A stretch of DNA of 51,118 nucleotides, taken from a virus. The DNA lies in the IMG/VR virus record IMGVR_UViG_3300009706_000001, positions 1-51,118 of that record; one strand, 5' to 3'. The stretch's first letter is position 1; each line of letters begins with the position of its first letter. Position numbers and translations under genes: made by a program. This document shows positions 1 through 51,118 of the stretch, in pieces. The notes under the pieces are model-generated. The model saw only the letters and a list, made by a program, of their open reading frames with translations. It searched no databases and was not told the origin of the DNA.

Positions 1-23
1 AGAATACGTGCCCTCTCCCCACT
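1..23. repeat. Terminal direct repeat, left copy
   Basis: The first 23 bases recur exactly as the last 23 bases of the window (51096-51118). Because a gene reads through the join in frame, this looks like the overlap left when a circular or circularly permuted genome is linearised, not a biological long terminal repeat. Confidence 0.9.
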
Positions 24-114
24 GCACACTGACGGTATTCCCATTGGTGAAGGTGATCTGAAATCCGGTCGCCTTCTTATCCCTCGGATGCACGGTGCAT
101 TTAAAGTTACTCAT
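1..114 (-). CDS. Small phage protein, N-terminal part (gene spans the window ends)
   Basis: The start codon is at 114 and is preceded by an AGGAGA ribosome site. The first 38 codons run to base 1 and continue in the same frame at 51095 down to the stop at 50898, giving a protein of about 103 aa once the 23-base overlap is counted once. The N-terminus starts MSNFKCTVHPRDKK and is beta-strand-like; the second half is acidic. I do not recognise the family. It lies in the leftward early operon, just downstream of the 62-aa gene at 126-314. Confidence 0.8.
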   Translation of the reverse strand, partial: MSNFKCTVHPRDKKATGFQITFTNGNTVSVQWGEGTYS

Positions 115-125
115 GAGATGTTCTC

Positions 126-314
126 CTAGAGAAGACGCGGAGCGTTGAAGCCCTGGGTGACCGTCTGGAGTCGCACAAGTCGGGGCCGCGTCTCGATCTG
201 CTGCGCCCGATGGTGCTGCTGGACCTGAAGCCGAAAGGTCTTTGCCGCGCGAGGTTCCTTGGCGAGCCGCTGGATGGCGGCCCATCCCGTGGTCTTTATC
301 GTAAGTGTGTGCAT
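126..314 (-). CDS. Small basic early protein, unknown function
   Basis: This 62-aa protein is rich in Arg, Gln and Thr, with no membrane segment or Cys pair. The start at 314 has a good ribosome site (GAAAGGACAGC before the ATG). The 5' leader contains a small hairpin at 331-345 and one copy of the 21-bp palindrome at 352-372. It is followed closely by the junction-spanning gene. I do not recognise it; a small host-takeover or DNA-binding protein is possible but only a guess from its charge and position. Confidence 0.6.
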   Translation of the reverse strand: MHTLTIKTTGWAAIQRLAKEPRAAKTFRLQVQQHHRAQQIETRPRLVRLQTVTQGFNAPRLL

Positions 315-330
315 GCTGTCCTTTCAGTCG

Positions 331-345
331 CTCCCACACTGGGAG
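331..345. promoter_or_regulatory. Leader hairpin CTCCCA-N3-TGGGAG
   Basis: A perfect 6-bp stem with a 3-base loop lies in the leader of the gene starting at 314, between the palindrome at 352-372 and the ribosome site. With a G-T wobble the stem extends to about 8 bp. The same stem recurs at 48455-48469, and a 5-bp version at 738-751, all in noncoding parts of the leftward arm. There is no T tract, so it is not an intrinsic terminator. Confidence 0.5.
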
Positions 346-351
346 TGCAGT

Positions 352-372
352 TTTGGGACATCATGTCCCAAA
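352..372. promoter_or_regulatory. 21-bp palindrome, copy 1 (putative operator)
   Basis: Half-sites TTTGGGACAT and ATGTCCCAAA flank a single central C, a perfect palindrome that extends to 23 bp (351-373). It lies 38 bp upstream of the minus-strand start at 314. Five copies occur in the control region and none was seen elsewhere. Perfect dyad symmetry suggests binding of a dimeric regulator, which is not identified. Confidence 0.7.
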
Positions 373-379
373 AACGGTG

Positions 380-408
380 GCCGTGGTTCGCTTATGCACA
401 GGTATTTG
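380..408 (+). repeat. 29-bp inverted duplication, copy A, with DnaA-box-like core
   Basis: This block matches the reverse complement of 626-654 at 26 of 29 positions. It contains TTATGCACA at 392-400, which fits the DnaA-box consensus TTATNCACA, followed by GGTA. A TGTTAC element just downstream is also shared by both copies with slightly different spacing. The two copies bracket the 49-aa gene at 454-603. Confidence 0.7.
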
Positions 409-453
409 CATGTTACCGAATGAGAACGAGGTGGGATTACTTCGGCGGGAAAA

Positions 454-603
454 CTAACGCGGGCAAAAGTAGTGTCGTATGAACGCCCACCGTGACACCG
501 GAGTGGCCTCGTGATGGACAAGAGGGCCACGCTCACGCCGAGCCTGCCGCTTCCGCTGTTGACGTTTGAGCCGACGCATCTGTTGATTTGCTGTCTGTTG
601 CAT
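454..603 (-). CDS. Small, highly basic early protein
   Basis: This 49-aa protein has a strongly basic Arg/Lys/Gln-rich first half (motif MRRLKRQQRKRQARR). The start at 603 is supported by GAGGAGC eight bases upstream. The frame stays open further upstream, but without a comparable ribosome site. The charge suggests nucleic-acid binding; no family is recognised. The gene lies between the two copies of the 29-bp inverted duplication, and its leader contains copy B with a DnaA-box-like sequence. Confidence 0.6.
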   Translation of the reverse strand: MQQTANQQMRRLKRQQRKRQARRERGPLVHHEATPVSRWAFIRHYFCPR

Positions 604-625
604 GGTAATGCTCCTCGTAACAAGA

Positions 626-654
626 CAGATACCTGTGCATAAGTGAGCCACGGC
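626..654 (-). repeat. 29-bp inverted duplication, copy B, with DnaA-box-like core
   Basis: This is the minus-strand partner of 380-408, with three mismatches. The DnaA-box-like TTATGCACA lies at 642-634 on the minus strand. It forms part of the leader of the gene starting at 603, which may mean it has a promoter or binding-site role. Confidence 0.7.
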
Positions 655-737
655 ACCCTCTGGATGTGCTAGATCCAGATGCGATGCTCCGGCGCGCTGT
701 CCGGGCTGAGTGGTGCTCACTCCCCTGTTATCTTCCG

Positions 738-751
738 CTCCCGCATGGGAG
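738..751. promoter_or_regulatory. Leader hairpin CTCCC-GCAT-GGGAG
   Basis: A 5-bp stem with a 4-base loop has the same arms as the hairpins at 331-345 and 48455-48469. It lies in noncoding DNA transcribed by the leftward promoter. Confidence 0.4.
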
Positions 752-899
752 TTTTCCGCCTTTCGGCACTGGTTGTAACCGATTGATCCTGTCTTCGCAT
801 TGGGGATGGTGGGACCAACGCTGTCGTGTCTCCTCGATACGAAGTAGGTAGAATCACGGTGCGCGGCACCCCGTAGCTCTTGGGATTCGGGTGGACTGT

Positions 900-920
900 T
901 TTGGGACATCATGTCCCAAA
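900..920. promoter_or_regulatory. 21-bp palindrome, copy 2 (putative operator)
   Basis: The half-sites and central C are identical to copy 1. It lies about 100 bp downstream of the leftward promoter at 1051-1022 and just past the terminator at 941-970. Confidence 0.7.
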
Positions 921-940
921 GTCTGTTGCATGGCCACTGG

Positions 941-970
941 AAAAAGAAGAGGCGCGAGCTTCCACTCGCG
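941..970 (-). terminator. Intrinsic terminator close to the leftward promoter
   Basis: On the minus strand the stem CGCGAG/CTCGCG (970-965 with 958-953, 6-base loop) is followed by CC and a T-rich run ending in five T at 945-941. It lies only about 45-75 nt downstream of the expected start of the leftward transcript. It may end a small RNA or act as an attenuator for the early operon. Confidence 0.55.
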
Positions 971-1015
971 TCAGAGCCTGCCATGGCTCTAGGGGCAATA
1001 TTCAGTTGTCAATCT
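941..1015 (-). ncRNA. Candidate small RNA from the leftward promoter
   Basis: A consensus promoter (1051-1022) and an intrinsic terminator (970-941) define a transcript of about 75 nt. It would contain two stem-loops: AGAGCC/GGCTCT (990-985 with 978-973) and CGCGAG/CTCGCG, then a U-rich end. No open frame with a ribosome site is seen in it. It could instead be the attenuated 5' leader of the long early operon. Confidence 0.45.
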
Positions 1016-1021
1016 ATAGTA

Positions 1022-1051
1022 ATTATACCACGTTCTATCTCATTCTGTCAA
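1022..1051 (-). promoter_or_regulatory. Leftward early promoter, sigma-70 consensus
   Basis: On the minus strand TTGACA (1051-1046) and TATAAT (1027-1022) are separated by 18 bp, with an extended -10 TGG directly before TATAAT. Both hexamers are perfect matches. The start point should be near 1015. This is the strongest promoter visible and points into the leftward gene arm. Confidence 0.85.
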
Positions 1052-1082
1052 TGTCTGCCAGACCCCAGACAAAAAGCTGTTT

Positions 1083-1131
1083 CCTCTCCTCTCCTCTCCT
1101 CTCCTCCGCTTATCTCCTCTCCTCTCCTCCT
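1083..1131. repeat. CCTCT pentamer tandem repeat
   Basis: About four and a half CCTCT units (1083-1106) are followed by CGCTTAT and then about three more units. One strand is almost pure pyrimidine. It lies just upstream of the leftward promoter, in noncoding DNA. It may vary in length or adopt an unusual structure. Confidence 0.8.
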
Positions 1132-1211
1132 GGTTCATGCGGGTGCAGGCATGGCACGAGCAGGGCAGGTTTGCGCGGCATGTGAGTCAAGAGTGACAGA
1201 ATGAAGACGAT

Positions 1212-1232
1212 TTTGGGACATCATGTCCCAAA
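1212..1232. promoter_or_regulatory. 21-bp palindrome, copy 3 (operator between divergent promoters)
   Basis: A perfect copy with a central C, extending to 1211-1233. It lies between the leftward promoter (1051-1022) and the rightward -10 at 1327-1332. Its left arm supplies a plausible -35 hexamer for a plus-strand promoter at 1213-1241. Confidence 0.75.
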
Positions 1233-1241
1233 ATATATATT
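1213..1241 (+). promoter_or_regulatory. Possible rightward promoter overlapping palindrome 3
   Basis: TTGGGA (1213-1218, inside the palindrome) and TATATT (1236-1241) are spaced by 17 bp. A protein bound to the palindrome would cover the -35 element. Downstream is the leader of the 169-aa gene. Confidence 0.4.
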
Positions 1242-1323
1242 CAGCTGTAAGTGTAGGAGAACAAAGGATTTATACGAAAGGCAAAAAAAAGATGGTAACT
1301 GGCTGTATTTGACTAGTGTTTTC

Positions 1324-1332
1324 TGATATACT
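1324..1332 (+). promoter_or_regulatory. Possible rightward promoter with extended -10
   Basis: TGATATACT matches the extended -10 form TGNTATAMT. No good -35 is seen at 17 bp upstream, as expected for extended -10 promoters. It lies 50 bp upstream of the start of the 169-aa gene at 1383. Confidence 0.45.
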
Positions 1333-1382
1333 CGTGTTGTTGACGGGTACGGTTTGCCTGCGACATACAGAAGGATAACGCA

Positions 1383-1892
1383 ATGACCGAAAAGGTAGTT
1401 ACAGAGAAGGTTCTGACGATTGGGAATTTGCCCAAGAAAGCCCTCGCATGCGTGAAGGCACTGGTTGCGATGGGTCGCAAGTGCGCAGCGTCGGAGCGCA
1501 ATGCTGCCAATTCTATCCTGGAAACGGGCGCACGCGCGGTCGCCCTGGTCGAGGAGCTTGGTCGCAGCTTGACACTGTCGGAGTATAAAGGTGTGTTCGC
1601 GCAGTTCCGTGACGACTACACGACAGGGGTAGGGACGAGCGAAGCCGCCGCCCGTAAGACTTGGCAGCGTGCGGGATGCTCTGCGACACTGCAGGGTAAA
1701 GGGGTTGCGAAAGCGGGTGGCGTGCGGTCCAAGGGTGGCGCAAAGGGCGGCTCGGAGTCTAAGGCTAACAAGGGACAGTACGCCGAACTGGTGAAGGATG
1801 TAACGGACCTCATCAACAGGGGTCCGGAGCAGTGGCAGATGGCCATCGACCGGATCCAGATCGACCTTGACGCGGTAACCGAAACCGACTAG
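1383..1892 (+). CDS. Unrecognised 169-aa protein of the control region
   Basis: Residues 1-95 are predicted mostly helical, residues 105-130 are a Gly/Lys/Ser-rich linker (motif SKGGAKGGSESKANKG), and residues 131-169 form an acidic helical tail. There are no membrane segments and no clear helix-turn-helix. The start at 1383 has an AAGGAT ribosome site. The gene has its own promoter candidates and a strong terminator, so it is transcribed alone. It is the only plus-strand gene between the divergent promoters and the terminase operon, and it is flanked by palindromes 3 and 4, which makes it a candidate regulator or DNA-organising protein. That role is inferred from position only. Confidence 0.8.
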   Translation: MTEKVVTEKVLTIGNLPKKALACVKALVAMGRKCAASERNAANSILETGARAVALVEELGRSLTLSEYKGVFAQFRDDYTTGVGTSEAAARKTWQRAGCSATLQGKGVAKAGGVRSKGGAKGGSESKANKGQYAELVKDVTDLINRGPEQWQMAIDRIQIDLDAVTETD

Positions 1893-1910
1893 GTCCGACT
1901 GACGATTTAC

Positions 1911-1942
1911 CCCAGTGAGCAACGTGCTCACTGGGTTTTTTT
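1911..1942 (+). terminator. Intrinsic terminator after the 169-aa gene
   Basis: A perfect 10-bp stem CCCAGTGAGC/GCTCACTGGG with loop AACGT is followed by seven T. It lies 18 bp after the stop codon and isolates this gene from the terminase operon. Confidence 0.95.
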
Positions 1943-1972
1943 GTGTCTGCGATTATGCGAAGGGCACAGCGT

Positions 1973-1993
1973 TTTGGGACATGATGTCTCAAA
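1973..1993. promoter_or_regulatory. 21-bp palindrome, copy 4 (one mismatch)
   Basis: The half-sites are as in the other copies, but the right arm reads ATGTCTCAAA and the centre is G. It lies 31 bp beyond the terminator of the 169-aa gene. Confidence 0.65.
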
Positions 1994-2320
1994 ATGCACG
2001 GACCAGTCGATGAGGTAGACCAGGACGGCGCGCACGCCAGCTGCGAAAAACGCGCGGGGGGGGGGGACCCGCTTGGGTGGGGGGGGGTATGATATATAAG
2101 AGAAAAAGGATGTCTGAATTTTTTGGGTCCTCAAAATTTTGCCTCCCCCCGAGCAAATGCGCTAATTTTTTTTGGAAAACTGCGTGGGGTTATGATCAAT
2201 ATTGCTGGGAGAACCGTGTCATGACCTTCATGGGGCCGTCCTGGCTCGCTACGCTCGCCCTTTCGACCCTTTAAATAGACATAAAACATAACAAAGCTTA
2301 TACAGGCCCTTGTCTTCCGC
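1994..2320. other. Noncoding stretch with G homopolymers
   Basis: No gene with a ribosome site is seen on either strand. It contains runs of 11 G (2056-2066) and 9 G (2079-2087), several A/T runs, and a short AT-rich segment near 2270-2300. The homopolymer lengths may be uncertain in the assembly. Confidence 0.6.
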
Positions 2321-2321
2321 A

Positions 2322-2350
2322 ATAAGTAATATCACTAAGGTATTACTTAT
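2322..2350. repeat. Perfect AT-rich inverted repeat
   Basis: Arms ATAAGTAATA (2322-2331) and TATTACTTAT (2341-2350) flank a 9-base loop. There is no T tract on either side, so it is more like a protein-binding or origin element than a terminator. Confidence 0.75.
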
Positions 2351-2380
2351 AGGGCTCATGAAAACCGTCCATGAAATCAC

Positions 2381-2526
2381 GCTAACTCGTTGCGCAGAAA
2401 GGACTTGCTGGCTTTTCACACCCCAACCGTTTCACGCTTTTCACGGAGCCTGAAAAGGCTCTAACGCATTGCACTAAAAGGACTTACAAACTTTTCACGG
2501 AAATGAAATACCATGAAATATTTCAC
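2381..2526. repeat. Iteron-like cluster of TTTCAC elements
   Basis: TTTCAC occurs five times in the same orientation (starting at about 2414, 2430, 2439, 2493 and 2521). Three of these sit in TTTTCAC, and CTTTTCACGG occurs twice. Two degenerate direct repeats of about 40 bp (2381-2419 and 2458-2498) each contain AAAGGACTT and end in TTTTCAC. A perfect TGAAATATTTCA palindrome lies at 2514-2525. The arrangement resembles origin iterons or binding sites for a phage regulator. Confidence 0.6.
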
Positions 2527-2533
2527 ATTAGCG

Positions 2534-2553
2534 ACCTGTGCATAACCTGTGCA
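2534..2553 (-). repeat. DnaA-box-like tandem element
   Basis: ACCTGTGCA occurs twice with an 11-bp period (2534-2542 and 2545-2553). On the minus strand the first gives TTATGCACAGGT, the same 12-mer as in the inverted duplication at 380-408 and 626-654. It matches the DnaA-box consensus TTATNCACA. Confidence 0.6.
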
Positions 2554-2556
2554 CAC

Positions 2557-2573
2557 ATTGAGGAGTCCTCAAT
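2557..2573. promoter_or_regulatory. 17-bp palindrome abutting the late promoter
   Basis: ATTGAGGA and TCCTCAAT flank a single G, a perfect dyad. Its last base is the first base of the -35 hexamer of the promoter at 2573-2601. The half-site ATTGAGGA recurs at 2640-2647 in the leader. It is a likely repressor or activator site for the structural operon. Confidence 0.6.
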
Positions 2574-2601
2574 TGTGTTTTTTGGAAAGTTGTGGTATAA
2601 T
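2573..2601 (+). promoter_or_regulatory. Promoter of the terminase/structural operon
   Basis: TTGTGT (2573-2578) and a perfect TATAAT (2596-2601) are spaced by 17 bp, with an extended -10 (TGG before TATAAT). The start point should be near 2608. The weak -35 and adjoining palindrome suggest activation or repression there. Confidence 0.75.
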
Positions 2602-2625
2602 AATCGCATAGATATTCATCTATTC

Positions 2626-2705
2626 AAGGATGGCCCATTATTGAGGAACGCTGCCCCCCTTCCTCCAGCGGCATCTTGATAAGTTCGGGCCATCCTTCTT
2701 CTTTT
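2626..2705 (+). terminator. Terminator-like hairpin in the late-operon leader
   Basis: AAGGATGGCCC (2626-2636) pairs perfectly with GGGCCATCCTT (2687-2697), 11 bp, followed by CTTCTTTTT. The 50-base loop holds two mutually exclusive small stems (GAGGAA/TTCCTC and CGCTG/CAGCG). A strong stem with a U-rich tail between the promoter and the first gene suggests attenuation or antitermination, as in lambda late control. Confidence 0.6.
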
Positions 2706-2732
2706 TATACGAAGTATTTCGAAATATAGCCT

Positions 2733-3263
2733 ATGGCACTCGTTGAACCGAAGTTTCGTAAATTGCGGGCCATGAAAATGGTTGAGGGCAAAGTGCTCCG
2801 CAATATGACGAACAAGGATCTGGCGCAGGAATTTAAGTGTTCGGTCGATACGGTAGAGCGCACGCTCACCTGGGCGAAACGTGCAGATATTTTTGCCAGC
2901 TTCGAAGACAAGATTGTCCAGGAGTTGTTGCCGTTAGCCCATTCAGCCATTCGGGACGCCCTGCTCGATGGGAACGCCAAGATTGGGGTTGATGTCCTCA
3001 AGGGCGTGAATCTCTTGCGACCAGGGCAAGCGGCCACAAATTCTGTTCAACATATTCAAGATGAAGATTTAGCGGCCTACATTGCAACAAAGCGCGAACG
3101 TGCGCAATTGCAAGAAAACACGCTTGAGGGGGAAACAGTATCACCTCCCGTGTATGCGTTGGTAGAAGGATCACATGAGACAACCCGTCAGGCACGCGTG
3201 GAGAAAAGCGTTGCAAGTCCAGGAGGAGGAGATGCCGCCTCAACCAAGGGCGAAACGGCGTAA
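2733..3263 (+). CDS. terS: Terminase small subunit (putative)
   Basis: This 176-aa protein lies directly before the large terminase. Residues 20-50 hold a helix-turn-helix-like segment (NMTNKDLAQEFKCSVDTVERTL), as expected for a packaging-site recognition protein; a helical middle likely mediates oligomerisation. The C-terminal 50 residues are low complexity. It recognises phage DNA and hands it to TerL. The assignment rests on the HTH, size and position. No strong ribosome site is seen before the ATG at 2733. The 3' end overlaps the next small gene by 32 bases. Confidence 0.75.
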   Translation: MALVEPKFRKLRAMKMVEGKVLRNMTNKDLAQEFKCSVDTVERTLTWAKRADIFASFEDKIVQELLPLAHSAIRDALLDGNAKIGVDVLKGVNLLRPGQAATNSVQHIQDEDLAAYIATKRERAQLQENTLEGETVSPPVYALVEGSHETTRQARVEKSVASPGGGDAASTKGETA

Positions 3264-3366
3264 ACGGTCACGAATCGCAGCAGCAGCATTCTGGCGACGA
3301 GAGCATGGACTAACGGACCCAAAATATTCATTGGCGCAGCAGAAAGAGTGGGACTGGGATAATTAA
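3232..3366 (+). CDS. Small basic protein between terminase genes
   Basis: This 44-aa protein has a basic N-terminus (motif RAKRRKRSR) and a Trp-rich acidic C-terminus (EWDWDN). The start at 3232 is chosen because AGGAGGAGG lies just upstream, inside the end of the small terminase gene; the frame is open to an earlier ATG at 3175 without such a site. The stop is 3 bases before the terL start, so the two are probably translationally coupled. Function unknown. Confidence 0.65.
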   Translation: MPPQPRAKRRKRSRIAAAAFWRREHGLTDPKYSLAQQKEWDWDN

Positions 3367-3369
3367 CCC

Positions 3370-4974
3370 ATGAGTGTCATTCCCTATCTTCCCTTGTCAG
3401 AAGTCATTGACGATGCCAAGTTGATGAAGCCCTGCTGGGAAAGTTTATCGCGACCACAGCAGGTCTGCATCAAAGCGTTTTACGGGTTACCACTGACGGA
3501 ACCTGAAGACCTGGCCATCTGGTCAATTTTGCATGATGCCGTCGTGTATGATGCCCTGGGCTATCCACAATCCATTACCGTCTACCCATATGTGCCCAAA
3601 GAATATTCTGTATTTGTGGGGATTCTCGGGAGACGCGCAGGAAAGTCCGCAGCCATTACGGCGTTCATGGCGCTCTATGAAATTTTATTTGGTGGGCATC
3701 TCGAACATATCACCGCAGGGCAAGATGTGATTGTGCCCTACATTGCGCAAGACTTGGCGACGGCGAAAGCGAACATGGGCCATATTGAGCTAATGGCAGC
3801 GAAGTCCAAAAGTCTCAAAGCCCAGATAAAGAACGCCACGCGGGATAAGATTGAATTTGCCAATGGAATCACAGTCTTACCAGAACCCCCTGCCATCAAG
3901 ACTGGGCGGGGATTTGCGATGCCCATTGTCATTGGGGATGAAGTGGGATTCTGGTATCGCACGAGCGAAGCGGCCAATCCAGACTATGAGGTACAACGGG
4001 CTGTGAGTTACGCGCAGCTTCAGTTTCCACGCGCCAAGCAGATCTTGATTTCCACACCGTATACGGAAGAAGGTCTCCTGTGGGACTATTGGAAAGCGGG
4101 CACGGGCGGGCATAAGCTCCCACTGGATGAGCGATCGCAGTTCGAAGAGACGTTAGTGCTCCAAGCCTCAACGGCAGCCATGGAAAATCCGCGGATTACG
4201 CGGAAACGCTTGACAAAAATACAGCAGGAAGACCCGGAAGCCTTTATTCGTGAGTCACTGGCCCGCTTTGTCAGCGCCATTTCAGGGTTTATCCCCCCAG
4301 AATTGGTCGTAGAGGCCATACAAAAGAATGTGAAAGAGCGAAAGAAGGCGGATAACGAGGTGGGCGCGGTGCAGCCCATGTATATCGGCGCGATGGACCC
4401 CGCCTTTCGGCACGATTCCTTTGCCTTTACGATTTTTCATATGGATGCCACAGGGGCGATCATCCAGGATGTCTTACGATTATGGACCCCAGACAAAAAA
4501 CTAAAGATTACCCTCGATCCCTTGGTGATTATTGCCGAAATTTCGCAGTTAGTGAAGGACTGGGCGCTCACATTTGTCTTTTCTGACCAGTATCAGCTCG
4601 AAGCCTTGCAGCAGTTGGCGCAACAGCATGGGTTTAGCATTATTGGTAATGATTTTACTGGGAAATCCAAGGCCAAGATGTATGGGTCACTGTTGCAGCT
4701 GCTTAGAACGAAGAAACTCTTCTTGCTGGACCTTCCAGTGGTCTACCAGCAGTTAACACAGCTGCAAAAGAAGCTCAATGCGATGGGTGGGGTCGCCATT
4801 GCCGCCCCTGCTGGGAAACATGACGATGTCGCGTCCGTGATTGCCTTAGGATGCTCGGCAGCCTTACAGGCCTATCCCAGTCCAAAGCCAATAGAGAAGA
4901 AAAAGACGCTCTTCGACGAGGGATTAGCGTGCATTGCGCGAAAAACCGCACAAGCAGACGAGGTATGGGTATGA
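3370..4974 (+). CDS. terL: Terminase large subunit
   Basis: A 534-aa packaging motor with ATPase and nuclease domains. Walker A is GRRAGKS at residues 87-93, and Walker B ends in D190-E191 (VIGDE). The C-terminal RNase H-like nuclease shows acidic residues D343 (GAMDPAF), D406 (FSDQYQ) and D485-D486 (KHDD). The length is normal for the family. The protein pumps DNA into the prohead through the portal and cuts it. The stop overlaps the next start by four bases (ATGA). Confidence 0.95.
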   Translation: MSVIPYLPLSEVIDDAKLMKPCWESLSRPQQVCIKAFYGLPLTEPEDLAIWSILHDAVVYDALGYPQSITVYPYVPKEYSVFVGILGRRAGKSAAITAFMALYEILFGGHLEHITAGQDVIVPYIAQDLATAKANMGHIELMAAKSKSLKAQIKNATRDKIEFANGITVLPEPPAIKTGRGFAMPIVIGDEVGFWYRTSEAANPDYEVQRAVSYAQLQFPRAKQILISTPYTEEGLLWDYWKAGTGGHKLPLDERSQFEETLVLQASTAAMENPRITRKRLTKIQQEDPEAFIRESLARFVSAISGFIPPELVVEAIQKNVKERKKADNEVGAVQPMYIGAMDPAFRHDSFAFTIFHMDATGAIIQDVLRLWTPDKKLKITLDPLVIIAEISQLVKDWALTFVFSDQYQLEALQQLAQQHGFSIIGNDFTGKSKAKMYGSLLQLLRTKKLFLLDLPVVYQQLTQLQKKLNAMGGVAIAAPAGKHDDVASVIALGCSAALQAYPSPKPIEKKKTLFDEGLACIARKTAQADEVWV

Positions 4975-5252
4975 AGGACGCAGAATTGCTCCGTGAGATG
5001 TTGAATCTCGTGCGAGATCAGCAAACGCAGAACGCGAAGATGATGGAATCCATGATGACGGCACATTCGGACCAAGCAAAAGTGTTTGAAGCGTGGCTGG
5101 AGATGTTCAAACCGTCTGCACAGCCGTTAACGGCGACATCCCCCGACGAACGGGTCAAGTTGAAAGAAGCGCGGGAAGCGGAAGAGTGGGATGTCATGCT
5201 TCCCTCCATAGCGGAGCACATGTTACGTGGGGAAGGGTTGCCAAATGCCTGA
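4971..5252 (+). CDS. Small coiled-coil protein between terminase and portal
   Basis: This 93-aa acidic, helical protein has heptad-like Leu/Met spacing (MKDAELLREMLNLVRDQQ). The start at 4971 is favoured because GAGG lies seven bases upstream and the ATGA overlap with terL suggests coupling. The 3' end overlaps the portal start by eight bases. The function is unknown; a small head or packaging accessory protein fits the position. Confidence 0.75.
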   Translation: MKDAELLREMLNLVRDQQTQNAKMMESMMTAHSDQAKVFEAWLEMFKPSAQPLTATSPDERVKLKEAREAEEWDVMLPSIAEHMLRGEGLPNA

Positions 5253-7461
5253 CGAGACACCGCCAAAGAAGATTGAGCTGGTAGGGCCCGTCACAGACGG
5301 AGAACCCGTAACGACAAAAGCGGATTCTGATAAGAAAGCATTAAAAGAAGCCACGATTGTCACCGAAACCATCAATGCGTATGATACACGACGGCAGTTG
5401 CGCCGTCCGTATGAGGTGCAGTGGTATTTGAACGCGTCTGCGCTGCGGGGATTCCCCGATGTGCGATGGAACGCCGATCTGAGCCGATTAGAGGTCAAAC
5501 GCGAGCCTGCCCACCGGAAACGGTTCAGAATTAACCATATTAAGCCGAAGTATGTGGCGCGTGTCGCCAAATACACCAGGATTCCCCCGAATCCCACGGT
5601 GGTCCCTGCGACAACAGACCGAGAAGACATCTTCAATGCGAATGCCTCGCAAAAGGCTCTTCAGTATTACACCCGGAAGGCGGCGCTGCGCTCGAAGTGG
5701 GTGCAAGCCATGCAATGGGTGCCCCTGACCGGAAAAGCGTTCTGGTCGATACGCTGGGATGAAGATGCCATCTCACATGCTCCAACCAAGCTCGATTCAA
5801 AGCTTGAACCCATCACGGGCGAAGTCGAAGTCGAGTTTTGTTCGGCATTTGAAATACTGCCAGCAGATCCCGGCATTGATATGATGGCGAATCAGCCAGA
5901 AATATTGCGAGTGCGCTTACAGCCCTGTGACGAGATTGAAAAGAAGTATGGCCTAGAGAAGGGAGCGATCCCCGCAGAATCAGGAGACATCGATCTCTTT
6001 TTCTACCAGCGTCAGATTGCCGATCTGGGCACACGGCAACAGGGGATGGCAAGTCGGAGTGCGGTTGATACCGACGACACGTTGCCGACGCATGCGCTGA
6101 TGATTGAGCGATTTATTGCCCCCAATGCCAAATATGAGCATGGTTGTTACATCGTGGTCGCTGGACATCGACTGCTGCACAAGCAGGAATCGATTCCTGG
6201 AAACTTTACGCACCTGACACGGAATCCGTATCCCTTTGTGGAACTCTGCGATGACGCGGCCCCTGGGCAATACTGGCCTGATGCGTTTGTGGAACGCATG
6301 ATTGGCTTGCAGTCGGAATACAACGAATATCGCTCGAAGATGGGCGAGAATCTCGCCATGCACTTCTTCCCGAAGCTCGTGGTGCCCAAGCAGTTGAACC
6401 TCTCAGACGATGCGTATACCTCCGAGGCGGGAGAACGCTTGAACGTGAATTGGATTCCGGGAATCCCTATGCCAATGTTCTTGCAGCCCGCGTCCGTCAT
6501 TGGGGATGCGTGGAATATCCTCCAAATGATTCGGAAGGAGATGGACGATATCACCTTGATCTACCCATCCGCGATGGGCGGTGCAGGTGGTGCATCCTCA
6601 GGATTCCAGACCTCCTTGTTGCAGGAAGCCGCCGATCAAGTCCATGGTCCCACGATCCAACGGAATGCGATGGCGCTGGAGGAAGCCTATGTCAAAGTGC
6701 GGCACTTGATGAAGGAGTTCTACGACGTACCACGTATGGTCTCCATCGCAGGCAGGTCAAACATCCCGGAAATTTATGAATTTTCTCGGGCCACGATTGA
6801 CGAGCATGCCGACATCAGTATCGAACCCGATACGATGATGCCGCAGCTGCGCACCGCCAGGATGGACCAAATTCGTCAGATGTTTACTGAAGGACTCTTT
6901 GGCCCGCCCCCAGATCCCAAAACACAGAAGCGTGTGCAGGACATGCTCCAGATGTCCTTTAGTGAATTCGAAATTGAGCGTGATCAGCGAGATCAGGAAC
7001 AAGCCCAGCTCGAAAACATTACGATGTTGGAAAATGGGCGCTTGCCGAAACCCCAACCGTGGGAAAACCATCAACTCCATTGGGATGCGCACATTGACTT
7101 GTTCAAGTCCACGGAAACAGCATCATGGGAACATACCCAGTGGGCCATGAATGTCTTTCATACCTTAGTGCATCTGTGCTATATCAACCCGGATGACGCC
7201 AAAATGATGAGTCGTGAATTTGGGCTAGAACCGGCGATTATTGAAATGCTGTCCACGATTTTACCTGAGCCTTCTCTTGAACTGGAACCGCCAACCGACC
7301 TAGAAATTCCGCCGTTGTCGACGCAACCTGCCACAACGGTTATTAATAACGATCTACGAATCCCGGTGCGCTACACCGTGAAACGAAATCCTGACACGGG
7401 CCTGATTGAAGGTATTGAACCACAACCGGTCGGGCTGTCTTCTGAAGGAGAAACATCCTAA
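5245..7461 (+). CDS. Portal protein
   Basis: This 738-aa protein lies directly after the terminase, the usual portal position, and its large size is typical of podovirus portals. It has alternating helical and beta segments, conserved-looking Trp/Tyr/Pro-rich blocks (PYPFVELCDDAAPGQYWPDAFVE split around residue 330), and an acidic Pro-rich tail. It forms the dodecameric ring for DNA entry and tail attachment. The ATG at 5245 is preferred over the GTG at 5227 because GGGGAAGGG lies 7 bases upstream. The TAA overlaps the next ATG by one base. Confidence 0.85.
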   Translation: MPDETPPKKIELVGPVTDGEPVTTKADSDKKALKEATIVTETINAYDTRRQLRRPYEVQWYLNASALRGFPDVRWNADLSRLEVKREPAHRKRFRINHIKPKYVARVAKYTRIPPNPTVVPATTDREDIFNANASQKALQYYTRKAALRSKWVQAMQWVPLTGKAFWSIRWDEDAISHAPTKLDSKLEPITGEVEVEFCSAFEILPADPGIDMMANQPEILRVRLQPCDEIEKKYGLEKGAIPAESGDIDLFFYQRQIADLGTRQQGMASRSAVDTDDTLPTHALMIERFIAPNAKYEHGCYIVVAGHRLLHKQESIPGNFTHLTRNPYPFVELCDDAAPGQYWPDAFVERMIGLQSEYNEYRSKMGENLAMHFFPKLVVPKQLNLSDDAYTSEAGERLNVNWIPGIPMPMFLQPASVIGDAWNILQMIRKEMDDITLIYPSAMGGAGGASSGFQTSLLQEAADQVHGPTIQRNAMALEEAYVKVRHLMKEFYDVPRMVSIAGRSNIPEIYEFSRATIDEHADISIEPDTMMPQLRTARMDQIRQMFTEGLFGPPPDPKTQKRVQDMLQMSFSEFEIERDQRDQEQAQLENITMLENGRLPKPQPWENHQLHWDAHIDLFKSTETASWEHTQWAMNVFHTLVHLCYINPDDAKMMSREFGLEPAIIEMLSTILPEPSLELEPPTDLEIPPLSTQPATTVINNDLRIPVRYTVKRNPDTGLIEGIEPQPVGLSSEGETS

Positions 7462-7868
7462 TGGCTCTAAATCCAAAGCGATCTAACGCAGCCGTCGTCG
7501 CGGGTGGCGACGCCGTGTGCGCACTGTTAAACACAGGCTACATTCGTATTTACACGGGAACACAGCCCTCCACGGCAGATACTGCCCTGTCCGGGAATAC
7601 CCTGTTGGCCGAATTGAGATTTGCGTCCACCGCATTTGGATCGTCGTCAAGTGGGGTCTCAACAGCTGGAGCGATTACGTCAGACTCAAGTGCCGATGCC
7701 ACAGGGACGGCGACATGGTTTCGCACACTCAAATCGGATGGCTCATCAGTCGTGTTTGATGGCACGGTCGGCACATCCTCGGCAGATATGGTGTTGAATT
7801 CCGTCGCCATTAGCTCGGGGTCTGCGGTAAGCATCACCGCCTTTACGTATACCGAAAATAAGGGTTAA
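7461..7868 (+). CDS. Small beta-rich virion protein
   Basis: This 135-aa protein is rich in Ser, Thr, Ala and Gly, with the motifs ATWFRTLKSDGSSVVFDGTVG and SVAISSGSAVSI, a pattern I recognise from unnamed virion-associated phage proteins. It overlaps the portal stop by one base, so it is translated from the same message. Likely a head or tail decoration protein; the exact role is unknown. Confidence 0.7.
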   Translation: MALNPKRSNAAVVAGGDAVCALLNTGYIRIYTGTQPSTADTALSGNTLLAELRFASTAFGSSSSGVSTAGAITSDSSADATGTATWFRTLKSDGSSVVFDGTVGTSSADMVLNSVAISSGSAVSITAFTYTENKG

Positions 7869-7874
7869 GAGCGT

Positions 7875-8153
7875 ATGGCCTATAATCCCCCCTCAACACG
7901 ATCATCAGGTGATGCGGTGACGGCAACGATTTGGAATGCCGATGTCGTTGCAAATCCAATTGCCATTTATGCCGGAGCCGTCTCGATCGCAAGTCAAGCG
8001 ACGGGGGATGTGATCGTCGCATCCAGCGCAACACAGCTAGGGCGCATTGCCCCAGGAACATCTGGAAATGTGCTCACCAGTTCAGGCTCTGCGTGGACAT
8101 CGGCTGCCGCAGGCGGAAATGACTTTCTCCAAATTGAAGCGATGGTGGACTAA
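7875..8153 (+). CDS. Small fibre-like virion protein
   Basis: This 92-aa protein contains NVLTSSGSAWTSAAAGG, a motif common in phage tail-fibre and appendage proteins, after a Ser/Thr/Ala-rich body. It follows the previous gene by 6 bases. It is probably a structural appendage protein; the partner is unknown. Confidence 0.65.
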   Translation: MAYNPPSTRSSGDAVTATIWNADVVANPIAIYAGAVSIASQATGDVIVASSATQLGRIAPGTSGNVLTSSGSAWTSAAAGGNDFLQIEAMVD

Positions 8154-8156
8154 CTA

Positions 8157-8525
8157 ATGGCAAATGCGACAGCACTTATCCCGTTCAGCGGCAGCACTCA
8201 AGGGCAAGGTGTCAAGGTCGTCGCGACTTCGACGGCTGGGACACTGATCCACACGACCGGCACTAGCGCCACAATCATCGACCGTTTGTCGATCTGGGCC
8301 TACAACGGGCACTCGGCGGATGTCGTCTTGACGGTCGAGTTCGGCGGGGCCACGGTGCCTGACCAAAACATTGTGCAGACAATTACGGCCAAAACTGGGC
8401 ATACACTTGTCGTGGACGGCCAGATTCTCTTGGGCAATGGAAGCGCCGCCCTCACGGTCAGGGCCTTCGCCGTGACGGGGAATGTGATCGTCCTATCTGG
8501 CTATGTGATGAGAGTGACCCCATGA
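8157..8525 (+). CDS. Small beta-rich virion protein
   Basis: This 122-aa protein is built of predicted beta strands with Thr/Val/Gly alternation and has no Cys or membrane segment. Its N-terminus (MANATALIPFSGSTQGQG) resembles small phage decoration proteins. The last four bases overlap the next start. Function inferred only from composition and neighbours. Confidence 0.65.
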   Translation: MANATALIPFSGSTQGQGVKVVATSTAGTLIHTTGTSATIIDRLSIWAYNGHSADVVLTVEFGGATVPDQNIVQTITAKTGHTLVVDGQILLGNGSAALTVRAFAVTGNVIVLSGYVMRVTP

Positions 8526-8935
8526 AGTCGGGGATAAGTGCGAACCAACTTTGGACGCAACAGCCCGTCGCAAATCGTTTAGTAGAAGTAAATACCAAAA
8601 CGGGCTTCACCGCCGCGGTCAGCGACAAAACAGGCTTCAGCCTCACAGCCGGTAGCTACAGTGTCCTCGAAAGTGCAACGCAGCGAGGCACGGTCTCGTT
8701 AGTTGACGGCACTACCGATATGACAGCGACGGCCACTATCGCATCGGTGAGCCTCACCCAGAGCAAGGAGGGGTATCTGGGGTACGCCTATGGCAATGAC
8801 ACCAATGTGCCTGACGGACAGACCCTCGCGAGAATCGCGATCACCGGCACGACGACGTTGACGATGACGCGGCTGCGGTTCTACGACCCGCTGGGAACAT
8901 GCACGGCTGGCTGGGTGATTCAGGAACTGTTCTGA
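8522..8935 (+). CDS. Small beta-rich virion protein
   Basis: This 137-aa protein is Thr-rich and predicted beta (motifs TGFSLTAGSYSV and GTTTLTMTRLRFYDP). It overlaps both neighbours by a few bases. Likely a virion surface or appendage protein; no named family recognised. Confidence 0.65.
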   Translation: MKSGISANQLWTQQPVANRLVEVNTKTGFTAAVSDKTGFSLTAGSYSVLESATQRGTVSLVDGTTDMTATATIASVSLTQSKEGYLGYAYGNDTNVPDGQTLARIAITGTTTLTMTRLRFYDPLGTCTAGWVIQELF

Positions 8936-9567
8936 TGACGTGGCGGCATTTGTGCTGGTTTCGACTTGACGACGGACAGTGGCTTGGTGAGTGGAGGGGC
9001 CGACTACCGTCACCGCCGACACATCTACTAGCGCAAGTCGGTGATGCGCGAATGATTGGCTTAAATGCGTGGCTACAAGACGCGCAGCGCATGATCACAC
9101 CTGAAGGATCGCCATACGAGACGAATGAACATTGCTGGGATTTGGCGGCGTGGGATGACTGTCCCAACGGGGGTGCGGTGTGCGTGGATGTGACCAAATT
9201 CCATTGGCCGATTGGCGATCAGTATTTCCACCGCTGGGATACCGTCAGTGCGGGAATCGAATCGGCGCAGATGCGGCAATACATTCAAGTGGACCGATCA
9301 CGCCTAGAGATCGACGCAAATCAGAGTTCATCGAGATTTGTTCGGCCAACAATGGAGAAGGCCATAATGGATATTACCGGCACCGCGTTGGAGCCTTTCC
9401 ATGGGTCTATCCACGGTAAATTGACGCTAGAGAACGGTCGTTGGGTGTTGACCGGCGCACCAGCGCACGTCACAGAGGGCATTCAACGTGCGCTCGATGA
9501 CGATGCGGTCGATATACAAGCGGCACTACTGCCGCACGCAGAGAAAGAGAAAGAGCTACTCGCATGA
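8935..9567 (+). CDS. Unknown virion-region protein, Trp-rich
   Basis: This 210-aa protein has many Trp and His residues (WRHLCWF, CWDLAAWDDC, FHWPIGDQYFHRWD). The start at 8935 overlaps the previous stop (TGATG); the frame is open 36 bases further upstream. The C-terminus is charged and helical. There is no recognised family. The position in the structural operon suggests a tail or appendage component. Confidence 0.6.
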   Translation: MTWRHLCWFRLDDGQWLGEWRGRLPSPPTHLLAQVGDARMIGLNAWLQDAQRMITPEGSPYETNEHCWDLAAWDDCPNGGAVCVDVTKFHWPIGDQYFHRWDTVSAGIESAQMRQYIQVDRSRLEIDANQSSSRFVRPTMEKAIMDITGTALEPFHGSIHGKLTLENGRWVLTGAPAHVTEGIQRALDDDAVDIQAALLPHAEKEKELLA

Positions 9568-9749
9568 AAACACAAGCGCAAACCAAAACCAGCGACTATG
9601 TGTGCTACGCGACATGGGTCGGGATCGACGCCGACATGCCAGTTGAGCCTGATTCGAGCTATCTATTTATCGACACGACCAGCGTGTCACCGCCGGTGCA
9701 GGGTGGCGATGTCTATAACCCAGCGACGGACACATGGACGACACCCTGA
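9564..9749 (+). CDS. Small protein with fibre-like C-terminus
   Basis: This 61-aa protein ends in VYNPATDTWTTP, similar to C-terminal ends of small phage tail proteins. The ATGA overlap with the preceding gene supports it. Function unknown. Confidence 0.6.
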   Translation: MKTQAQTKTSDYVCYATWVGIDADMPVEPDSSYLFIDTTSVSPPVQGGDVYNPATDTWTTP

Positions 9750-9780
9750 CGCACGGCAACACCGTTCGTGAACTCGTCTA

Positions 9781-10698
9781 GTGGCAGAAGGAACTGCGGC
9801 TGTCGGCACCTCGACTCGGGCACTATTTGATACCGCCCGATTAAACGAATTTAAACTTGACGCGCAAGGGTTTGGACTTCCCGCCTTAGCGGCGACAGGC
9901 ATCAATGCAGCGACACATGGCACCGTCGGGCTCACCACCGCCGCATCCAGTGTCAGTGGCACAGGGCTAGGGACATTTAGTGCGACCGCCGCACTGACGG
10001 GCGCCGCTGCCAGTCTCGCAGGGACTGCTGTAGAGACCTTTAGTGCCTCTGGAGCCCTGACGACCTCGGCGGCGATCCTTGCCGGGACAGGCCTTGAAAC
10101 CTTTAGTGCCACAGGCGCGCTCACAGGGGCCGCATCGTCGCTTGACATTATATCATCAACAGGGTATAATGCTGTTGTCGCACTTGACTCAAGTGCGTCT
10201 ATTGTAGCGGCAACGGGAACCACTACCGCAGCATCAAGACGGCAGCAAGGTGGACACAATGTTGTCGATCTTGCCGGATACACCAAGTTTGTCAACCGCG
10301 GCAACGCGATCCTTGAAGAACTTGGCCAACCACCAGCCGGAACGGGAGCCACAACCCCCGTTATCGATCCAGTCCCCACAGTAGCGACACCCGCGTTAGA
10401 TTACCGAGACGTTCTCGCACAATCGATTGCGCGGGTCAAGCTGAAAACGGTGGTTGTGCCACCGTTACAGGTGAAGGGCAAACACTGGGCGCAAGGGCGC
10501 GTTGCGCAAACGACAGACCCGATCTGGCTAAGTGCAACCGGGACGAATCAGTTCGAATTTGATTTCTCCCTGGAGTCCGCTCCCAGCAGTGTTGCGATCA
10601 CAGGCACAGTGGATATCTATTACAAGCAACGGCGTCAAGAAGACGCCATGCTAAAAGAATTTATTGTGAACGAACTCTACGGGGCACGCGTAGCCTAG
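9781..10698 (+). CDS. Repeat-containing virion protein
   Basis: This 305-aa protein starts with GTG at 9781. Residues 60-121 are three imperfect 21-aa repeats rich in Gly, Ala, Ser and Thr (core ETFSATGALTGAAS), coded at about 9958-10146. The C-terminal 120 residues are a distinct beta-rich domain. There is no clear ribosome site, so the start is uncertain. The repeat-plus-globular layout suggests an elongated appendage or fibre protein; this is an inference. Confidence 0.7.
   Translation: MAEGTAAVGTSTRALFDTARLNEFKLDAQGFGLPALAATGINAATHGTVGLTTAASSVSGTGLGTFSATAALTGAAASLAGTAVETFSASGALTTSAAILAGTGLETFSATGALTGAASSLDIISSTGYNAVVALDSSASIVAATGTTTAASRRQQGGHNVVDLAGYTKFVNRGNAILEELGQPPAGTGATTPVIDPVPTVATPALDYRDVLAQSIARVKLKTVVVPPLQVKGKHWAQGRVAQTTDPIWLSATGTNQFEFDFSLESAPSSVAITGTVDIYYKQRRQEDAMLKEFIVNELYGARVA
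9958..10146 (+). repeat. Three degenerate 63-bp in-frame repeats
   Basis: Each unit encodes about 21 residues around the core TFSATGALT. The DNA copies have diverged, so the repeats are mainly visible in the protein. Confidence 0.7.
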
Positions 10699-10842
10699 CC
10701 GAGCCCCGGCGTAAGTCCAGGTCAGTGGCATCATCCTGACAGACTTTCCCCACCTTTCGATGATGTCCCTCCTTAGTGGCCGCGCAGCCAGAGGATGGGT
10801 TTCTAGCACGGCGTGTTCTTCGCCACTAGCTCGCGTTTTTGT

Positions 10843-11847
10843 ATGTCTGATGTAATTAGCACTCCCGATTCGTTGCAACCCTCAACCATTGACTTCAACT
10901 CACTCCATGAGAAAGCAATGGAACATATGGCAGATCCGACAGCGGATACGGCGGAACCGCTCCAGGATGTTGCCACATCTGCACCCTCTGACCTCCCGGA
11001 TTCGGCACTTGCAGGCACACCGACTGTAACCGGATCTCATGATCAAGTTGTAGATATTCCTGACGATGCGCTTGTGCGTGTCAAAATTGATGGCGTCGAA
11101 GAAACCGTCCCCTACGCGGAATACAAGGGCGGGATTCAACGAGAAGCTGCGTTTACGAGACGTATGCAAACGCTGTCCCAACAGCGTCAGGAAGCGGAAC
11201 AGGTGTTTACGCAGCGGGCTGCTGAACTCCAGCGACAGGCAGAAATGATTGCCTATGCGCAGGAGCAAATGCAAACCGCTGCTCGTCCAACAAAGGACGT
11301 GACATCGGAGAAACCATCTGATCCAAATGAGATTGCCACGCTCGGAGAAGTACAGCAATCACTCGCCGCGTTTCAGCAACAGCTCTCGACACAGCAAACT
11401 CAGCAGCAGCAGCAATTTATGTCGCAGTTGCAGAACGCTGGGCAAGAGCTGAAGAATGAACAGATTCAACAGGCTGATGCGCATCGATTTACGGCTGGAC
11501 TTAATGCGACGTTGGAAAAGGATGATTATAAATTTCTGCGGGATGTTATTCCCTACGCAGAAGAATCTATTCGATACCAAGTTGCACAGCTTGACCCACA
11601 GTCTATTGACCAAGCCATTGACTACACAGAAACAGTGGCGAAGGAATGGTCTGATCGGGTACGGGCTACAAGTACGGATCACATCAAACGGCAAGAGGTC
11701 GCGAAGGCCCGTGCCAAAATGGGACCACCATCTGGTTCGCCTGTTCCCCCATCTGAGCAAACCAAACCCGGAAGTTTTATGCGGAAGGATGGCAAGCTTG
11801 ATTGGAAGAGTTTGGAACAGCGAGCTGCTGCTTACCTTGACAACTAA
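10843..11847 (+). CDS. Scaffolding protein (putative)
   Basis: A 334-aa acidic, helical protein directly before the major capsid gene, the usual scaffold position. It has a disordered acidic N-terminus, a VKIDGVEETVPYAEY segment near residue 80, a long Gln-rich coiled coil (about residues 95-210) and a C-terminal basic helix (KLDWKSLEQRAAAYL) of the kind that contacts coat protein. It shapes the prohead and is then lost. The ATG at 10843 is chosen; a GTG at 10813 in the same frame is also possible, and neither has a strong ribosome site. Confidence 0.8.
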   Translation: MSDVISTPDSLQPSTIDFNSLHEKAMEHMADPTADTAEPLQDVATSAPSDLPDSALAGTPTVTGSHDQVVDIPDDALVRVKIDGVEETVPYAEYKGGIQREAAFTRRMQTLSQQRQEAEQVFTQRAAELQRQAEMIAYAQEQMQTAARPTKDVTSEKPSDPNEIATLGEVQQSLAAFQQQLSTQQTQQQQQFMSQLQNAGQELKNEQIQQADAHRFTAGLNATLEKDDYKFLRDVIPYAEESIRYQVAQLDPQSIDQAIDYTETVAKEWSDRVRATSTDHIKRQEVAKARAKMGPPSGSPVPPSEQTKPGSFMRKDGKLDWKSLEQRAAAYLDN

Positions 11848-11891
11848 GGTTGTCTATCGTGCGAACCGTGTTCGCGTGGAGTTTATAAATT

Positions 11892-13130
11892 ATGGCATTT
11901 GATTATACTGCCGCAACCCCGATTCTAAAAGAGGTCTACCTGCCCGCGTTGCAGGAGATGCTCAACAATGCGACCCCACTTCTCAAGGCGATTGAGAAAG
12001 ATATTACCCCGGTCGAAGGTGGCAACTTTGTTGTCGCGGTGCACCGGACGCGAAACAACGCAGCGGCGATCGGAAAGTCCGAAGGCGCGACGTTGCCGAC
12101 TGCCGGTCAGCAGGGCTTTGTGAGGGCGGTCGTTCCCGTGAAGCAGCTCTATTCGAGAATTAACGTCTCCGGCAAGGCGATTGCCGCGACGAAGTCCAAC
12201 AAGGGCGCATTCTTGAAGGCGCTGGAAGCCGAAATGAAGTATGTCATGACGGATACCAAGCGTGGGATCAACCGTCAGCTCAACGGTGACGGCACGGGCG
12301 CGTTGGCCTACTGGACCGGCGCCGATAACGCGACGCCAGCGCCAGTGGATGACGGTCTTGGCAATGGCACCACACAGCTGCCCACGGGCGCACTGACGTG
12401 CGATCTCATTGACGCGTCGGATAACGCGACAGTCTTGGGTAATTCCATCGTAGTTACGCGTGGGGCGGTCTCCACGGCCACCACGTCCGTCACCTGGACA
12501 GGGACTGTCTCTGGCTCAGCAGATGGCGATTACTTGGTGCTGGAAGATACGCTTGGCAACGAGATGACCGGCCTCCAGGCCGTCATTAGTGCATCGAACC
12601 CAACCCTCTTGGCTGGGGGCTTGCACGGCTTGCCGGTGGCGACCTACCCCGATTGGAAGGCCGTCATTCTCGGAAGCGATGCGAGTAAGCAGGACTTGAG
12701 TTTCCCGCTGATTCAGCAGTTGGTGAGTCGAATCATCACCGAGTCGAACATCGACGAATCGGATTTGAAGATGTTCCATGTGCATCCGGCCATGCGCGAC
12801 ACGTATGTCAAGCTGTGCCAGGATGAGCGTGTCTTCTACAACGTCATGAAGCTGGACGGTGGCTGGGAAGCGGTGACCTACAACGGGAAGCCGATCGTAG
12901 CTGACGTGCAGTGCCGACGCAATGCGATCTTTGCGATTACCCCAAGCTCGCTGAGCTTGGCACAGATGGCGCCACTCGACTTTATGGATAAGGACGGGTC
13001 GGTCTTCTACCGCATCAGTGGTGGCGACGTGGACGCCTACGGCGCAACCGCGTTTGTTTATCAGGAACTGATGTGCAAGGCGCGGAACCAGAATGGTGCG
13101 CTGCTCGGTATCAACGAGGTCTGGAGCTAA
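11892..13130 (+). CDS. Major capsid protein
   Basis: This 412-aa protein follows the scaffold gene. It has a helical N-terminus (PILKEVYLPALQEML), a VVAVHRTRNNAAAIGKSEGATLP segment (split motif near residue 50) typical of HK97-fold phage coats, and a beta-rich middle that may be an inserted domain (residues 145-215). It forms the icosahedral shell. The gene is GC-rich compared with its neighbours and followed by a strong hairpin, as expected for a highly expressed coat gene. Confidence 0.85.
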   Translation: MAFDYTAATPILKEVYLPALQEMLNNATPLLKAIEKDITPVEGGNFVVAVHRTRNNAAAIGKSEGATLPTAGQQGFVRAVVPVKQLYSRINVSGKAIAATKSNKGAFLKALEAEMKYVMTDTKRGINRQLNGDGTGALAYWTGADNATPAPVDDGLGNGTTQLPTGALTCDLIDASDNATVLGNSIVVTRGAVSTATTSVTWTGTVSGSADGDYLVLEDTLGNEMTGLQAVISASNPTLLAGGLHGLPVATYPDWKAVILGSDASKQDLSFPLIQQLVSRIITESNIDESDLKMFHVHPAMRDTYVKLCQDERVFYNVMKLDGGWEAVTYNGKPIVADVQCRRNAIFAITPSSLSLAQMAPLDFMDKDGSVFYRISGGDVDAYGATAFVYQELMCKARNQNGALLGINEVWS

Positions 13131-13145
13131 TCCTCCACTCTCTTC

Positions 13146-13176
13146 TGAAGGAAGGGGCTAACCCCCCCTTCCTTCA
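13146..13176 (+). terminator. Strong hairpin after the major capsid gene
   Basis: TGAAGGAAGGGG pairs perfectly with CCCCTTCCTTCA (12 bp, 7-base loop). The tail is CT-rich without a T tract, so it may protect or process the capsid mRNA or terminate only weakly. Confidence 0.7.
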
Positions 13177-13199
13177 TTCCTTCCTACAGGAGATTCCGA

Positions 13200-13598
13200 A
13201 TGGCAAATGCAAAAGCACTCAAACTTCCTCGATCAGAACGAGGAGATTTTACCGCGGCAGCGGCAGCAACGACGCTCACCGCTGGCGATTCTGGCAAGAC
13301 CTTCGCGTGGAATCACGCGACGGCGCTTCTCTTCACACTCCCGGCAGTGCAGAAATCACAGAAAGGTATTTTTTATCACTTTATTGTGAACATTGCCGCG
13401 ACGAGTGGCACGGGGCATGGGGTCTCTCCAGCCTCCGTTGACAAAATTATTGCTCCAGGTGTCACGGCGACAGATGATAAAGACATCTACTTTGCGACCG
13501 CGGCAGATTACGTGGGTGATGGATTTACGTTGATCAGCGATGGCACAGATGGGTGGTATATCCAATCCCAGAATGGCACGATCGTACAGGAGTCGTAA
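13200..13598 (+). CDS. Putative head decoration or stabilisation protein
   Basis: A 132-aa protein directly after the capsid gene, with an AGGAG ribosome site 7 bases before the ATG. It is beta-rich with an N-terminal extension (MANAKALKLPRSERGDFTAAA). The aromatic-rich middle and the ending DGWYIQSQNGT resemble small capsid-associated phage proteins. It is flanked by hairpins on both sides, so it may be expressed at a level of its own. The role is inferred from position. Confidence 0.65.
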   Translation: MANAKALKLPRSERGDFTAAAAATTLTAGDSGKTFAWNHATALLFTLPAVQKSQKGIFYHFIVNIAATSGTGHGVSPASVDKIIAPGVTATDDKDIYFATAADYVGDGFTLISDGTDGWYIQSQNGTIVQES

Positions 13599-13607
13599 GA
13601 CTGAGGT

Positions 13608-13639
13608 GGGGTGGGCCGTAGGGTCCACTCCATTTTTTT
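13608..13639 (+). terminator. Intrinsic terminator after the decoration gene
   Basis: A 10-bp stem (13608-13617 with 13622-13631, including two G-T wobbles, loop GTAG) is followed by A and seven T. It would reduce transcription into the tail genes downstream. Confidence 0.85.
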
Positions 13640-13654
13640 CGAGGAGGGACACGC

Positions 13655-14206
13655 ATGTATACCGTTCCGGCAGGATTTACGAAGCGTCTTGAACACGAGT
13701 TTCAAGGGAGAATACGCTTACGATGGAGTTCGGCGCAATCAGAATTTCAAGTTGAACAACGGGTTCGGCGTGGCGCACATGATGGGCCTATACGCAGCAG
13801 TAAAGACGATGCCGGGATTCGCCAACGCGATGGATACCTCTATTTATTTAGTATACGACCAGGGACAAAAATGCCGTGCCCGCGGTGTGCACAAGATTTA
13901 TCCGTGCCGGTTGCGGAGATTCGAGAAATCTCGTGTGCGTCCTGCAAATTACACGGACGCGAACATCGCGTGATTGCGGGGTATTTCCCTCTCAATGACA
14001 CGTTGATTGAGCATCTCAAAAAACTGGACCCTGAACGTGGAGCCTCACAACGGCTGAATGCACGGGTCTTAGCCAACAACTTGGCACACCAATCACGCTT
14101 GGGACAGTCAGTAGTAAACGACACATCAGACAAACTACGCGATGATTTTTCCCGCATTGCCGGAATTCCCCAGGTGGGGTATACCGGGAAAGAGTTTCGA
14201 GGCTAA
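13655..14206 (+). CDS. Zinc-ribbon protein in the head-tail region
   Basis: This 183-aa protein begins MYTVPAGFTKRLEHEF and carries a CPRC...CASC zinc ribbon at about residues 74-97. A GAGGAGGGA ribosome site precedes the start. I recognise this layout (basic N-terminus with Trp/Arg block, then ribbon) from unnamed phage proteins located near the capsid gene. It could be a head-completion or connector factor; the function is not established. Confidence 0.7.
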   Translation: MYTVPAGFTKRLEHEFQGRIRLRWSSAQSEFQVEQRVRRGAHDGPIRSSKDDAGIRQRDGYLYLFSIRPGTKMPCPRCAQDLSVPVAEIREISCASCKLHGREHRVIAGYFPLNDTLIEHLKKLDPERGASQRLNARVLANNLAHQSRLGQSVVNDTSDKLRDDFSRIAGIPQVGYTGKEFRG

Positions 14207-14209
14207 TCC

Positions 14210-14584
14210 ATGTCAGCATTTATCAATCTTATTGGGCTCAATCATAAAAAGGCCTATGGCCGTGAACGATTGACTCCAAACAACTCAGTGGTGTCCCCCA
14301 CAACGGCGACCATTGATAACGTGATTGCCGGAAGCGCGGTCATGACGAGTACGGATGGCGCCTCGCAAGGTCTTCCCCCGTATGGCGGGAAAGGGCTTTC
14401 CGCGCTCGTGTATTCCAGTGGAGCCATCTACCTCACGTTTGAAGGAACGACGCCGTCCGCGTCGGTTGGGACGCCCCTGGCCGCAGGGGACATCGTGTTG
14501 CTGGAAGGCTATGAGAACATCAAGAAATTGAAGATTTTCGCCGCCTCCTCGATTCCCGTCGAAATCACCTACTTCAAAGAGTAA
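14210..14584 (+). CDS. Small beta-rich virion protein
   Basis: A 124-aa protein whose C-terminal half (GDIVLLEGYENIKKLKIFAAS) is typical of small phage structural proteins. It lies 3 bases after the zinc-ribbon gene and 6 before the adaptor gene. Likely a head or connector component. Confidence 0.65.
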   Translation: MSAFINLIGLNHKKAYGRERLTPNNSVVSPTTATIDNVIAGSAVMTSTDGASQGLPPYGGKGLSALVYSSGAIYLTFEGTTPSASVGTPLAAGDIVLLEGYENIKKLKIFAASSIPVEITYFKE

Positions 14585-14590
14585 GGTCCG

Positions 14591-15532
14591 ATGCGGACCT
14601 TCAAGCAACTCCAAGACGCGGTCCTGCAATGGATGGCGGATGGCTCGGATACAGGATTACTCAGAGACCTCGTCTCAAATTCTATTAACGAGCAACACCA
14701 GCAGCTGCTCCATGAAGATCGCTATGACTTCATGTTGTGGCCCCGCACCGAGTCCCTCTCGGTGGTCTCTGGCCAATCGGCGTATGCGTTGCATCCCGAG
14801 TTTGACCAGCCCCTCTACTTTTTCAACCCCAATACAGAAGATTATCTCGAAGAGATCCCGGCCAAGTCATTACTTGAATCGGGAGCCGATTGGGATAATG
14901 CCACGCCGACGGAACCCATCAGATTTATGTTGGCAGGTATTTCCAAGCTCAAAAAGCAGCCAACAGCAACTGGAGTGGTGGCGATTGCCACAACTGGGGG
15001 CACGGAATCCGCGAGTAATCAAATCATCGTATCCGGTATTGATGGGAGCGGAGATTACGTCAACGAAACGGTGAGTTCTGGTGCGCCGTGGACGACGCTG
15101 ACATCTTCAACATCGTTTGAGGTGGTATTAGATATTACAAAGATTGGCGCAAGCTGGGCTCGTCTTGTCACGGTGACCTCCGGGTCTGATACATTGCTGG
15201 CTTTGAATGCCGACGAATTTGGTCGGCAATATAGGATGATGGAAATTATTGGTACGCCAGCGGGGAGTAGCACCATCAAGTATCGCTTTTACCGGAAACC
15301 CCGTTACTTGGTGAAAGACAATGATATTCCCGATTTGCCTGAATCGCATGATGACATCCTGGTGCTCAAAGCGTTAACGGCGATGCAGGGGTATAGTCGA
15401 GCGACGGACGATGAACAAGCCTATTGGCGTGCACGGTTATCAAAGTTAGACCAATCCCTCAAGATGACCTATCAGCAAGCACGATCTTTGGGAGGGCGCC
15501 CGACCTTTACGAGATTTATCCCGCGTGGCTGA
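14591..15532 (+). CDS. Head-tail adaptor (putative)
   Basis: A 313-aa protein starting MRTFKQLQDAVLQWM. The helical N-terminal and C-terminal parts frame a beta-rich insert of about 75 residues (110-185, Thr/Ser-rich, Ig-like in character). The helical parts (LRDLVSNSINEQHQQLLHE; DDILVLKALTAMQGYSRA) resemble podovirus adaptor proteins that join portal to tail hub. It overlaps the next gene by 8 bases. The adaptor call is by pattern and order. Confidence 0.65.
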   Translation: MRTFKQLQDAVLQWMADGSDTGLLRDLVSNSINEQHQQLLHEDRYDFMLWPRTESLSVVSGQSAYALHPEFDQPLYFFNPNTEDYLEEIPAKSLLESGADWDNATPTEPIRFMLAGISKLKKQPTATGVVAIATTGGTESASNQIIVSGIDGSGDYVNETVSSGAPWTTLTSSTSFEVVLDITKIGASWARLVTVTSGSDTLLALNADEFGRQYRMMEIIGTPAGSSTIKYRFYRKPRYLVKDNDIPDLPESHDDILVLKALTAMQGYSRATDDEQAYWRARLSKLDQSLKMTYQQARSLGGRPTFTRFIPRG

Positions 15533-17711
15533 CAGCTATAAAGAATTTGTTGACTGGGCGTCAGGCGTTATTACGTCAACAGATGGGGATCAGATTCCTG
15601 AGAACGCGTTTTCAAAGGGCATCAATACCTCGTTTGTCAAATCAGGGTTAGGGCGCACGTCGATCGGCACGCGTCCTGGGCTCAATACCGTTAATACCAC
15701 GGCCCTGACCTCGTCTCCCGCCATTCATTGGCAAGCCCCCTATTCCTACAATACCGGATCGGCCTACACCAATTACGTGGCGCTGTGTACCGCAGATGGC
15801 AAGCTGTATTACCGGCAGTCAAACGATACCCTCACCGCGGCGTTTGCTCCCCCCACCAATTTTCCCGCTCCAGCGAGTCTCTGTTTTAGCGCAGGCACAT
15901 CGCCTGTGGATGGGACCGTCTTAGATAATCGCCTCTTCCTGGTGAACGACGCGAGTGAACGACGATCGCTGGTCAACCAAACGTATGTCCCGTGGGGGTT
16001 GAGCCCCATTGCCAGTTGGGTCACCGCAGAGAATACCGCCATTACTGGCGGAAACTCGATGCCTGCCGAAACCTATGATGTGACGGTGACCTCCTACAAC
16101 AGTACATCTGGAGGAGAATCCTCATCCTCCACGCTGAAAACCGTCACCCTGGGCGGGGCCAATCGTCGTATTAGTGTCACCATTTCGCCCAGTACAGCAG
16201 AGACGGCGCAATATACACATTGGCGTATCTTCATTCGTCGACAGACCACACAGTCGAAACTCTATAAAGTCTTGACCTTTGAAAATGTTGCAGGCGCGGA
16301 TATTGTAACCGATGGGAACATTCCGATTGCCACGACAGCGGCATATCTTGATTTAAGTGCCGCCACGATTGCCGCACAAACAACGGTGGCACCGTCCACC
16401 TCAGAAAACGATCCTCCGGCAAGCACGATTACCCATGTGACGGCATTTGGGCGACGCTTAATCTGTGCAGATGGACGAAATATCTATTGGTCAAAACAAG
16501 ACCAAGCAGATAACTTTGGCACGAATAATTTTGAGCCCATTGAAACCGGGGAAGGGGATAAAATCATAGGGCTCCATCAGTATTCTGATGAGTTGCTAAT
16601 GATCTTCCTCACGACGGGCACGTGGGGGCTCTACGGAAACGACCCACAAACGTGGACACTCAAACCCATCGACCTCACGATTGGCTGTGCGAGTCGGAAT
16701 TCCATTGTCAGCATGCCGGGAAACATTGCGTGGTGGGACCGTGCGGTCGGACCGGTCGTCTATGACGGCACGGATATCAATCGCGTTGGGCAAATGCTTC
16801 TCGGCCTCTCAGCCGTGACCACCGAGTTGAATAGCACAAGAAGTGCCTTTATCTATGCGGGGCATGACCCCACGGCTGATCGTATTGTCTGGTCTGTATC
16901 GAGCCTGGGATCGTCCATCAACGATCGGATGATTGTCTTTAACTACGCGTTACGACGGTTTGAAGCGTCCTATTGGAGCACGATTGACGCGGCGTCGTTT
17001 GCCACAGCGGTCAATACAAGCTCGGAGACAAGTTTGTATCTGGGCGGCTATTACGGACAGTTATTCTACTTTAGTACCAGCTATAAAAATGACGGGGTGC
17101 CCTCAGGGACGCTGACGGGAGAATTCATTCCTGTGGCTACGTCTATTACCGAAATTGCTGGAACGGGATTTTATACCACAGGATCGGGATTAGCGAATCG
17201 CTATGTGGTTATTGTAGATGGAGATTATCTTCCTGTTGATCGCGTGCGCATTACCAGCAATACCGCGAGTGCCTTGACGCTCGCGACAGCCGTCACCCCG
17301 TTAGTCTTAAGCACAACGTATACCTATTACATTGGTAGCCCGGACTTTCGTTTCTATGGGCGATGGATGGACTTCGATCAACCCTTTCTTCGTAAACGCT
17401 TTGACCGCTTGTATTATCACTTCAGCGCGCCCTTCGGCATTGCCGATGCCTATGTGTCCACCCAATTAGAATTTGATGAAGATGTCTCCACACCAGTCAC
17501 AAATAGTGTCCTGGGAGAATCCTTGTGGGATACCGCAGACTGGGATGCGGCGACATGGACGGGATCAGCGAGTCTCAAACAACGGCTCTCTGTTGGTCGA
17601 AGTGGAACCGCATTGCGTCCAGTCATTTTCGTCTACACCCCTGGCCGTGAATTAATAGTACAAAAGTTGGCCATCATGGCACGCATGTTGGGCGATCGTT
17701 ATTATGCCTAA
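15525..17711 (+). CDS. Tail hub/nozzle-like protein
   Basis: This 728-aa protein starts with GTG at 15525. It is beta-rich with propeller-like blades (GRRLICADGRNIYWSKQ, GDKIIGLHQYSDELLMIF, GNIAWWDRAVGPVVYDG), the pattern of podovirus stabilisation or nozzle proteins such as P22 gp10 and T7 gp12-like proteins. It would close the portal-adaptor channel and carry fibres. It is coupled to the adaptor upstream (8-base overlap) and the small gene downstream (8-base overlap). Confidence 0.75.
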   Translation: MADSYKEFVDWASGVITSTDGDQIPENAFSKGINTSFVKSGLGRTSIGTRPGLNTVNTTALTSSPAIHWQAPYSYNTGSAYTNYVALCTADGKLYYRQSNDTLTAAFAPPTNFPAPASLCFSAGTSPVDGTVLDNRLFLVNDASERRSLVNQTYVPWGLSPIASWVTAENTAITGGNSMPAETYDVTVTSYNSTSGGESSSSTLKTVTLGGANRRISVTISPSTAETAQYTHWRIFIRRQTTQSKLYKVLTFENVAGADIVTDGNIPIATTAAYLDLSAATIAAQTTVAPSTSENDPPASTITHVTAFGRRLICADGRNIYWSKQDQADNFGTNNFEPIETGEGDKIIGLHQYSDELLMIFLTTGTWGLYGNDPQTWTLKPIDLTIGCASRNSIVSMPGNIAWWDRAVGPVVYDGTDINRVGQMLLGLSAVTTELNSTRSAFIYAGHDPTADRIVWSVSSLGSSINDRMIVFNYALRRFEASYWSTIDAASFATAVNTSSETSLYLGGYYGQLFYFSTSYKNDGVPSGTLTGEFIPVATSITEIAGTGFYTTGSGLANRYVVIVDGDYLPVDRVRITSNTASALTLATAVTPLVLSTTYTYYIGSPDFRFYGRWMDFDQPFLRKRFDRLYYHFSAPFGIADAYVSTQLEFDEDVSTPVTNSVLGESLWDTADWDAATWTGSASLKQRLSVGRSGTALRPVIFVYTPGRELIVQKLAIMARMLGDRYYA

Positions 17712-18036
17712 ACACGACATCACGATTCTGCTTCGTGATGCCGCCCTGCGGCGATCCCTCCCCTATAAACGCTATGAATATGTCGATGTTACCTTTGCCG
17801 TGGCTGCCGGAGATCATGTTATTCCGTATACCATTTTGAATCCAAATGATTTGAATGCGGTTCGATGGCTTGACATTACCCCAGGAACTGTGTATAATGC
17901 TGGTACGGAGACTGTGGCACATCTGTACCAGTCTAATGACCCCGCCACCCTGGCCTGGGGTACTGGCTATATCGTTCTTCGGTCTACGGTAGCCAATTAT
18001 TCCACCCGATTGCTTCTTTTCCTTGAGCGCACTTAA
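17704..18036 (+). CDS. Small structural protein
   Basis: A 110-aa protein of mixed beta character without Cys or membrane segments (motif GTGYIVLRSTVANYSTRLLLFLERT at the end, split). It overlaps the hub gene by 8 bases and ends directly before the fibre-like gene. No family recognised. Confidence 0.6.
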   Translation: MPKHDITILLRDAALRRSLPYKRYEYVDVTFAVAAGDHVIPYTILNPNDLNAVRWLDITPGTVYNAGTETVAHLYQSNDPATLAWGTGYIVLRSTVANYSTRLLLFLERT

Positions 18037-18657
18037 ATGGCCCTAACTGTCCCATTTACCTTTAGTGCAGGCACGGATATTCTGTCTGCGCAGGTCAATT
18101 CAAATTTCGCCCAAGTCCTAAATGGCGTGGACAAACGTGGTGACGCGCTGACAGGCAATCTGACTGCTTCAGCGGGCGTCACGGTTGATGGTGTTGATAT
18201 CAGCGCCGTCGTAGGAGCAGGGGGAACTCTGCTCGCCGTCAATGGGGCTGCGGTGACTGCGTTAAACGGCACGGCTGTAGCCTCTGGGACGGTCGCTGTC
18301 GCTCGACTGGGCAGCGGAAGCCCAGGCAGTGGAAACTATCTCCGTGGTGATGGAGCCTGGACCGCGATTCCAGATACCATCACTTTTGTTGCCAGCGGCA
18401 GTGGCACGATCGCAGTCACGGCCAGTAATGGCGTCACGCAATTCATTAATTGCACCGGCACCAGCACCGTAAACCTGTTTGCGGCAAGCGGAAAAACCGG
18501 CTATACCGTGCATGTCAAACTCACATCGGCGAGCGCCACGGTGACCATCGATGGGAATGCCTCCGAAACGATTGATGGTGCCACGACACAGGCTTTTTCG
18601 CAACGTTATCAAACACTCAGTATGGTCTGCGACGGCAGCAACTGGCACATCATTTAA
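18037..18657 (+). CDS. Tail-fibre-like protein
   Basis: This 206-aa protein has NYLRGDGAWTAIPDT near residue 105, a signature seen in many phage tail fibres, preceded by GDALTGNLTASAGVTVDGVDIS, another fibre hallmark. The C-terminal part is beta-rich and ends in MVCDGSNWHII, like fibre or spike tips. It probably contacts the host surface. The protein is short for a fibre, so it may be one of several small appendage proteins. Confidence 0.8.
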   Translation: MALTVPFTFSAGTDILSAQVNSNFAQVLNGVDKRGDALTGNLTASAGVTVDGVDISAVVGAGGTLLAVNGAAVTALNGTAVASGTVAVARLGSGSPGSGNYLRGDGAWTAIPDTITFVASGSGTIAVTASNGVTQFINCTGTSTVNLFAASGKTGYTVHVKLTSASATVTIDGNASETIDGATTQAFSQRYQTLSMVCDGSNWHII

Positions 18658-18666
18658 GAGCCTTAT

Positions 18667-18972
18667 ATGAGTTACGCCCCAAGTACGATTCGGTCAGTTC
18701 AATATTCATCCGGTTCAGTAGCGGTTGCTGATGGGTTTGAAGGCACCAAAACAGTGACGTTTGGGACTACCCTCACGGATGCTGGCAAAGCCATCATGAT
18801 CCAGACGCGATTTGGCGGCAACACAAATGGTATGGAAGAAACAAATGAATTTAGTTTGGATGCAGGCTGGACCATTACCAATACAACCACAGCCTCAATC
18901 GTAGTTTCAACAAATCAAGACAATGGCGCAGGAAGTATCAAATATAGCTTTTATGTCTTGGAGTATTACTAA
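18667..18972 (+). CDS. Small appendage-associated protein
   Basis: A 101-aa beta-rich protein ending in SIKYSFYVLEYY. It follows the fibre-like gene by 9 bases and overlaps the next start by one base. Probably a fibre-tip or receptor-contact component; unnamed. Confidence 0.6.
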   Translation: MSYAPSTIRSVQYSSGSVAVADGFEGTKTVTFGTTLTDAGKAIMIQTRFGGNTNGMEETNEFSLDAGWTITNTTTASIVVSTNQDNGAGSIKYSFYVLEYY

Positions 18973-19163
18973 TGCACACCCTCTACTCCATAGAACTCGA
19001 TGACGCCGACGACGTGAACAAGGCATGCCGGTATCGATCAAATACGCCCCCGCAACTCCCAAGCGGCTATGTCGAAGTGGATGAAGACACATGGTATACC
19101 GCGCAAGCAGGAGCACATAAAAATGCAGATGGTTCGTTTACTTATCCACCAGATTCTGAATAG
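18972..19163 (+). CDS. Small acidic protein
   Basis: A 63-aa acidic protein with a YVEVDEDTWYTAQAGA motif. It lies between fibre-like and lysis-like genes with a one-base overlap upstream. Function unknown. Confidence 0.55.
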   Translation: MHTLYSIELDDADDVNKACRYRSNTPPQLPSGYVEVDEDTWYTAQAGAHKNADGSFTYPPDSE

Positions 19164-19165
19164 TT

Positions 19166-19363
19166 ATGGAAATGTTATTGCTTGTGGCTATTGGGGTGCC
19201 AGCCGTGTCCGTCGTGATCTGGCTCGTGCGCTTAGAAGGTCGCGTGAACGTACACGAAGCGGTCTGTTCCGAACGCTACCGTAGATTAGATGAACGGCTG
19301 GAGCAAAATGCGGACAAGTTACATTCTATAGACGAAAAACTCGATCGTTTGATTGCTGGATAA
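19166..19363 (+). CDS. Small membrane-anchored coiled-coil protein
   Basis: This 65-aa protein has one N-terminal membrane segment (LLLVAIGVPAVSVVIWLV, residues 4-21) followed by a charged coiled coil (RLDERLEQNADKLHSIDEKLDRL). The pattern is common in phage lysis cassettes, as a holin partner or spanin-like protein. It lies directly before the holin-like gene and a DUF5675-type gene, supporting a lysis role. The exact type is not decided. Confidence 0.65.
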   Translation: MEMLLLVAIGVPAVSVVIWLVRLEGRVNVHEAVCSERYRRLDERLEQNADKLHSIDEKLDRLIAG

Positions 19364-19364
19364 C

Positions 19365-19637
19365 GTGAATATCTTTCGGATCTATAAAATCTATAAAAAA
19401 GCAAGTAAATTGCTGTCGCTCTTTACAGCGGCATCTGCATCATACGAAAGGGCTGATAACGTGATCACAAAAAGTTTATTTCTCAGTAAGACCTTCTGGT
19501 TTAACGTCGTGACGGTATGTATTGAATTGAGTGGCGTACTTCCGATCCCAGCTGGGATTACGAGCATGATTGTGGGCATCGGGAATATTGCCTTGCGCAC
19601 AATTACCAATCAAGCGATCCACGTTGTGTCTGAGTAA
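19365..19637 (+). CDS. Holin-like membrane protein
   Basis: About 90 aa. The C-terminal half has the pattern SKTFWFNVVTVCIELSG...IPAGITSMIVGIGNIALRTIT, two hydrophobic segments flanking a Pro, which I recognise from small phage membrane proteins near endolysin genes. The start is uncertain: GTG at 19365 just after the previous stop, or TTG at 19353 overlapping it. A holin role is inferred from the membrane pattern and neighbours. Confidence 0.6.
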   Translation: MNIFRIYKIYKKASKLLSLFTAASASYERADNVITKSLFLSKTFWFNVVTVCIELSGVLPIPAGITSMIVGIGNIALRTITNQAIHVVSE

Positions 19638-19640
19638 CGC

Positions 19641-20123
19641 GTGGACTTGCGACTGGAACGTGAACCAACGATTCAGAATCGCACGTTTGGTCGACTGTAC
19701 ATCAATGAACGGTTTCATTGTTTTACGCTAGAAGATGCGATGCGACCTGTCAAGATTAAGCACGAGACAGCCATTCCCTATGGGCGGTATCTGGTGGAAG
19801 TGACCCATTCACCACGATTCAAACGACGCTTACCCATCTTACGAAAAGTCCCGAATTTTACGGGCATTCGCATCCACTCCGGCAACACCATTGCCGATAC
19901 CAGTGGGTGCATTCTTCCAGGATTCGGACGCACAGCAACCGGGGTCTCGCAATCCCGTCTCGCGTTTATCCCCTTACTCGCCGCCCTTGAAGAGGCACGC
20001 GGCCCACATTGGATTACAATATGCCCCCAGGACTCCAAGCCAACAATCTCTCCCCAATGGGTTTTGGACAACCCAATATGTCTCGTGCCGCCGACGCAGC
20101 CGGTGGACCCGGATACGGAATGA
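19641..20123 (+). CDS. DUF5675-family protein (lysis region)
   Basis: This 160-aa protein starts with GTG and matches the DUF5675 pattern: RTFGRLYINERFHCFTLED, TAIPYGRYLVEV, PNFTGIRIHSGN and DTSGCILPG in order. The conserved H and C (residues about 79 and 91) suggest an enzyme resembling L,D-transpeptidase-like or peptidoglycan-acting proteins, but the activity is not established to my knowledge. It sits in the cassette with two small membrane proteins, so it may take part in lysis. Confidence 0.75.
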   Translation: MDLRLEREPTIQNRTFGRLYINERFHCFTLEDAMRPVKIKHETAIPYGRYLVEVTHSPRFKRRLPILRKVPNFTGIRIHSGNTIADTSGCILPGFGRTATGVSQSRLAFIPLLAALEEARGPHWITICPQDSKPTISPQWVLDNPICLVPPTQPVDPDTE

Positions 20124-20638
20124 TTGCACGTCCGGTGGCCCCTGGGCAGGAACCGGTGCCACAAGCGCCTCCAGGCGGCGCCGGGAAACCCAAAAAGAAA
20201 GCGCCAAAGGGTCCGTCGGCAATGGGCGTTCCCCCACTCTACATCTCTCCGATGGGGCAGGCGGCGAAAAATGCCCCGCCACCACCCCCTCCAAAAAATT
20301 TCCCCTCGCAGGTGCAGTATAACCATATTCAGAATGCCATTCTCGATCCTGGACCGCCACGTCCACCGATGATGGCCCCCCCACCGCCAGGGCCCCCGCC
20401 CATGATGGCTGGACCGCCGATGGGGCCCCCACCGATGGGGCCCCCTCCAGGGCCTCCTCCCATGGGATTACCGCCTGATCCGATGATGGCCGGAATGGCA
20501 CCACCACCACCACCCCTGCCCCCCATGGGCCCCATGCCATCGACGGAGATGATGCCCGGACCTATGGGCGCTCCGGGTGGTAATGACCCTGCCTCCGCCA
20601 TTGCGTGGATGCAACAGCAACTAGGAGGAAACGTCTAA
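20021..20638 (+). CDS. Pro/Met/Gly-rich protein
   Basis: About 205 aa, with residues 85-185 dominated by Pro, Met and Gly (repeats such as PPMGPPP and PPPPPP) and a basic KPKKKAPKG patch. The ATG at 20021 overlaps the DUF5675 gene by 103 bases but keeps the same composition; an ATG at 20120 with an ATGA overlap is the alternative. The C-terminus (DPASAIAWMQQQLGG) is helical. Disordered proteins like this occur among internal virion proteins, but the function is unknown. Confidence 0.65.
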   Translation: MPPGLQANNLSPMGFGQPNMSRAADAAGGPGYGMIARPVAPGQEPVPQAPPGGAGKPKKKAPKGPSAMGVPPLYISPMGQAAKNAPPPPPPKNFPSQVQYNHIQNAILDPGPPRPPMMAPPPPGPPPMMAGPPMGPPPMGPPPGPPPMGLPPDPMMAGMAPPPPPLPPMGPMPSTEMMPGPMGAPGGNDPASAIAWMQQQLGGNV

Positions 20639-21399
20639 TGTCACAAAGATACGACCCACGTACTGACGGATTAGGTCCGTATGGCCGACCGCAGGGCGAC
20701 CCGAACTACGGACAGTATTTGTCGAGAACCGACCAAGCACGGGAAATGTACGAACGCGCCATACGAGCGGAGAATCGCGCCAAGGGCCAGGGTGACCCCA
20801 ACTTTGCCTACGAATCCGCACCACCGCTTCAACCAATCACCGGTCCTATCTACGATGGCGGGCCATTCGATCCCAACACTGGACCCAGGCAAGACTTGCC
20901 ATCGCCCGGATCACCTCCTCTCAACGAAGACGGGATCTATGGTGGTCCGAATCCGTATATTTTTTATTCCGGTTTGGGAGCTGGGGGCGGCACAAACCGT
21001 GGGCTCGTTGACGAGACTCCCGTAGGCGGCGGGCAAATCACTCCTGAGCAGAAGAAGGCGATAAAAGCTCAATATTCGCAGTATGAAGCGCTCCGTGGGC
21101 AGGCCGAGCAGCAGAGACAAGCCTCTTTTGCAAATCTTCAGGGAGCAGCCCTTGGGAATGCTGGGACGATTGCTCCGTTCTCTCAGGGAGCAGCCCTTGG
21201 GAATGCTGCGTATCAGACGCCCATCCCGCAACAGCAGCCCCAGTATGATTGGGTTGGCCCCGCAATGGGCGCTGCTGCATCCACCGCACAAGGCACGAGA
21301 AAAAAGAAAGCGCCGAAGCGCGGGAAAAAGAATATTCAGCCACGGAATCAGGTCCAATCGGCCATCTTAGGCGGGGCCAGTCGGCTCTTTGGGAGATAA
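20638..21399 (+). CDS. Low-complexity internal virion protein (putative)
   Basis: This 253-aa protein starts at 20638 after AGGAGG, with a one-base overlap to the previous stop. It is Gly/Pro/Gln/Tyr-rich, with a duplicated block QGAALGNA (residues about 169 and 184) and a basic C-terminus (TRKKKAPKRGKK) that echoes the KKKAPK patch of the previous protein. The shared motif and position suggest that the two act together, perhaps as ejected internal proteins. Confidence 0.6.
   Translation: MSQRYDPRTDGLGPYGRPQGDPNYGQYLSRTDQAREMYERAIRAENRAKGQGDPNFAYESAPPLQPITGPIYDGGPFDPNTGPRQDLPSPGSPPLNEDGIYGGPNPYIFYSGLGAGGGTNRGLVDETPVGGGQITPEQKKAIKAQYSQYEALRGQAEQQRQASFANLQGAALGNAGTIAPFSQGAALGNAAYQTPIPQQQPQYDWVGPAMGAAASTAQGTRKKKAPKRGKKNIQPRNQVQSAILGGASRLFGR
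21138..21208 (+). repeat. 26-bp direct repeat, 45-bp period
   Basis: Two identical 26-base copies at 21138-21163 and 21183-21208 keep the reading frame and encode QGAALGNA twice. Perfect identity suggests a recent duplication. Confidence 0.85.
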
Positions 21400-21403
21400 T
21401 TTC

Positions 21404-22411
21404 ATGCCCACTGATGGATTTCAAGACGCGGAAAATGATGAGGGGTATTGGGCGTCTCTTGGCAAATCTGGCGACCGCGCACTCTTTGATAACACGGTAC
21501 AGAATCAGTATCAAACACAGCTGAATCGTGGTGCCGACCAAGCAGAACTTGACGACTGGTATAACCAGGGCGGCGAGCTGGGACACTGGGGAAATCTCCG
21601 AACAAACTTACAAGGACGTGCCACGAATACGCCCGGTGGCGCTCCTGAAGTTGGGGGTGGGGATGGTGGCGACGGTGGTGGCAACGGAGAGGCTGGCGGA
21701 GAGGGTGGCGGAGAGACTGCTAACGGTGCCTATCCAGGCTACCCCACACCCGAACGCTCGCAATTCTCGACGCCAGAACGGCCTTCGGCATATTACTCCA
21801 GCTATCAACCCCAGTATGCCGAACAGTTTACCGGTGTAGGCGAAGATCAGCGCAATCGGTTGATGAACGCCATTTTGGCGAAGCCTGAAACGATGGGCCA
21901 AGTTCAGCAGGACCAGCTCTTTGAGCAGCAGAAGGAACTCTTAAACGCCCAACGTGCACAGCAGGGTGCACAACTTGATCAAAATTTGTTGCGTGGCGGG
22001 ATGAGTGGCCTCGGGGGACGTGCGCGACAAGGGCTACAAAATAATAATAACGACTTCAATAGTCAACTTCTTGCGGGGCGACGTGATATTGCGGTTCAGG
22101 CGGCGCAGCAAAATCGTGCTGACACCACTGCCGCGTTGCAAATGCAAGAAGCTATTGCCCAAGGCGACTCAGGTCGGATGATGGCAATCTTTAGTGCCAA
22201 TAATCAAGTACGCGCACAGAACGAAAATTTCTTGCGGCAAGCCGCCTCCTTAACGCAGTCCGGGACGTTAGGTTGGAACGCGCAAAATCTAGCCGCCGAA
22301 CAAGCACGTCATAACGAAAACTTATCATATTATCAATTCCTGGAGAAGCAACGAGCAACGATCAATCAGGAATTCTTAAATCGAACTCGTCAACAAGCAG
22401 GGACGTATTAA
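21404..22411 (+). CDS. Internal virion protein (putative), Gln-rich
   Basis: This 335-aa protein has an acidic N-terminus, a Gly/Asp/Glu-rich linker (residues 80-110) and a long Gln/Asn/Ala-rich helical C-terminal part (QRAQQGAQLDQNLLRGGMSGLGGRA split). The start at 21404 has GGGAG 8 bases upstream. It lies in the block of internal proteins upstream of the transglycosylase-bearing protein. A role in genome ejection is inferred. Confidence 0.6.
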   Translation: MPTDGFQDAENDEGYWASLGKSGDRALFDNTVQNQYQTQLNRGADQAELDDWYNQGGELGHWGNLRTNLQGRATNTPGGAPEVGGGDGGDGGGNGEAGGEGGGETANGAYPGYPTPERSQFSTPERPSAYYSSYQPQYAEQFTGVGEDQRNRLMNAILAKPETMGQVQQDQLFEQQKELLNAQRAQQGAQLDQNLLRGGMSGLGGRARQGLQNNNNDFNSQLLAGRRDIAVQAAQQNRADTTAALQMQEAIAQGDSGRMMAIFSANNQVRAQNENFLRQAASLTQSGTLGWNAQNLAAEQARHNENLSYYQFLEKQRATINQEFLNRTRQQAGTY

Positions 22412-22414
22412 ACC

Positions 22415-24448
22415 ATGGGGATAAAGGGTCAAGTAAAAGAATTTACGACGGACTGGACTGGCGAAGACTGGGCCGCGGCGACTAAAGCCGCATCTCAGCT
22501 CGTTGGTGGCGTCAGCGGTATGTTTGGGGGCGCCGCCCAACGCGAGGGCGATGCCGCGAGAGCACAGCAGAACGAGGAGAACGCCCTCTATCTCCGGAAG
22601 GTGCAAGACTACAATCGCCAAGCAAGTGCGCGGGCGAATTCGTTTAACTTCACCGGGGATCTTGCGCAGAACCAGGATATGCGCGCCACGGGATTGCTGG
22701 GCGCAATGCCCTTGGGGCAAGAGCAACGCTTTGTCCAGCAGCAAAAATTATTGGGAACCACGGGCGCAAACTATGCGAACGCGCCGTTACCCACGGCGTA
22801 TGGCGGCGTAATCAATCCTCTCGCAGGACTCGACCTCACCCCCTATGGAGACATGGCCACGTCCACGTCTATTGGGGAACGACGGAAAGCCCTCGCGAAT
22901 GTCGATCCGAATTTACAGTTTAACGCCATGAGTAACTATGGCCTTGGCGCAGGTGCAGCAGAGGCCGATCGGCAAGTCGCGGAGTTCGCACGATCTCGTG
23001 CGGCGGCTCGCACGGCACGCGAAGCATCCATGTCGGCGATGCTCGCGCAGCAAATGGATGCCGCGACGGCGTTGTCGCTACAACCCCCTCCCCCCGACCC
23101 GGCGGTTGAAGAGCAAAAAGGCACTCCCTGGTGGAGAAAGGCTATCAAAATAGCCTCCATCGCCGCCCCGTTTGCGTTAGCTCCCTTTACGGGTGGTTTA
23201 TCCCTCGCTGCGCAAGGCGCGATTGGAGCTGGCTTGGGAGTCCTCGGAAGCGCAGCCTCCGGGGGATCGAAACGGGATCATATCATGTCTGCCATACTCG
23301 GAGGAATCCCAGCGGGGGGCTTTGCCGGGGGTGCCAAAAATGTCGCAGGAAAAGTCGCTGGAGAATCTGCCATGTCGGCCATTCAGCGGAGCATTCTGAA
23401 TCCCAGAGCACTTGCCCCTATTGCCTCTGGGGGATTTAGCGGAGACGTGGGCAGTGCGCTGCGAGCAGGCTCACAGTTCCTGCCTGGGAACGCAGGCTAC
23501 CAGGGCGCTCCGGCGCCTACACCCTCCGGGCAAATCTTTGGTGATCCCACACAACCTTTTCACCCAAACTTCTCCCCTGGGACAATGGAGGGCAACCTCG
23601 CGAAGTTCTTGCCCAACCAAATAACGTCCGGGCCTTTTAGCCCTAGCGCGCAAGCCGCACGATACCAAGCCTTCACCCCCGCACAAATACAAGCCGTGGG
23701 GAGAGGGGAAGCCCCCACCGCACCAGTAGTGCAAGGGCCCGCAGCAGAAGTAGTGGCAGAGACCCCCGCAACAGCAGTGCAACAGGCTATTCGGCCCCCG
23801 GCGACGCCCAACCGTATTATCGCGAACTACGACCTCCCTCCAAATCAGCAGCGGATCTATGACCAAGCCCCCGCCAATAACCCGGCCTTCGGCTCGCCGC
23901 CTGGACATCAGGAATGGCTCAGTATGACACGGCCAGACATCGCGCAACTCGGGCAGGGGGTTGTGCCGAGAACATTTGGACACATAGGCGACTTTTATCA
24001 ACAGAAAGCCCAGGATCAAGCATCGGGAGCGGAAACCAGCCGACTTCAGCAATTTACGCCGGAAGACAATGCGCGCATTGGAAAATCCCTTCAGGTCGCT
24101 GGCGTGATAGCAGGCGCTGGAGCGGCAGCTGGTGTCACAGGAGCCTCTCTTCTCCACTTCACACCAGCCATGATAGCCGCAGCCAGAAATCTGACAACCC
24201 GTCGACTCGGGCAACCCGCTACAACTGGTCCTCTTGATTTGTCCCGTGGATTAGGCGAAGAAGGTCTGCGTATAGGTAAAGAAACTTTTCTGAAAGAATT
24301 CACCCAGAAGATTCTTCCACGATTTGCCGAATATCAGAAGATGTCTCAATCTGAGCTTAGTAAATTTATGTTGCAGTATTCGAATCGGCATAAATACGAG
24401 GAAGTAATGGAGATGATCCAGAAAGCGAGTTCGATGGGATGGCTGTAA
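22415..24448 (+). CDS. Large internal virion/ejection protein (putative)
   Basis: This 677-aa protein has an N-terminal helical Ala/Gln-rich region (1-235), a hydrophobic Gly/Ala-rich segment (about 247-295: FALAPFTGGLSLAAQGAIGAG) that could insert into a membrane, a Pro-rich middle, a second small hydrophobic stretch near 565-580 and a helical C-terminus. Alternating hydrophobic Gly/Ala stretches are typical of podovirus ejection proteins that form the channel for DNA. The family is not identified by name. Confidence 0.65.
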   Translation: MGIKGQVKEFTTDWTGEDWAAATKAASQLVGGVSGMFGGAAQREGDAARAQQNEENALYLRKVQDYNRQASARANSFNFTGDLAQNQDMRATGLLGAMPLGQEQRFVQQQKLLGTTGANYANAPLPTAYGGVINPLAGLDLTPYGDMATSTSIGERRKALANVDPNLQFNAMSNYGLGAGAAEADRQVAEFARSRAAARTAREASMSAMLAQQMDAATALSLQPPPPDPAVEEQKGTPWWRKAIKIASIAAPFALAPFTGGLSLAAQGAIGAGLGVLGSAASGGSKRDHIMSAILGGIPAGGFAGGAKNVAGKVAGESAMSAIQRSILNPRALAPIASGGFSGDVGSALRAGSQFLPGNAGYQGAPAPTPSGQIFGDPTQPFHPNFSPGTMEGNLAKFLPNQITSGPFSPSAQAARYQAFTPAQIQAVGRGEAPTAPVVQGPAAEVVAETPATAVQQAIRPPATPNRIIANYDLPPNQQRIYDQAPANNPAFGSPPGHQEWLSMTRPDIAQLGQGVVPRTFGHIGDFYQQKAQDQASGAETSRLQQFTPEDNARIGKSLQVAGVIAGAGAAAGVTGASLLHFTPAMIAAARNLTTRRLGQPATTGPLDLSRGLGEEGLRIGKETFLKEFTQKILPRFAEYQKMSQSELSKFMLQYSNRHKYEEVMEMIQKASSMGWL

Positions 24449-24494
24449 ATTACTTTAACAAACGTTATGATCTCGCGGGAATAAAGGATTAGTT

Positions 24495-25370
24495 ATGGCA
24501 TGGTACGACTACGTCGGTGGCGCAGCGCAGGGAATTGGCAGTGTTGCGGATGCCGTAACCGGAAGAATTCGACAGCGGCGTGCCGACAAATTTGAAGATG
24601 CCTCTGAGAACCGCCTGGAGGCGCAACTCGGGTTCTTACAAAACCAAGAGAGTCGGTTGGCAGCCGGAGAAGACGATCGGATTCTCGATCGCAGACGAGT
24701 GGATCGGGATAGATACCTGAGTAACTTGGCGTATGCGGAGGGTGGCCCCACAGGCTCTATTAATCTATCCCGTGAAGACGCTGCGCAGCTGAAATCACTG
24801 AGTTCCGGGCTCGAAGACTGGAACGAGGGCAGACTCACGCCAAGTCTTGACGATCCGACACAAATCTCTTACAAGTTTTCCCCATCGGAACTTGCCACAC
24901 GGGAAACAGGCTGGCAGTCGCAGCAGCTACAAGCCCGAAGGAAGGCGTTCGATGATACGTATTACGGGTGGCAAGCGGCTGGCCTCCCGATGCCCACCAT
25001 TAGCGATTCGGATCTATTCTTCAGGGAAGCAGCGGGAGTTGGCCTCACACCAGAAGAGGCATTGAACCAATTGCCCGAAGATCTACGGAATGATGTTGTA
25101 GAAGCCAGAGCCTTGGCAGAGGCGGCCCCAGAAACGCAAAGAGCGGTGATGAAGGACAAAGTGTCACGAGCCGCTGAGTTGATCTCTCTCCTGGACCTAA
25201 TTGGCCCACAGTCTGAGAATGACGAATATTTTGAACATGCCACGTATATTCGGAAGCAACTAGAGACGGCTATGCGCGAACTATACACCACGCAGGATAC
25301 TGGACCGCGCTGGGGCGATGAGGGCGCGCTCACCCCTGACATTGACTCCCGGTCTAGATTCGGATCGTAA
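24495..25370 (+). CDS. Internal virion protein (putative), helical
   Basis: This 291-aa charged helical protein starts MAWYDYVGGAAQGIGSVADAVTG, an N-terminus like those of phage internal or ejection proteins, followed by coiled-coil-like Arg/Asp/Glu segments. An AAGGA ribosome site precedes the ATG. It ends 2 bases before the 1360-aa gene. The function is inferred from neighbours. Confidence 0.6.
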   Translation: MAWYDYVGGAAQGIGSVADAVTGRIRQRRADKFEDASENRLEAQLGFLQNQESRLAAGEDDRILDRRRVDRDRYLSNLAYAEGGPTGSINLSREDAAQLKSLSSGLEDWNEGRLTPSLDDPTQISYKFSPSELATRETGWQSQQLQARRKAFDDTYYGWQAAGLPMPTISDSDLFFREAAGVGLTPEEALNQLPEDLRNDVVEARALAEAAPETQRAVMKDKVSRAAELISLLDLIGPQSENDEYFEHATYIRKQLETAMRELYTTQDTGPRWGDEGALTPDIDSRSRFGS

Positions 25371-25372
25371 GG

Positions 25373-28300
25373 ATGAAAGAGTGGCAGTTTAGGCAAAAGT
25401 CCACGGGTCGTGTCGTTACGATCCGATCGGCGACTCGTCCGTCTAAGGAAGAGGTTCTCCGTGAGTTTGCCGCCCTCCCACCGATCGCAGACGCGCCACG
25501 AACGCAACAATCCAAATGGCGCACAAGCCCTCCAATGGCCAAACGTGCTTTTCTTGGCAATGTGGGTCGCGGGCTCATGGAAGCCGTGGGCCGTCCTGGA
25601 GAACTCGTTGCGGGCACGGTCGCAGGAGCGTTAGCAGACGAGAAAGATTGGGGACGTGGTCTCCGGGCGTTCACCGAAGGCAGTCTCGTGGATAGCCAAA
25701 TTCGCGAAGACTTTAACAAGGTCATGGAAGAGCATGGCATCCTCAAGGATAGCCCCAAATGGCGTGCCGCCGCCGGGTTTGCCGCCGATGTGGTCTCTGA
25801 TCCGTTGAACCTCTTTGGCGGAGCCGGTCTTCTCCGCCGAGGACTAGTCAAGGGCGCTGGTGCGGCCCTTGGGGCCAAGGCAGGTTCAGCCGTCGAAACA
25901 GCTATTGTCAAAGCCCCTCAGGCCCTCTGGAAAAAAGGCGTGGTCACCCCTGTCAAGGGAGTGGGAAATCTGGGGTTGTCAAAGCTTCCTGGGAACGTAG
26001 GCGCCTCCGCTCGGCGACGACGTGCGGTTGGCAAAAGTGGGAGAAGCCTGGAAACGGCGCAGCGCCTGTCAGAGTCTCGGAGGAAAGGCGACATTGCTAT
26101 TTCGAAACAAGACCTCGAAGTCAATCTGGTGGATAAATTCCGCCCCACCGAAGAGCAGTTACGGCTCGTGGGCTTGGCCATTCATGCACCACTGACCACC
26201 TCTGGCGCCAAGACACAGGCGCTGACCGCCGTGTTGGCCGACCCCAAGCTGTCGCAGATGTACGACTATGCGCGGAAAACATCAGCAGAATCCGCGGCTA
26301 CAGATGTTCTCCCTATTCGCAAAGTCTTTGCCGAAACCCCTGGAACTGCGCCAGCCGTGATCCCAGGGGCGGGGAGCATTCTGTCTCCAACGCAATCATT
26401 GAAAAGCCTTGGGGACGGCGACTGGGGGGCTATCCAAAAGAACCTCGACACGCTGGATGAGGCAGAATTTCCTGCACTCCAGCAGGCCCTTAAAGATGCG
26501 GTGGATGAATTTGGGTTTGTGCGGAATAAAGCCGCCCTCGTGGGGTTGTCGCCAAAGGCGCAGGCACTGGCAAACCAACTGATTAAATATTCTAGTACGA
26601 AGGGGGAGATCATCAACGGAGAACGCATCGGTACCGTTGCGGCTGACCTTGCTACGTTGAAGCTCTCAACAGCAGTGTCAAACGCGGGCGCCCGTAGCGT
26701 CCTCGCAGATGTGTCATCAGCGGTGCCCAATTATCTGCGCCGCACATCCACCCCCTCTGCGTTTACTCGTGCGCAGCCCTCGGTGTCCCCGTCGCAGCGC
26801 CCCATCGCTAGCACCTCTCGCCTCCGAAGTGAGCCCACGGAAAAATTTCTCGCCGAAGGCGGCGATACCAATGTGTATACGGCCATGGAATCCAGGTTGC
26901 GGGACACGGCCAGAGCCACGGAATCCCGTCGGTTGTCCGCGGAAGTGTTCCAGGATTTCGGCGAAGACGTAGCAAAAGTCCAGGGCAAAATTGACAAAAA
27001 CACATGGCGAACCATCGATCCACAGGCCTTGCGATATTTCCCCGATGATTTGAAACTATTGGCCGCAGGTCGAGCGTTGCCCAATGCAGCAGCAGACTTG
27101 ATCGAAGAACGACTTGTGCGGTATGCCGATCCTGCGGGCATGGAAGAAATATCACATTGGGCCTTGCGATTGTTCAAAACATTCGCCACGGCGCTCAATC
27201 TCCCCAGTCATCAGGCGATTAACTTTACCGGGAACATTGCGAATATGTATGCCCATGGCATGTCCCCACTCGATATTAGTGCGGGGTATGCTCGCGCCTT
27301 CAAGGATTTGCGTACCGCACGTAAAAACCTCTCTCAAGCGAAAGAGAAGACCGGGCTGATTAGCCGAACCGTGAAACCTGGGGGGAAGGCAAAATCCTAC
27401 GCAGACCTTGGCTTCTCGGATATGGAAGACGCCGTTCGGAGCGGCAGTATTGGCGAACTGACAGGGTTCGGGGGAGAGTTCACCTCTGGCCTTCGCTCAA
27501 CGGGAGTGCGTAAACCAAATCCCAAGGATCTCCGCTGGCAGGAAAACCCCTGGAGCCCGATCAACCCGGACGCCAGATTCTACGAAGCCGCACGGTCCAT
27601 TAATCAGAATTTTGTCGAAGACCCTGCCAAGTTAGCCATGTTTCGCTGGGCACGTAAGGGAGGGAAATCTGTCGACGACGCCTCGATGGATGTGAAAGCT
27701 GCCTTGTTTGACTACTCAGAGTTAACCAATTTTGAAAAACGCTTCATGCGGAATGTCATTCCGTTCTATACCTGGACCCGAAAAAACATCCCCCTCCAGT
27801 TAGCCAATGTTCTGGAGCGCCCAGGCCGTATTGCGAATCAAGGACGCCTGTTGTCCACAATCAACGAATTGGTCATTGCGGGAGAATCCGAAGATCCCCT
27901 CACGCATTATGCGACGCCCAAAAGTTTCAAAGGAGACAACACGATCAATCTTCCTGATATTGGGCAGGCCATTGACGATATCAACTTCGATAAAGATTTC
28001 CTCTCGTCAGACCTCTTCCAGAAGGGGCTCGTTCCGGCCAAAACTCAGATGGGCTCCCCCGTCGCCACCTCCGTGCGTTTGCCGTTCTTTGATACGGACT
28101 TACTCTCCGTTGGAAGCCCGAAGGAGCTGACACGTGACTGGGCCTTCATGCTCAACCCTGCGATTCGAGGACCGTTGGAATTTCTCAACAATAAAAGATT
28201 CGGATCTCCTGATCTTCCAAGTTCTGAAATCCGAAGCGACCGTGCGGTCAACGCAAGCACGCTCGGGCGTCTGGCGCAAAGCGTTGGACTCGGTAAAGGG

Positions 28301-29455
28301 CTTGGCGTTGTCGACACCCCTCGGGGACCAAAGCAAAGGGCCCTTTCAAAATGGATCACCGAGCAAATTCCTATTCCCGTGGGTGCAGTCACGCGCGGGG
28401 TCGGTGCACAATCCGATGAGGGGGGCAACCGCGAATCATTGGGAATCTTGCCTGAAATGGCGTTTCGTGCAACAGGATTGACGCCTCGGGCCTTAACCTA
28501 TGGTACTCGAAAGCAAGGTGCCGCTGAATGGAAGCGGGAGAATGACGCAGGTCGCCGTGAGGATCGGGAAGAGGATATATGGGGGTTTATCAAGCGGATG
28601 GCCGACGCCCGAAACGCTCCTCCAGAAGCCGCCCCCTCTTCGAAGTTTGGGCTCCGTCTAGACGGAACTCCTAAAGGTCTAGGATTTTTTGGTGAACTAA
28701 AGAGGCCAGACGGGTCTATATCTACTGAATTATCGATAGGGGTGTCTTTCGATGATGGCAAAGAAATACAACTTCCTTTGATTGTTCCGGCCTTAACGCG
28801 TTCTGAAATACAAAGTCTCCTAACCGGGGCAAAACCTTCTAAGTCAATGGTGAACAGAGCCGTACAGTTTTACAAGGAAAGAATTGCAGACGGGAAACCG
28901 GCCTTTGCACAACCCGGAGAACAACAATCTCTATCGCAGCATGGCCGAGTTGCTGGGAAAAAGGTGAGTGACAGTCGCCAGCGAGAGCCACAAGGACGCC
29001 GAGGTCTCGTAGAGCCAGCAGTGCCCGCCATGACCACTCACGACGTGGCATCTCCAGATTTGATTCGTCGTGTGATCCAGCAAGAATCTGGGGGCGATCC
29101 AAATGCCGTCTCACCCGTGGGGGCCCAAGGGCTCATGCAAATTATGCCCGCCACGGCCCTCGACCCTGGCTTCGGTGTCCCCGATGTCTTTACGTTGGCG
29201 AATCAAATGGGTATTTCAATCCCCACACGCGGCTCTGACATACAAAAAGCCAAGGTCATCTTACGCACACACCCAGACTTGAACGAGCGCCTGGGTACCG
29301 CCTACCTGAATGCGCTGGTCGCACGCTACCCAGGGGATCTGCCGAGAGCCCTGGCCGCGTATAATTGGGGGGCTGGCCACGCCGATGCGTGGGACGGCAC
29401 ACTTAGATCTCTGCCCGCCGAAACCCAGGGCTATCTCAAAAATATACTCGCATAA
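25373..29455 (+). CDS. 1360-aa internal virion protein with lytic transglycosylase domain
   Basis: A very large protein. The N-terminus (1-35) has a short beta motif (GRVVTIRSATRPSKEEVL). Residues 35-800 are helical, with the block FEKRFMRNVIPFYTWTRKN near 785, seen in large phage internal proteins. Residues about 1100-1185 are a separate domain (FFGELKRPDGSISTELSIG...) also found in other phage virion proteins. Residues about 1225-1360 are a soluble lytic transglycosylase: catalytic Glu in QQESGG, then GLMQIMP and AYNWGAG. It would be ejected and open the peptidoglycan during DNA entry. Confidence 0.85.
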   Translation: MKEWQFRQKSTGRVVTIRSATRPSKEEVLREFAALPPIADAPRTQQSKWRTSPPMAKRAFLGNVGRGLMEAVGRPGELVAGTVAGALADEKDWGRGLRAFTEGSLVDSQIREDFNKVMEEHGILKDSPKWRAAAGFAADVVSDPLNLFGGAGLLRRGLVKGAGAALGAKAGSAVETAIVKAPQALWKKGVVTPVKGVGNLGLSKLPGNVGASARRRRAVGKSGRSLETAQRLSESRRKGDIAISKQDLEVNLVDKFRPTEEQLRLVGLAIHAPLTTSGAKTQALTAVLADPKLSQMYDYARKTSAESAATDVLPIRKVFAETPGTAPAVIPGAGSILSPTQSLKSLGDGDWGAIQKNLDTLDEAEFPALQQALKDAVDEFGFVRNKAALVGLSPKAQALANQLIKYSSTKGEIINGERIGTVAADLATLKLSTAVSNAGARSVLADVSSAVPNYLRRTSTPSAFTRAQPSVSPSQRPIASTSRLRSEPTEKFLAEGGDTNVYTAMESRLRDTARATESRRLSAEVFQDFGEDVAKVQGKIDKNTWRTIDPQALRYFPDDLKLLAAGRALPNAAADLIEERLVRYADPAGMEEISHWALRLFKTFATALNLPSHQAINFTGNIANMYAHGMSPLDISAGYARAFKDLRTARKNLSQAKEKTGLISRTVKPGGKAKSYADLGFSDMEDAVRSGSIGELTGFGGEFTSGLRSTGVRKPNPKDLRWQENPWSPINPDARFYEAARSINQNFVEDPAKLAMFRWARKGGKSVDDASMDVKAALFDYSELTNFEKRFMRNVIPFYTWTRKNIPLQLANVLERPGRIANQGRLLSTINELVIAGESEDPLTHYATPKSFKGDNTINLPDIGQAIDDINFDKDFLSSDLFQKGLVPAKTQMGSPVATSVRLPFFDTDLLSVGSPKELTRDWAFMLNPAIRGPLEFLNNKRFGSPDLPSSEIRSDRAVNASTLGRLAQSVGLGKGLGVVDTPRGPKQRALSKWITEQIPIPVGAVTRGVGAQSDEGGNRESLGILPEMAFRATGLTPRALTYGTRKQGAAEWKRENDAGRREDREEDIWGFIKRMADARNAPPEAAPSSKFGLRLDGTPKGLGFFGELKRPDGSISTELSIGVSFDDGKEIQLPLIVPALTRSEIQSLLTGAKPSKSMVNRAVQFYKERIADGKPAFAQPGEQQSLSQHGRVAGKKVSDSRQREPQGRRGLVEPAVPAMTTHDVASPDLIRRVIQQESGGDPNAVSPVGAQGLMQIMPATALDPGFGVPDVFTLANQMGISIPTRGSDIQKAKVILRTHPDLNERLGTAYLNALVARYPGDLPRALAAYNWGAGHADAWDGTLRSLPAETQGYLKNILA

Positions 29456-29469
29456 CCAGTAGAGGCCTT

Positions 29470-29796
29470 ATGAAAAATCTCGATAGCCAAATTGCCCACA
29501 TTGAAAGCCTGTTGCAGGAAATCCTACAGAAAACCAATGGCGGATCATCTGACAACGCTGATGAGGTCGATCGCGCTCTTCACAACGAGGAGGAGGAGAT
29601 CGGCGAATGCCCCTTTTGTGGCTGCGCAAAAGACCATGACGATACAGGGTCAAAAACCGGTGGCATCCTTGGACCCCGTCCCAAGAAGGGCAAGACCATC
29701 ATTATGATTTCTAAGAAAGGCAAGAAAAATGGGGGGGACGACCAATTGCCTGACGTGATTAAAGACATCATGGGGAGCTTAATGAAGCCAGAGTAG
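29470..29796 (+). CDS. Small protein with CPFCGC zinc knuckle
   Basis: This 108-aa protein has an N-terminal coiled coil (LDSQIAHIESLLQEILQK), an acidic stretch, one CPFCGC motif near residue 47, and a Lys/Gly-rich segment (ISKKGKKNGG). A single Cys cluster suggests metal binding, possibly as a dimer. It lies between the large virion protein and the phosphoesterase. Function unknown. Confidence 0.6.
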   Translation: MKNLDSQIAHIESLLQEILQKTNGGSSDNADEVDRALHNEEEEIGECPFCGCAKDHDDTGSKTGGILGPRPKKGKTIIMISKKGKKNGGDDQLPDVIKDIMGSLMKPE

Positions 29797-29847
29797 TTCG
29801 TTTGTGGCCACTCCGATCTTATGATACCATAAGAGATGGAGTAGTGT

Positions 29848-30618
29848 ATGAAGAAATTTCTTTTTAGCCCGGACAAACACGTTGGTTGGGAACGTCGACA
29901 CCGCAAGCTGGTGCCGTTGCATGATGAAAAATCTATTGTCGCAATGATGAAATTCGCCGAGGATTTCAAACCCGACATCTGGATTGAAGGCGGCGACAAC
30001 CTGGATTGCGGGCCTGTGAGCCACTGGCTCCGAGATAAGAAAATCAGTATCGCGGACCTCGATTTATCGAAAGACATCGAGGAATATACGCGACTGGTGC
30101 TGACGCCCCTGGAGTCTATCTTGGGGAAAGACGCCAAACGCTATTGGATGAAGGGCAATCACGAACGGTGGTTAAATGATTTTGCGGAAAACCACCCAGG
30201 AATGTCTGTTCTTGTCGATGTCGCCACGCTTCTCCCGCTGCACAAGTGGGACATTATTGAATGCGGAGGCTACATCAAAGAAGGCAAGTTGTACTTCATC
30301 CACGGTGACACGTTGCGAGGGGGGGCGCGTGTTGCCGACAATGCCGTGAATCGCTATGAGCATTCGATTCGTTTCGGCCACTTCCACACCTATCAGGTGG
30401 CCACGAAATACTCTATGCTTGATGCAAAGCAGGTCAAAACCGGTGTCTGTGTGCCGGGGCTGTGCCAACGGAATCCGAATTTCCTGAAAGGTCGCCCCAA
30501 TCAATGGATGCAGGGCTTTAACTTTGGCTATCTCCACGATGATGGTACGTTTACCGACTATGTCCCGGTTATCGTAAACGGCAAGTTCAGCGCCGAAGGC
30601 CGCACCTATAAAGGATAA
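29848..30618 (+). CDS. Calcineurin-like metallophosphoesterase
   Basis: This 256-aa protein has all the metal-binding motifs in order: DKH (residue 9), GGD-N (about 48), GNHE (about 107), HGD (about 153) and GHFH (about 176). These enzymes cleave phosphomonoesters or phosphodiesters using two metal ions. In phages they may act on nucleotides or DNA ends; the substrate is unknown here. It is the last clearly enzymatic gene of the rightward arm and has its own ribosome site and a small CTTATG/CATAAG hairpin (29818-29833) upstream. Confidence 0.9.
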   Translation: MKKFLFSPDKHVGWERRHRKLVPLHDEKSIVAMMKFAEDFKPDIWIEGGDNLDCGPVSHWLRDKKISIADLDLSKDIEEYTRLVLTPLESILGKDAKRYWMKGNHERWLNDFAENHPGMSVLVDVATLLPLHKWDIIECGGYIKEGKLYFIHGDTLRGGARVADNAVNRYEHSIRFGHFHTYQVATKYSMLDAKQVKTGVCVPGLCQRNPNFLKGRPNQWMQGFNFGYLHDDGTFTDYVPVIVNGKFSAEGRTYKG

Positions 30619-30623
30619 CCCTT

Positions 30624-30785
30624 ATGCTTCTTGCTCTTCAGCAATACAATCCACTCGCTGTTGCCGCTGATACGTCTTTACATATTGTGTACAACGAAGC
30701 CATACAGGCCGTTGTCTGGGCTCCTGTGTTATTGGTCGTACTTCTCCTGGCCAGCTATTGTCACAAGCACTCTTCGAAAGGATAA
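30624..30785 (+). CDS. 53-aa single-span membrane protein
   Basis: A short frame with one strongly hydrophobic C-terminal segment (AVVWAPVLLVVLLLASYC, residues about 30-47) followed by HKHSSKG. It follows the phosphoesterase by 5 bases and precedes the next start by 2 bases, filling the gap. N-out topology with a basic tail is likely. The function is unknown; a lysis accessory or membrane-targeted protein is possible. Confidence 0.6.
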   Translation: MLLALQQYNPLAVAADTSLHIVYNEAIQAVVWAPVLLVVLLLASYCHKHSSKG

Positions 30786-30787
30786 TT

Positions 30788-31237
30788 ATGCCACAGCAAT
30801 ACGATGACCAAATTCGAGAGCTTGAACGAGAGATTCAGCGATTAAAAGCCTTGTCCGCCGCGGAATACGACAGACCTGTGTATAATATTAAGGGGGACCT
30901 ACGCAGAGCGCTCGCCGCCCCGCTCTGGTCTATTACGGAAAGTTTAGGGTTAAACGAACCACAGACACGAGAACCAACGCCTCAGGAGTCCGGTCTCGAT
31001 GCACTTCCTGGATTCTTAGAACGGTTGGAAGAATTGCGAGGCCTTGGGCAGGGACCCCCTGATGCGTTTCCAGATCCAGACCTCGATTCCCCAGGAATCG
31101 TTCCTGGCGGGGGTATCGAATCCGTCTACAGAGCGGAGGAACGAGAGGCAGAAGAAATTCGAAGAAAGCTTGAGGCGCAAGGACGGCTGCGTCGACCTGG
31201 GCTTAGAGGCTTTGCACAGCGAGAGAGCAATCGCTAA
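30788..31237 (+). CDS. Unknown acidic helical protein at the end of the rightward arm
   Basis: This 149-aa protein begins MPQQYDDQIRELEREIQRL (coiled coil), has a Pro-rich middle and ends in a charged Arg/Glu helix. The start at 30788 has GAAAGGA upstream and follows the membrane protein directly. Its 3' end overlaps the 3' end of the converging leftward gene by 35 bases. Confidence 0.6.
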   Translation: MPQQYDDQIRELEREIQRLKALSAAEYDRPVYNIKGDLRRALAAPLWSITESLGLNEPQTREPTPQESGLDALPGFLERLEELRGLGQGPPDAFPDPDLDSPGIVPGGGIESVYRAEEREAEEIRRKLEAQGRLRRPGLRGFAQRESNR

Positions 31238-31463
31238 GGTCTATAAAGACGGGCGTATTGGGGCCCACCCATGCCCCGACAACATTAAATTCAAAGAACT
31301 CCTGCGCCTCGTCCCAGCTCATCCCGTCCCGATGCTGTAAGACATCCAGGCAGAGGTGGTAGTCGTAGACCGCGACCTCGTGGCAAAATTGCCGCCCAAA
31401 ACCAAGGAAGGCCTCCTCAAATCCATCGGCAAGGAGCACCTCGCCTTCCTCTACACGCCCCAT
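31203..31463 (-). CDS. Conserved small phage protein of unknown function
   Basis: An 86-aa protein with the pattern FGRQFCHEVAVYDYHLCLDVL then RDGMSWDEAQEFFEFNVVGAWVG and NTPVFI, which I recognise as a widespread unnamed phage family. The start at 31463 overlaps the preceding gene by 13 bases. It is the last gene of the leftward arm. The GRDGM...EYFEFNVVGA core is diagnostic, but no biochemical role is known to me. Confidence 0.8.
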   Translation of the reverse strand: MGRVEEGEVLLADGFEEAFLGFGRQFCHEVAVYDYHLCLDVLQHRDGMSWDEAQEFFEFNVVGAWVGPNTPVFIDLSDCSLAVQSL

Positions 31464-31870
31464 AAATTCAGATCCTTTTTTTCCGAAAGCGGATCTGCAA
31501 AAATCATCGAAGCAATTCCTGTTGCGAGCGTGTGTTTTTTTGCTGGTGTGACTTCTTTCGATCGCCATGTCCACCATAGCACCGCATAGTTTGACAGATC
31601 GAGGAACGTATCCTCAACACTCTCATGTTTTGGGTCTTTCCCCTGGGACAACAGTTCTGCCAGTCGCGCCAGCTTAATCCCGAGCATCGTCGCAAAGACA
31701 CGATCAGGGCCATCGGGAAATTCATCAGCAATGGCTGCCGCAAATTCAAAATTACTATAGCGATTCTCTATCTTGGCGTAATCGTGGGACTTGGCGTCGT
31801 GTGTCTCTTCCATGCGACGCAACGCATCAGCGAAAGTCGTTTTCTCGTTCGTCTTCAATCTTTTCCTCAC
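31451..31870 (-). CDS. DUF1599-like nucleotide-metabolism-associated protein
   Basis: This 139-aa helical protein has KSHDYAKIENRYSNF, GIKLARL and SVEDTFLDLSNYAVLWW in order, the pattern of DUF1599-type phage proteins often found near nucleotide or DNA-modification genes. It follows the polymerase block, consistent with a dNTP-related role. The GTG start at 31870 overlaps the upstream small gene; an ATG at 31813 is an alternative. The catalytic function is not established. Confidence 0.7.
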   Translation of the reverse strand: MRKRLKTNEKTTFADALRRMEETHDAKSHDYAKIENRYSNFEFAAAIADEFPDGPDRVFATMLGIKLARLAELLSQGKDPKHESVEDTFLDLSNYAVLWWTWRSKEVTPAKKHTLATGIASMIFADPLSEKKDLNLWGV

Positions 31871-32006
31871 AATCTATTTTTCCATCGGTATACCCTTCTC
31901 GATACGACTCTTTATATAACCGTTGGACAAGAAGTTGGATTTCCCGCGGCACCCTTTTTTCACGCAACGCGGTGAGTATTTTTTCTACAATTAACGCGAC
32001 TCTCAT
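31827..32006 (-). CDS. 59-aa protein coupled to DNA polymerase
   Basis: A short frame starting MRVALIVEKILTALREK. The start overlaps the polymerase stop by four bases (ATGA). It is helical, with charged residues and a YREGYTDGK motif. The 3' end overlaps the next gene by 44 bases if that gene starts at 31870. Translational coupling makes it likely to be real; function unknown. Confidence 0.6.
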   Translation of the reverse strand: MRVALIVEKILTALREKRVPREIQLLVQRLYKESYREGYTDGKIDCEEKIEDERENDFR

Positions 32007-34528
32007 ACTTCAACCTTACGAAGATAGTGCATGCCTCGGGGATTTTCACTTGAGGCATCAGCCCAATTATATCCTATTTCAACCTCACAGCCAATTTGTA
32101 ATCCGCCCATCTGTGGTATCGGGCGCGTGAGCACGTCGATTAAATACTCTGAGGCCTGCTGTGCGTCGGTTTCCAGGACTTCTAAGGTGTACCCGTCATG
32201 CACGCTGACGTTGGCACTCATATAGGGCCCCCAGGAGGACTGGCCAATAAGGCGAAGGGTATCTCGACAGAAGGCTCCCGCACTATTTTGTGGCTTGAAG
32301 GCTAATGCCCGCTTGGCATCTTGGCCCATCTTCACCTTCGGCGACCCATCGTTCGCGTATTCAATCTCCCCGTTCTTGGTCTTCTTAAACGTATAGACAT
32401 CATAAAAGTGATGGCGATAGCCCCACGGACTTTTCAGCACGCCTTCCTTCTTCGCTTGTTCTCGTGTCTGTGCTTGCCATGCCGCGAGCGCGGGGATCAT
32501 CGAAAAGATTTTCGTCTGGATTTGCTGGGCAGCCAGCTTAGTCGGGAATTGCGTAGGATTGGTCATGTGCATCAAATAGGGATCGCCCCCATAGAGCAAC
32601 AAATACACCGCCGTCTTAAACTGGTTATACAGTTTTTTGTGCGTGCGTTTCACCCGTTCTACCGTATCATCTGTGAAGTCCCAGCCCAAATCTTGGCAAC
32701 ACAGATAGGCATGAATGGATTTCTTCGCCACAGTGATAAAATGTGGATCATTAATCAACCAGCCCACAATGACGGCTTCGATTGAGGTGGAATCGGCTTG
32801 CACAAAGATATGTCCTGGTCGGGCAATGATTTGTTGCCGCGCTTTCTTGGCCCAGGGATTCGACTCTCGCTTGCCAACGTTTTGGAGGTTCACATTGCGA
32901 CTGGCCAAGCGCCACGTTGACGGCGCATTCACATACGATGTATGAATTAAATCATGATCATCTGGATGATATATATAAGTCGACAACGTCTTCGAGACTT
33001 TGGAAAAATCTGCCAACATCGGATACAACGGATGCGCTGTCCCATAACGACCCGCCAATTTTGCGATGTGTTGACTGTCAGCCGAGGAGTGGCCAGTTTT
33101 CCTATCTTTCCCAGTTGGATGCTTGAAGTGACGCATATAAGTCTTGAGTTGCTCGCTTGAGTTTGGATTAAACGGTAACCGTTCATCCCATTCGGTCACG
33201 AGTCCTGCAACTTTCACGATCGTCGCCTGTGCGGCCTTACACGGGTTCTTTTTCCCTCCTTTGAAATGCGCAGTCTTCGTGACGCCTGTAGTCAGACACA
33301 CGCTGCACTGCGTGACTGTTCCGTCCACCACCACGGCTTCAAAGATACGACCATCACTCTCGGGGGGCTGCCGCTTGTAATGTTTCCGAGGTTTGAGGTG
33401 ATCCGGCACGTACTCTTGCGCCTGCGCGACCATGGTCGTCTTGTAAGTGTGCAAATCGTGTTGCAGAGTCTTAGAAAACTGCTTATCGATAAGATTCCCT
33501 CGAATGCCCGCTCGTTCGAGTATCGGCATGAGGTCCACGACATGCTGCTCGAAGAGATCCCATTGGCCGAAATAGCGTAAGTCTGATTGAATGCCCAGGG
33601 CGTTTTGTAGCGCGACATCTGCGTCAATGCAGCTATACATGGCTGGCAAGGCCCCCGACAGATGCTTCCAGGGTTGCATGGCGGTATAGAAGCTACTGAC
33701 ATACTCTAGGCCCTTCGGCTGATCTGATTCCAACAGATGCCAGCCGTCCTGGTAGTCGTAAATCCGTCCATGCACCGGGAAGTGCTCATCTCGAAGACGC
33801 GGCACATCAAATTGTGCCCCATTCCAGACCACTTTTGGGTTGTCTGACTCCAAGAGCTGCCGAATGGCCCCAAAATATTCTCTATTCCAGGGAATGCTCA
33901 CGGCGGTGTGCGGTTGATACGAAAACGAAATCCGTAAGATTGCCCCCACATGTGAGCTGGATTCTTCAGTGTCCTGGTCGCTCGTCTGGTGGTGTTTGTA
34001 TTGCGTTTCAATATCAAACGAGATGAGGTGTTCTGGATTCGAGAGGCACGCGGTGACCCACTCGGCAAAGGCTCTCAGTGAGGGGTCTTCCAGATAGACC
34101 GGCACCGGGAGTGTCAGGTGCCCTTGTAAGCGCACGGCCTTTTGCACATCCGCAATCCAGGCCCCCTGGAAGCGTGCAGGACGTAACGCCAGCTTGGTGC
34201 CGTCCACATGCTTGTGTCGGGGCAACATCTGCGAGGGAGCTAATGTGGGGCAAATGATCGTGCCGGTCTCGTTCCACAGATACCGACGATATTGGCGTCC
34301 ACGATAGCGAAATAAATCCTTGGCATCCCCGACCTGCTGCAACGCCGCTTCCCCTAACACGATAAGCGTATGGGTCTCGGGGCTCGGTTGTGTAAAGGAT
34401 TCCAGTGGAATTACGGGAACATCCATACTGTCGTGGCCTGCCCGTGTCCACATGCGTGACCACATGGGATGTGATAATTCGTATGCTGGCGCGACCACTT
34501 GCACGCCGACCCAGGGATCACGTATCAA
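32003..34528 (-). CDS. polA: Family A DNA polymerase with UDG-like N-terminal domain
   Basis: About 841 aa. The N-terminal 135 residues resemble the C-terminal part of the uracil-DNA glycosylase fold (LIVLGEAAL, YRGRQYRR, CPTLAPSQMLPR, WIADVQKAV) but lack its catalytic motifs. A DEDD 3'-5' exonuclease follows (FDIET, WNGAQFD, YSCID), then a Cys-bearing insert (CSVC...C), then the polymerase domain: motif A DSTSIE, motif B KTAVYLLLYGG with Tyr at the Pol I 762 position, motif C VHDG. The TTG at 34528 overlaps the ThyX stop; the frame is open to 34630, which would overlap thyX by 113 bases. It replicates the phage genome. Confidence 0.9.
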   Translation of the reverse strand: MIRDPWVGVQVVAPAYELSHPMWSRMWTRAGHDSMDVPVIPLESFTQPSPETHTLIVLGEAALQQVGDAKDLFRYRGRQYRRYLWNETGTIICPTLAPSQMLPRHKHVDGTKLALRPARFQGAWIADVQKAVRLQGHLTLPVPVYLEDPSLRAFAEWVTACLSNPEHLISFDIETQYKHHQTSDQDTEESSSHVGAILRISFSYQPHTAVSIPWNREYFGAIRQLLESDNPKVVWNGAQFDVPRLRDEHFPVHGRIYDYQDGWHLLESDQPKGLEYVSSFYTAMQPWKHLSGALPAMYSCIDADVALQNALGIQSDLRYFGQWDLFEQHVVDLMPILERAGIRGNLIDKQFSKTLQHDLHTYKTTMVAQAQEYVPDHLKPRKHYKRQPPESDGRIFEAVVVDGTVTQCSVCLTTGVTKTAHFKGGKKNPCKAAQATIVKVAGLVTEWDERLPFNPNSSEQLKTYMRHFKHPTGKDRKTGHSSADSQHIAKLAGRYGTAHPLYPMLADFSKVSKTLSTYIYHPDDHDLIHTSYVNAPSTWRLASRNVNLQNVGKRESNPWAKKARQQIIARPGHIFVQADSTSIEAVIVGWLINDPHFITVAKKSIHAYLCCQDLGWDFTDDTVERVKRTHKKLYNQFKTAVYLLLYGGDPYLMHMTNPTQFPTKLAAQQIQTKIFSMIPALAAWQAQTREQAKKEGVLKSPWGYRHHFYDVYTFKKTKNGEIEYANDGSPKVKMGQDAKRALAFKPQNSAGAFCRDTLRLIGQSSWGPYMSANVSVHDGYTLEVLETDAQQASEYLIDVLTRPIPQMGGLQIGCEVEIGYNWADASSENPRGMHYLRKVEV

Positions 34529-35309
34529 GTTCGGCTCGCATCTGTTGCCAATCGCGTCTATAATTCCGGCAGTCTGGATCGATCCCAGGCACGGCCATGG
34601 CGACATGTTCGAAAGGGGACCAGTGGCCATTGTCCGCTAACTGGTAGGCCAAATTTCGGTCTTTTTCCCACGATCGCGTATGTCGTCCATAGGACACACG
34701 GGCTAACCGGCCTGCGGCCACAAAGCGCAACTCGTCCCGTGGGATGTCGAGGAGTTCCTGCGCCGTTATCGCGGGGAGATGCCAGTCATTCCACGAGACC
34801 ACGGTTGGAGTCGAAGTAGTCATGCTGGCGTGCATGGCTTCCGCCACATGGCGCATTTCCGGCTGTGCGTGTGTCGAGAGGCGTAAGGTAAAGAAGTTCT
34901 CCCATTCGGTGGAGCTGACAATAACATCGACCCAACTGAACGGTTCCACAAGCCGATTAACCAGTTGTTTATGCACACCCAACTCATGTAGTTGCGACGC
35001 GGCCCAGATGGCCGACTGCATGGCCGCTCTCCAGATCTCTTCAGCGATCGTGGTGGCCTCAGGGTCGAGGTGCGTGTCCGCTTGCATCCCTGGTTGGTCT
35101 ATCCCCCATTCCACGGGAAAGACCGGATCGTCCGAGACTGCGACTAACTGTCGTTGGCTATTGAGCGCGCGACTGGACCCTGCGTTCCGACTGAAGACAC
35201 GATGGGTGTTCAATTCCGCAAGAATGAATTTCGGAACCGTCACCCGAAGGGTCAGTAAGCGTGTGCCACTCGGGGTGATGGAATCGAGGAGAACTGTAGA
35301 TTGAATCAT
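34518..35309 (-). CDS. thyX: Flavin-dependent thymidylate synthase
   Basis: This 263-aa protein has the ThyX signature as THRVFSRNAGSSRALNSQR near residues 35-53, the phage-type version of the RHR-x7-S motif. The C-terminal RHTRSWEKD and NGHWSPFEHVA blocks are also typical. It makes dTMP from dUMP using FAD and methylenetetrahydrofolate. It lies 5 bases after the ribonucleotide reductase and overlaps the polymerase, forming a dNTP-synthesis and replication unit. Confidence 0.95.
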   Translation of the reverse strand: MIQSTVLLDSITPSGTRLLTLRVTVPKFILAELNTHRVFSRNAGSSRALNSQRQLVAVSDDPVFPVEWGIDQPGMQADTHLDPEATTIAEEIWRAAMQSAIWAASQLHELGVHKQLVNRLVEPFSWVDVIVSSTEWENFFTLRLSTHAQPEMRHVAEAMHASMTTSTPTVVSWNDWHLPAITAQELLDIPRDELRFVAAGRLARVSYGRHTRSWEKDRNLAYQLADNGHWSPFEHVAMAVPGIDPDCRNYRRDWQQMRAELDT

Positions 35310-35314
35310 GTGTC

Positions 35315-37207
35315 TTACACTTCGCAGAGATTCCCAACGCAGGCATAATCTTGGGCGACGGTGGTCAGGTCAATCGTTTCGCGCACGGACTCCAAATCAA
35401 TACTTCTGGGCAGCGCGTGCAGACGTTGCTCATAATCATTCTTAGAGATTTCTTCATAGGGGGCCAGGGCATAGGTATGCTCGTCTTTCGGCAGAAACGA
35501 CAATCCCCCAATGTCTGTCCAATGATGTTTCAGGAATGATTCCACGTTAACCCACTCTTGTCGCCCTACATAAATAGTGCATGAGGGATTATGCTCTGTC
35601 CAATGGCGCTTCCACTGTAACCAATAATGGAGTTGCTCGGTTGCGCTGAGATGGTGTCGTGTAACCGATCCCGTAGGGGATTGCACCGGGAATTCAAAGA
35701 CCCACACGCGTGCTTCGTCCATGGTCCCCTGCCCTACTTCCGGCGAACAGGGAATCCCTCGACTGACGAGGCGTTTCCCGAGTGGAGATCTCGCACTAAT
35801 ACGAAGTCGGCGAATATAGTAGTCCGCATAGCGGGGGTGAATCCCACTGGACGAGGCGATGAGCTGGCTGGAATTTCCAGACGGTTTATTACAGGTAATG
35901 GAGGCGCTAGGCATAATACCGAACTGCTGCGCGATTTTTTGGTTTGTCTCTTTGGCGGTGTCAAGTAATAATTTCAGCGTTGATGCCAAGCATGGATTTC
36001 CTGCTTGCAGAAGGGGAGAATCCATGGTGCCCGTAATATCCACCCCCAGCAGACGTTCGGCCTCAGAGTTTTGCTTCCACTCCGTCTTGAGATACGCAAA
36101 CGATGTTAAGCACGATTGGATGGTGCCAAAAATGGTCGCAAGGCGAGTTTTTTCTTGGAGTGTTTCTAAGGTATCTTCCTGTCGGGCGACCGCAATGGAG
36201 AGATTGCAAAATTGACGTGACCGGAGAATAATTTCCCCACACGGGTTGGTACCAAAGACCCGAGGCGATCGTCGTAGGGGAATATTCCCATCTCGTCGGA
36301 AGATGCCAGGTTCCCCGCTCCCCACAGACGACAGATGTGTGACGAGATCGTGAATCTGCTCATCCGTAGCAGCATCCGTAAACACCATCGAGTTGTTGGC
36401 CATGGCGAGTTCTGGATACGTCGTCCAGAATTCCTGATCTTTACAGGAGGCCATCTCTGTATCATCGTGGTCGAACAAGGCCAACTCTGCCGCACGTCGC
36501 ACGCCCCCCACTTGAACAATAGACCCGCACATGGTGGCGAGTCGATGAATTTCAAAGGAATGCAATTGTCGCCCTGCGGCGGCGCGGATAATGCCATGCG
36601 CGGTGGCCAGCAGTTGTTTGAGCGGCTCAGGACCAGAAGCGCGCCCCCCTTTGGTATGTAACCATGTCCCTTCGTCCCGCAAGGAGGAGAAATCCCATTG
36701 TGGTTCCCATCCGTCCATCGAAAATTCAATAGTTGTCACGAGCGCATGACACCAGCCTTCTGTGCTGTCTTCAATCGTTGTGGTAACGGTAGGACCCTGT
36801 GTACGACTCGTCACCACAGGCCACTGCTGGACCGCATGGCGTTCCACGCTGTATCCCACCCCTGTCCCTTGCATGAGGATATAAAGCAGCTCTCCGAGCG
36901 ACTGTGGCCCATCTAGCTCTAGGTAGGCACAGTTGTAGGCCCCCACATGACAGCGTTCCAGGGCTGGGCCTGCCATTTGCACCACCCGCATGGAGGGAAG
37001 CACCTCTTTACGAGACATCGCTGTCTCCAGTTGTACCCAGGTTGTTGGGTCGAGTTGCTTGCCTTGATTCGCTAAAGTGCGCTGAAAAAACGTAATGACA
37101 CGACTCACAACTTCTTTCCACGTTTCCCGGCGCTGCTCCTCCGGGAGCCATCGGGCATACTTATCGTAGAGTTGTATTTCGGAAATCAGTTGTGAGCCAT
37201 GATCCAT
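35315..37207 (-). CDS. nrdJ: Class II (B12-dependent) ribonucleotide reductase
   Basis: A 630-aa protein of the monomeric adenosylcobalamin-dependent type. It has YNCAYLE (first redox Cys), NPCGEIIL (radical Cys and catalytic Glu), a KPSGNSSQL loop, SSGIHPRYADYYIRRLRIS, and a C-terminal CVGNLC pair for re-reduction. It reduces ribonucleotides to deoxynucleotides without oxygen dependence. The ATG at 37207 is chosen for its TAAGGAG site; the frame is open upstream. The leader holds two hairpins but I see no cobalamin-riboswitch core. Confidence 0.9.
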   Translation of the reverse strand: MDHGSQLISEIQLYDKYARWLPEEQRRETWKEVVSRVITFFQRTLANQGKQLDPTTWVQLETAMSRKEVLPSMRVVQMAGPALERCHVGAYNCAYLELDGPQSLGELLYILMQGTGVGYSVERHAVQQWPVVTSRTQGPTVTTTIEDSTEGWCHALVTTIEFSMDGWEPQWDFSSLRDEGTWLHTKGGRASGPEPLKQLLATAHGIIRAAAGRQLHSFEIHRLATMCGSIVQVGGVRRAAELALFDHDDTEMASCKDQEFWTTYPELAMANNSMVFTDAATDEQIHDLVTHLSSVGSGEPGIFRRDGNIPLRRSPRVFGTNPCGEIILRSRQFCNLSIAVARQEDTLETLQEKTRLATIFGTIQSCLTSFAYLKTEWKQNSEAERLLGVDITGTMDSPLLQAGNPCLASTLKLLLDTAKETNQKIAQQFGIMPSASITCNKPSGNSSQLIASSSGIHPRYADYYIRRLRISARSPLGKRLVSRGIPCSPEVGQGTMDEARVWVFEFPVQSPTGSVTRHHLSATEQLHYWLQWKRHWTEHNPSCTIYVGRQEWVNVESFLKHHWTDIGGLSFLPKDEHTYALAPYEEISKNDYEQRLHALPRSIDLESVRETIDLTTVAQDYACVGNLCEV

Positions 37208-37243
37208 GTGCGTGCTCCTTACCTCATGCGAGTGAATCGTGCC

Positions 37244-37306
37244 GTCCCTGTGGAATCGCTTCGCGCTACCACAAGGGACTTGGAAAACCCGGCTTCGCCG
37301 GTTTCC
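37244..37306 (-). promoter_or_regulatory. Structured leader of the ribonucleotide reductase gene
   Basis: Two adjacent hairpins lie 37-100 bases before the start at 37207. GTCCCTGTGG (37244-37253) pairs with CCACAAGGGAC (37269-37279) with one bulge. A second stem-loop at 37282-37306 pairs GGAAA-CCGGC-type arms around GAA. On the minus strand the second ends in TTTTCC, so it could be a weak terminator or an mRNA-stabilising element. Confidence 0.5.
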
Positions 37307-37367
37307 CACACGATTACACATCGCCTTCTACTACGTACTTAACAAACGACACCGAACGGACGAGCCG

Positions 37368-37688
37368 TTAGGCCCGAAAATATTTCGACCGACGCTTTAT
37401 TTTAATCCGATTATACGCCCGCCACCACGTACTTTTGGTCTGTTCATCCATGTCGACCACGAAATTCCTGGCCCGCATCGTGACCGTGGACTCTTTCCAC
37501 AACGGCTTTACCCGATGCAGCACTTCATGTACCACAATTTCCAACACCGCGCAGCGTGGGTCAATCCAAATATCTTTCCCACTTTGCAATCCTTGGACTT
37601 GATGTTTCTGTTCTGTATCCCGAAGGGCGCATTCGTAAATACGTCCCTTTTTTAACTCGGCGAACAGGTCATCCAAGGATACAGTCAT
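37368..37688 (-). CDS. HExxH metallopeptidase-like protein
   Basis: This 106-aa protein contains VVHEVLHRV, an HExxH zinc motif at about residues 54-58, preceded by IWIDPRCAVLEI. The pattern (ID...LE-hHE-hLH) resembles small phage SprT-like or neutral-zinc-metallopeptidase proteins. It is too small for a full protease and may be a minimal catalytic unit. It lies between the membrane/peptidase genes and the reductase. Confidence 0.65.
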   Translation of the reverse strand: MTVSLDDLFAELKKGRIYECALRDTEQKHQVQGLQSGKDIWIDPRCAVLEIVVHEVLHRVKPLWKESTVTMRARNFVVDMDEQTKSTWWRAYNRIKIKRRSKYFRA

Positions 37689-37934
37689 TTATCCTTCTGC
37701 GTGTACATGGTTGTAATGTCCAGGCACTTGCCAGAGCACGCGATACCCATACTCTGTGAGCCAGCGCGCCAGCCCATGCAAATCCGAGCTATGGAAATCG
37801 AGAGCCCGATTCTCGTAATGTAACGAGCGTTGCGCATGGATATGGTCGTTCGCGCTCACGACGCGTAAGGACTCAGCATTTCGGGTGGCCCATGTTTGTG
37901 CAACATGGAAGAGGGGATGCAGACGTTTGTCCAT
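37689..37934 (-). CDS. M15/hedgehog-type minimal peptidase (putative endolysin)
   Basis: This 81-aa protein shows the zinc-ligand pattern of M15-type peptidoglycan peptidases: H39 and D46 in SLHYENRALDF, and H76 in HYNHVHAE. M15 enzymes cut peptide stems of peptidoglycan. It is very short for the family. It starts 2 bases after a single-span membrane protein, suggesting a lysis pair expressed from the leftward arm. Confidence 0.6.
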   Translation of the reverse strand: MDKRLHPLFHVAQTWATRNAESLRVVSANDHIHAQRSLHYENRALDFHSSDLHGLARWLTEYGYRVLWQVPGHYNHVHAEG

Positions 37935-37936
37935 GT

Positions 37937-38170
37937 TTACCGAGACTCGAAGACCCCGGATGTGGATCTCTGAGTCTCGACCGTAGGAGGGACAAGATAC
38001 CCCTGTGTTGCCAAAAGATTATTCTGCGATTCGATGGCTTGTGCTTGGCGCACCAAGGCCGATTGGAATTGTTGCGTGCGATTATTTTCTTGGACATTCA
38101 TTAACCCAAGGACACCTGCGGCCACGAGCCATGGCAACAAGTGAGACCGAAATTCTACCCATATCTCCAT
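37937..38170 (-). CDS. Single-span membrane protein with coiled coil
   Basis: This 77-aa protein has one membrane segment (LLPWLVAAGVLGLMNV, residues 11-26) followed by a Gln-rich coiled coil (QFQSALVRQAQAIESQNNLL). The layout resembles inner-membrane spanins or holin partners. It is adjacent to the M15-like gene. The function is inferred from layout only. Confidence 0.6.
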   Translation of the reverse strand: MEIWVEFRSHLLPWLVAAGVLGLMNVQENNRTQQFQSALVRQAQAIESQNNLLATQGYLVPPTVETQRSTSGVFESR

Positions 38171-38227
38171 GCGACCTCCGCAAAAAATGGAGAGGAAGAG
38201 GTGACCCTCTTCCCCTCCGAGTTTAAC

Positions 38228-39010
38228 TTACCCCTTGCGCTTGTTCTGATACGGTCCAAGTTCCTTATTGTCGGCATCAGATACCGGAACAGGTTTCCCT
38301 AGCTTGAGCTTCGCGTCCATGACAGCTCCATAGGACGTAGTCAACTGTGTATGGTATCCGCCATTACCATCCTTGAAGTCGGGAAGTTTAAATGTCGCGT
38401 TCTTCCAGTGCTGGCCCTTCGCCGCCTTGGACAGCTCTTCACCACCGTTCAAGTCCGTTGCCTTCTCAATTTCTGACATGGCGCGTTCTTTGTCCTTCGC
38501 AAAGTACCCGAGACGGCACACAAACGGCGTGCCTTGCATGATCGTATTGAGAGCAGTATCCCACAACTTATCGAAATGTGTGCCGATATCTTCTGACTCC
38601 GAGAAGGCCCGGAGCATATCAACATGACCGCAGGAATTCATATAGATTGCCCGACCGTCGTCTTCTGTGCCAATCTGTAGCGGGTTGCCATTCCGATCGT
38701 TCCATCTATACGGCGAAGTCATGACCGTCGAATCCTGTACGTAAAATCGCCCAGCGAATTCTTCAGGCTCCAGTATTTCAATCCGCTCAATGGCAATCTG
38801 CGGGTAGCGATTTGTTTCTGTCGCAGGATCAAAATTCAAGATACGCTCGCCATCTCGATTTGTTCTCCACGCAGCCTCAAGCACTCGAATCTTATAGAAC
38901 CCAGGCTTGGGAAGATTCATCACCCGAGCCGTGTTCGCCTCGGCAGTCGCCAAGATGGCAGGGTTGTAAATCATAGGGTCATTCGCTATCTCTACGTCTT
39001 GTATACTCAT
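38228..39010 (-). CDS. Putative DNA-binding accessory protein of the replication block
   Basis: This 260-aa protein has no motif I can name. It is beta-rich in the first half (FYKIRVLEAAWRTN, IAIERIEILEPEEFAGRFYV), consistent with an OB-fold-like single-strand DNA-binding protein, and has a charged C-terminal tail. It lies 5 bases after a P-loop ATPase in the replication operon, where phages often encode their single-strand binding protein. That role is a hypothesis. Confidence 0.5.
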   Translation of the reverse strand: MSIQDVEIANDPMIYNPAILATAEANTARVMNLPKPGFYKIRVLEAAWRTNRDGERILNFDPATETNRYPQIAIERIEILEPEEFAGRFYVQDSTVMTSPYRWNDRNGNPLQIGTEDDGRAIYMNSCGHVDMLRAFSESEDIGTHFDKLWDTALNTIMQGTPFVCRLGYFAKDKERAMSEIEKATDLNGGEELSKAAKGQHWKNATFKLPDFKDGNGGYHTQLTTSYGAVMDAKLKLGKPVPVSDADNKELGPYQNKRKG

Positions 39011-39015
39011 GTAAT

Positions 39016-40047
39016 CTATGCTCCTTCAATAGTCTTCGGTCCAACGAGTGAGGCCTGTTTCCCTAAGGAAATTTCGTGTAATGCTTTGTAGTAATCCAAG
39101 ATGCCTACTCCCGCATCGGCCCCCACGAAATATTGTGCAATCTTTTTGGCGTCCACGTTTCTCGTACAGCCCTTGAAGCGGGTCAAGACGGTCCCGTTTG
39201 GATGGAAATGATCGCGGGTATAGCAGCGAAATTCGAGATCGAATTCGTCTACTTTTCTATTCGTAAATGTATCATCATGTTTCACACGCTTGCCGACAGA
39301 TTGCATGTGCACAGTGTTCCCAAAGACACGTTGAATCTTATCGGTCAAGGCTTTCCCAATGACTTCTGGCCCCGCGATCTGTTCTTTAATCAACGGATTC
39401 TTTTCGGGATCATTGACGGTTTCGTGCGCGGTCCAGATAACATGGCAGGGGAGCCCATTACTTTGTTGGATAATGGTGGGCAGTTTCGTCTGCACATACA
39501 GGTAATGCGCCTGTGCCGTACCCCCCCAGCGTAGCCCAGGTCCGGTGCCTTCAATGGCTTTCCCCGTCTTCGGATCGACATCTGCATCCACGGTCTTATA
39601 TGAGGCATCTTGCCCGATCTTGGTGCCATGCGCCGCATGCCAACAGCACCCCCCTTTGATATCGCCTATCATGTAGGTCGCTGCGGTGCTAATGCCTTCG
39701 AAGACGTAGATACCAATGTTGTCTTTAATGTAGGGAATGTCGGGAGGCCGTAACTCAGAATGGCTTTCGTCTGATTCCCCCGCCTTCAACCACGGCCACC
39801 ATCCTGAGGCGAGTTGATACAGCACAGAGGTGGGCCAGGACCGCGCTTGAAAGGATACGGACTCCGCAATTCCGGCGTCCAGCAAATGCCGATAGGTCAT
39901 CAACGAGCCATCGCCAATCACCAGGCGGGCTTTCTTTCCTGTTTCACGATAGACCTGTTCGATGACTCGGGCGGCACATTCGCTTTTTCCAGACGCGGGT
40001 TGGCCATAATAGAGATCAAAGAGTTTTATCTGCGGGAGGAAATTCAT
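39016..40047 (-). CDS. P-loop ATPase (RecA/Sak4-like, putative recombination)
   Basis: This 343-aa protein has Walker A GQPASGKS at about residues 15-22 and a hydrophobic Walker B-like strand (IGIYVFEG, about 112-119). The size and position between a Cas4-like nuclease and a candidate SSB resemble phage single-strand annealing or RecA-like ATPases. The rest is beta/alpha without named motifs. A role in recombination-dependent replication is inferred. Confidence 0.7.
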   Translation of the reverse strand: MNFLPQIKLFDLYYGQPASGKSECAARVIEQVYRETGKKARLVIGDGSLMTYRHLLDAGIAESVSFQARSWPTSVLYQLASGWWPWLKAGESDESHSELRPPDIPYIKDNIGIYVFEGISTAATYMIGDIKGGCCWHAAHGTKIGQDASYKTVDADVDPKTGKAIEGTGPGLRWGGTAQAHYLYVQTKLPTIIQQSNGLPCHVIWTAHETVNDPEKNPLIKEQIAGPEVIGKALTDKIQRVFGNTVHMQSVGKRVKHDDTFTNRKVDEFDLEFRCYTRDHFHPNGTVLTRFKGCTRNVDAKKIAQYFVGADAGVGILDYYKALHEISLGKQASLVGPKTIEGA

Positions 40048-40059
40048 ATCGCGTATCCT

Positions 40060-41145
40060 TTATGTAGCATGGTGATCTTCACGGGCTTTATATATACTAT
40101 CATCAAGTTGCTCTCCATCCCAACACATTCGGTGGTACGGGCAAATATAATCGAGCCCATATTTTAAACATGCGTCTGGGTTCTTCTCAACGAGCATCTC
40201 CAAATTGGTGCGATAGGAATCCGACTGACGGCCATTGACGCGTGCGTCCTGCGCCAACACCTGCACCCGATCGGCCCAGCGTAATTCCGCAGACATCACA
40301 CTGTTCTTTGTTTCCAAGAGTTGGGCAAATGAAGGCAACAGGAGCCCCGTGGTGCAATAGAGTTCCTCTAAAATGTGTTGCGATTGCGCCCACTGGAGCC
40401 ACTCCTCATCACTTATCCCTAGCAGAGAGACGCGCTTGCCTCCGGGCATATACCGGGCATGGATATGCTCGTCCCCCTTGCACAGATAGCCCGCTACGAA
40501 TGGTGACTTCTGTTGGAGTTGCGCATTTAAGCTCCCAATGATAATCCCTTCGTAGATCATCCCGGACACCCATTCGCCTGAGCGTTCCCGCAAGGCTTGG
40601 ATATATAGATGCGTCTGCTCGCTGTGCATCATACGGGCGACCCACTGCTTGTCGGGCGCACGCATTGTTTTGAAATCAAGAATCGCCAGTGTCTGATCCT
40701 CGTTGGACCGCAGGACCCGATCCAGTCGTAGCGACTGGGTCACCCCCTCGCACATCTGCCATTGCCATTCTTGTTCAGATGACATCGTGGTGTAGGTATC
40801 GAGCATCGACTGACGATGCACCGCCCAGCCCTTCAGGGCTCGCCGTATCAAGACTTTCTGTTCATCCCGGACTTGTGGGTCCAAGACCAGACACGCCTCA
40901 TCCAGGTAAGGATCAAGCGGTTCTTCGAGAAAGAGTTTTTCTGCGGCCCCATGGAGAATCTGACCACGCAGTCGTGGCACAGACCCTTTGATGGACGCTT
41001 CTTCGTTTGGGACCACCCCCGGCGTGTCCTGTGCTTCCGTCAGTTGCTCATGGTAGTTCAAATACCGTTTCATCTCACACGTCTTGCGTGTAATCACGGC
41101 ACTTCGGCTAATCATAATCGGTGGAGCTGCTTCTATCTCACTCAT
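40060..41145 (-). CDS. Cas4/RecB-like Fe-S PD-(D/E)XK nuclease
   Basis: A 361-aa protein with the RecB nuclease motifs: H in QILHGAAE, D in LRLDRVL, D-x-K in ILDFKTM and QxxxY in EQTHLYIQ. One Cys near residue 22 (TRKTCEMK) and three near the C-terminus (C...CPYHRMC) form the four-Cys pattern of Cas4/AddB Fe-S clusters. It is likely a 5' to 3' exonuclease acting with the adjacent ATPase. The start overlaps the previous stop (ATGA). Confidence 0.9.
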   Translation of the reverse strand: MSEIEAAPPIMISRSAVITRKTCEMKRYLNYHEQLTEAQDTPGVVPNEEASIKGSVPRLRGQILHGAAEKLFLEEPLDPYLDEACLVLDPQVRDEQKVLIRRALKGWAVHRQSMLDTYTTMSSEQEWQWQMCEGVTQSLRLDRVLRSNEDQTLAILDFKTMRAPDKQWVARMMHSEQTHLYIQALRERSGEWVSGMIYEGIIIGSLNAQLQQKSPFVAGYLCKGDEHIHARYMPGGKRVSLLGISDEEWLQWAQSQHILEELYCTTGLLLPSFAQLLETKNSVMSAELRWADRVQVLAQDARVNGRQSDSYRTNLEMLVEKNPDACLKYGLDYICPYHRMCWDGEQLDDSIYKAREDHHAT

Positions 41146-41315
41146 GCGTCAAGCTCTTTTATTAAATTCTTGAGTTTATCAATGTTGTGTTTGTGAATTC
41201 CACCTGAGGTTTTGAAGAAATAACTTAATCCTGATTTCCCAATGATAGCCGAAGCAAGAATGGCTGTCGCCACTAATGTTGCTGGCCGTCGTGAGTCACC
41301 CATGGGGTCAGTCAT
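41142..41315 (-). CDS. 57-aa protein between helicase and nuclease
   Basis: A small frame with a hydrophobic Ala/Ile-rich segment (ATLVATAILASAIIG) and a Lys-rich C-terminus. The start at 41315 overlaps the helicase stop by 8 bases, and its stop overlaps the nuclease start by four (ATGA). Tight coupling on both sides supports it. The segment may span a membrane; function unknown. Confidence 0.6.
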   Translation of the reverse strand: MTDPMGDSRRPATLVATAILASAIIGKSGLSYFFKTSGGIHKHNIDKLKNLIKELDA

Positions 41316-42189
41316 GTTGGGGTTTTTTAATCCGTCGATATGCATTGGATTGTGAAATGCCAAGGGATCGGGCAATCCGTTCGGCATGTTGGTTGTCACT
41401 TTCAGTAGGGAATTCTTTGATAATTCGTTCGAATGCGCTGGCAAAGGCTTCTTCGGCTTCTCGTTCGACATGGATAAATCCTCTCTCATCTTGGTGAATA
41501 GGAAATTGTAATTGCCCGGTGGCCCGCCCCTTAAAGACTAATCGTTTCGGACTAACCTTAATGATCACATCCATGCGACCACTCACGTAGCTACTGCCAC
41601 GTTGCTGATCCATCAGGTCATCATTTCCTGACGACGTAAGGAGAGAATCCTTACGGCTATGGCTGACTAACACGATCGCCGCTGGTCGACAGATCCCCAC
41701 CAAGGTCGCAATGACATTGCGCATCACGGTTGAATCGTTTTCATCTCCGGCATGGATCTCTCGCATGGTATCAATAACGACCATGATCGGTTTGATGCGC
41801 GCAATCTCTTTGCGGAACCAGTCCAGCTCTTTTTTGTGGGGGTTCAAGATGTCAAAAGGGAAATTGGGTACTTGCCACATGTCTGCAATCCAAAGACGTT
41901 CAGTGGCCTCAGAGCTGGACCAGGACATCCGCAGCACGCGTGCCGCCCACTCTTCACGGGGGGTATCGATTTGGAGATAGGCCACGGGCCCATGCTTGTG
42001 AATGGTAAAGCCTTGCCAGTCAGGCGCCTGATTGGCGATGGCTTCCACCATCCCTAACATGAGAAACGATTTCCCTGACTTGGGTTTCCCAAAGACGTTT
42101 ACTAATCCTCCTACAGGGATGAGTTTTTCGACCACCCACGGTTGGGGTTCTCGTGGGAGGTCCAGATAGGCAGAGACAGGAACAAACAT
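41308..42189 (-). CDS. RepA/DnaB-like replicative helicase
   Basis: This 293-aa RecA-fold ATPase has Walker A GKPKSGKS (about residues 34-41), Walker B IMVVIDT and a sensor-like strand AIVLVSHSRKD, the pattern of RepA-type hexameric helicases. The C-terminal 40 residues contain a helix-turn-helix (HAERIARSLGISQSNAYRRI). It probably unwinds DNA for the phage polymerase. No separate primase gene is recognised. Confidence 0.85.
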   Translation of the reverse strand: MFVPVSAYLDLPREPQPWVVEKLIPVGGLVNVFGKPKSGKSFLMLGMVEAIANQAPDWQGFTIHKHGPVAYLQIDTPREEWAARVLRMSWSSSEATERLWIADMWQVPNFPFDILNPHKKELDWFRKEIARIKPIMVVIDTMREIHAGDENDSTVMRNVIATLVGICRPAAIVLVSHSRKDSLLTSSGNDDLMDQQRGSSYVSGRMDVIIKVSPKRLVFKGRATGQLQFPIHQDERGFIHVEREAEEAFASAFERIIKEFPTESDNQHAERIARSLGISQSNAYRRIKKPQHD

Positions 42190-42518
42190 TAATGAATAAC
42201 CACGTTATCAGTGAGCACTTGTGCGGCGAATTCAAATTGTGAGTGCGTGTTCTGGAGAGTGTCCTTTTGTACCTGTTGTAACGCCTCCGTGACGGTCGCA
42301 GACATCGTGGCTAACGTCTTTTTATTCCCCTTGAAATCGCTTGCGGCACTCGCCATGGTTAAGATAATGCCTGACACCGTTAAGACGGATAATTGCAGTG
42401 CAGCAAACGTGGTGAGCACGTTGAGGTTTTCATCGAGGGCCGTTTGCACCAAGGTGTCCGACAGTTCGCACGCGAGCTTTGGATCAACCCAGAGATATTC
42501 TTTTTCATCCTCATTCAT
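42189..42518 (-). CDS. Acidic helical protein at the head of the replication operon
   Basis: This 109-aa protein starts MNEDEKEYLWVDPKLACELSD and has a hydrophobic middle (LQLSVLTVSGIILTMASAAS), possibly a buried or membrane helix, then a Gln/Thr-rich coiled end. The start at 42518 has AAGGGGCG upstream. Its TAA overlaps the helicase ATG by one base. The first gene of the operon, so possibly a helicase loader or regulator; not recognised. Confidence 0.6.
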   Translation of the reverse strand: MNEDEKEYLWVDPKLACELSDTLVQTALDENLNVLTTFAALQLSVLTVSGIILTMASAASDFKGNKKTLATMSATVTEALQQVQKDTLQNTHSQFEFAAQVLTDNVVIH

Positions 42519-42671
42519 AACGCCCCTTATCTTGACATAAATTTGGCTATACACCAAGGGAAAAGTTTTCACGCGTGTGAAATACTGATAAGTCGTTCTT
42601 CCCGTGCATGTTAGCTCTATTTTTTCATTGAGTTTTCACCACCCCTTATAGGGTGATGGCTGATACGACCT
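42519..42671. promoter_or_regulatory. Intergenic control segment before the replication operon
   Basis: It contains the palindrome TTTCAC-GCGT-GTGAAA at 42567-42582 and TTTTCAC at 42633-42639, the same element that is repeated five times in the iteron-like cluster at 2413-2526. A weak hairpin CACCC/GGGTG lies near 42641-42655. No clear promoter hexamers are seen on the minus strand. Confidence 0.5.
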
Positions 42672-43382
42672 CTACGTCCTTGGGAAAAGTGGAGTTACTC
42701 CAGCGAGGCTCGACTGCGGTGTGACATCACGATAGCCATGCCGCTGCAACGACAACGGATGTTGGCGATAATGCTGGTCTACCGCCAACATCATGGCGTG
42801 AATAAGACGTGAGGGGATGTGATGCGAGCCCTCAGTATGCACGGCACATGTCTTTTCGTGTTGATACCGACTGTTCGGGCACACAGGCTCGATACAGGTC
42901 AGTGTGCTCGGAGAGGACTCCTGTTGTGCGGGAGGCCCTCCACCGAGATCTGCCACATGTGAGAACTGGAAGACCGTGCGGCGGTCCGTAAACTTATGCT
43001 TCCGGGCCCATGTATAGATGGAGGCGTATTCGTTCTTCCAGGGATAGCCTGCTGGCGGTATGTGCAAGGCCCCAAGAATGCATGACAGTCTGTAGCAAAA
43101 CTGCTTCCCGTGCATGTGCCCTTCCCCCGGATGATACTTCTCTGTCAGCACATGTGCAAACTCATGCAGGCAGACAGGGAGCCTCCCCATGGGGGACGCA
43201 TCCGAGATCACCAGCTGCGCACGAGGCCGCCGCCGGGGATACGCCTTACTCAGTCCTGTGTATTTGTGCCGTACGCGTGGAGGCGCAACATCAAAGTGTT
43301 TTGCCAGCCACATAATGAGGGCACATTGGTCTTGTCGTGTGCGAATGTGTAACGATGGTCGATCAGTTAATTTTTTGGACAA
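42672..43382 (-). CDS. SprT-like metalloprotease
   Basis: A 236-aa protein with CLHEFAHVL (HExxH) and a third ligand in GHMHGKQF, the SprT layout. It has a basic N-terminus with RRRPRAQLVI, and a Cys pair CIEPVC...C near residue 165 that may form a zinc ribbon. The TTG start at 43382 overlaps the upstream gene by 20 bases; GAGGG lies upstream. SprT-like proteins in cells cut DNA-protein crosslinks. The phage role is unknown. Confidence 0.8.
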   Translation of the reverse strand: MSKKLTDRPSLHIRTRQDQCALIMWLAKHFDVAPPRVRHKYTGLSKAYPRRRPRAQLVISDASPMGRLPVCLHEFAHVLTEKYHPGEGHMHGKQFCYRLSCILGALHIPPAGYPWKNEYASIYTWARKHKFTDRRTVFQFSHVADLGGGPPAQQESSPSTLTCIEPVCPNSRYQHEKTCAVHTEGSHHIPSRLIHAMMLAVDQHYRQHPLSLQRHGYRDVTPQSSLAGVTPLFPRT

Positions 43383-43602
43383 CGACCCTACCCTCCACGA
43401 TGTTTGTGCGCACCTTGCAGCCCTGGCGTTTCGCGGCTTGAATCATACTGGATCGCACGGACTTGGGCGAGTCGCCGCCCGCATCCTCCCCAGGGTTCAA
43501 TGACCACACTTGGCCGTCAAGATACTGTTTAAGATTATAGGCCTTCTTGTGCTGGCCTTGCGTGCGGAAACTAAAGTCGGGATCGGTAACTACATACGCC
43601 AT
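43363..43602 (-). CDS. Small basic phage protein
   Basis: This 79-aa protein starts MAYVVTDPDFSFRTQGQHKKAYNL and ends VEGRVVVQKIN. An AAAGGAGC ribosome site precedes the ATG. The C-terminal SMIQAAKRQGCKVRTNIVEGR resembles small phage proteins of unknown function. Coupled to the SprT-like gene. Confidence 0.65.
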   Translation of the reverse strand: MAYVVTDPDFSFRTQGQHKKAYNLKQYLDGQVWSLNPGEDAGGDSPKSVRSSMIQAAKRQGCKVRTNIVEGRVVVQKIN

Positions 43603-43644
43603 TTTGTGCTCCTTTGCTGTTTCCGTATTTTTTCCAGTATGGGC

Positions 43645-43932
43645 TCATTGTTCTCCATAGTCTCGTCTATTCTGAGGAGGTTGCACAGATATTTTCTGAT
43701 GTTGTATAGATAGTTCCTCGCACCTGTCCAGGTGATCTCTCACACCTGCGGCCATGCATCGTTCTACAAATATGGTGGCTTGTTCCATACTTATGCGTGG
43801 ATAGAGCACGCTGTCGATGGGTGCGGATAAGATCGTGGTTACCTCCATCTCATGTGCACTTCGCACTTCGGACCCGGCAGTAAACGTCACAAGGTCTTGA
43901 CTTAATTGTTGTTTCGTCGGTGATTGTATCAT
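43645..43932 (-). CDS. Small early protein, unknown
   Basis: This 95-aa mixed alpha/beta protein starts MIQSPTKQQLSQDLVTF, with AAAAGGA seven bases upstream. It is acidic in the middle and has a Gln/Arg tail. No family recognised. Confidence 0.6.
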   Translation of the reverse strand: MIQSPTKQQLSQDLVTFTAGSEVRSAHEMEVTTILSAPIDSVLYPRISMEQATIFVERCMAAGVRDHLDRCEELSIQHQKISVQPPQNRRDYGEQ

Positions 43933-44003
43933 ACCTGCATCCTTTTTTAATTACTGCGAGATGTCCGTGCGGGGTCGGCCATCGCGTCGTCCAGATTACC
44001 GGA

Positions 44004-44525
44004 TTACTCATCGTCCGCCCGTGGGTGTTCGCGACGCGTCCATTCCAGAATAAATCGTGCATCCCATTGACCGCGGTTGCGTTTTCGGCAGCAGGTAAGG
44101 CAGGCGAGGTTCCGCCTCCGCCGGTTCCGCTCTATCTGCCCAGAACAAACGGGGCATGTGCCAATGAATTTTGACGGCGGGCGTGTAACAAGGTAGCTGT
44201 TGTAGCAGCGTTGCCCATTGCATCCGATAGCCCGTGCTTGTGCGACCCATGTCGGGCCATGTCCGACCCCGCTCCCAACGAGCGCGTGCGCGATTTCGTG
44301 GAGGATCGTATCTTTTGCCTCCGCATACGTGTTGAGCGCACAGAGGGGCTTTGAGATCGTGATGCTGAGTCTACTGTAGCGGCAATATCCGAAACGACGA
44401 ATGGCATTGTCCCACTCAAATGTCCAGCCCTGCTGCGTTAGCCCATGCTCGTGGAGTGATTGCCTCGCGAGTCGCTCAATAGCTTCCAGGTGCATCGATA
44501 TGGGCCATCCTTGCATAGTAGTCAT
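44004..44525 (-). CDS. SprT-like metalloprotease with zinc ribbon
   Basis: This 173-aa protein has ILHEIAHALVG (HExxH), a third ligand in GHGPTWVAQARAIGC, and a C-terminal zinc ribbon (CPVC...CLTC, residues about 122-145), the full SprT domain order. The SD context AGGAGACAGACCA precedes the ATG. The complete layout suggests an active DNA-associated metalloprotease. It is the third HExxH protein in this genome. Confidence 0.85.
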   Translation of the reverse strand: MTTMQGWPISMHLEAIERLARQSLHEHGLTQQGWTFEWDNAIRRFGYCRYSRLSITISKPLCALNTYAEAKDTILHEIAHALVGSGVGHGPTWVAQARAIGCNGQRCYNSYLVTRPPSKFIGTCPVCSGQIERNRRRRNLACLTCCRKRNRGQWDARFILEWTRREHPRADDE

Positions 44526-44536
44526 TGGTCTGTCTC

Positions 44537-44752
44537 CTAACTAAATCCTTGTTCCGCACGTTGGATCACACTCCGATAGACCTCAGTTATGGTACTGAGT
44601 GACGTATCCGCGTATCGTGGATCGAGATGTTCCTTGATGTAGGCAATGGCGTCGTGCTCGGTCATCTGTGCCCCTCTGGCATAGTCAGCATGATGTTCCA
44701 TCTCGATGAGCCATTCTTTTATTTTTCCCATGTGCGTTATTGAATCCTCCAT
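44537..44752 (-). CDS. Small acidic early protein
   Basis: A 71-aa acidic helical protein (MGKIKEWLIEMEHHADYARGA, then AIAYIKEHLDPRYADTS). The ATG at 44752 is 8 bases after the previous stop; an ATG at 44731 is the alternative. Resembles small unnamed phage early proteins. Function unknown. Confidence 0.55.
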   Translation of the reverse strand: MEDSITHMGKIKEWLIEMEHHADYARGAQMTEHDAIAYIKEHLDPRYADTSLSTITEVYRSVIQRAEQGFS

Positions 44753-44759
44753 AATAGTA

Positions 44760-45041
44760 TTATCCGTTGTTAGGATGGCTGCCCCAATAATTGAGCAAGC
44801 GCATCCACTCACGTTGTGTCGTTGGCGTGGGTGCCGTGTAAATCTCACACTCCTGTATCGCAAACGGCCCAACTTTACGATCGCCATTCTCGTCATACGG
44901 AGATCCGAGCGACTCATCGTATGTGGCTGCTTGTTCGCGGTCCCACGCCTTCGCCGCCTCCCGGCTCTCGCGTTGTGATGTGAAGTATTTGTATCCCATG
45001 CTTATGTTGTCTTGAGATCCAAGCCCTACGCGATAAATCAT
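44760..45041 (-). CDS. Small early protein, unknown
   Basis: A 93-aa protein starting MIYRVGLGSQDNISMGYKYF, with a GGGAGACAGACG initiation context. It overlaps the upstream zinc-ribbon gene by four bases (ATGA). The Tyr/Trp-rich ending (REWMRLLNYWGSHP) is unusual. Not recognised. Confidence 0.6.
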   Translation of the reverse strand: MIYRVGLGSQDNISMGYKYFTSQRESREAAKAWDREQAATYDESLGSPYDENGDRKVGPFAIQECEIYTAPTPTTQREWMRLLNYWGSHPNNG

Positions 45042-45154
45042 CGTCTGTCTCCCGTCTCGGCGCAGTGTTGGCAGCGGATACCAATCGGATCGCGTACCCA
45101 CTTGAGGCAGGTGGGGCACTGCCACAGGGGCATTCGTTTCGATTTATTAGTCAT
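45038..45154 (-). CDS. 38-aa zinc-ribbon protein
   Basis: A tiny frame with CPTC and CQHC (WQCPTCLKWV...IRCQHCAE), a complete four-Cys zinc ribbon. The start at 45154 has AAAGGAACAGACCG directly upstream, and the stop overlaps the next start (ATGA). Both support a real gene. Possibly a transcription- or translation-interfering peptide. Confidence 0.65.
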   Translation of the reverse strand: MTNKSKRMPLWQCPTCLKWVRDPIGIRCQHCAETGDRR

Positions 45155-45347
45155 CGGTCTGTTCCTTTAGCTCTAGGCCTGCTCGATCGGAGAAGCGGGC
45201 GACGAGCGCATGTAACTCGTCCTGCGCCCTGTTTATCCACTGCCGCATCGCGTCTACGGGGTGCTTATCCGGCTCACTCGCCAGCGCATTGATCAAGAGG
45301 TCTATCTGTTGTCGCTGTGCGTTCGTCAGTTCATCGTATCGATTCAT
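45147..45347 (-). CDS. Small helical early protein
   Basis: A 66-aa acidic helical protein (MNRYDELTNAQRQQIDLLINAL) with AGGAGTCACAGC before the ATG. It overlaps the zinc-ribbon gene downstream by 8 bases and is coupled to the upstream gene by an ATGA overlap. Not recognised. Confidence 0.6.
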   Translation of the reverse strand: MNRYDELTNAQRQQIDLLINALASEPDKHPVDAMRQWINRAQDELHALVARFSDRAGLELKEQTDD

Positions 45348-45628
45348 GCTGTGACTCCTTTTTCGATGGTATACCCGCGATCATTTTTCGTGACGGTGTA
45401 CTGCACCGTCCCGGTAATGGCGTTCATCTGTGGCATGTGGTCTACCCGATATTGGGCGCATGCCAGGGCCGAGATCAAGACTTGTGTACTCGCCTCGTCT
45501 ATCATGTCGTCGTCACGAGCGGCACGCACACGCACATGGGTGGCGCATAAGAGATCGAGCAAGGTATCTGTGTCGTGGTCCAGTGTGTGGCAGAGATCTG
45601 TATAGGCTTTGCCATATGGGTGTGCCAT
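45344..45628 (-). CDS. Small early protein, unknown
   Basis: A 94-aa protein with an acidic helical N-terminus (YTDLCHTLDHDTDTLLDLLCATH) and a beta-rich C-terminus (TGTVQYTVTKNDRGYTIEKG). The start overlaps the previous stop by one base. Two Cys residues without a CxxC pair. Not recognised. Confidence 0.55.
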   Translation of the reverse strand: MAHPYGKAYTDLCHTLDHDTDTLLDLLCATHVRVRAARDDDMIDEASTQVLISALACAQYRVDHMPQMNAITGTVQYTVTKNDRGYTIEKGVTA

Positions 45629-45795
45629 TATGTCGGCTCCGTTTCAGTCAGCTTGGGAATCGTGGCACTTGAGAGCGCCCTAAAATACGCGTCACACGAT
45701 CGACAGAAGAAACTGTGACACGTGGGATCTAGATCTCTCCCACACGCACTGCACGCTTTCGTATCTGTCTTCTCCTGCGGGGGGTTAGTCTTCAT
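45628..45795 (-). CDS. 55-aa zinc-ribbon protein
   Basis: CSACGRD and CRSCDAYF form a four-Cys ribbon. The start at 45795 has AAAAGGAG upstream. It is one of a run of tiny Cys-rich early proteins. Function unknown. Confidence 0.65.
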   Translation of the reverse strand: MKTNPPQEKTDTKACSACGRDLDPTCHSFFCRSCDAYFRALSSATIPKLTETEPT

Positions 45796-46015
45796 AGCTA
45801 TTCTCCTTTTGGTGTGTTCCGTGGACGTGGAGCCCACATTCCTCCGCGAATCGAACCCAATCCTCTTGCGCGAGGTATGCCGCTCGGTCGAGGTCCGCTT
45901 CCAGGTCGCTCTGCTCGCACCGCGCACACAGACAACTCGTCAAGCATGCATCCTCGATCCGCTCGCCGCAGTCCGGGCAGGTATCGTCTTCCTTGTCTCG
46001 TATGCTTACTTCCAT
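45785..46015 (-). CDS. Small acidic zinc-binding protein
   Basis: A 76-aa protein with CPDCGE and CLCARC motifs and an acidic helical C-terminal half. GAAGG lies just upstream of the ATG. It overlaps the zinc-ribbon gene downstream by 11 bases and the methyltransferase upstream by 10. Function unknown. Confidence 0.6.
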   Translation of the reverse strand: MEVSIRDKEDDTCPDCGERIEDACLTSCLCARCEQSDLEADLDRAAYLAQEDWVRFAEECGLHVHGTHQKENSYED

Positions 46016-46488
46016 ATGCCTTCTATCTCAATGTCTGGGGTGAACACGAGAATGGACGAGGGGAAGGGAGCACTATTAAGGGCCCCCTTAAACCTGATCC
46101 GCCCCTTGACGAAGCGTATGGCGACACCAGGGCGCGCACAGTGTCGTGTGGCATCCCACACTATGTCATGCCACCACCGCGTGTCCGTGCGGCTCGGCAC
46201 GAGGCACACCACCGTACACCCCGCCTCCCGTTCCAAGGCGGCCTTCCTCAGAAAATCACGGCACAGCGAGTAGGGCGGGTTCAGCCAGACCACAGGGGCC
46301 TTCGCGCCCTCCGATCGCCATGGCAGTGCTAAGGACTTTGCTGAGAAAAACGTCTCACACTTCTTGTTCTCCCAGCTGGCCGCTGCATCGAGGGTAAACC
46401 CAAACTCCTCCTGCAAGGGGAGGAAGACATTGTCTGGCGTCTCCCATTCATCCGAGTTGCGAGAAAATACTGCATGTGGTGTTGTCAT
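46006..46488 (-). CDS. dam: Phage-type DNA N6-adenine methyltransferase
   Basis: A 160-aa protein matching the short phage Dam family: DEWETPDNVFLPLQEEFGF, LDAAAS, KCETFF and the catalytic NPPY in VVWLNPPYS. It transfers a methyl group from S-adenosylmethionine to adenine in DNA. Phage copies often protect DNA from host restriction. The ATG at 46488 has AAAGGAGAG upstream and lies 1 base after the previous gene. Confidence 0.9.
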   Translation of the reverse strand: MTTPHAVFSRNSDEWETPDNVFLPLQEEFGFTLDAAASWENKKCETFFSAKSLALPWRSEGAKAPVVWLNPPYSLCRDFLRKAALEREAGCTVVCLVPSRTDTRWWHDIVWDATRHCARPGVAIRFVKGRIRFKGALNSAPFPSSILVFTPDIEIEGIWK

Positions 46489-46489
46489 A

Positions 46490-46756
46490 TTATTTCTCTC
46501 CTTTCTGCGCGTGTGTCGGGTCAATCGTCTTTCTTCCGTCTAAGCCGATGGTCTCGGAGTCCGCTTCAATCCAGACGTGGGCCCCGCACGAGAGGGGTTT
46601 GTCCGGGGAATACTGGATAGACCAGTGTCCGTAGCCGCAAATCGTATGGGCGTATGCCGTGGTCTTATACGACTTCACCGTTAACACGGGCTTTCGTTCG
46701 CCCGTCTTGTTGTTGCGCTTAATGACGTGCTGGTTGACATGGATGATGGTTTTCAT
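46490..46756 (-). CDS. Conserved small phage protein
   Basis: An 88-aa basic beta-rich protein with NNKTGERKPVLTVKSYK and PDKPLSCGAHVWIEAD, a pattern I recognise from many phages as an unnamed conserved protein. GAGGAGC precedes the ATG. It sits directly before the methyltransferase gene. Function unknown. Confidence 0.75.
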   Translation of the reverse strand: MKTIIHVNQHVIKRNNKTGERKPVLTVKSYKTTAYAHTICGYGHWSIQYSPDKPLSCGAHVWIEADSETIGLDGRKTIDPTHAQKGEK

Positions 46757-46796
46757 TGCTCCTCACTTTCCTGCTGGCTTTGCCTATACAAACGCT

Positions 46797-47057
46797 TCAG
46801 TCTACGTCTTGCTCCTGCATACGACAGGTCGTTTCTATTGTGGTTTCGGAGAGTTTCGTCGGCATGCTCCCGTTGAATCGAAGGACTTCAAATCGTTGCA
46901 ACGCATGTTCTCGCGATCTCGCGAGGACCTGATAGACCGTCGAGTTCAGCACGGTCACATAATAGAACTCGAACTGCGCCTGTTCGTCTCTGGGTGCGTT
47001 TGGATCGTCCTCGATGCGCACGTTCTCCGGGTCATGCTGGGGATCTGGGTGACTCAT
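46797..47057 (-). CDS. Small early protein, unknown
   Basis: An 86-aa acidic protein starting MSHPDPQHDPENVRIEDDP, then a beta/alpha FYYVTVLNSTVYQVLARS segment reminiscent of small ferredoxin-like folds. The ATG at 47057 has AGGAGAA upstream and overlaps the previous stop (ATGA). Confidence 0.6.
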   Translation of the reverse strand: MSHPDPQHDPENVRIEDDPNAPRDEQAQFEFYYVTVLNSTVYQVLARSREHALQRFEVLRFNGSMPTKLSETTIETTCRMQEQDVD

Positions 47058-47332
47058 ACTCGTTTCTCCTGTGTCCGATAGTTCCATCCCGGTCCTGATC
47101 GAGAATGATTCCCGAGATAGGTTTGTGTGGGTGAGAGGGTCTCTGCAATCACATCGGGGGGCGGCGGTTCCCTGTAGCTAGCTTGACTAATAATCTTTGT
47201 TGCCAAGTCTTCATGTCTCTGAGTGGCATGCCGAATGTGTTGCGGCATGATCTCGTCAAAGAAGGCGGTACCAAGAGCGCGTATAAGTAAGTCAATCTCT
47301 GGTCCGTTCAGGGTCAATGTGTATTGTGTCAT
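47054..47332 (-). CDS. Small early protein, unknown
   Basis: A 92-aa protein starting MTQYTLTLNGPEIDLLIRALG, a helix after a short strand, with a Pro-rich middle. No strong ribosome site is seen; the gene lies 20 bases after the GP88-like stop. Not recognised. Confidence 0.5.
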   Translation of the reverse strand: MTQYTLTLNGPEIDLLIRALGTAFFDEIMPQHIRHATQRHEDLATKIISQASYREPPPPDVIAETLSPTQTYLGNHSRSGPGWNYRTQEKRV

Positions 47333-47352
47333 GGTGTGTATTATTTCATAGT

Positions 47353-48057
47353 CTACAGGGGTTGAACAAAGCCTCCGCGCACGCCACTCGCTAACTCAGC
47401 AGCTGAGCCAAGGAACGGGAGGCCGACGATGTGGAAGGGAGGGTCCAGGAACCGCAGGTCATGCTTCTGCCCATCGAGCACTGGTACCCCCCAGTGAGAG
47501 GCCGGGAGGGGTTCCCCTTTTCGACAGGTAAATACGACGGCCACGTTCACGCCGGTCTCCAAGATGGCGAGCGCCTCCGCCGGAGAGGACCGCTCGCTAT
47601 AAGAGAACGTGAGGTGGTAGTTAGGCTTGACCCGGAGGTGTGGCCTGCCGAGCTTGGTGTAGTCATAGAACTGTATCTCCGGCAAGGCATCCGCTAACCG
47701 GCGTGCAAGATCTGCGCGGTCGCTTAGCAGATTCGGGCGAAAGGCAAACCGCCCTGGGTGCCGCTTGGCACGGTTACGAATTTCCTTGACAATCAGCTCA
47801 ATGGTAGGTTCCCAATGGTCAAAGAGTTGTGCGGTGCGGCGTGCCCGTGCGAGCCCATGTGTCGGCATGGCGTTGAAGCCTTCCCCCTTCAGGCATATCT
47901 TTTCGCACGCGCCTGACTTGGCACACATGTTTGGAAGGTCCGGGCGATTCAGCACCGTCCGGGCTTCCGTCGCTGGGCTCAGATTTAAGCCTGCCGTGAC
48001 CCAGCCCTCCTTCTGTGACTTGTTCAGCTTGTATTGGTTCGTCGTAATGAATGACAT
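47353..48057 (-). CDS. GP88-like phage protein
   Basis: A 234-aa protein similar in layout to the mycobacteriophage gene product 88 family: an N-terminal MCAKSGACEKICLKG Cys cluster, RARRTAQLF, RPNLLSDRADLA, YDYTKLG and VVFTCRKG blocks in order. The Cys-rich cluster suggests metal binding. The biochemical function is unknown. GAGGAAGGACACACAGC precedes the ATG. A different reading frame overlaps its first 239 bases. Confidence 0.8.
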   Translation of the reverse strand: MSFITTNQYKLNKSQKEGWVTAGLNLSPATEARTVLNRPDLPNMCAKSGACEKICLKGEGFNAMPTHGLARARRTAQLFDHWEPTIELIVKEIRNRAKRHPGRFAFRPNLLSDRADLARRLADALPEIQFYDYTKLGRPHLRVKPNYHLTFSYSERSSPAEALAILETGVNVAVVFTCRKGEPLPASHWGVPVLDGQKHDLRFLDPPFHIVGLPFLGSAAELASGVRGGFVQPL

Positions 48058-48190
48058 GCTGTGTGTCCTTCCTCGCGTATTGCTGATGTTGTGCGAGCCA
48101 CTTCTGCGAGAGTGGCACTTCGTCCACGAGCCAGCGGTCCATAAACGTGAGCTTACCTCCTAACAGGGCCTTCAAGTAGAGGTGCATCAT
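47819..48190 (-). CDS. Small protein overlapping the GP88-like gene
   Basis: The start (ATGATG at 48190) has AGGAG upstream, and the first 50 residues (MMHLYLKALLGGKLTFMDRWL...) read as a normal protein. The frame then continues 239 bases into the GP88-like gene in another frame, where composition is less protein-like. Either the two genes overlap extensively or the 3' part reflects a lost stop or frameshift. Confidence 0.45.
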   Translation of the reverse strand: MMHLYLKALLGGKLTFMDRWLVDEVPLSQKWLAQHQQYARKDTQHVIHYDEPIQAEQVTEGGLGHGRLKSEPSDGSPDGAESPGPSKHVCQVRRVRKDMPEGGRLQRHADTWARTGTPHRTTL

Positions 48191-48206
48191 AGTGCGGGAT
48201 CTCCTG

Positions 48207-48419
48207 TTAACTATGTGTATGGCCATCGGGTTCAATGCCCAACCACATGCCGCACCACGGCACCATGACGCAGTCCAGCAGGTGGTCCACGTGTGCGGTT
48301 CTCCGAAAGCTCAGATAGGATTGACGCGGGGTGGCTTCTCGGCAGTAGATGGCCAAGAGTGCTGTCCGTTGCGCGGGCGTAAGTCGTGTCGTGTGTCTAC
48401 GGGGCCTGTGTTTCAGCAT
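48207..48419 (-). CDS. Conserved small phage protein (WCGMWLGIE motif)
   Basis: A 70-aa protein: basic N-terminus, then SYLSFRRTAHVDHLLDC and VMVPWCGMWLGIEPDGHTHS, a C-terminal signature I recognise from many unrelated phages. The ATG at 48419 has AGGAGAAG upstream. The conserved C-terminus suggests a metal- or ligand-binding role; no function is known. Confidence 0.8.
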   Translation of the reverse strand: MLKHRPRRHTTRLTPAQRTALLAIYCREATPRQSYLSFRRTAHVDHLLDCVMVPWCGMWLGIEPDGHTHS

Positions 48420-48444
48420 GGCTTCTCCTATGTTGCGTGAAAGG

Positions 48445-48479
48445 CGAAGAGAGACTCCCACCGTGGGAGCCCCTCTTCG
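48445..48479. promoter_or_regulatory. Long two-part hairpin between early genes
   Basis: Outer arms CGAAGAG (48445-48451) and CTCTTCG (48473-48479) flank the inner stem CTCCCA/TGGGAG (48455-48460 with 48464-48469). There is no T tract. The inner stem is the same as at 331-345. It may be an RNA processing or antitermination site in the leftward transcript. Confidence 0.55.
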
Positions 48480-48485
48480 TGGTGA

Positions 48486-49319
48486 CTAGGAGGCGTTGAA
48501 GACGTAGCCGTCGTTCTTCTCAGCGTCGAGCGTGAGGTTCCACAGACCGGTGTTCAGATCCACATTCTTCTGGATGTTGGTCACCGCCCGCGTCACACCA
48601 CGCCTTCGCCCGATATGCGCGGTGTTCATTTTCCCCCGCATCAGGTTCTCCTGGACTACATTGAAGACAGACCAGAGGTTCGCACCCCGGTCGGCTTCCC
48701 GGTGTATGGTGAGCAATTCCCTAGAGTCCCGCAGTCTTGACGTGATAAATGTTGGCATCACATCATCGTAGTTCTTCGGCGTCGGCAGCAGCTTCGCGGC
48801 TTTGTATGCATAGTTCTCCATCATTTGCCTTGTCATGGTGATCTCCGCCAGCTTCGGGATGCGATCGGCTATGCTGTTCGCAACCTCTATGGTCGCCGCA
48901 GCCGCCGCCATAATCTCCGGCACGTTCTTCATGAGGTGCCGAAACTTCACCCTGCTCGTCAATTCTCCGTCCGTCACGATGAGCCCGTTCGCACAGACAA
49001 AGACTTCCATGGCCGCATACATCTGGAACGTGCATGCCCCATCATGGCTGTTGATGAGCAGCAACTGCGGGGTCACCCCGTTAATCAGCGCCGCATTGGC
49101 ACGTTGCAGCACGAGCATATGCTTGGCCGAACGTGGGTCTTTCGTTCTGGGACGTGCGGCGACACACTTCTTCAACACCCAGCCCTCCATCAGCATCGTC
49201 TCCAATACGGCTCGGGTGTCGAAGAAGCCATACTTGGCGCTGACCGTGTCGGCGCGTCTCGGATCGACAAGAGACGGCGGCAGCGATGGGTGCGTGTTCT
49301 GCAAGGTAAGCATATTCAT
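48486..49319 (-). CDS. DUF932 phage/plasmid-like protein
   Basis: A 277-aa protein with the DUF932 pattern, including LLINSHDGACTFQMYAAMEVFVCANGLIV. The start at 49319 has AAAAGGAACAGACCC upstream. DUF932 proteins are common in phages and plasmids; the biochemical role is unknown to me. A hairpin and a copy of the 21-bp palindrome lie in its upstream region. Confidence 0.85.
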   Translation of the reverse strand: MNMLTLQNTHPSLPPSLVDPRRADTVSAKYGFFDTRAVLETMLMEGWVLKKCVAARPRTKDPRSAKHMLVLQRANAALINGVTPQLLLINSHDGACTFQMYAAMEVFVCANGLIVTDGELTSRVKFRHLMKNVPEIMAAAAATIEVANSIADRIPKLAEITMTRQMMENYAYKAAKLLPTPKNYDDVMPTFITSRLRDSRELLTIHREADRGANLWSVFNVVQENLMRGKMNTAHIGRRRGVTRAVTNIQKNVDLNTGLWNLTLDAEKNDGYVFNAS

Positions 49320-49364
49320 GGGTCTGTTCCTTTTCTTTTTATCTCCGCTCTTAAGTAATGCGTC

Positions 49365-49389
49365 GTGGGAAACACTTCGTGTTTTCCAC
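49365..49389. promoter_or_regulatory. Leader hairpin before the DUF932 gene
   Basis: Arms GTGGGAAACAC and GTGTTTTCCAC form an 11-bp inverted repeat with one mismatch and a TTC loop. It lies between palindrome 5 and the ribosome site, mirroring the palindrome-hairpin-gene order at 314-372. Confidence 0.55.
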
Positions 49390-49398
49390 ACGCCTTGT

Positions 49399-49419
49399 TT
49401 TGGGACATGATGTCCCAAA
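49399..49419. promoter_or_regulatory. 21-bp palindrome, copy 5 (putative operator)
   Basis: Perfect half-sites with central G. It lies 80 bp upstream of the DUF932 start and 14 bp after the end of the preceding gene. On the circular map it is about 2.1 kb from copy 1. Confidence 0.7.
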
Positions 49420-49433
49420 CTGGTAGCCGAATA

Positions 49434-49691
49434 TCATGTGATATTCATGCTGTCGACATAGGTGCTGAGCCAGAGCGGGCCATGCGTATTCCGCAAGGCG
49501 TGCAAGGGCCCAGCGAGGCGGCAGAATTGCCAGTCGAGTAGCAGTTCCCTGTGCCACTCTGTGCCATGGCTGTGGGCATACTCCTCCAGCAATACACGCT
49601 GCTCGTCGGAGATCGGTGGGCATGCCCCGAGAATCGAAGGCCGTTTGCCGTGTTCACCTAGCTCTGATTTGATGGGTTGTTTATTTTTCAT
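49434..49691 (-). CDS. Small early protein, unknown
   Basis: An 85-aa protein starting MKNKQPIKSELGEHGKRPS, with SDEQRVLLEEYAHSHGTEWHREL in the middle. The ribosome site is weak. It overlaps the next upstream gene by four bases (ATGA-type). Not recognised. Confidence 0.55.
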   Translation of the reverse strand: MKNKQPIKSELGEHGKRPSILGACPPISDEQRVLLEEYAHSHGTEWHRELLLDWQFCRLAGPLHALRNTHGPLWLSTYVDSMNIT

Positions 49692-49870
49692 GGTTTTCTA
49701 ACATCATTTGCAGAAGTCCAATAGCTCGGCCAGGACAAGTCTATGATGCGATTCCTGCACTGGGTGCAGGTGATGGCATGCTTGAGGATGAACAGTTCTT
49801 GGTCCGTGGTGAGTTGATTATTGACGTAGTCTTTCATCATTTCCCGCTGTTCGCATTGTGTTTTAGTCAT
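49688..49870 (-). CDS. Small zf-HC2-like zinc-finger protein
   Basis: A 60-aa protein with HAITCTQC, the H-x3-C-x2-C motif of anti-sigma zinc fingers, after an acidic helix (TTDQELFILK). AAAGGAGAACA precedes the ATG. An anti-sigma-like role against host transcription is possible but only suggested by the motif. Confidence 0.6.
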   Translation of the reverse strand: MTKTQCEQREMMKDYVNNQLTTDQELFILKHAITCTQCRNRIIDLSWPSYWTSANDVRKP

Positions 49871-50351
49871 TGTTCTCCTTTAATAAGGCTTCACAGAGTG
49901 TGTCGTAAGTGTGTTTGCCGATGCCTCGATTTATGCGTTCACGATTGCCCGCTACGTTGAGTCTGACGATATCGTTTTTGATTACCCACTCTCGCAATTC
50001 TGTAGGTGTTGGGTTTTCATTCCAGTGGTCGCGCCAGCTTAATCCATAGTTATATTCGGCTGCTTGTCTAGTGCAGTAATATCCCGAACTGTCGGTGTTA
50101 CCAAACCACACGGTGCCATCAGCGGATTCGACATTCAAGATCGTGCGTTCTCGGTAGTCAGTGGAGACTGTTTCTCGTAGATGATAGCGTCTCATCTGCT
50201 CATCTGTGAGTGGGCCAGTGTCAGTGCGTCGGTTTTTTGGAACCCAACCTCCCGTGAGTAGCCCAAGTGTCCGACCAGCGGCTAATCCGCCTTGGTCAGC
50301 GCCAGTTTGTGCGCCAGATACAATTGTGTTGACTGGTGATGGCTTAGTCAT
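49863..50351 (-). CDS. SLOG/YpsA-like protein
   Basis: A 162-aa protein with IVSGAQTGADQGGLAAG near residue 10, the nucleotide-binding signature of the SLOG superfamily branch called putative molybdenum carrier (YpsA-like), and GGWVPKNRRTDTG following. SLOG proteins bind nucleotide-derived ligands. The ATG at 50351 follows GGAG...GGGG. In a phage it might sense or sequester a signal nucleotide; this is inference. Confidence 0.8.
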   Translation of the reverse strand: MTKPSPVNTIVSGAQTGADQGGLAAGRTLGLLTGGWVPKNRRTDTGPLTDEQMRRYHLRETVSTDYRERTILNVESADGTVWFGNTDSSGYYCTRQAAEYNYGLSWRDHWNENPTPTELREWVIKNDIVRLNVAGNRERINRGIGKHTYDTLCEALLKENND

Positions 50352-50514
50352 AGAATCCCCAGGCTCCGAGTACGGTGGCGGTGAAAATTCCGCCGATGAG
50401 TAACGAGAAGATGATGCAGTTGAGTGCGGCGAGGCCCTGTTGGATGGTCGAGCGCCCGCAGCATGCACACCGTTGAGACGTTGTCAACTTGTAAGGATTG
50501 GTTCTTGTATACAT
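50344..50514 (-). CDS. Small membrane protein with CxCC motif
   Basis: A 56-aa protein with CACC near residue 17 and a C-terminal membrane segment (NCIIFSLLIGGIFTATVLGAW). The ATG at 50514 is preferred because AAAGG lies 9 bases upstream. It overlaps the SLOG gene by 8 bases. Unknown function. Confidence 0.6.
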   Translation of the reverse strand: MYTRTNPYKLTTSQRCACCGRSTIQQGLAALNCIIFSLLIGGIFTATVLGAWGFYD

Positions 50515-50519
50515 GGTGC

Positions 50520-50696
50520 TCATCCTTTCCAGAGTGAGAGTAAGAGGGTGCTCACGAAGAGGATCGGGATCAGGGTGGCCAAGGCAATGTAGGCGCCAAT
50601 GATGGAATTGAAGTAGTAAAGCTGCCCGATCAGGCCGAGAATGACGAAGGCCATCCCGATGGGTGCCCAGGCGTAGAAGAGTGCGATGTCTATCAT
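50520..50696 (-). CDS. 58-aa two-span membrane protein
   Basis: Starts MIDIALFYAWAPIGMAF; two hydrophobic segments (residues about 5-25 and 33-56) cover most of the protein. The start overlaps the previous stop by four bases (ATGA), and GAAGAGG lies upstream. A holin-like or superinfection-exclusion role is possible; the sequence gives no more. Confidence 0.65.
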   Translation of the reverse strand: MIDIALFYAWAPIGMAFVILGLIGQLYYFNSIIGAYIALATLIPILFVSTLLLSLWKG

Positions 50697-50872
50697 GCCT
50701 GCACCTCTTCATTCGCCCCGGTGAGCATCAACCTGGCGTCCTGGCCCAGGACCTCAGCCGCTCGCCAGAGGACGCCCGTCACCGCGTTTACGCCGTCTAT
50801 CGACCTGCGGGCCGTGTGTAGCAGCTCAATCGCGTCCAGTGTCGCCTGGAGGAGGATTCTGGTATCTTTCAT
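50693..50872 (-). CDS. Small helical early protein
   Basis: A 59-aa protein (MKDTRILLQATLDAIELLH start). The ATG at 50872 is preferred over 50896 because GAGGAG lies 7 bases upstream. It is coupled to the membrane gene downstream and lies 25 bases after the junction-spanning gene. Function unknown. Confidence 0.6.
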   Translation of the reverse strand: MKDTRILLQATLDAIELLHTARRSIDGVNAVTGVLWRAAEVLGQDARLMLTGANEEVQA

Positions 50873-50897
50873 TGTGTTTCTCCTCTCTTTGTCCATG

Positions 50898-51118
50898 TTA
50901 GTCAGTTTCCTTCCGAGGGATCAGCGTGTTATTGGCGGCGAACGTCATAAACTCTAGCACTTCTTCTGGCGTTCTCCATCCTGCGGCAGTATCACCATCC
51001 GGAAAGGCGTGCCACGGCATATCAACGTCTGCATATGCCGCGATTTCTACCGTTATGGCTTCTTCAACGTGTTGACGCCTGATACCGTCCGACGAAGAAT
51101 ACGTGCCCTCTCCCCACT
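50898..51118 (-). CDS. Small phage protein, C-terminal part (gene spans the window ends)
   Basis: This is the continuation of the gene starting at 114: after removing the duplicated 23 bases, 65 further codons run from 51095 to the stop at 50898. It contains DVDMPWHAFPDGDTAAGW and PEEVLEFMTFAANN. Reading through the join in one frame is the best evidence that the molecule is circular or circularly permuted. Confidence 0.8.
   Translation of the reverse strand, partial: WGEGTYSSSDGIRRQHVEEAITVEIAAYADVDMPWHAFPDGDTAAGWRTPEEVLEFMTFAANNTLIPRKETD
51096..51118. repeat. Terminal direct repeat, right copy
   Basis: Identical to bases 1-23. See the left copy. Confidence 0.9.

Follow-up and report, generated by a model that had tools for sequence, protein, structure and literature searches.

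Organization of the control region

The window, i.e. the whole stretch of 51,118 nt analyzed here, is a record that is classed as a virus. Its leftward early genes encode DNA polymerase A, thymidylate synthase, ribonucleotide reductase, helicase/primase-like, Sak4-like, DUF932 and GP88 proteins; the rightward late genes encode terminase, portal, scaffold, capsid and internal virion proteins. A tyrosine integrase was not found in the window. Searches of INPHARED for close relatives, with the window DNA, TerL and a 169-aa protein of the control region as queries, returned one weak TerL match only, and viral contigs searched with the DUF932 and 169-aa proteins yielded no relatives.

The control region harbors five copies of the dyad TTTGGGACA-N3-TGTCCCAAA, four of them perfect and one with a single mismatch (Table 1), exactly where an earlier note on this DNA, made by reading the sequence, had placed them. 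Since the first 23 bases of the record are identical to the last 23 (AGAATACGTGCCCTCTCCCCACT), the genome is circular and all copies fall within about 3.7 kb, as that note had assumed. Not a single copy occurs in 100 dinucleotide shuffles of the window, even at up to three mismatches, and among all dyads of the window with 7-bp arms only these five recur with the same half-site. The arms comprise 9–11 bp around 3 free bases, and the palindrome often exceeds 21 bp (TTTTGGGACATCATGTCCCAAAA at 351–373; 25 bp in the case of dyad 3).

Table 1. Dyads, genes and transcription signals in and around the control region of the window.
Feature	Start	End	Strand	Remarks
Dyad 1	352	372	none	TTTGGGACATCATGTCCCAAA; TGGGACA core 39 nt before the ATG of the leftward gene 126–314
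Dyad 2	900	920	none	perfect; predicted start of the strong leftward promoter lies about 100 bp upstream
Dyad 3	1212	1232	none	perfect (25 bp as 1210–1234); flanked by the leftward promoter on one side and the 169-aa gene start on the other
Dyad 4	1973	1993	none	one mismatch, TGGGACA...TGTCTCA; directly beyond the terminator of the 169-aa gene
Dyad 5	49399	49419	none	perfect; core 81 nt upstream of the DUF932 ATG (leftward gene)
Leftward promoter	1022	1051	-	TTGACA-18-TATAAT, consensus (12/12 matches); presumed early promoter
Terminator-like hairpin	953	970	-	possible attenuator, about 45 bp downstream of the leftward promoter
62-aa gene	126	314	-	leftward, after dyad 1
49-aa small basic ORF	454	603	-	between dyads 2 and 1; ATG preceded by GAGGAG; read from sequence
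DUF932 protein gene	48486	49319	-	leftward, after dyad 5
Extended -10	1324	1332	+	TGATATACT; read from sequence; likely promoter of the 169-aa gene
169-aa protein gene	1383	1892	+	between dyads 3 and 4; ATG preceded by AAGGA
Intrinsic terminator	1911	1942	+	strong; 11-bp stem, then TTTTTTT; 3' of the 169-aa gene

Dyads 1, 2 and 5 are located downstream of a predicted leftward promoter, mostly away from promoters and within predicted transcribed regions, and dyads 3 and 4 are placed on either side of the 169-aa gene. The claim that several sites precede leftward genes by 38–100 bp holds for dyads 1 and 5 only, which are the only ones close before a leftward start codon with a Shine-Dalgarno sequence; dyad 2 lies about 300 bp before the small gene that starts at 603. 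All five sites are likely noncoding, as had been stated, yet dyad 2 falls within a 176-aa ORF (454–984) that has no visible Shine-Dalgarno sequence and is probably not a gene. The earlier note had further taken a central base of C or G as variation. The argument is invalid, because a central C on one strand reads as G on the other and both describe the same site in opposite orientation; in other phages, the center of the dyad does vary freely. The dyads are ruled out as intrinsic terminators, as the polarity of the adjacent T- or A-tracts is wrong. The promoter proposed for the 169-aa gene was left unscored by the promoter scan because its -35 element is weak.

The noncoding control region also contains a run of TCCTC repeats (1083–1130) before dyad 3 and long G tracts (2056–2092) after dyad 4. 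Upstream of the terminase genes, an imperfect repeat pair (CTAAC...AAAGGACTT) is found at 2372–2498; it recurs in L008 (7407–7510), a TerL relative of the window. The TerL relatives of the window, of which only L008 and L009 extend into the region, contain no such dyads.

Recurrence of the dyad in other genomes

The exact 21-mer has no match in IMG/VR, hence a shorter core was used for scanning. The 17-mer core is found on nine contigs, and four of these (L017, L020, L022 and L024) carry further copies with other central bases. In the form TGGGACA-N3-TGTCCCA, the dyad occurs at 2–6 copies in at least 28 fetched viral loci besides the window. Among the matches listed, most of these loci belong to one group of podo-like phages with conserved gene order, and the dyads outside this group are those of L071, L048/L104, L017 and the window. 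The closest annotated relatives of the dyad-bearing group by TerL are Pelagibacter phage HTVC027P, phage DSL-LC04, phage 023Pt_psg01 and Planktothrix phage Pag-Yong1. In the 15 loci examined, 49 of 72 dyads are located within 140 nt of a start codon that is preceded by a Shine-Dalgarno sequence; one dyad of the podo-like group lies inside a coding sequence. The motif search that the earlier note had proposed thus finds the dyad in multiple copies in other phages, usually a short distance upstream of early-region genes.

The similarity to the window extends beyond the core. The full 18-base form, letter-identical to that of the window, is found in groups of 2–5 on contigs of the L103/L046 sub-group. 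The half-site is flanked by TT in 54 of 54 cases in this sub-group, like in the window, versus G in 108 of 108 cases in the sister sub-group, and the window flanks TTT/AAA match the L103/L046 sub-group exactly. Two further contigs, L086 and L172 (gut-type, with a serine recombinase), were rejected as dyad carriers, as their matches look like unrelated genomic repeats. Among bacterial matches to a 19-mer, six represent one orthologous SAR86-type hairpin and the remainder are scattered.

A small-protein family that co-varies with the half-site

In at least 23 of the motif-selected loci, the gene for a protein of about 140 aa adjoins or overlaps a dyad. We defined the corresponding N3-dyad small-protein family from L082, L103 and their relatives, and further relatives of one of these proteins were then fetched by protein similarity alone, which avoids circularity (some of them are already known contigs). 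All nine new loci obtained in this way that span the whole region contain at least 3 dyads. In eight of the nine, the half-site differs from the search motif and has changed in nearly all copies of the respective genome: to TGAGACA in L153 and L156, where some copies are still hybrid, to TGGCACA in L154 and L155, and to TGATACA in L160–L163. L164 (no dyad) and L165 (one dyad) were both matched only via a short protein end. In the 152 kb of protein-fetched loci there are 47 perfect dyads, which represent four half-site types. Every one of them has a spacer of exactly 3, and neither everted nor reversed control patterns occur in the same 152 kb.

No Pfam or PHROG family fits the ~140-aa family, and fold searches of PDB and BFVD with the family model returned nothing at E <= 0.001. 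The model is confident (mean pLDDT 87.8) and has a helix at residues 81–92, after which come a linker and, at the C-terminus, a helical hairpin.

The half-site has switched at least three times on the protein tree. For each alignment column we asked whether the switched lineage carries a residue that no TGGGACA row of its sub-group has. Column 83 is the only column for which this is the case in all three switched lineages: the residue is D or E in TGGGACA rows, including the distant L103/L046 sub-group, and H, N and G together with TGAGACA, TGGCACA and TGATACA, respectively. Changes in columns 38 and 42, seen in two lineages, arise because the intragenic dyad itself encodes both. Column 87, one helix turn on, holds K, R or Q in TGGGACA rows and K, M and Q in the others; it does not provide a strict code, since L052 has Q together with TGGGACA. 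In the predicted family model, residues 83 and 87 are on the same face of the helix 81–92. The covariation between half-site and column 83 argues that the small protein reads the dyad, and the ~140-aa family protein most likely binds the dyad by means of a short recognition helix. The suggestion that the palindromes form an operator family, for a regulator that the earlier note left unnamed, therefore gains support from two sides: the same dyad is multicopy before genes elsewhere, and its half-site covaries with a helix position of a small protein.

The 169-aa protein of the window

The gene of the 169-aa protein is found about 0.8 kb before an HTH-bearing, terminase-small-like gene and is transcribed rightward, unlike the small-protein gene of the dyad-bearing group. 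The protein has no match in Pfam or PHROG. Its AlphaFold model (protein alone) is poor, with a pLDDT of 46, and hence only the order of helices was used: a predicted helix at residues 87–96 (EAAARKTWQR), a basic linker and a predicted C-terminal helical hairpin. The segment 'EAAARKTWQRA' aligns with 'HEAAQKQWNRC' or 'NDAARKSWxRN' of the family; when anchored at the W, it has A in the specificity column, and the E falls one position before that column.

Among the proteins of the window, the 169-aa protein has the best family score (20–21, versus at most 18.4 for 76 other ORFs). Against the two sub-groups it gives P values of 0.0055 and 0.0058 (overall about 0.006–0.017), with the same helix aligned, and it surpasses all 100 shuffles of itself. 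The HH-align probability of 3–7% is not significant, and a search of the window with the family profile gave no match. As these P values and probabilities fall short of homology, we call the 169-aa protein the best candidate and not a family member. On balance, we favor it as the regulator that reads the dyads of the window.

Alternative explanations

Several other functions may be considered for a repeated dyad in a phage control region. Palindromes of this kind might be bound by a regulator of the host or by a phage protein other than the 169-aa protein. Such an origin is unlikely, although the family membership of the latter is statistically short of proof and other small proteins are encoded in the early region, e.g. 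at 48207–48461, with a weak HTH match. A host regulon as such was rejected as unlikely: in the five bacterial genomes searched whole, the exact dyad is single-copy, apart from one weak site with two mismatches, and the dyads of other phages track a phage protein. The dyads might also act as RNA hairpins in early leaders, involved in processing, stability or translational control. Many sites indeed precede a Shine-Dalgarno sequence by 15–100 nt and would fold into stems of 9–10 bp with a 3-nt loop. We nevertheless regard this as very improbable, as conservation and concerted switching concern the stem, whereas the loop varies freely, the opposite of usual RNA recognition; moreover, some sites are inside a gene or beyond a terminator, and no Rfam match was obtained. 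Symmetric half-sites, a free center, a fixed spacer and concerted change across the stem instead point to a protein dimer on double-stranded DNA. The control region adjoins the terminase genes, which would suit a replication origin or packaging sites; the dyads, however, are dispersed gene by gene over 3.7 kb in the window and over several kb in other genomes, and the repeat pair at 2372–2498, common to the window and L008, is the better candidate for an origin or packaging element. The packaging-related role that had been considered for the dyads finds no support here, and we give this function hardly any credence.

Dispersed centromere dyads are known from N15-type phage-plasmids, and the dyads of the window could likewise resemble parS and be recognized by a protein of the ParB type, as is the case in plasmid-like phages. 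The parS site of F, TGGGACC-AC-GGTCCCA, shares TGGGAC, the core of the half-site, with the window dyads (PMC8357417). Also, an unrelated viral pair, L048 and L104, encodes ParA and ParB together with the same core dyad, TGGGACAC-N-GTGTCCCA. Its copies form an array with a spacing of about 36 bp at the parB end (L104:10911–11000; L048:7539–7591), and one copy is located before parA. This array is likely a parS with a SopB-like half-site, and the centromere reading is a real possibility for L048/L104 but not for the phage of the window. Domain searches of the window record gave no match to the ParB N-terminal domain or to a ParA-type ATPase, whereas positive controls were matched, so that the centromere-like reading offered earlier is not borne out. 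In the window, the sites are scattered and associated with genes, the small protein of the phages that show covariation is a different one, and the spacer of F parS (TGGGACC-N2-GGTCCCA) is one base shorter than that of TGGGACA-N3-TGTCCCA. For the window, a centromere is accordingly a distinctly unlikely explanation.

Proposed mode of action and comparison with known systems

That the dyads are operators of a phage-encoded regulator is very probable. Our main reading, to which we assign a probability of about two in three, is that they are dispersed operators of a small phage-encoded dimeric DNA-binding protein that would control the early leftward genes as well as its own gene. A dimer of the regulator would contact two half-sites TTTGGGACA, 3 bp apart, and the 169-aa gene, flanked by dyads 3 and 4, appears the most likely source of this protein, as a putative counterpart of the ~140-aa proteins. 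The bound protein may then act as a roadblock to elongation, in a stoperator-like manner. Such an action is the simplest at dyads 1, 2 and 5, because these are inside the predicted leftward unit, downstream of the 1051–1022 promoter. It is also the simplest in view of the short gaps (15–100 nt before the start) in which sites are found and which leave no room for a promoter, as in Pag-Yong1. We consider the evidence for roadblock-type repression of early genes to be evenly balanced. The regulator might serve the transition from early to late expression or limit its own synthesis.

It is known that the stoperators of mycobacteriophage L5 and other cluster A phages are asymmetric 13-mers that are bound by a monomer and oriented with transcription, and that their described action is a block of elongation (PMC6550527, PMC9283540). 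As in L5, a short site is repeated many times in small gaps between genes, with most copies away from promoters, and the specificity of the site differs between related phages along with the regulator. The sites of the window differ in being symmetric perfect dyads with an N3 spacer. In L5-type systems the bound repressor also confers immunity. We see no relation to L5 in sequence or fold, and neither an integrase nor a ParA domain was found in the window.

A further parallel in architecture is provided by Planktothrix phage Pag-Yong1 (OL906435; L176, 28000–45000), whose TerL is 46% identical to that of the dyad-bearing group. The dyad GGTTCA-GNC-TGAACC is present 11 times in 17 kb, mostly 17–22 nt before early-gene starts and beside a small-protein gene. 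The center of 3 bp is as in the window, whereas the half-site is GGTTCA instead of TGGGACA. Profile comparison of the 187-aa candidate protein of Pag-Yong1 gave no significant relation. The dyads are apparently unremarked in the annotation of OL906435, and we found no published description of them; a literature search for the dyad motif or for such a system likewise gave no relevant paper.

More tentatively, with odds slightly short of even, the dyads and their protein may represent a regulatory class that has not been described before: a small protein without a matching solved or viral fold would act on operators with a fixed 3-bp center at each early gene. Its helix code, column 83 first, would re-tune protein and operators such that co-infecting relatives ignore each other, and phages whose terminases are unrelated, that of the window among them, would have acquired the operator sequence by separate origin or by its spread. 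Covariation here ties an anonymous repeated DNA site to an anonymous family of small proteins without experiment. If the assignment is true, a group of uncultivated podo-like phages possesses a hitherto undescribed gene control that is stoperator-like but uses a different protein and symmetric sites, and the natural variants already display part of its recognition code.

Related palindromes are also found outside the phage loci. A Rhodoblastus MAG (L034:3880–4290) contains an array of different palindromes, among them TTTGGGACA-N3-TGTCCCAAA, TTTGCGACA-N3-TGTCGCAAA and TTTGAGACA-N3-TGTCTCAAA. Judged by their sequence, these three belong in one class with the phage operators, and several specificities stand adjacent to each other; that the array serves as a decoy is only speculation. 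In Lachnospiraceae (L032:1460–1840 and L035), several palindromes with an ACA-N3-TGT-like center are located between a likely relaxase gene and its neighbor.
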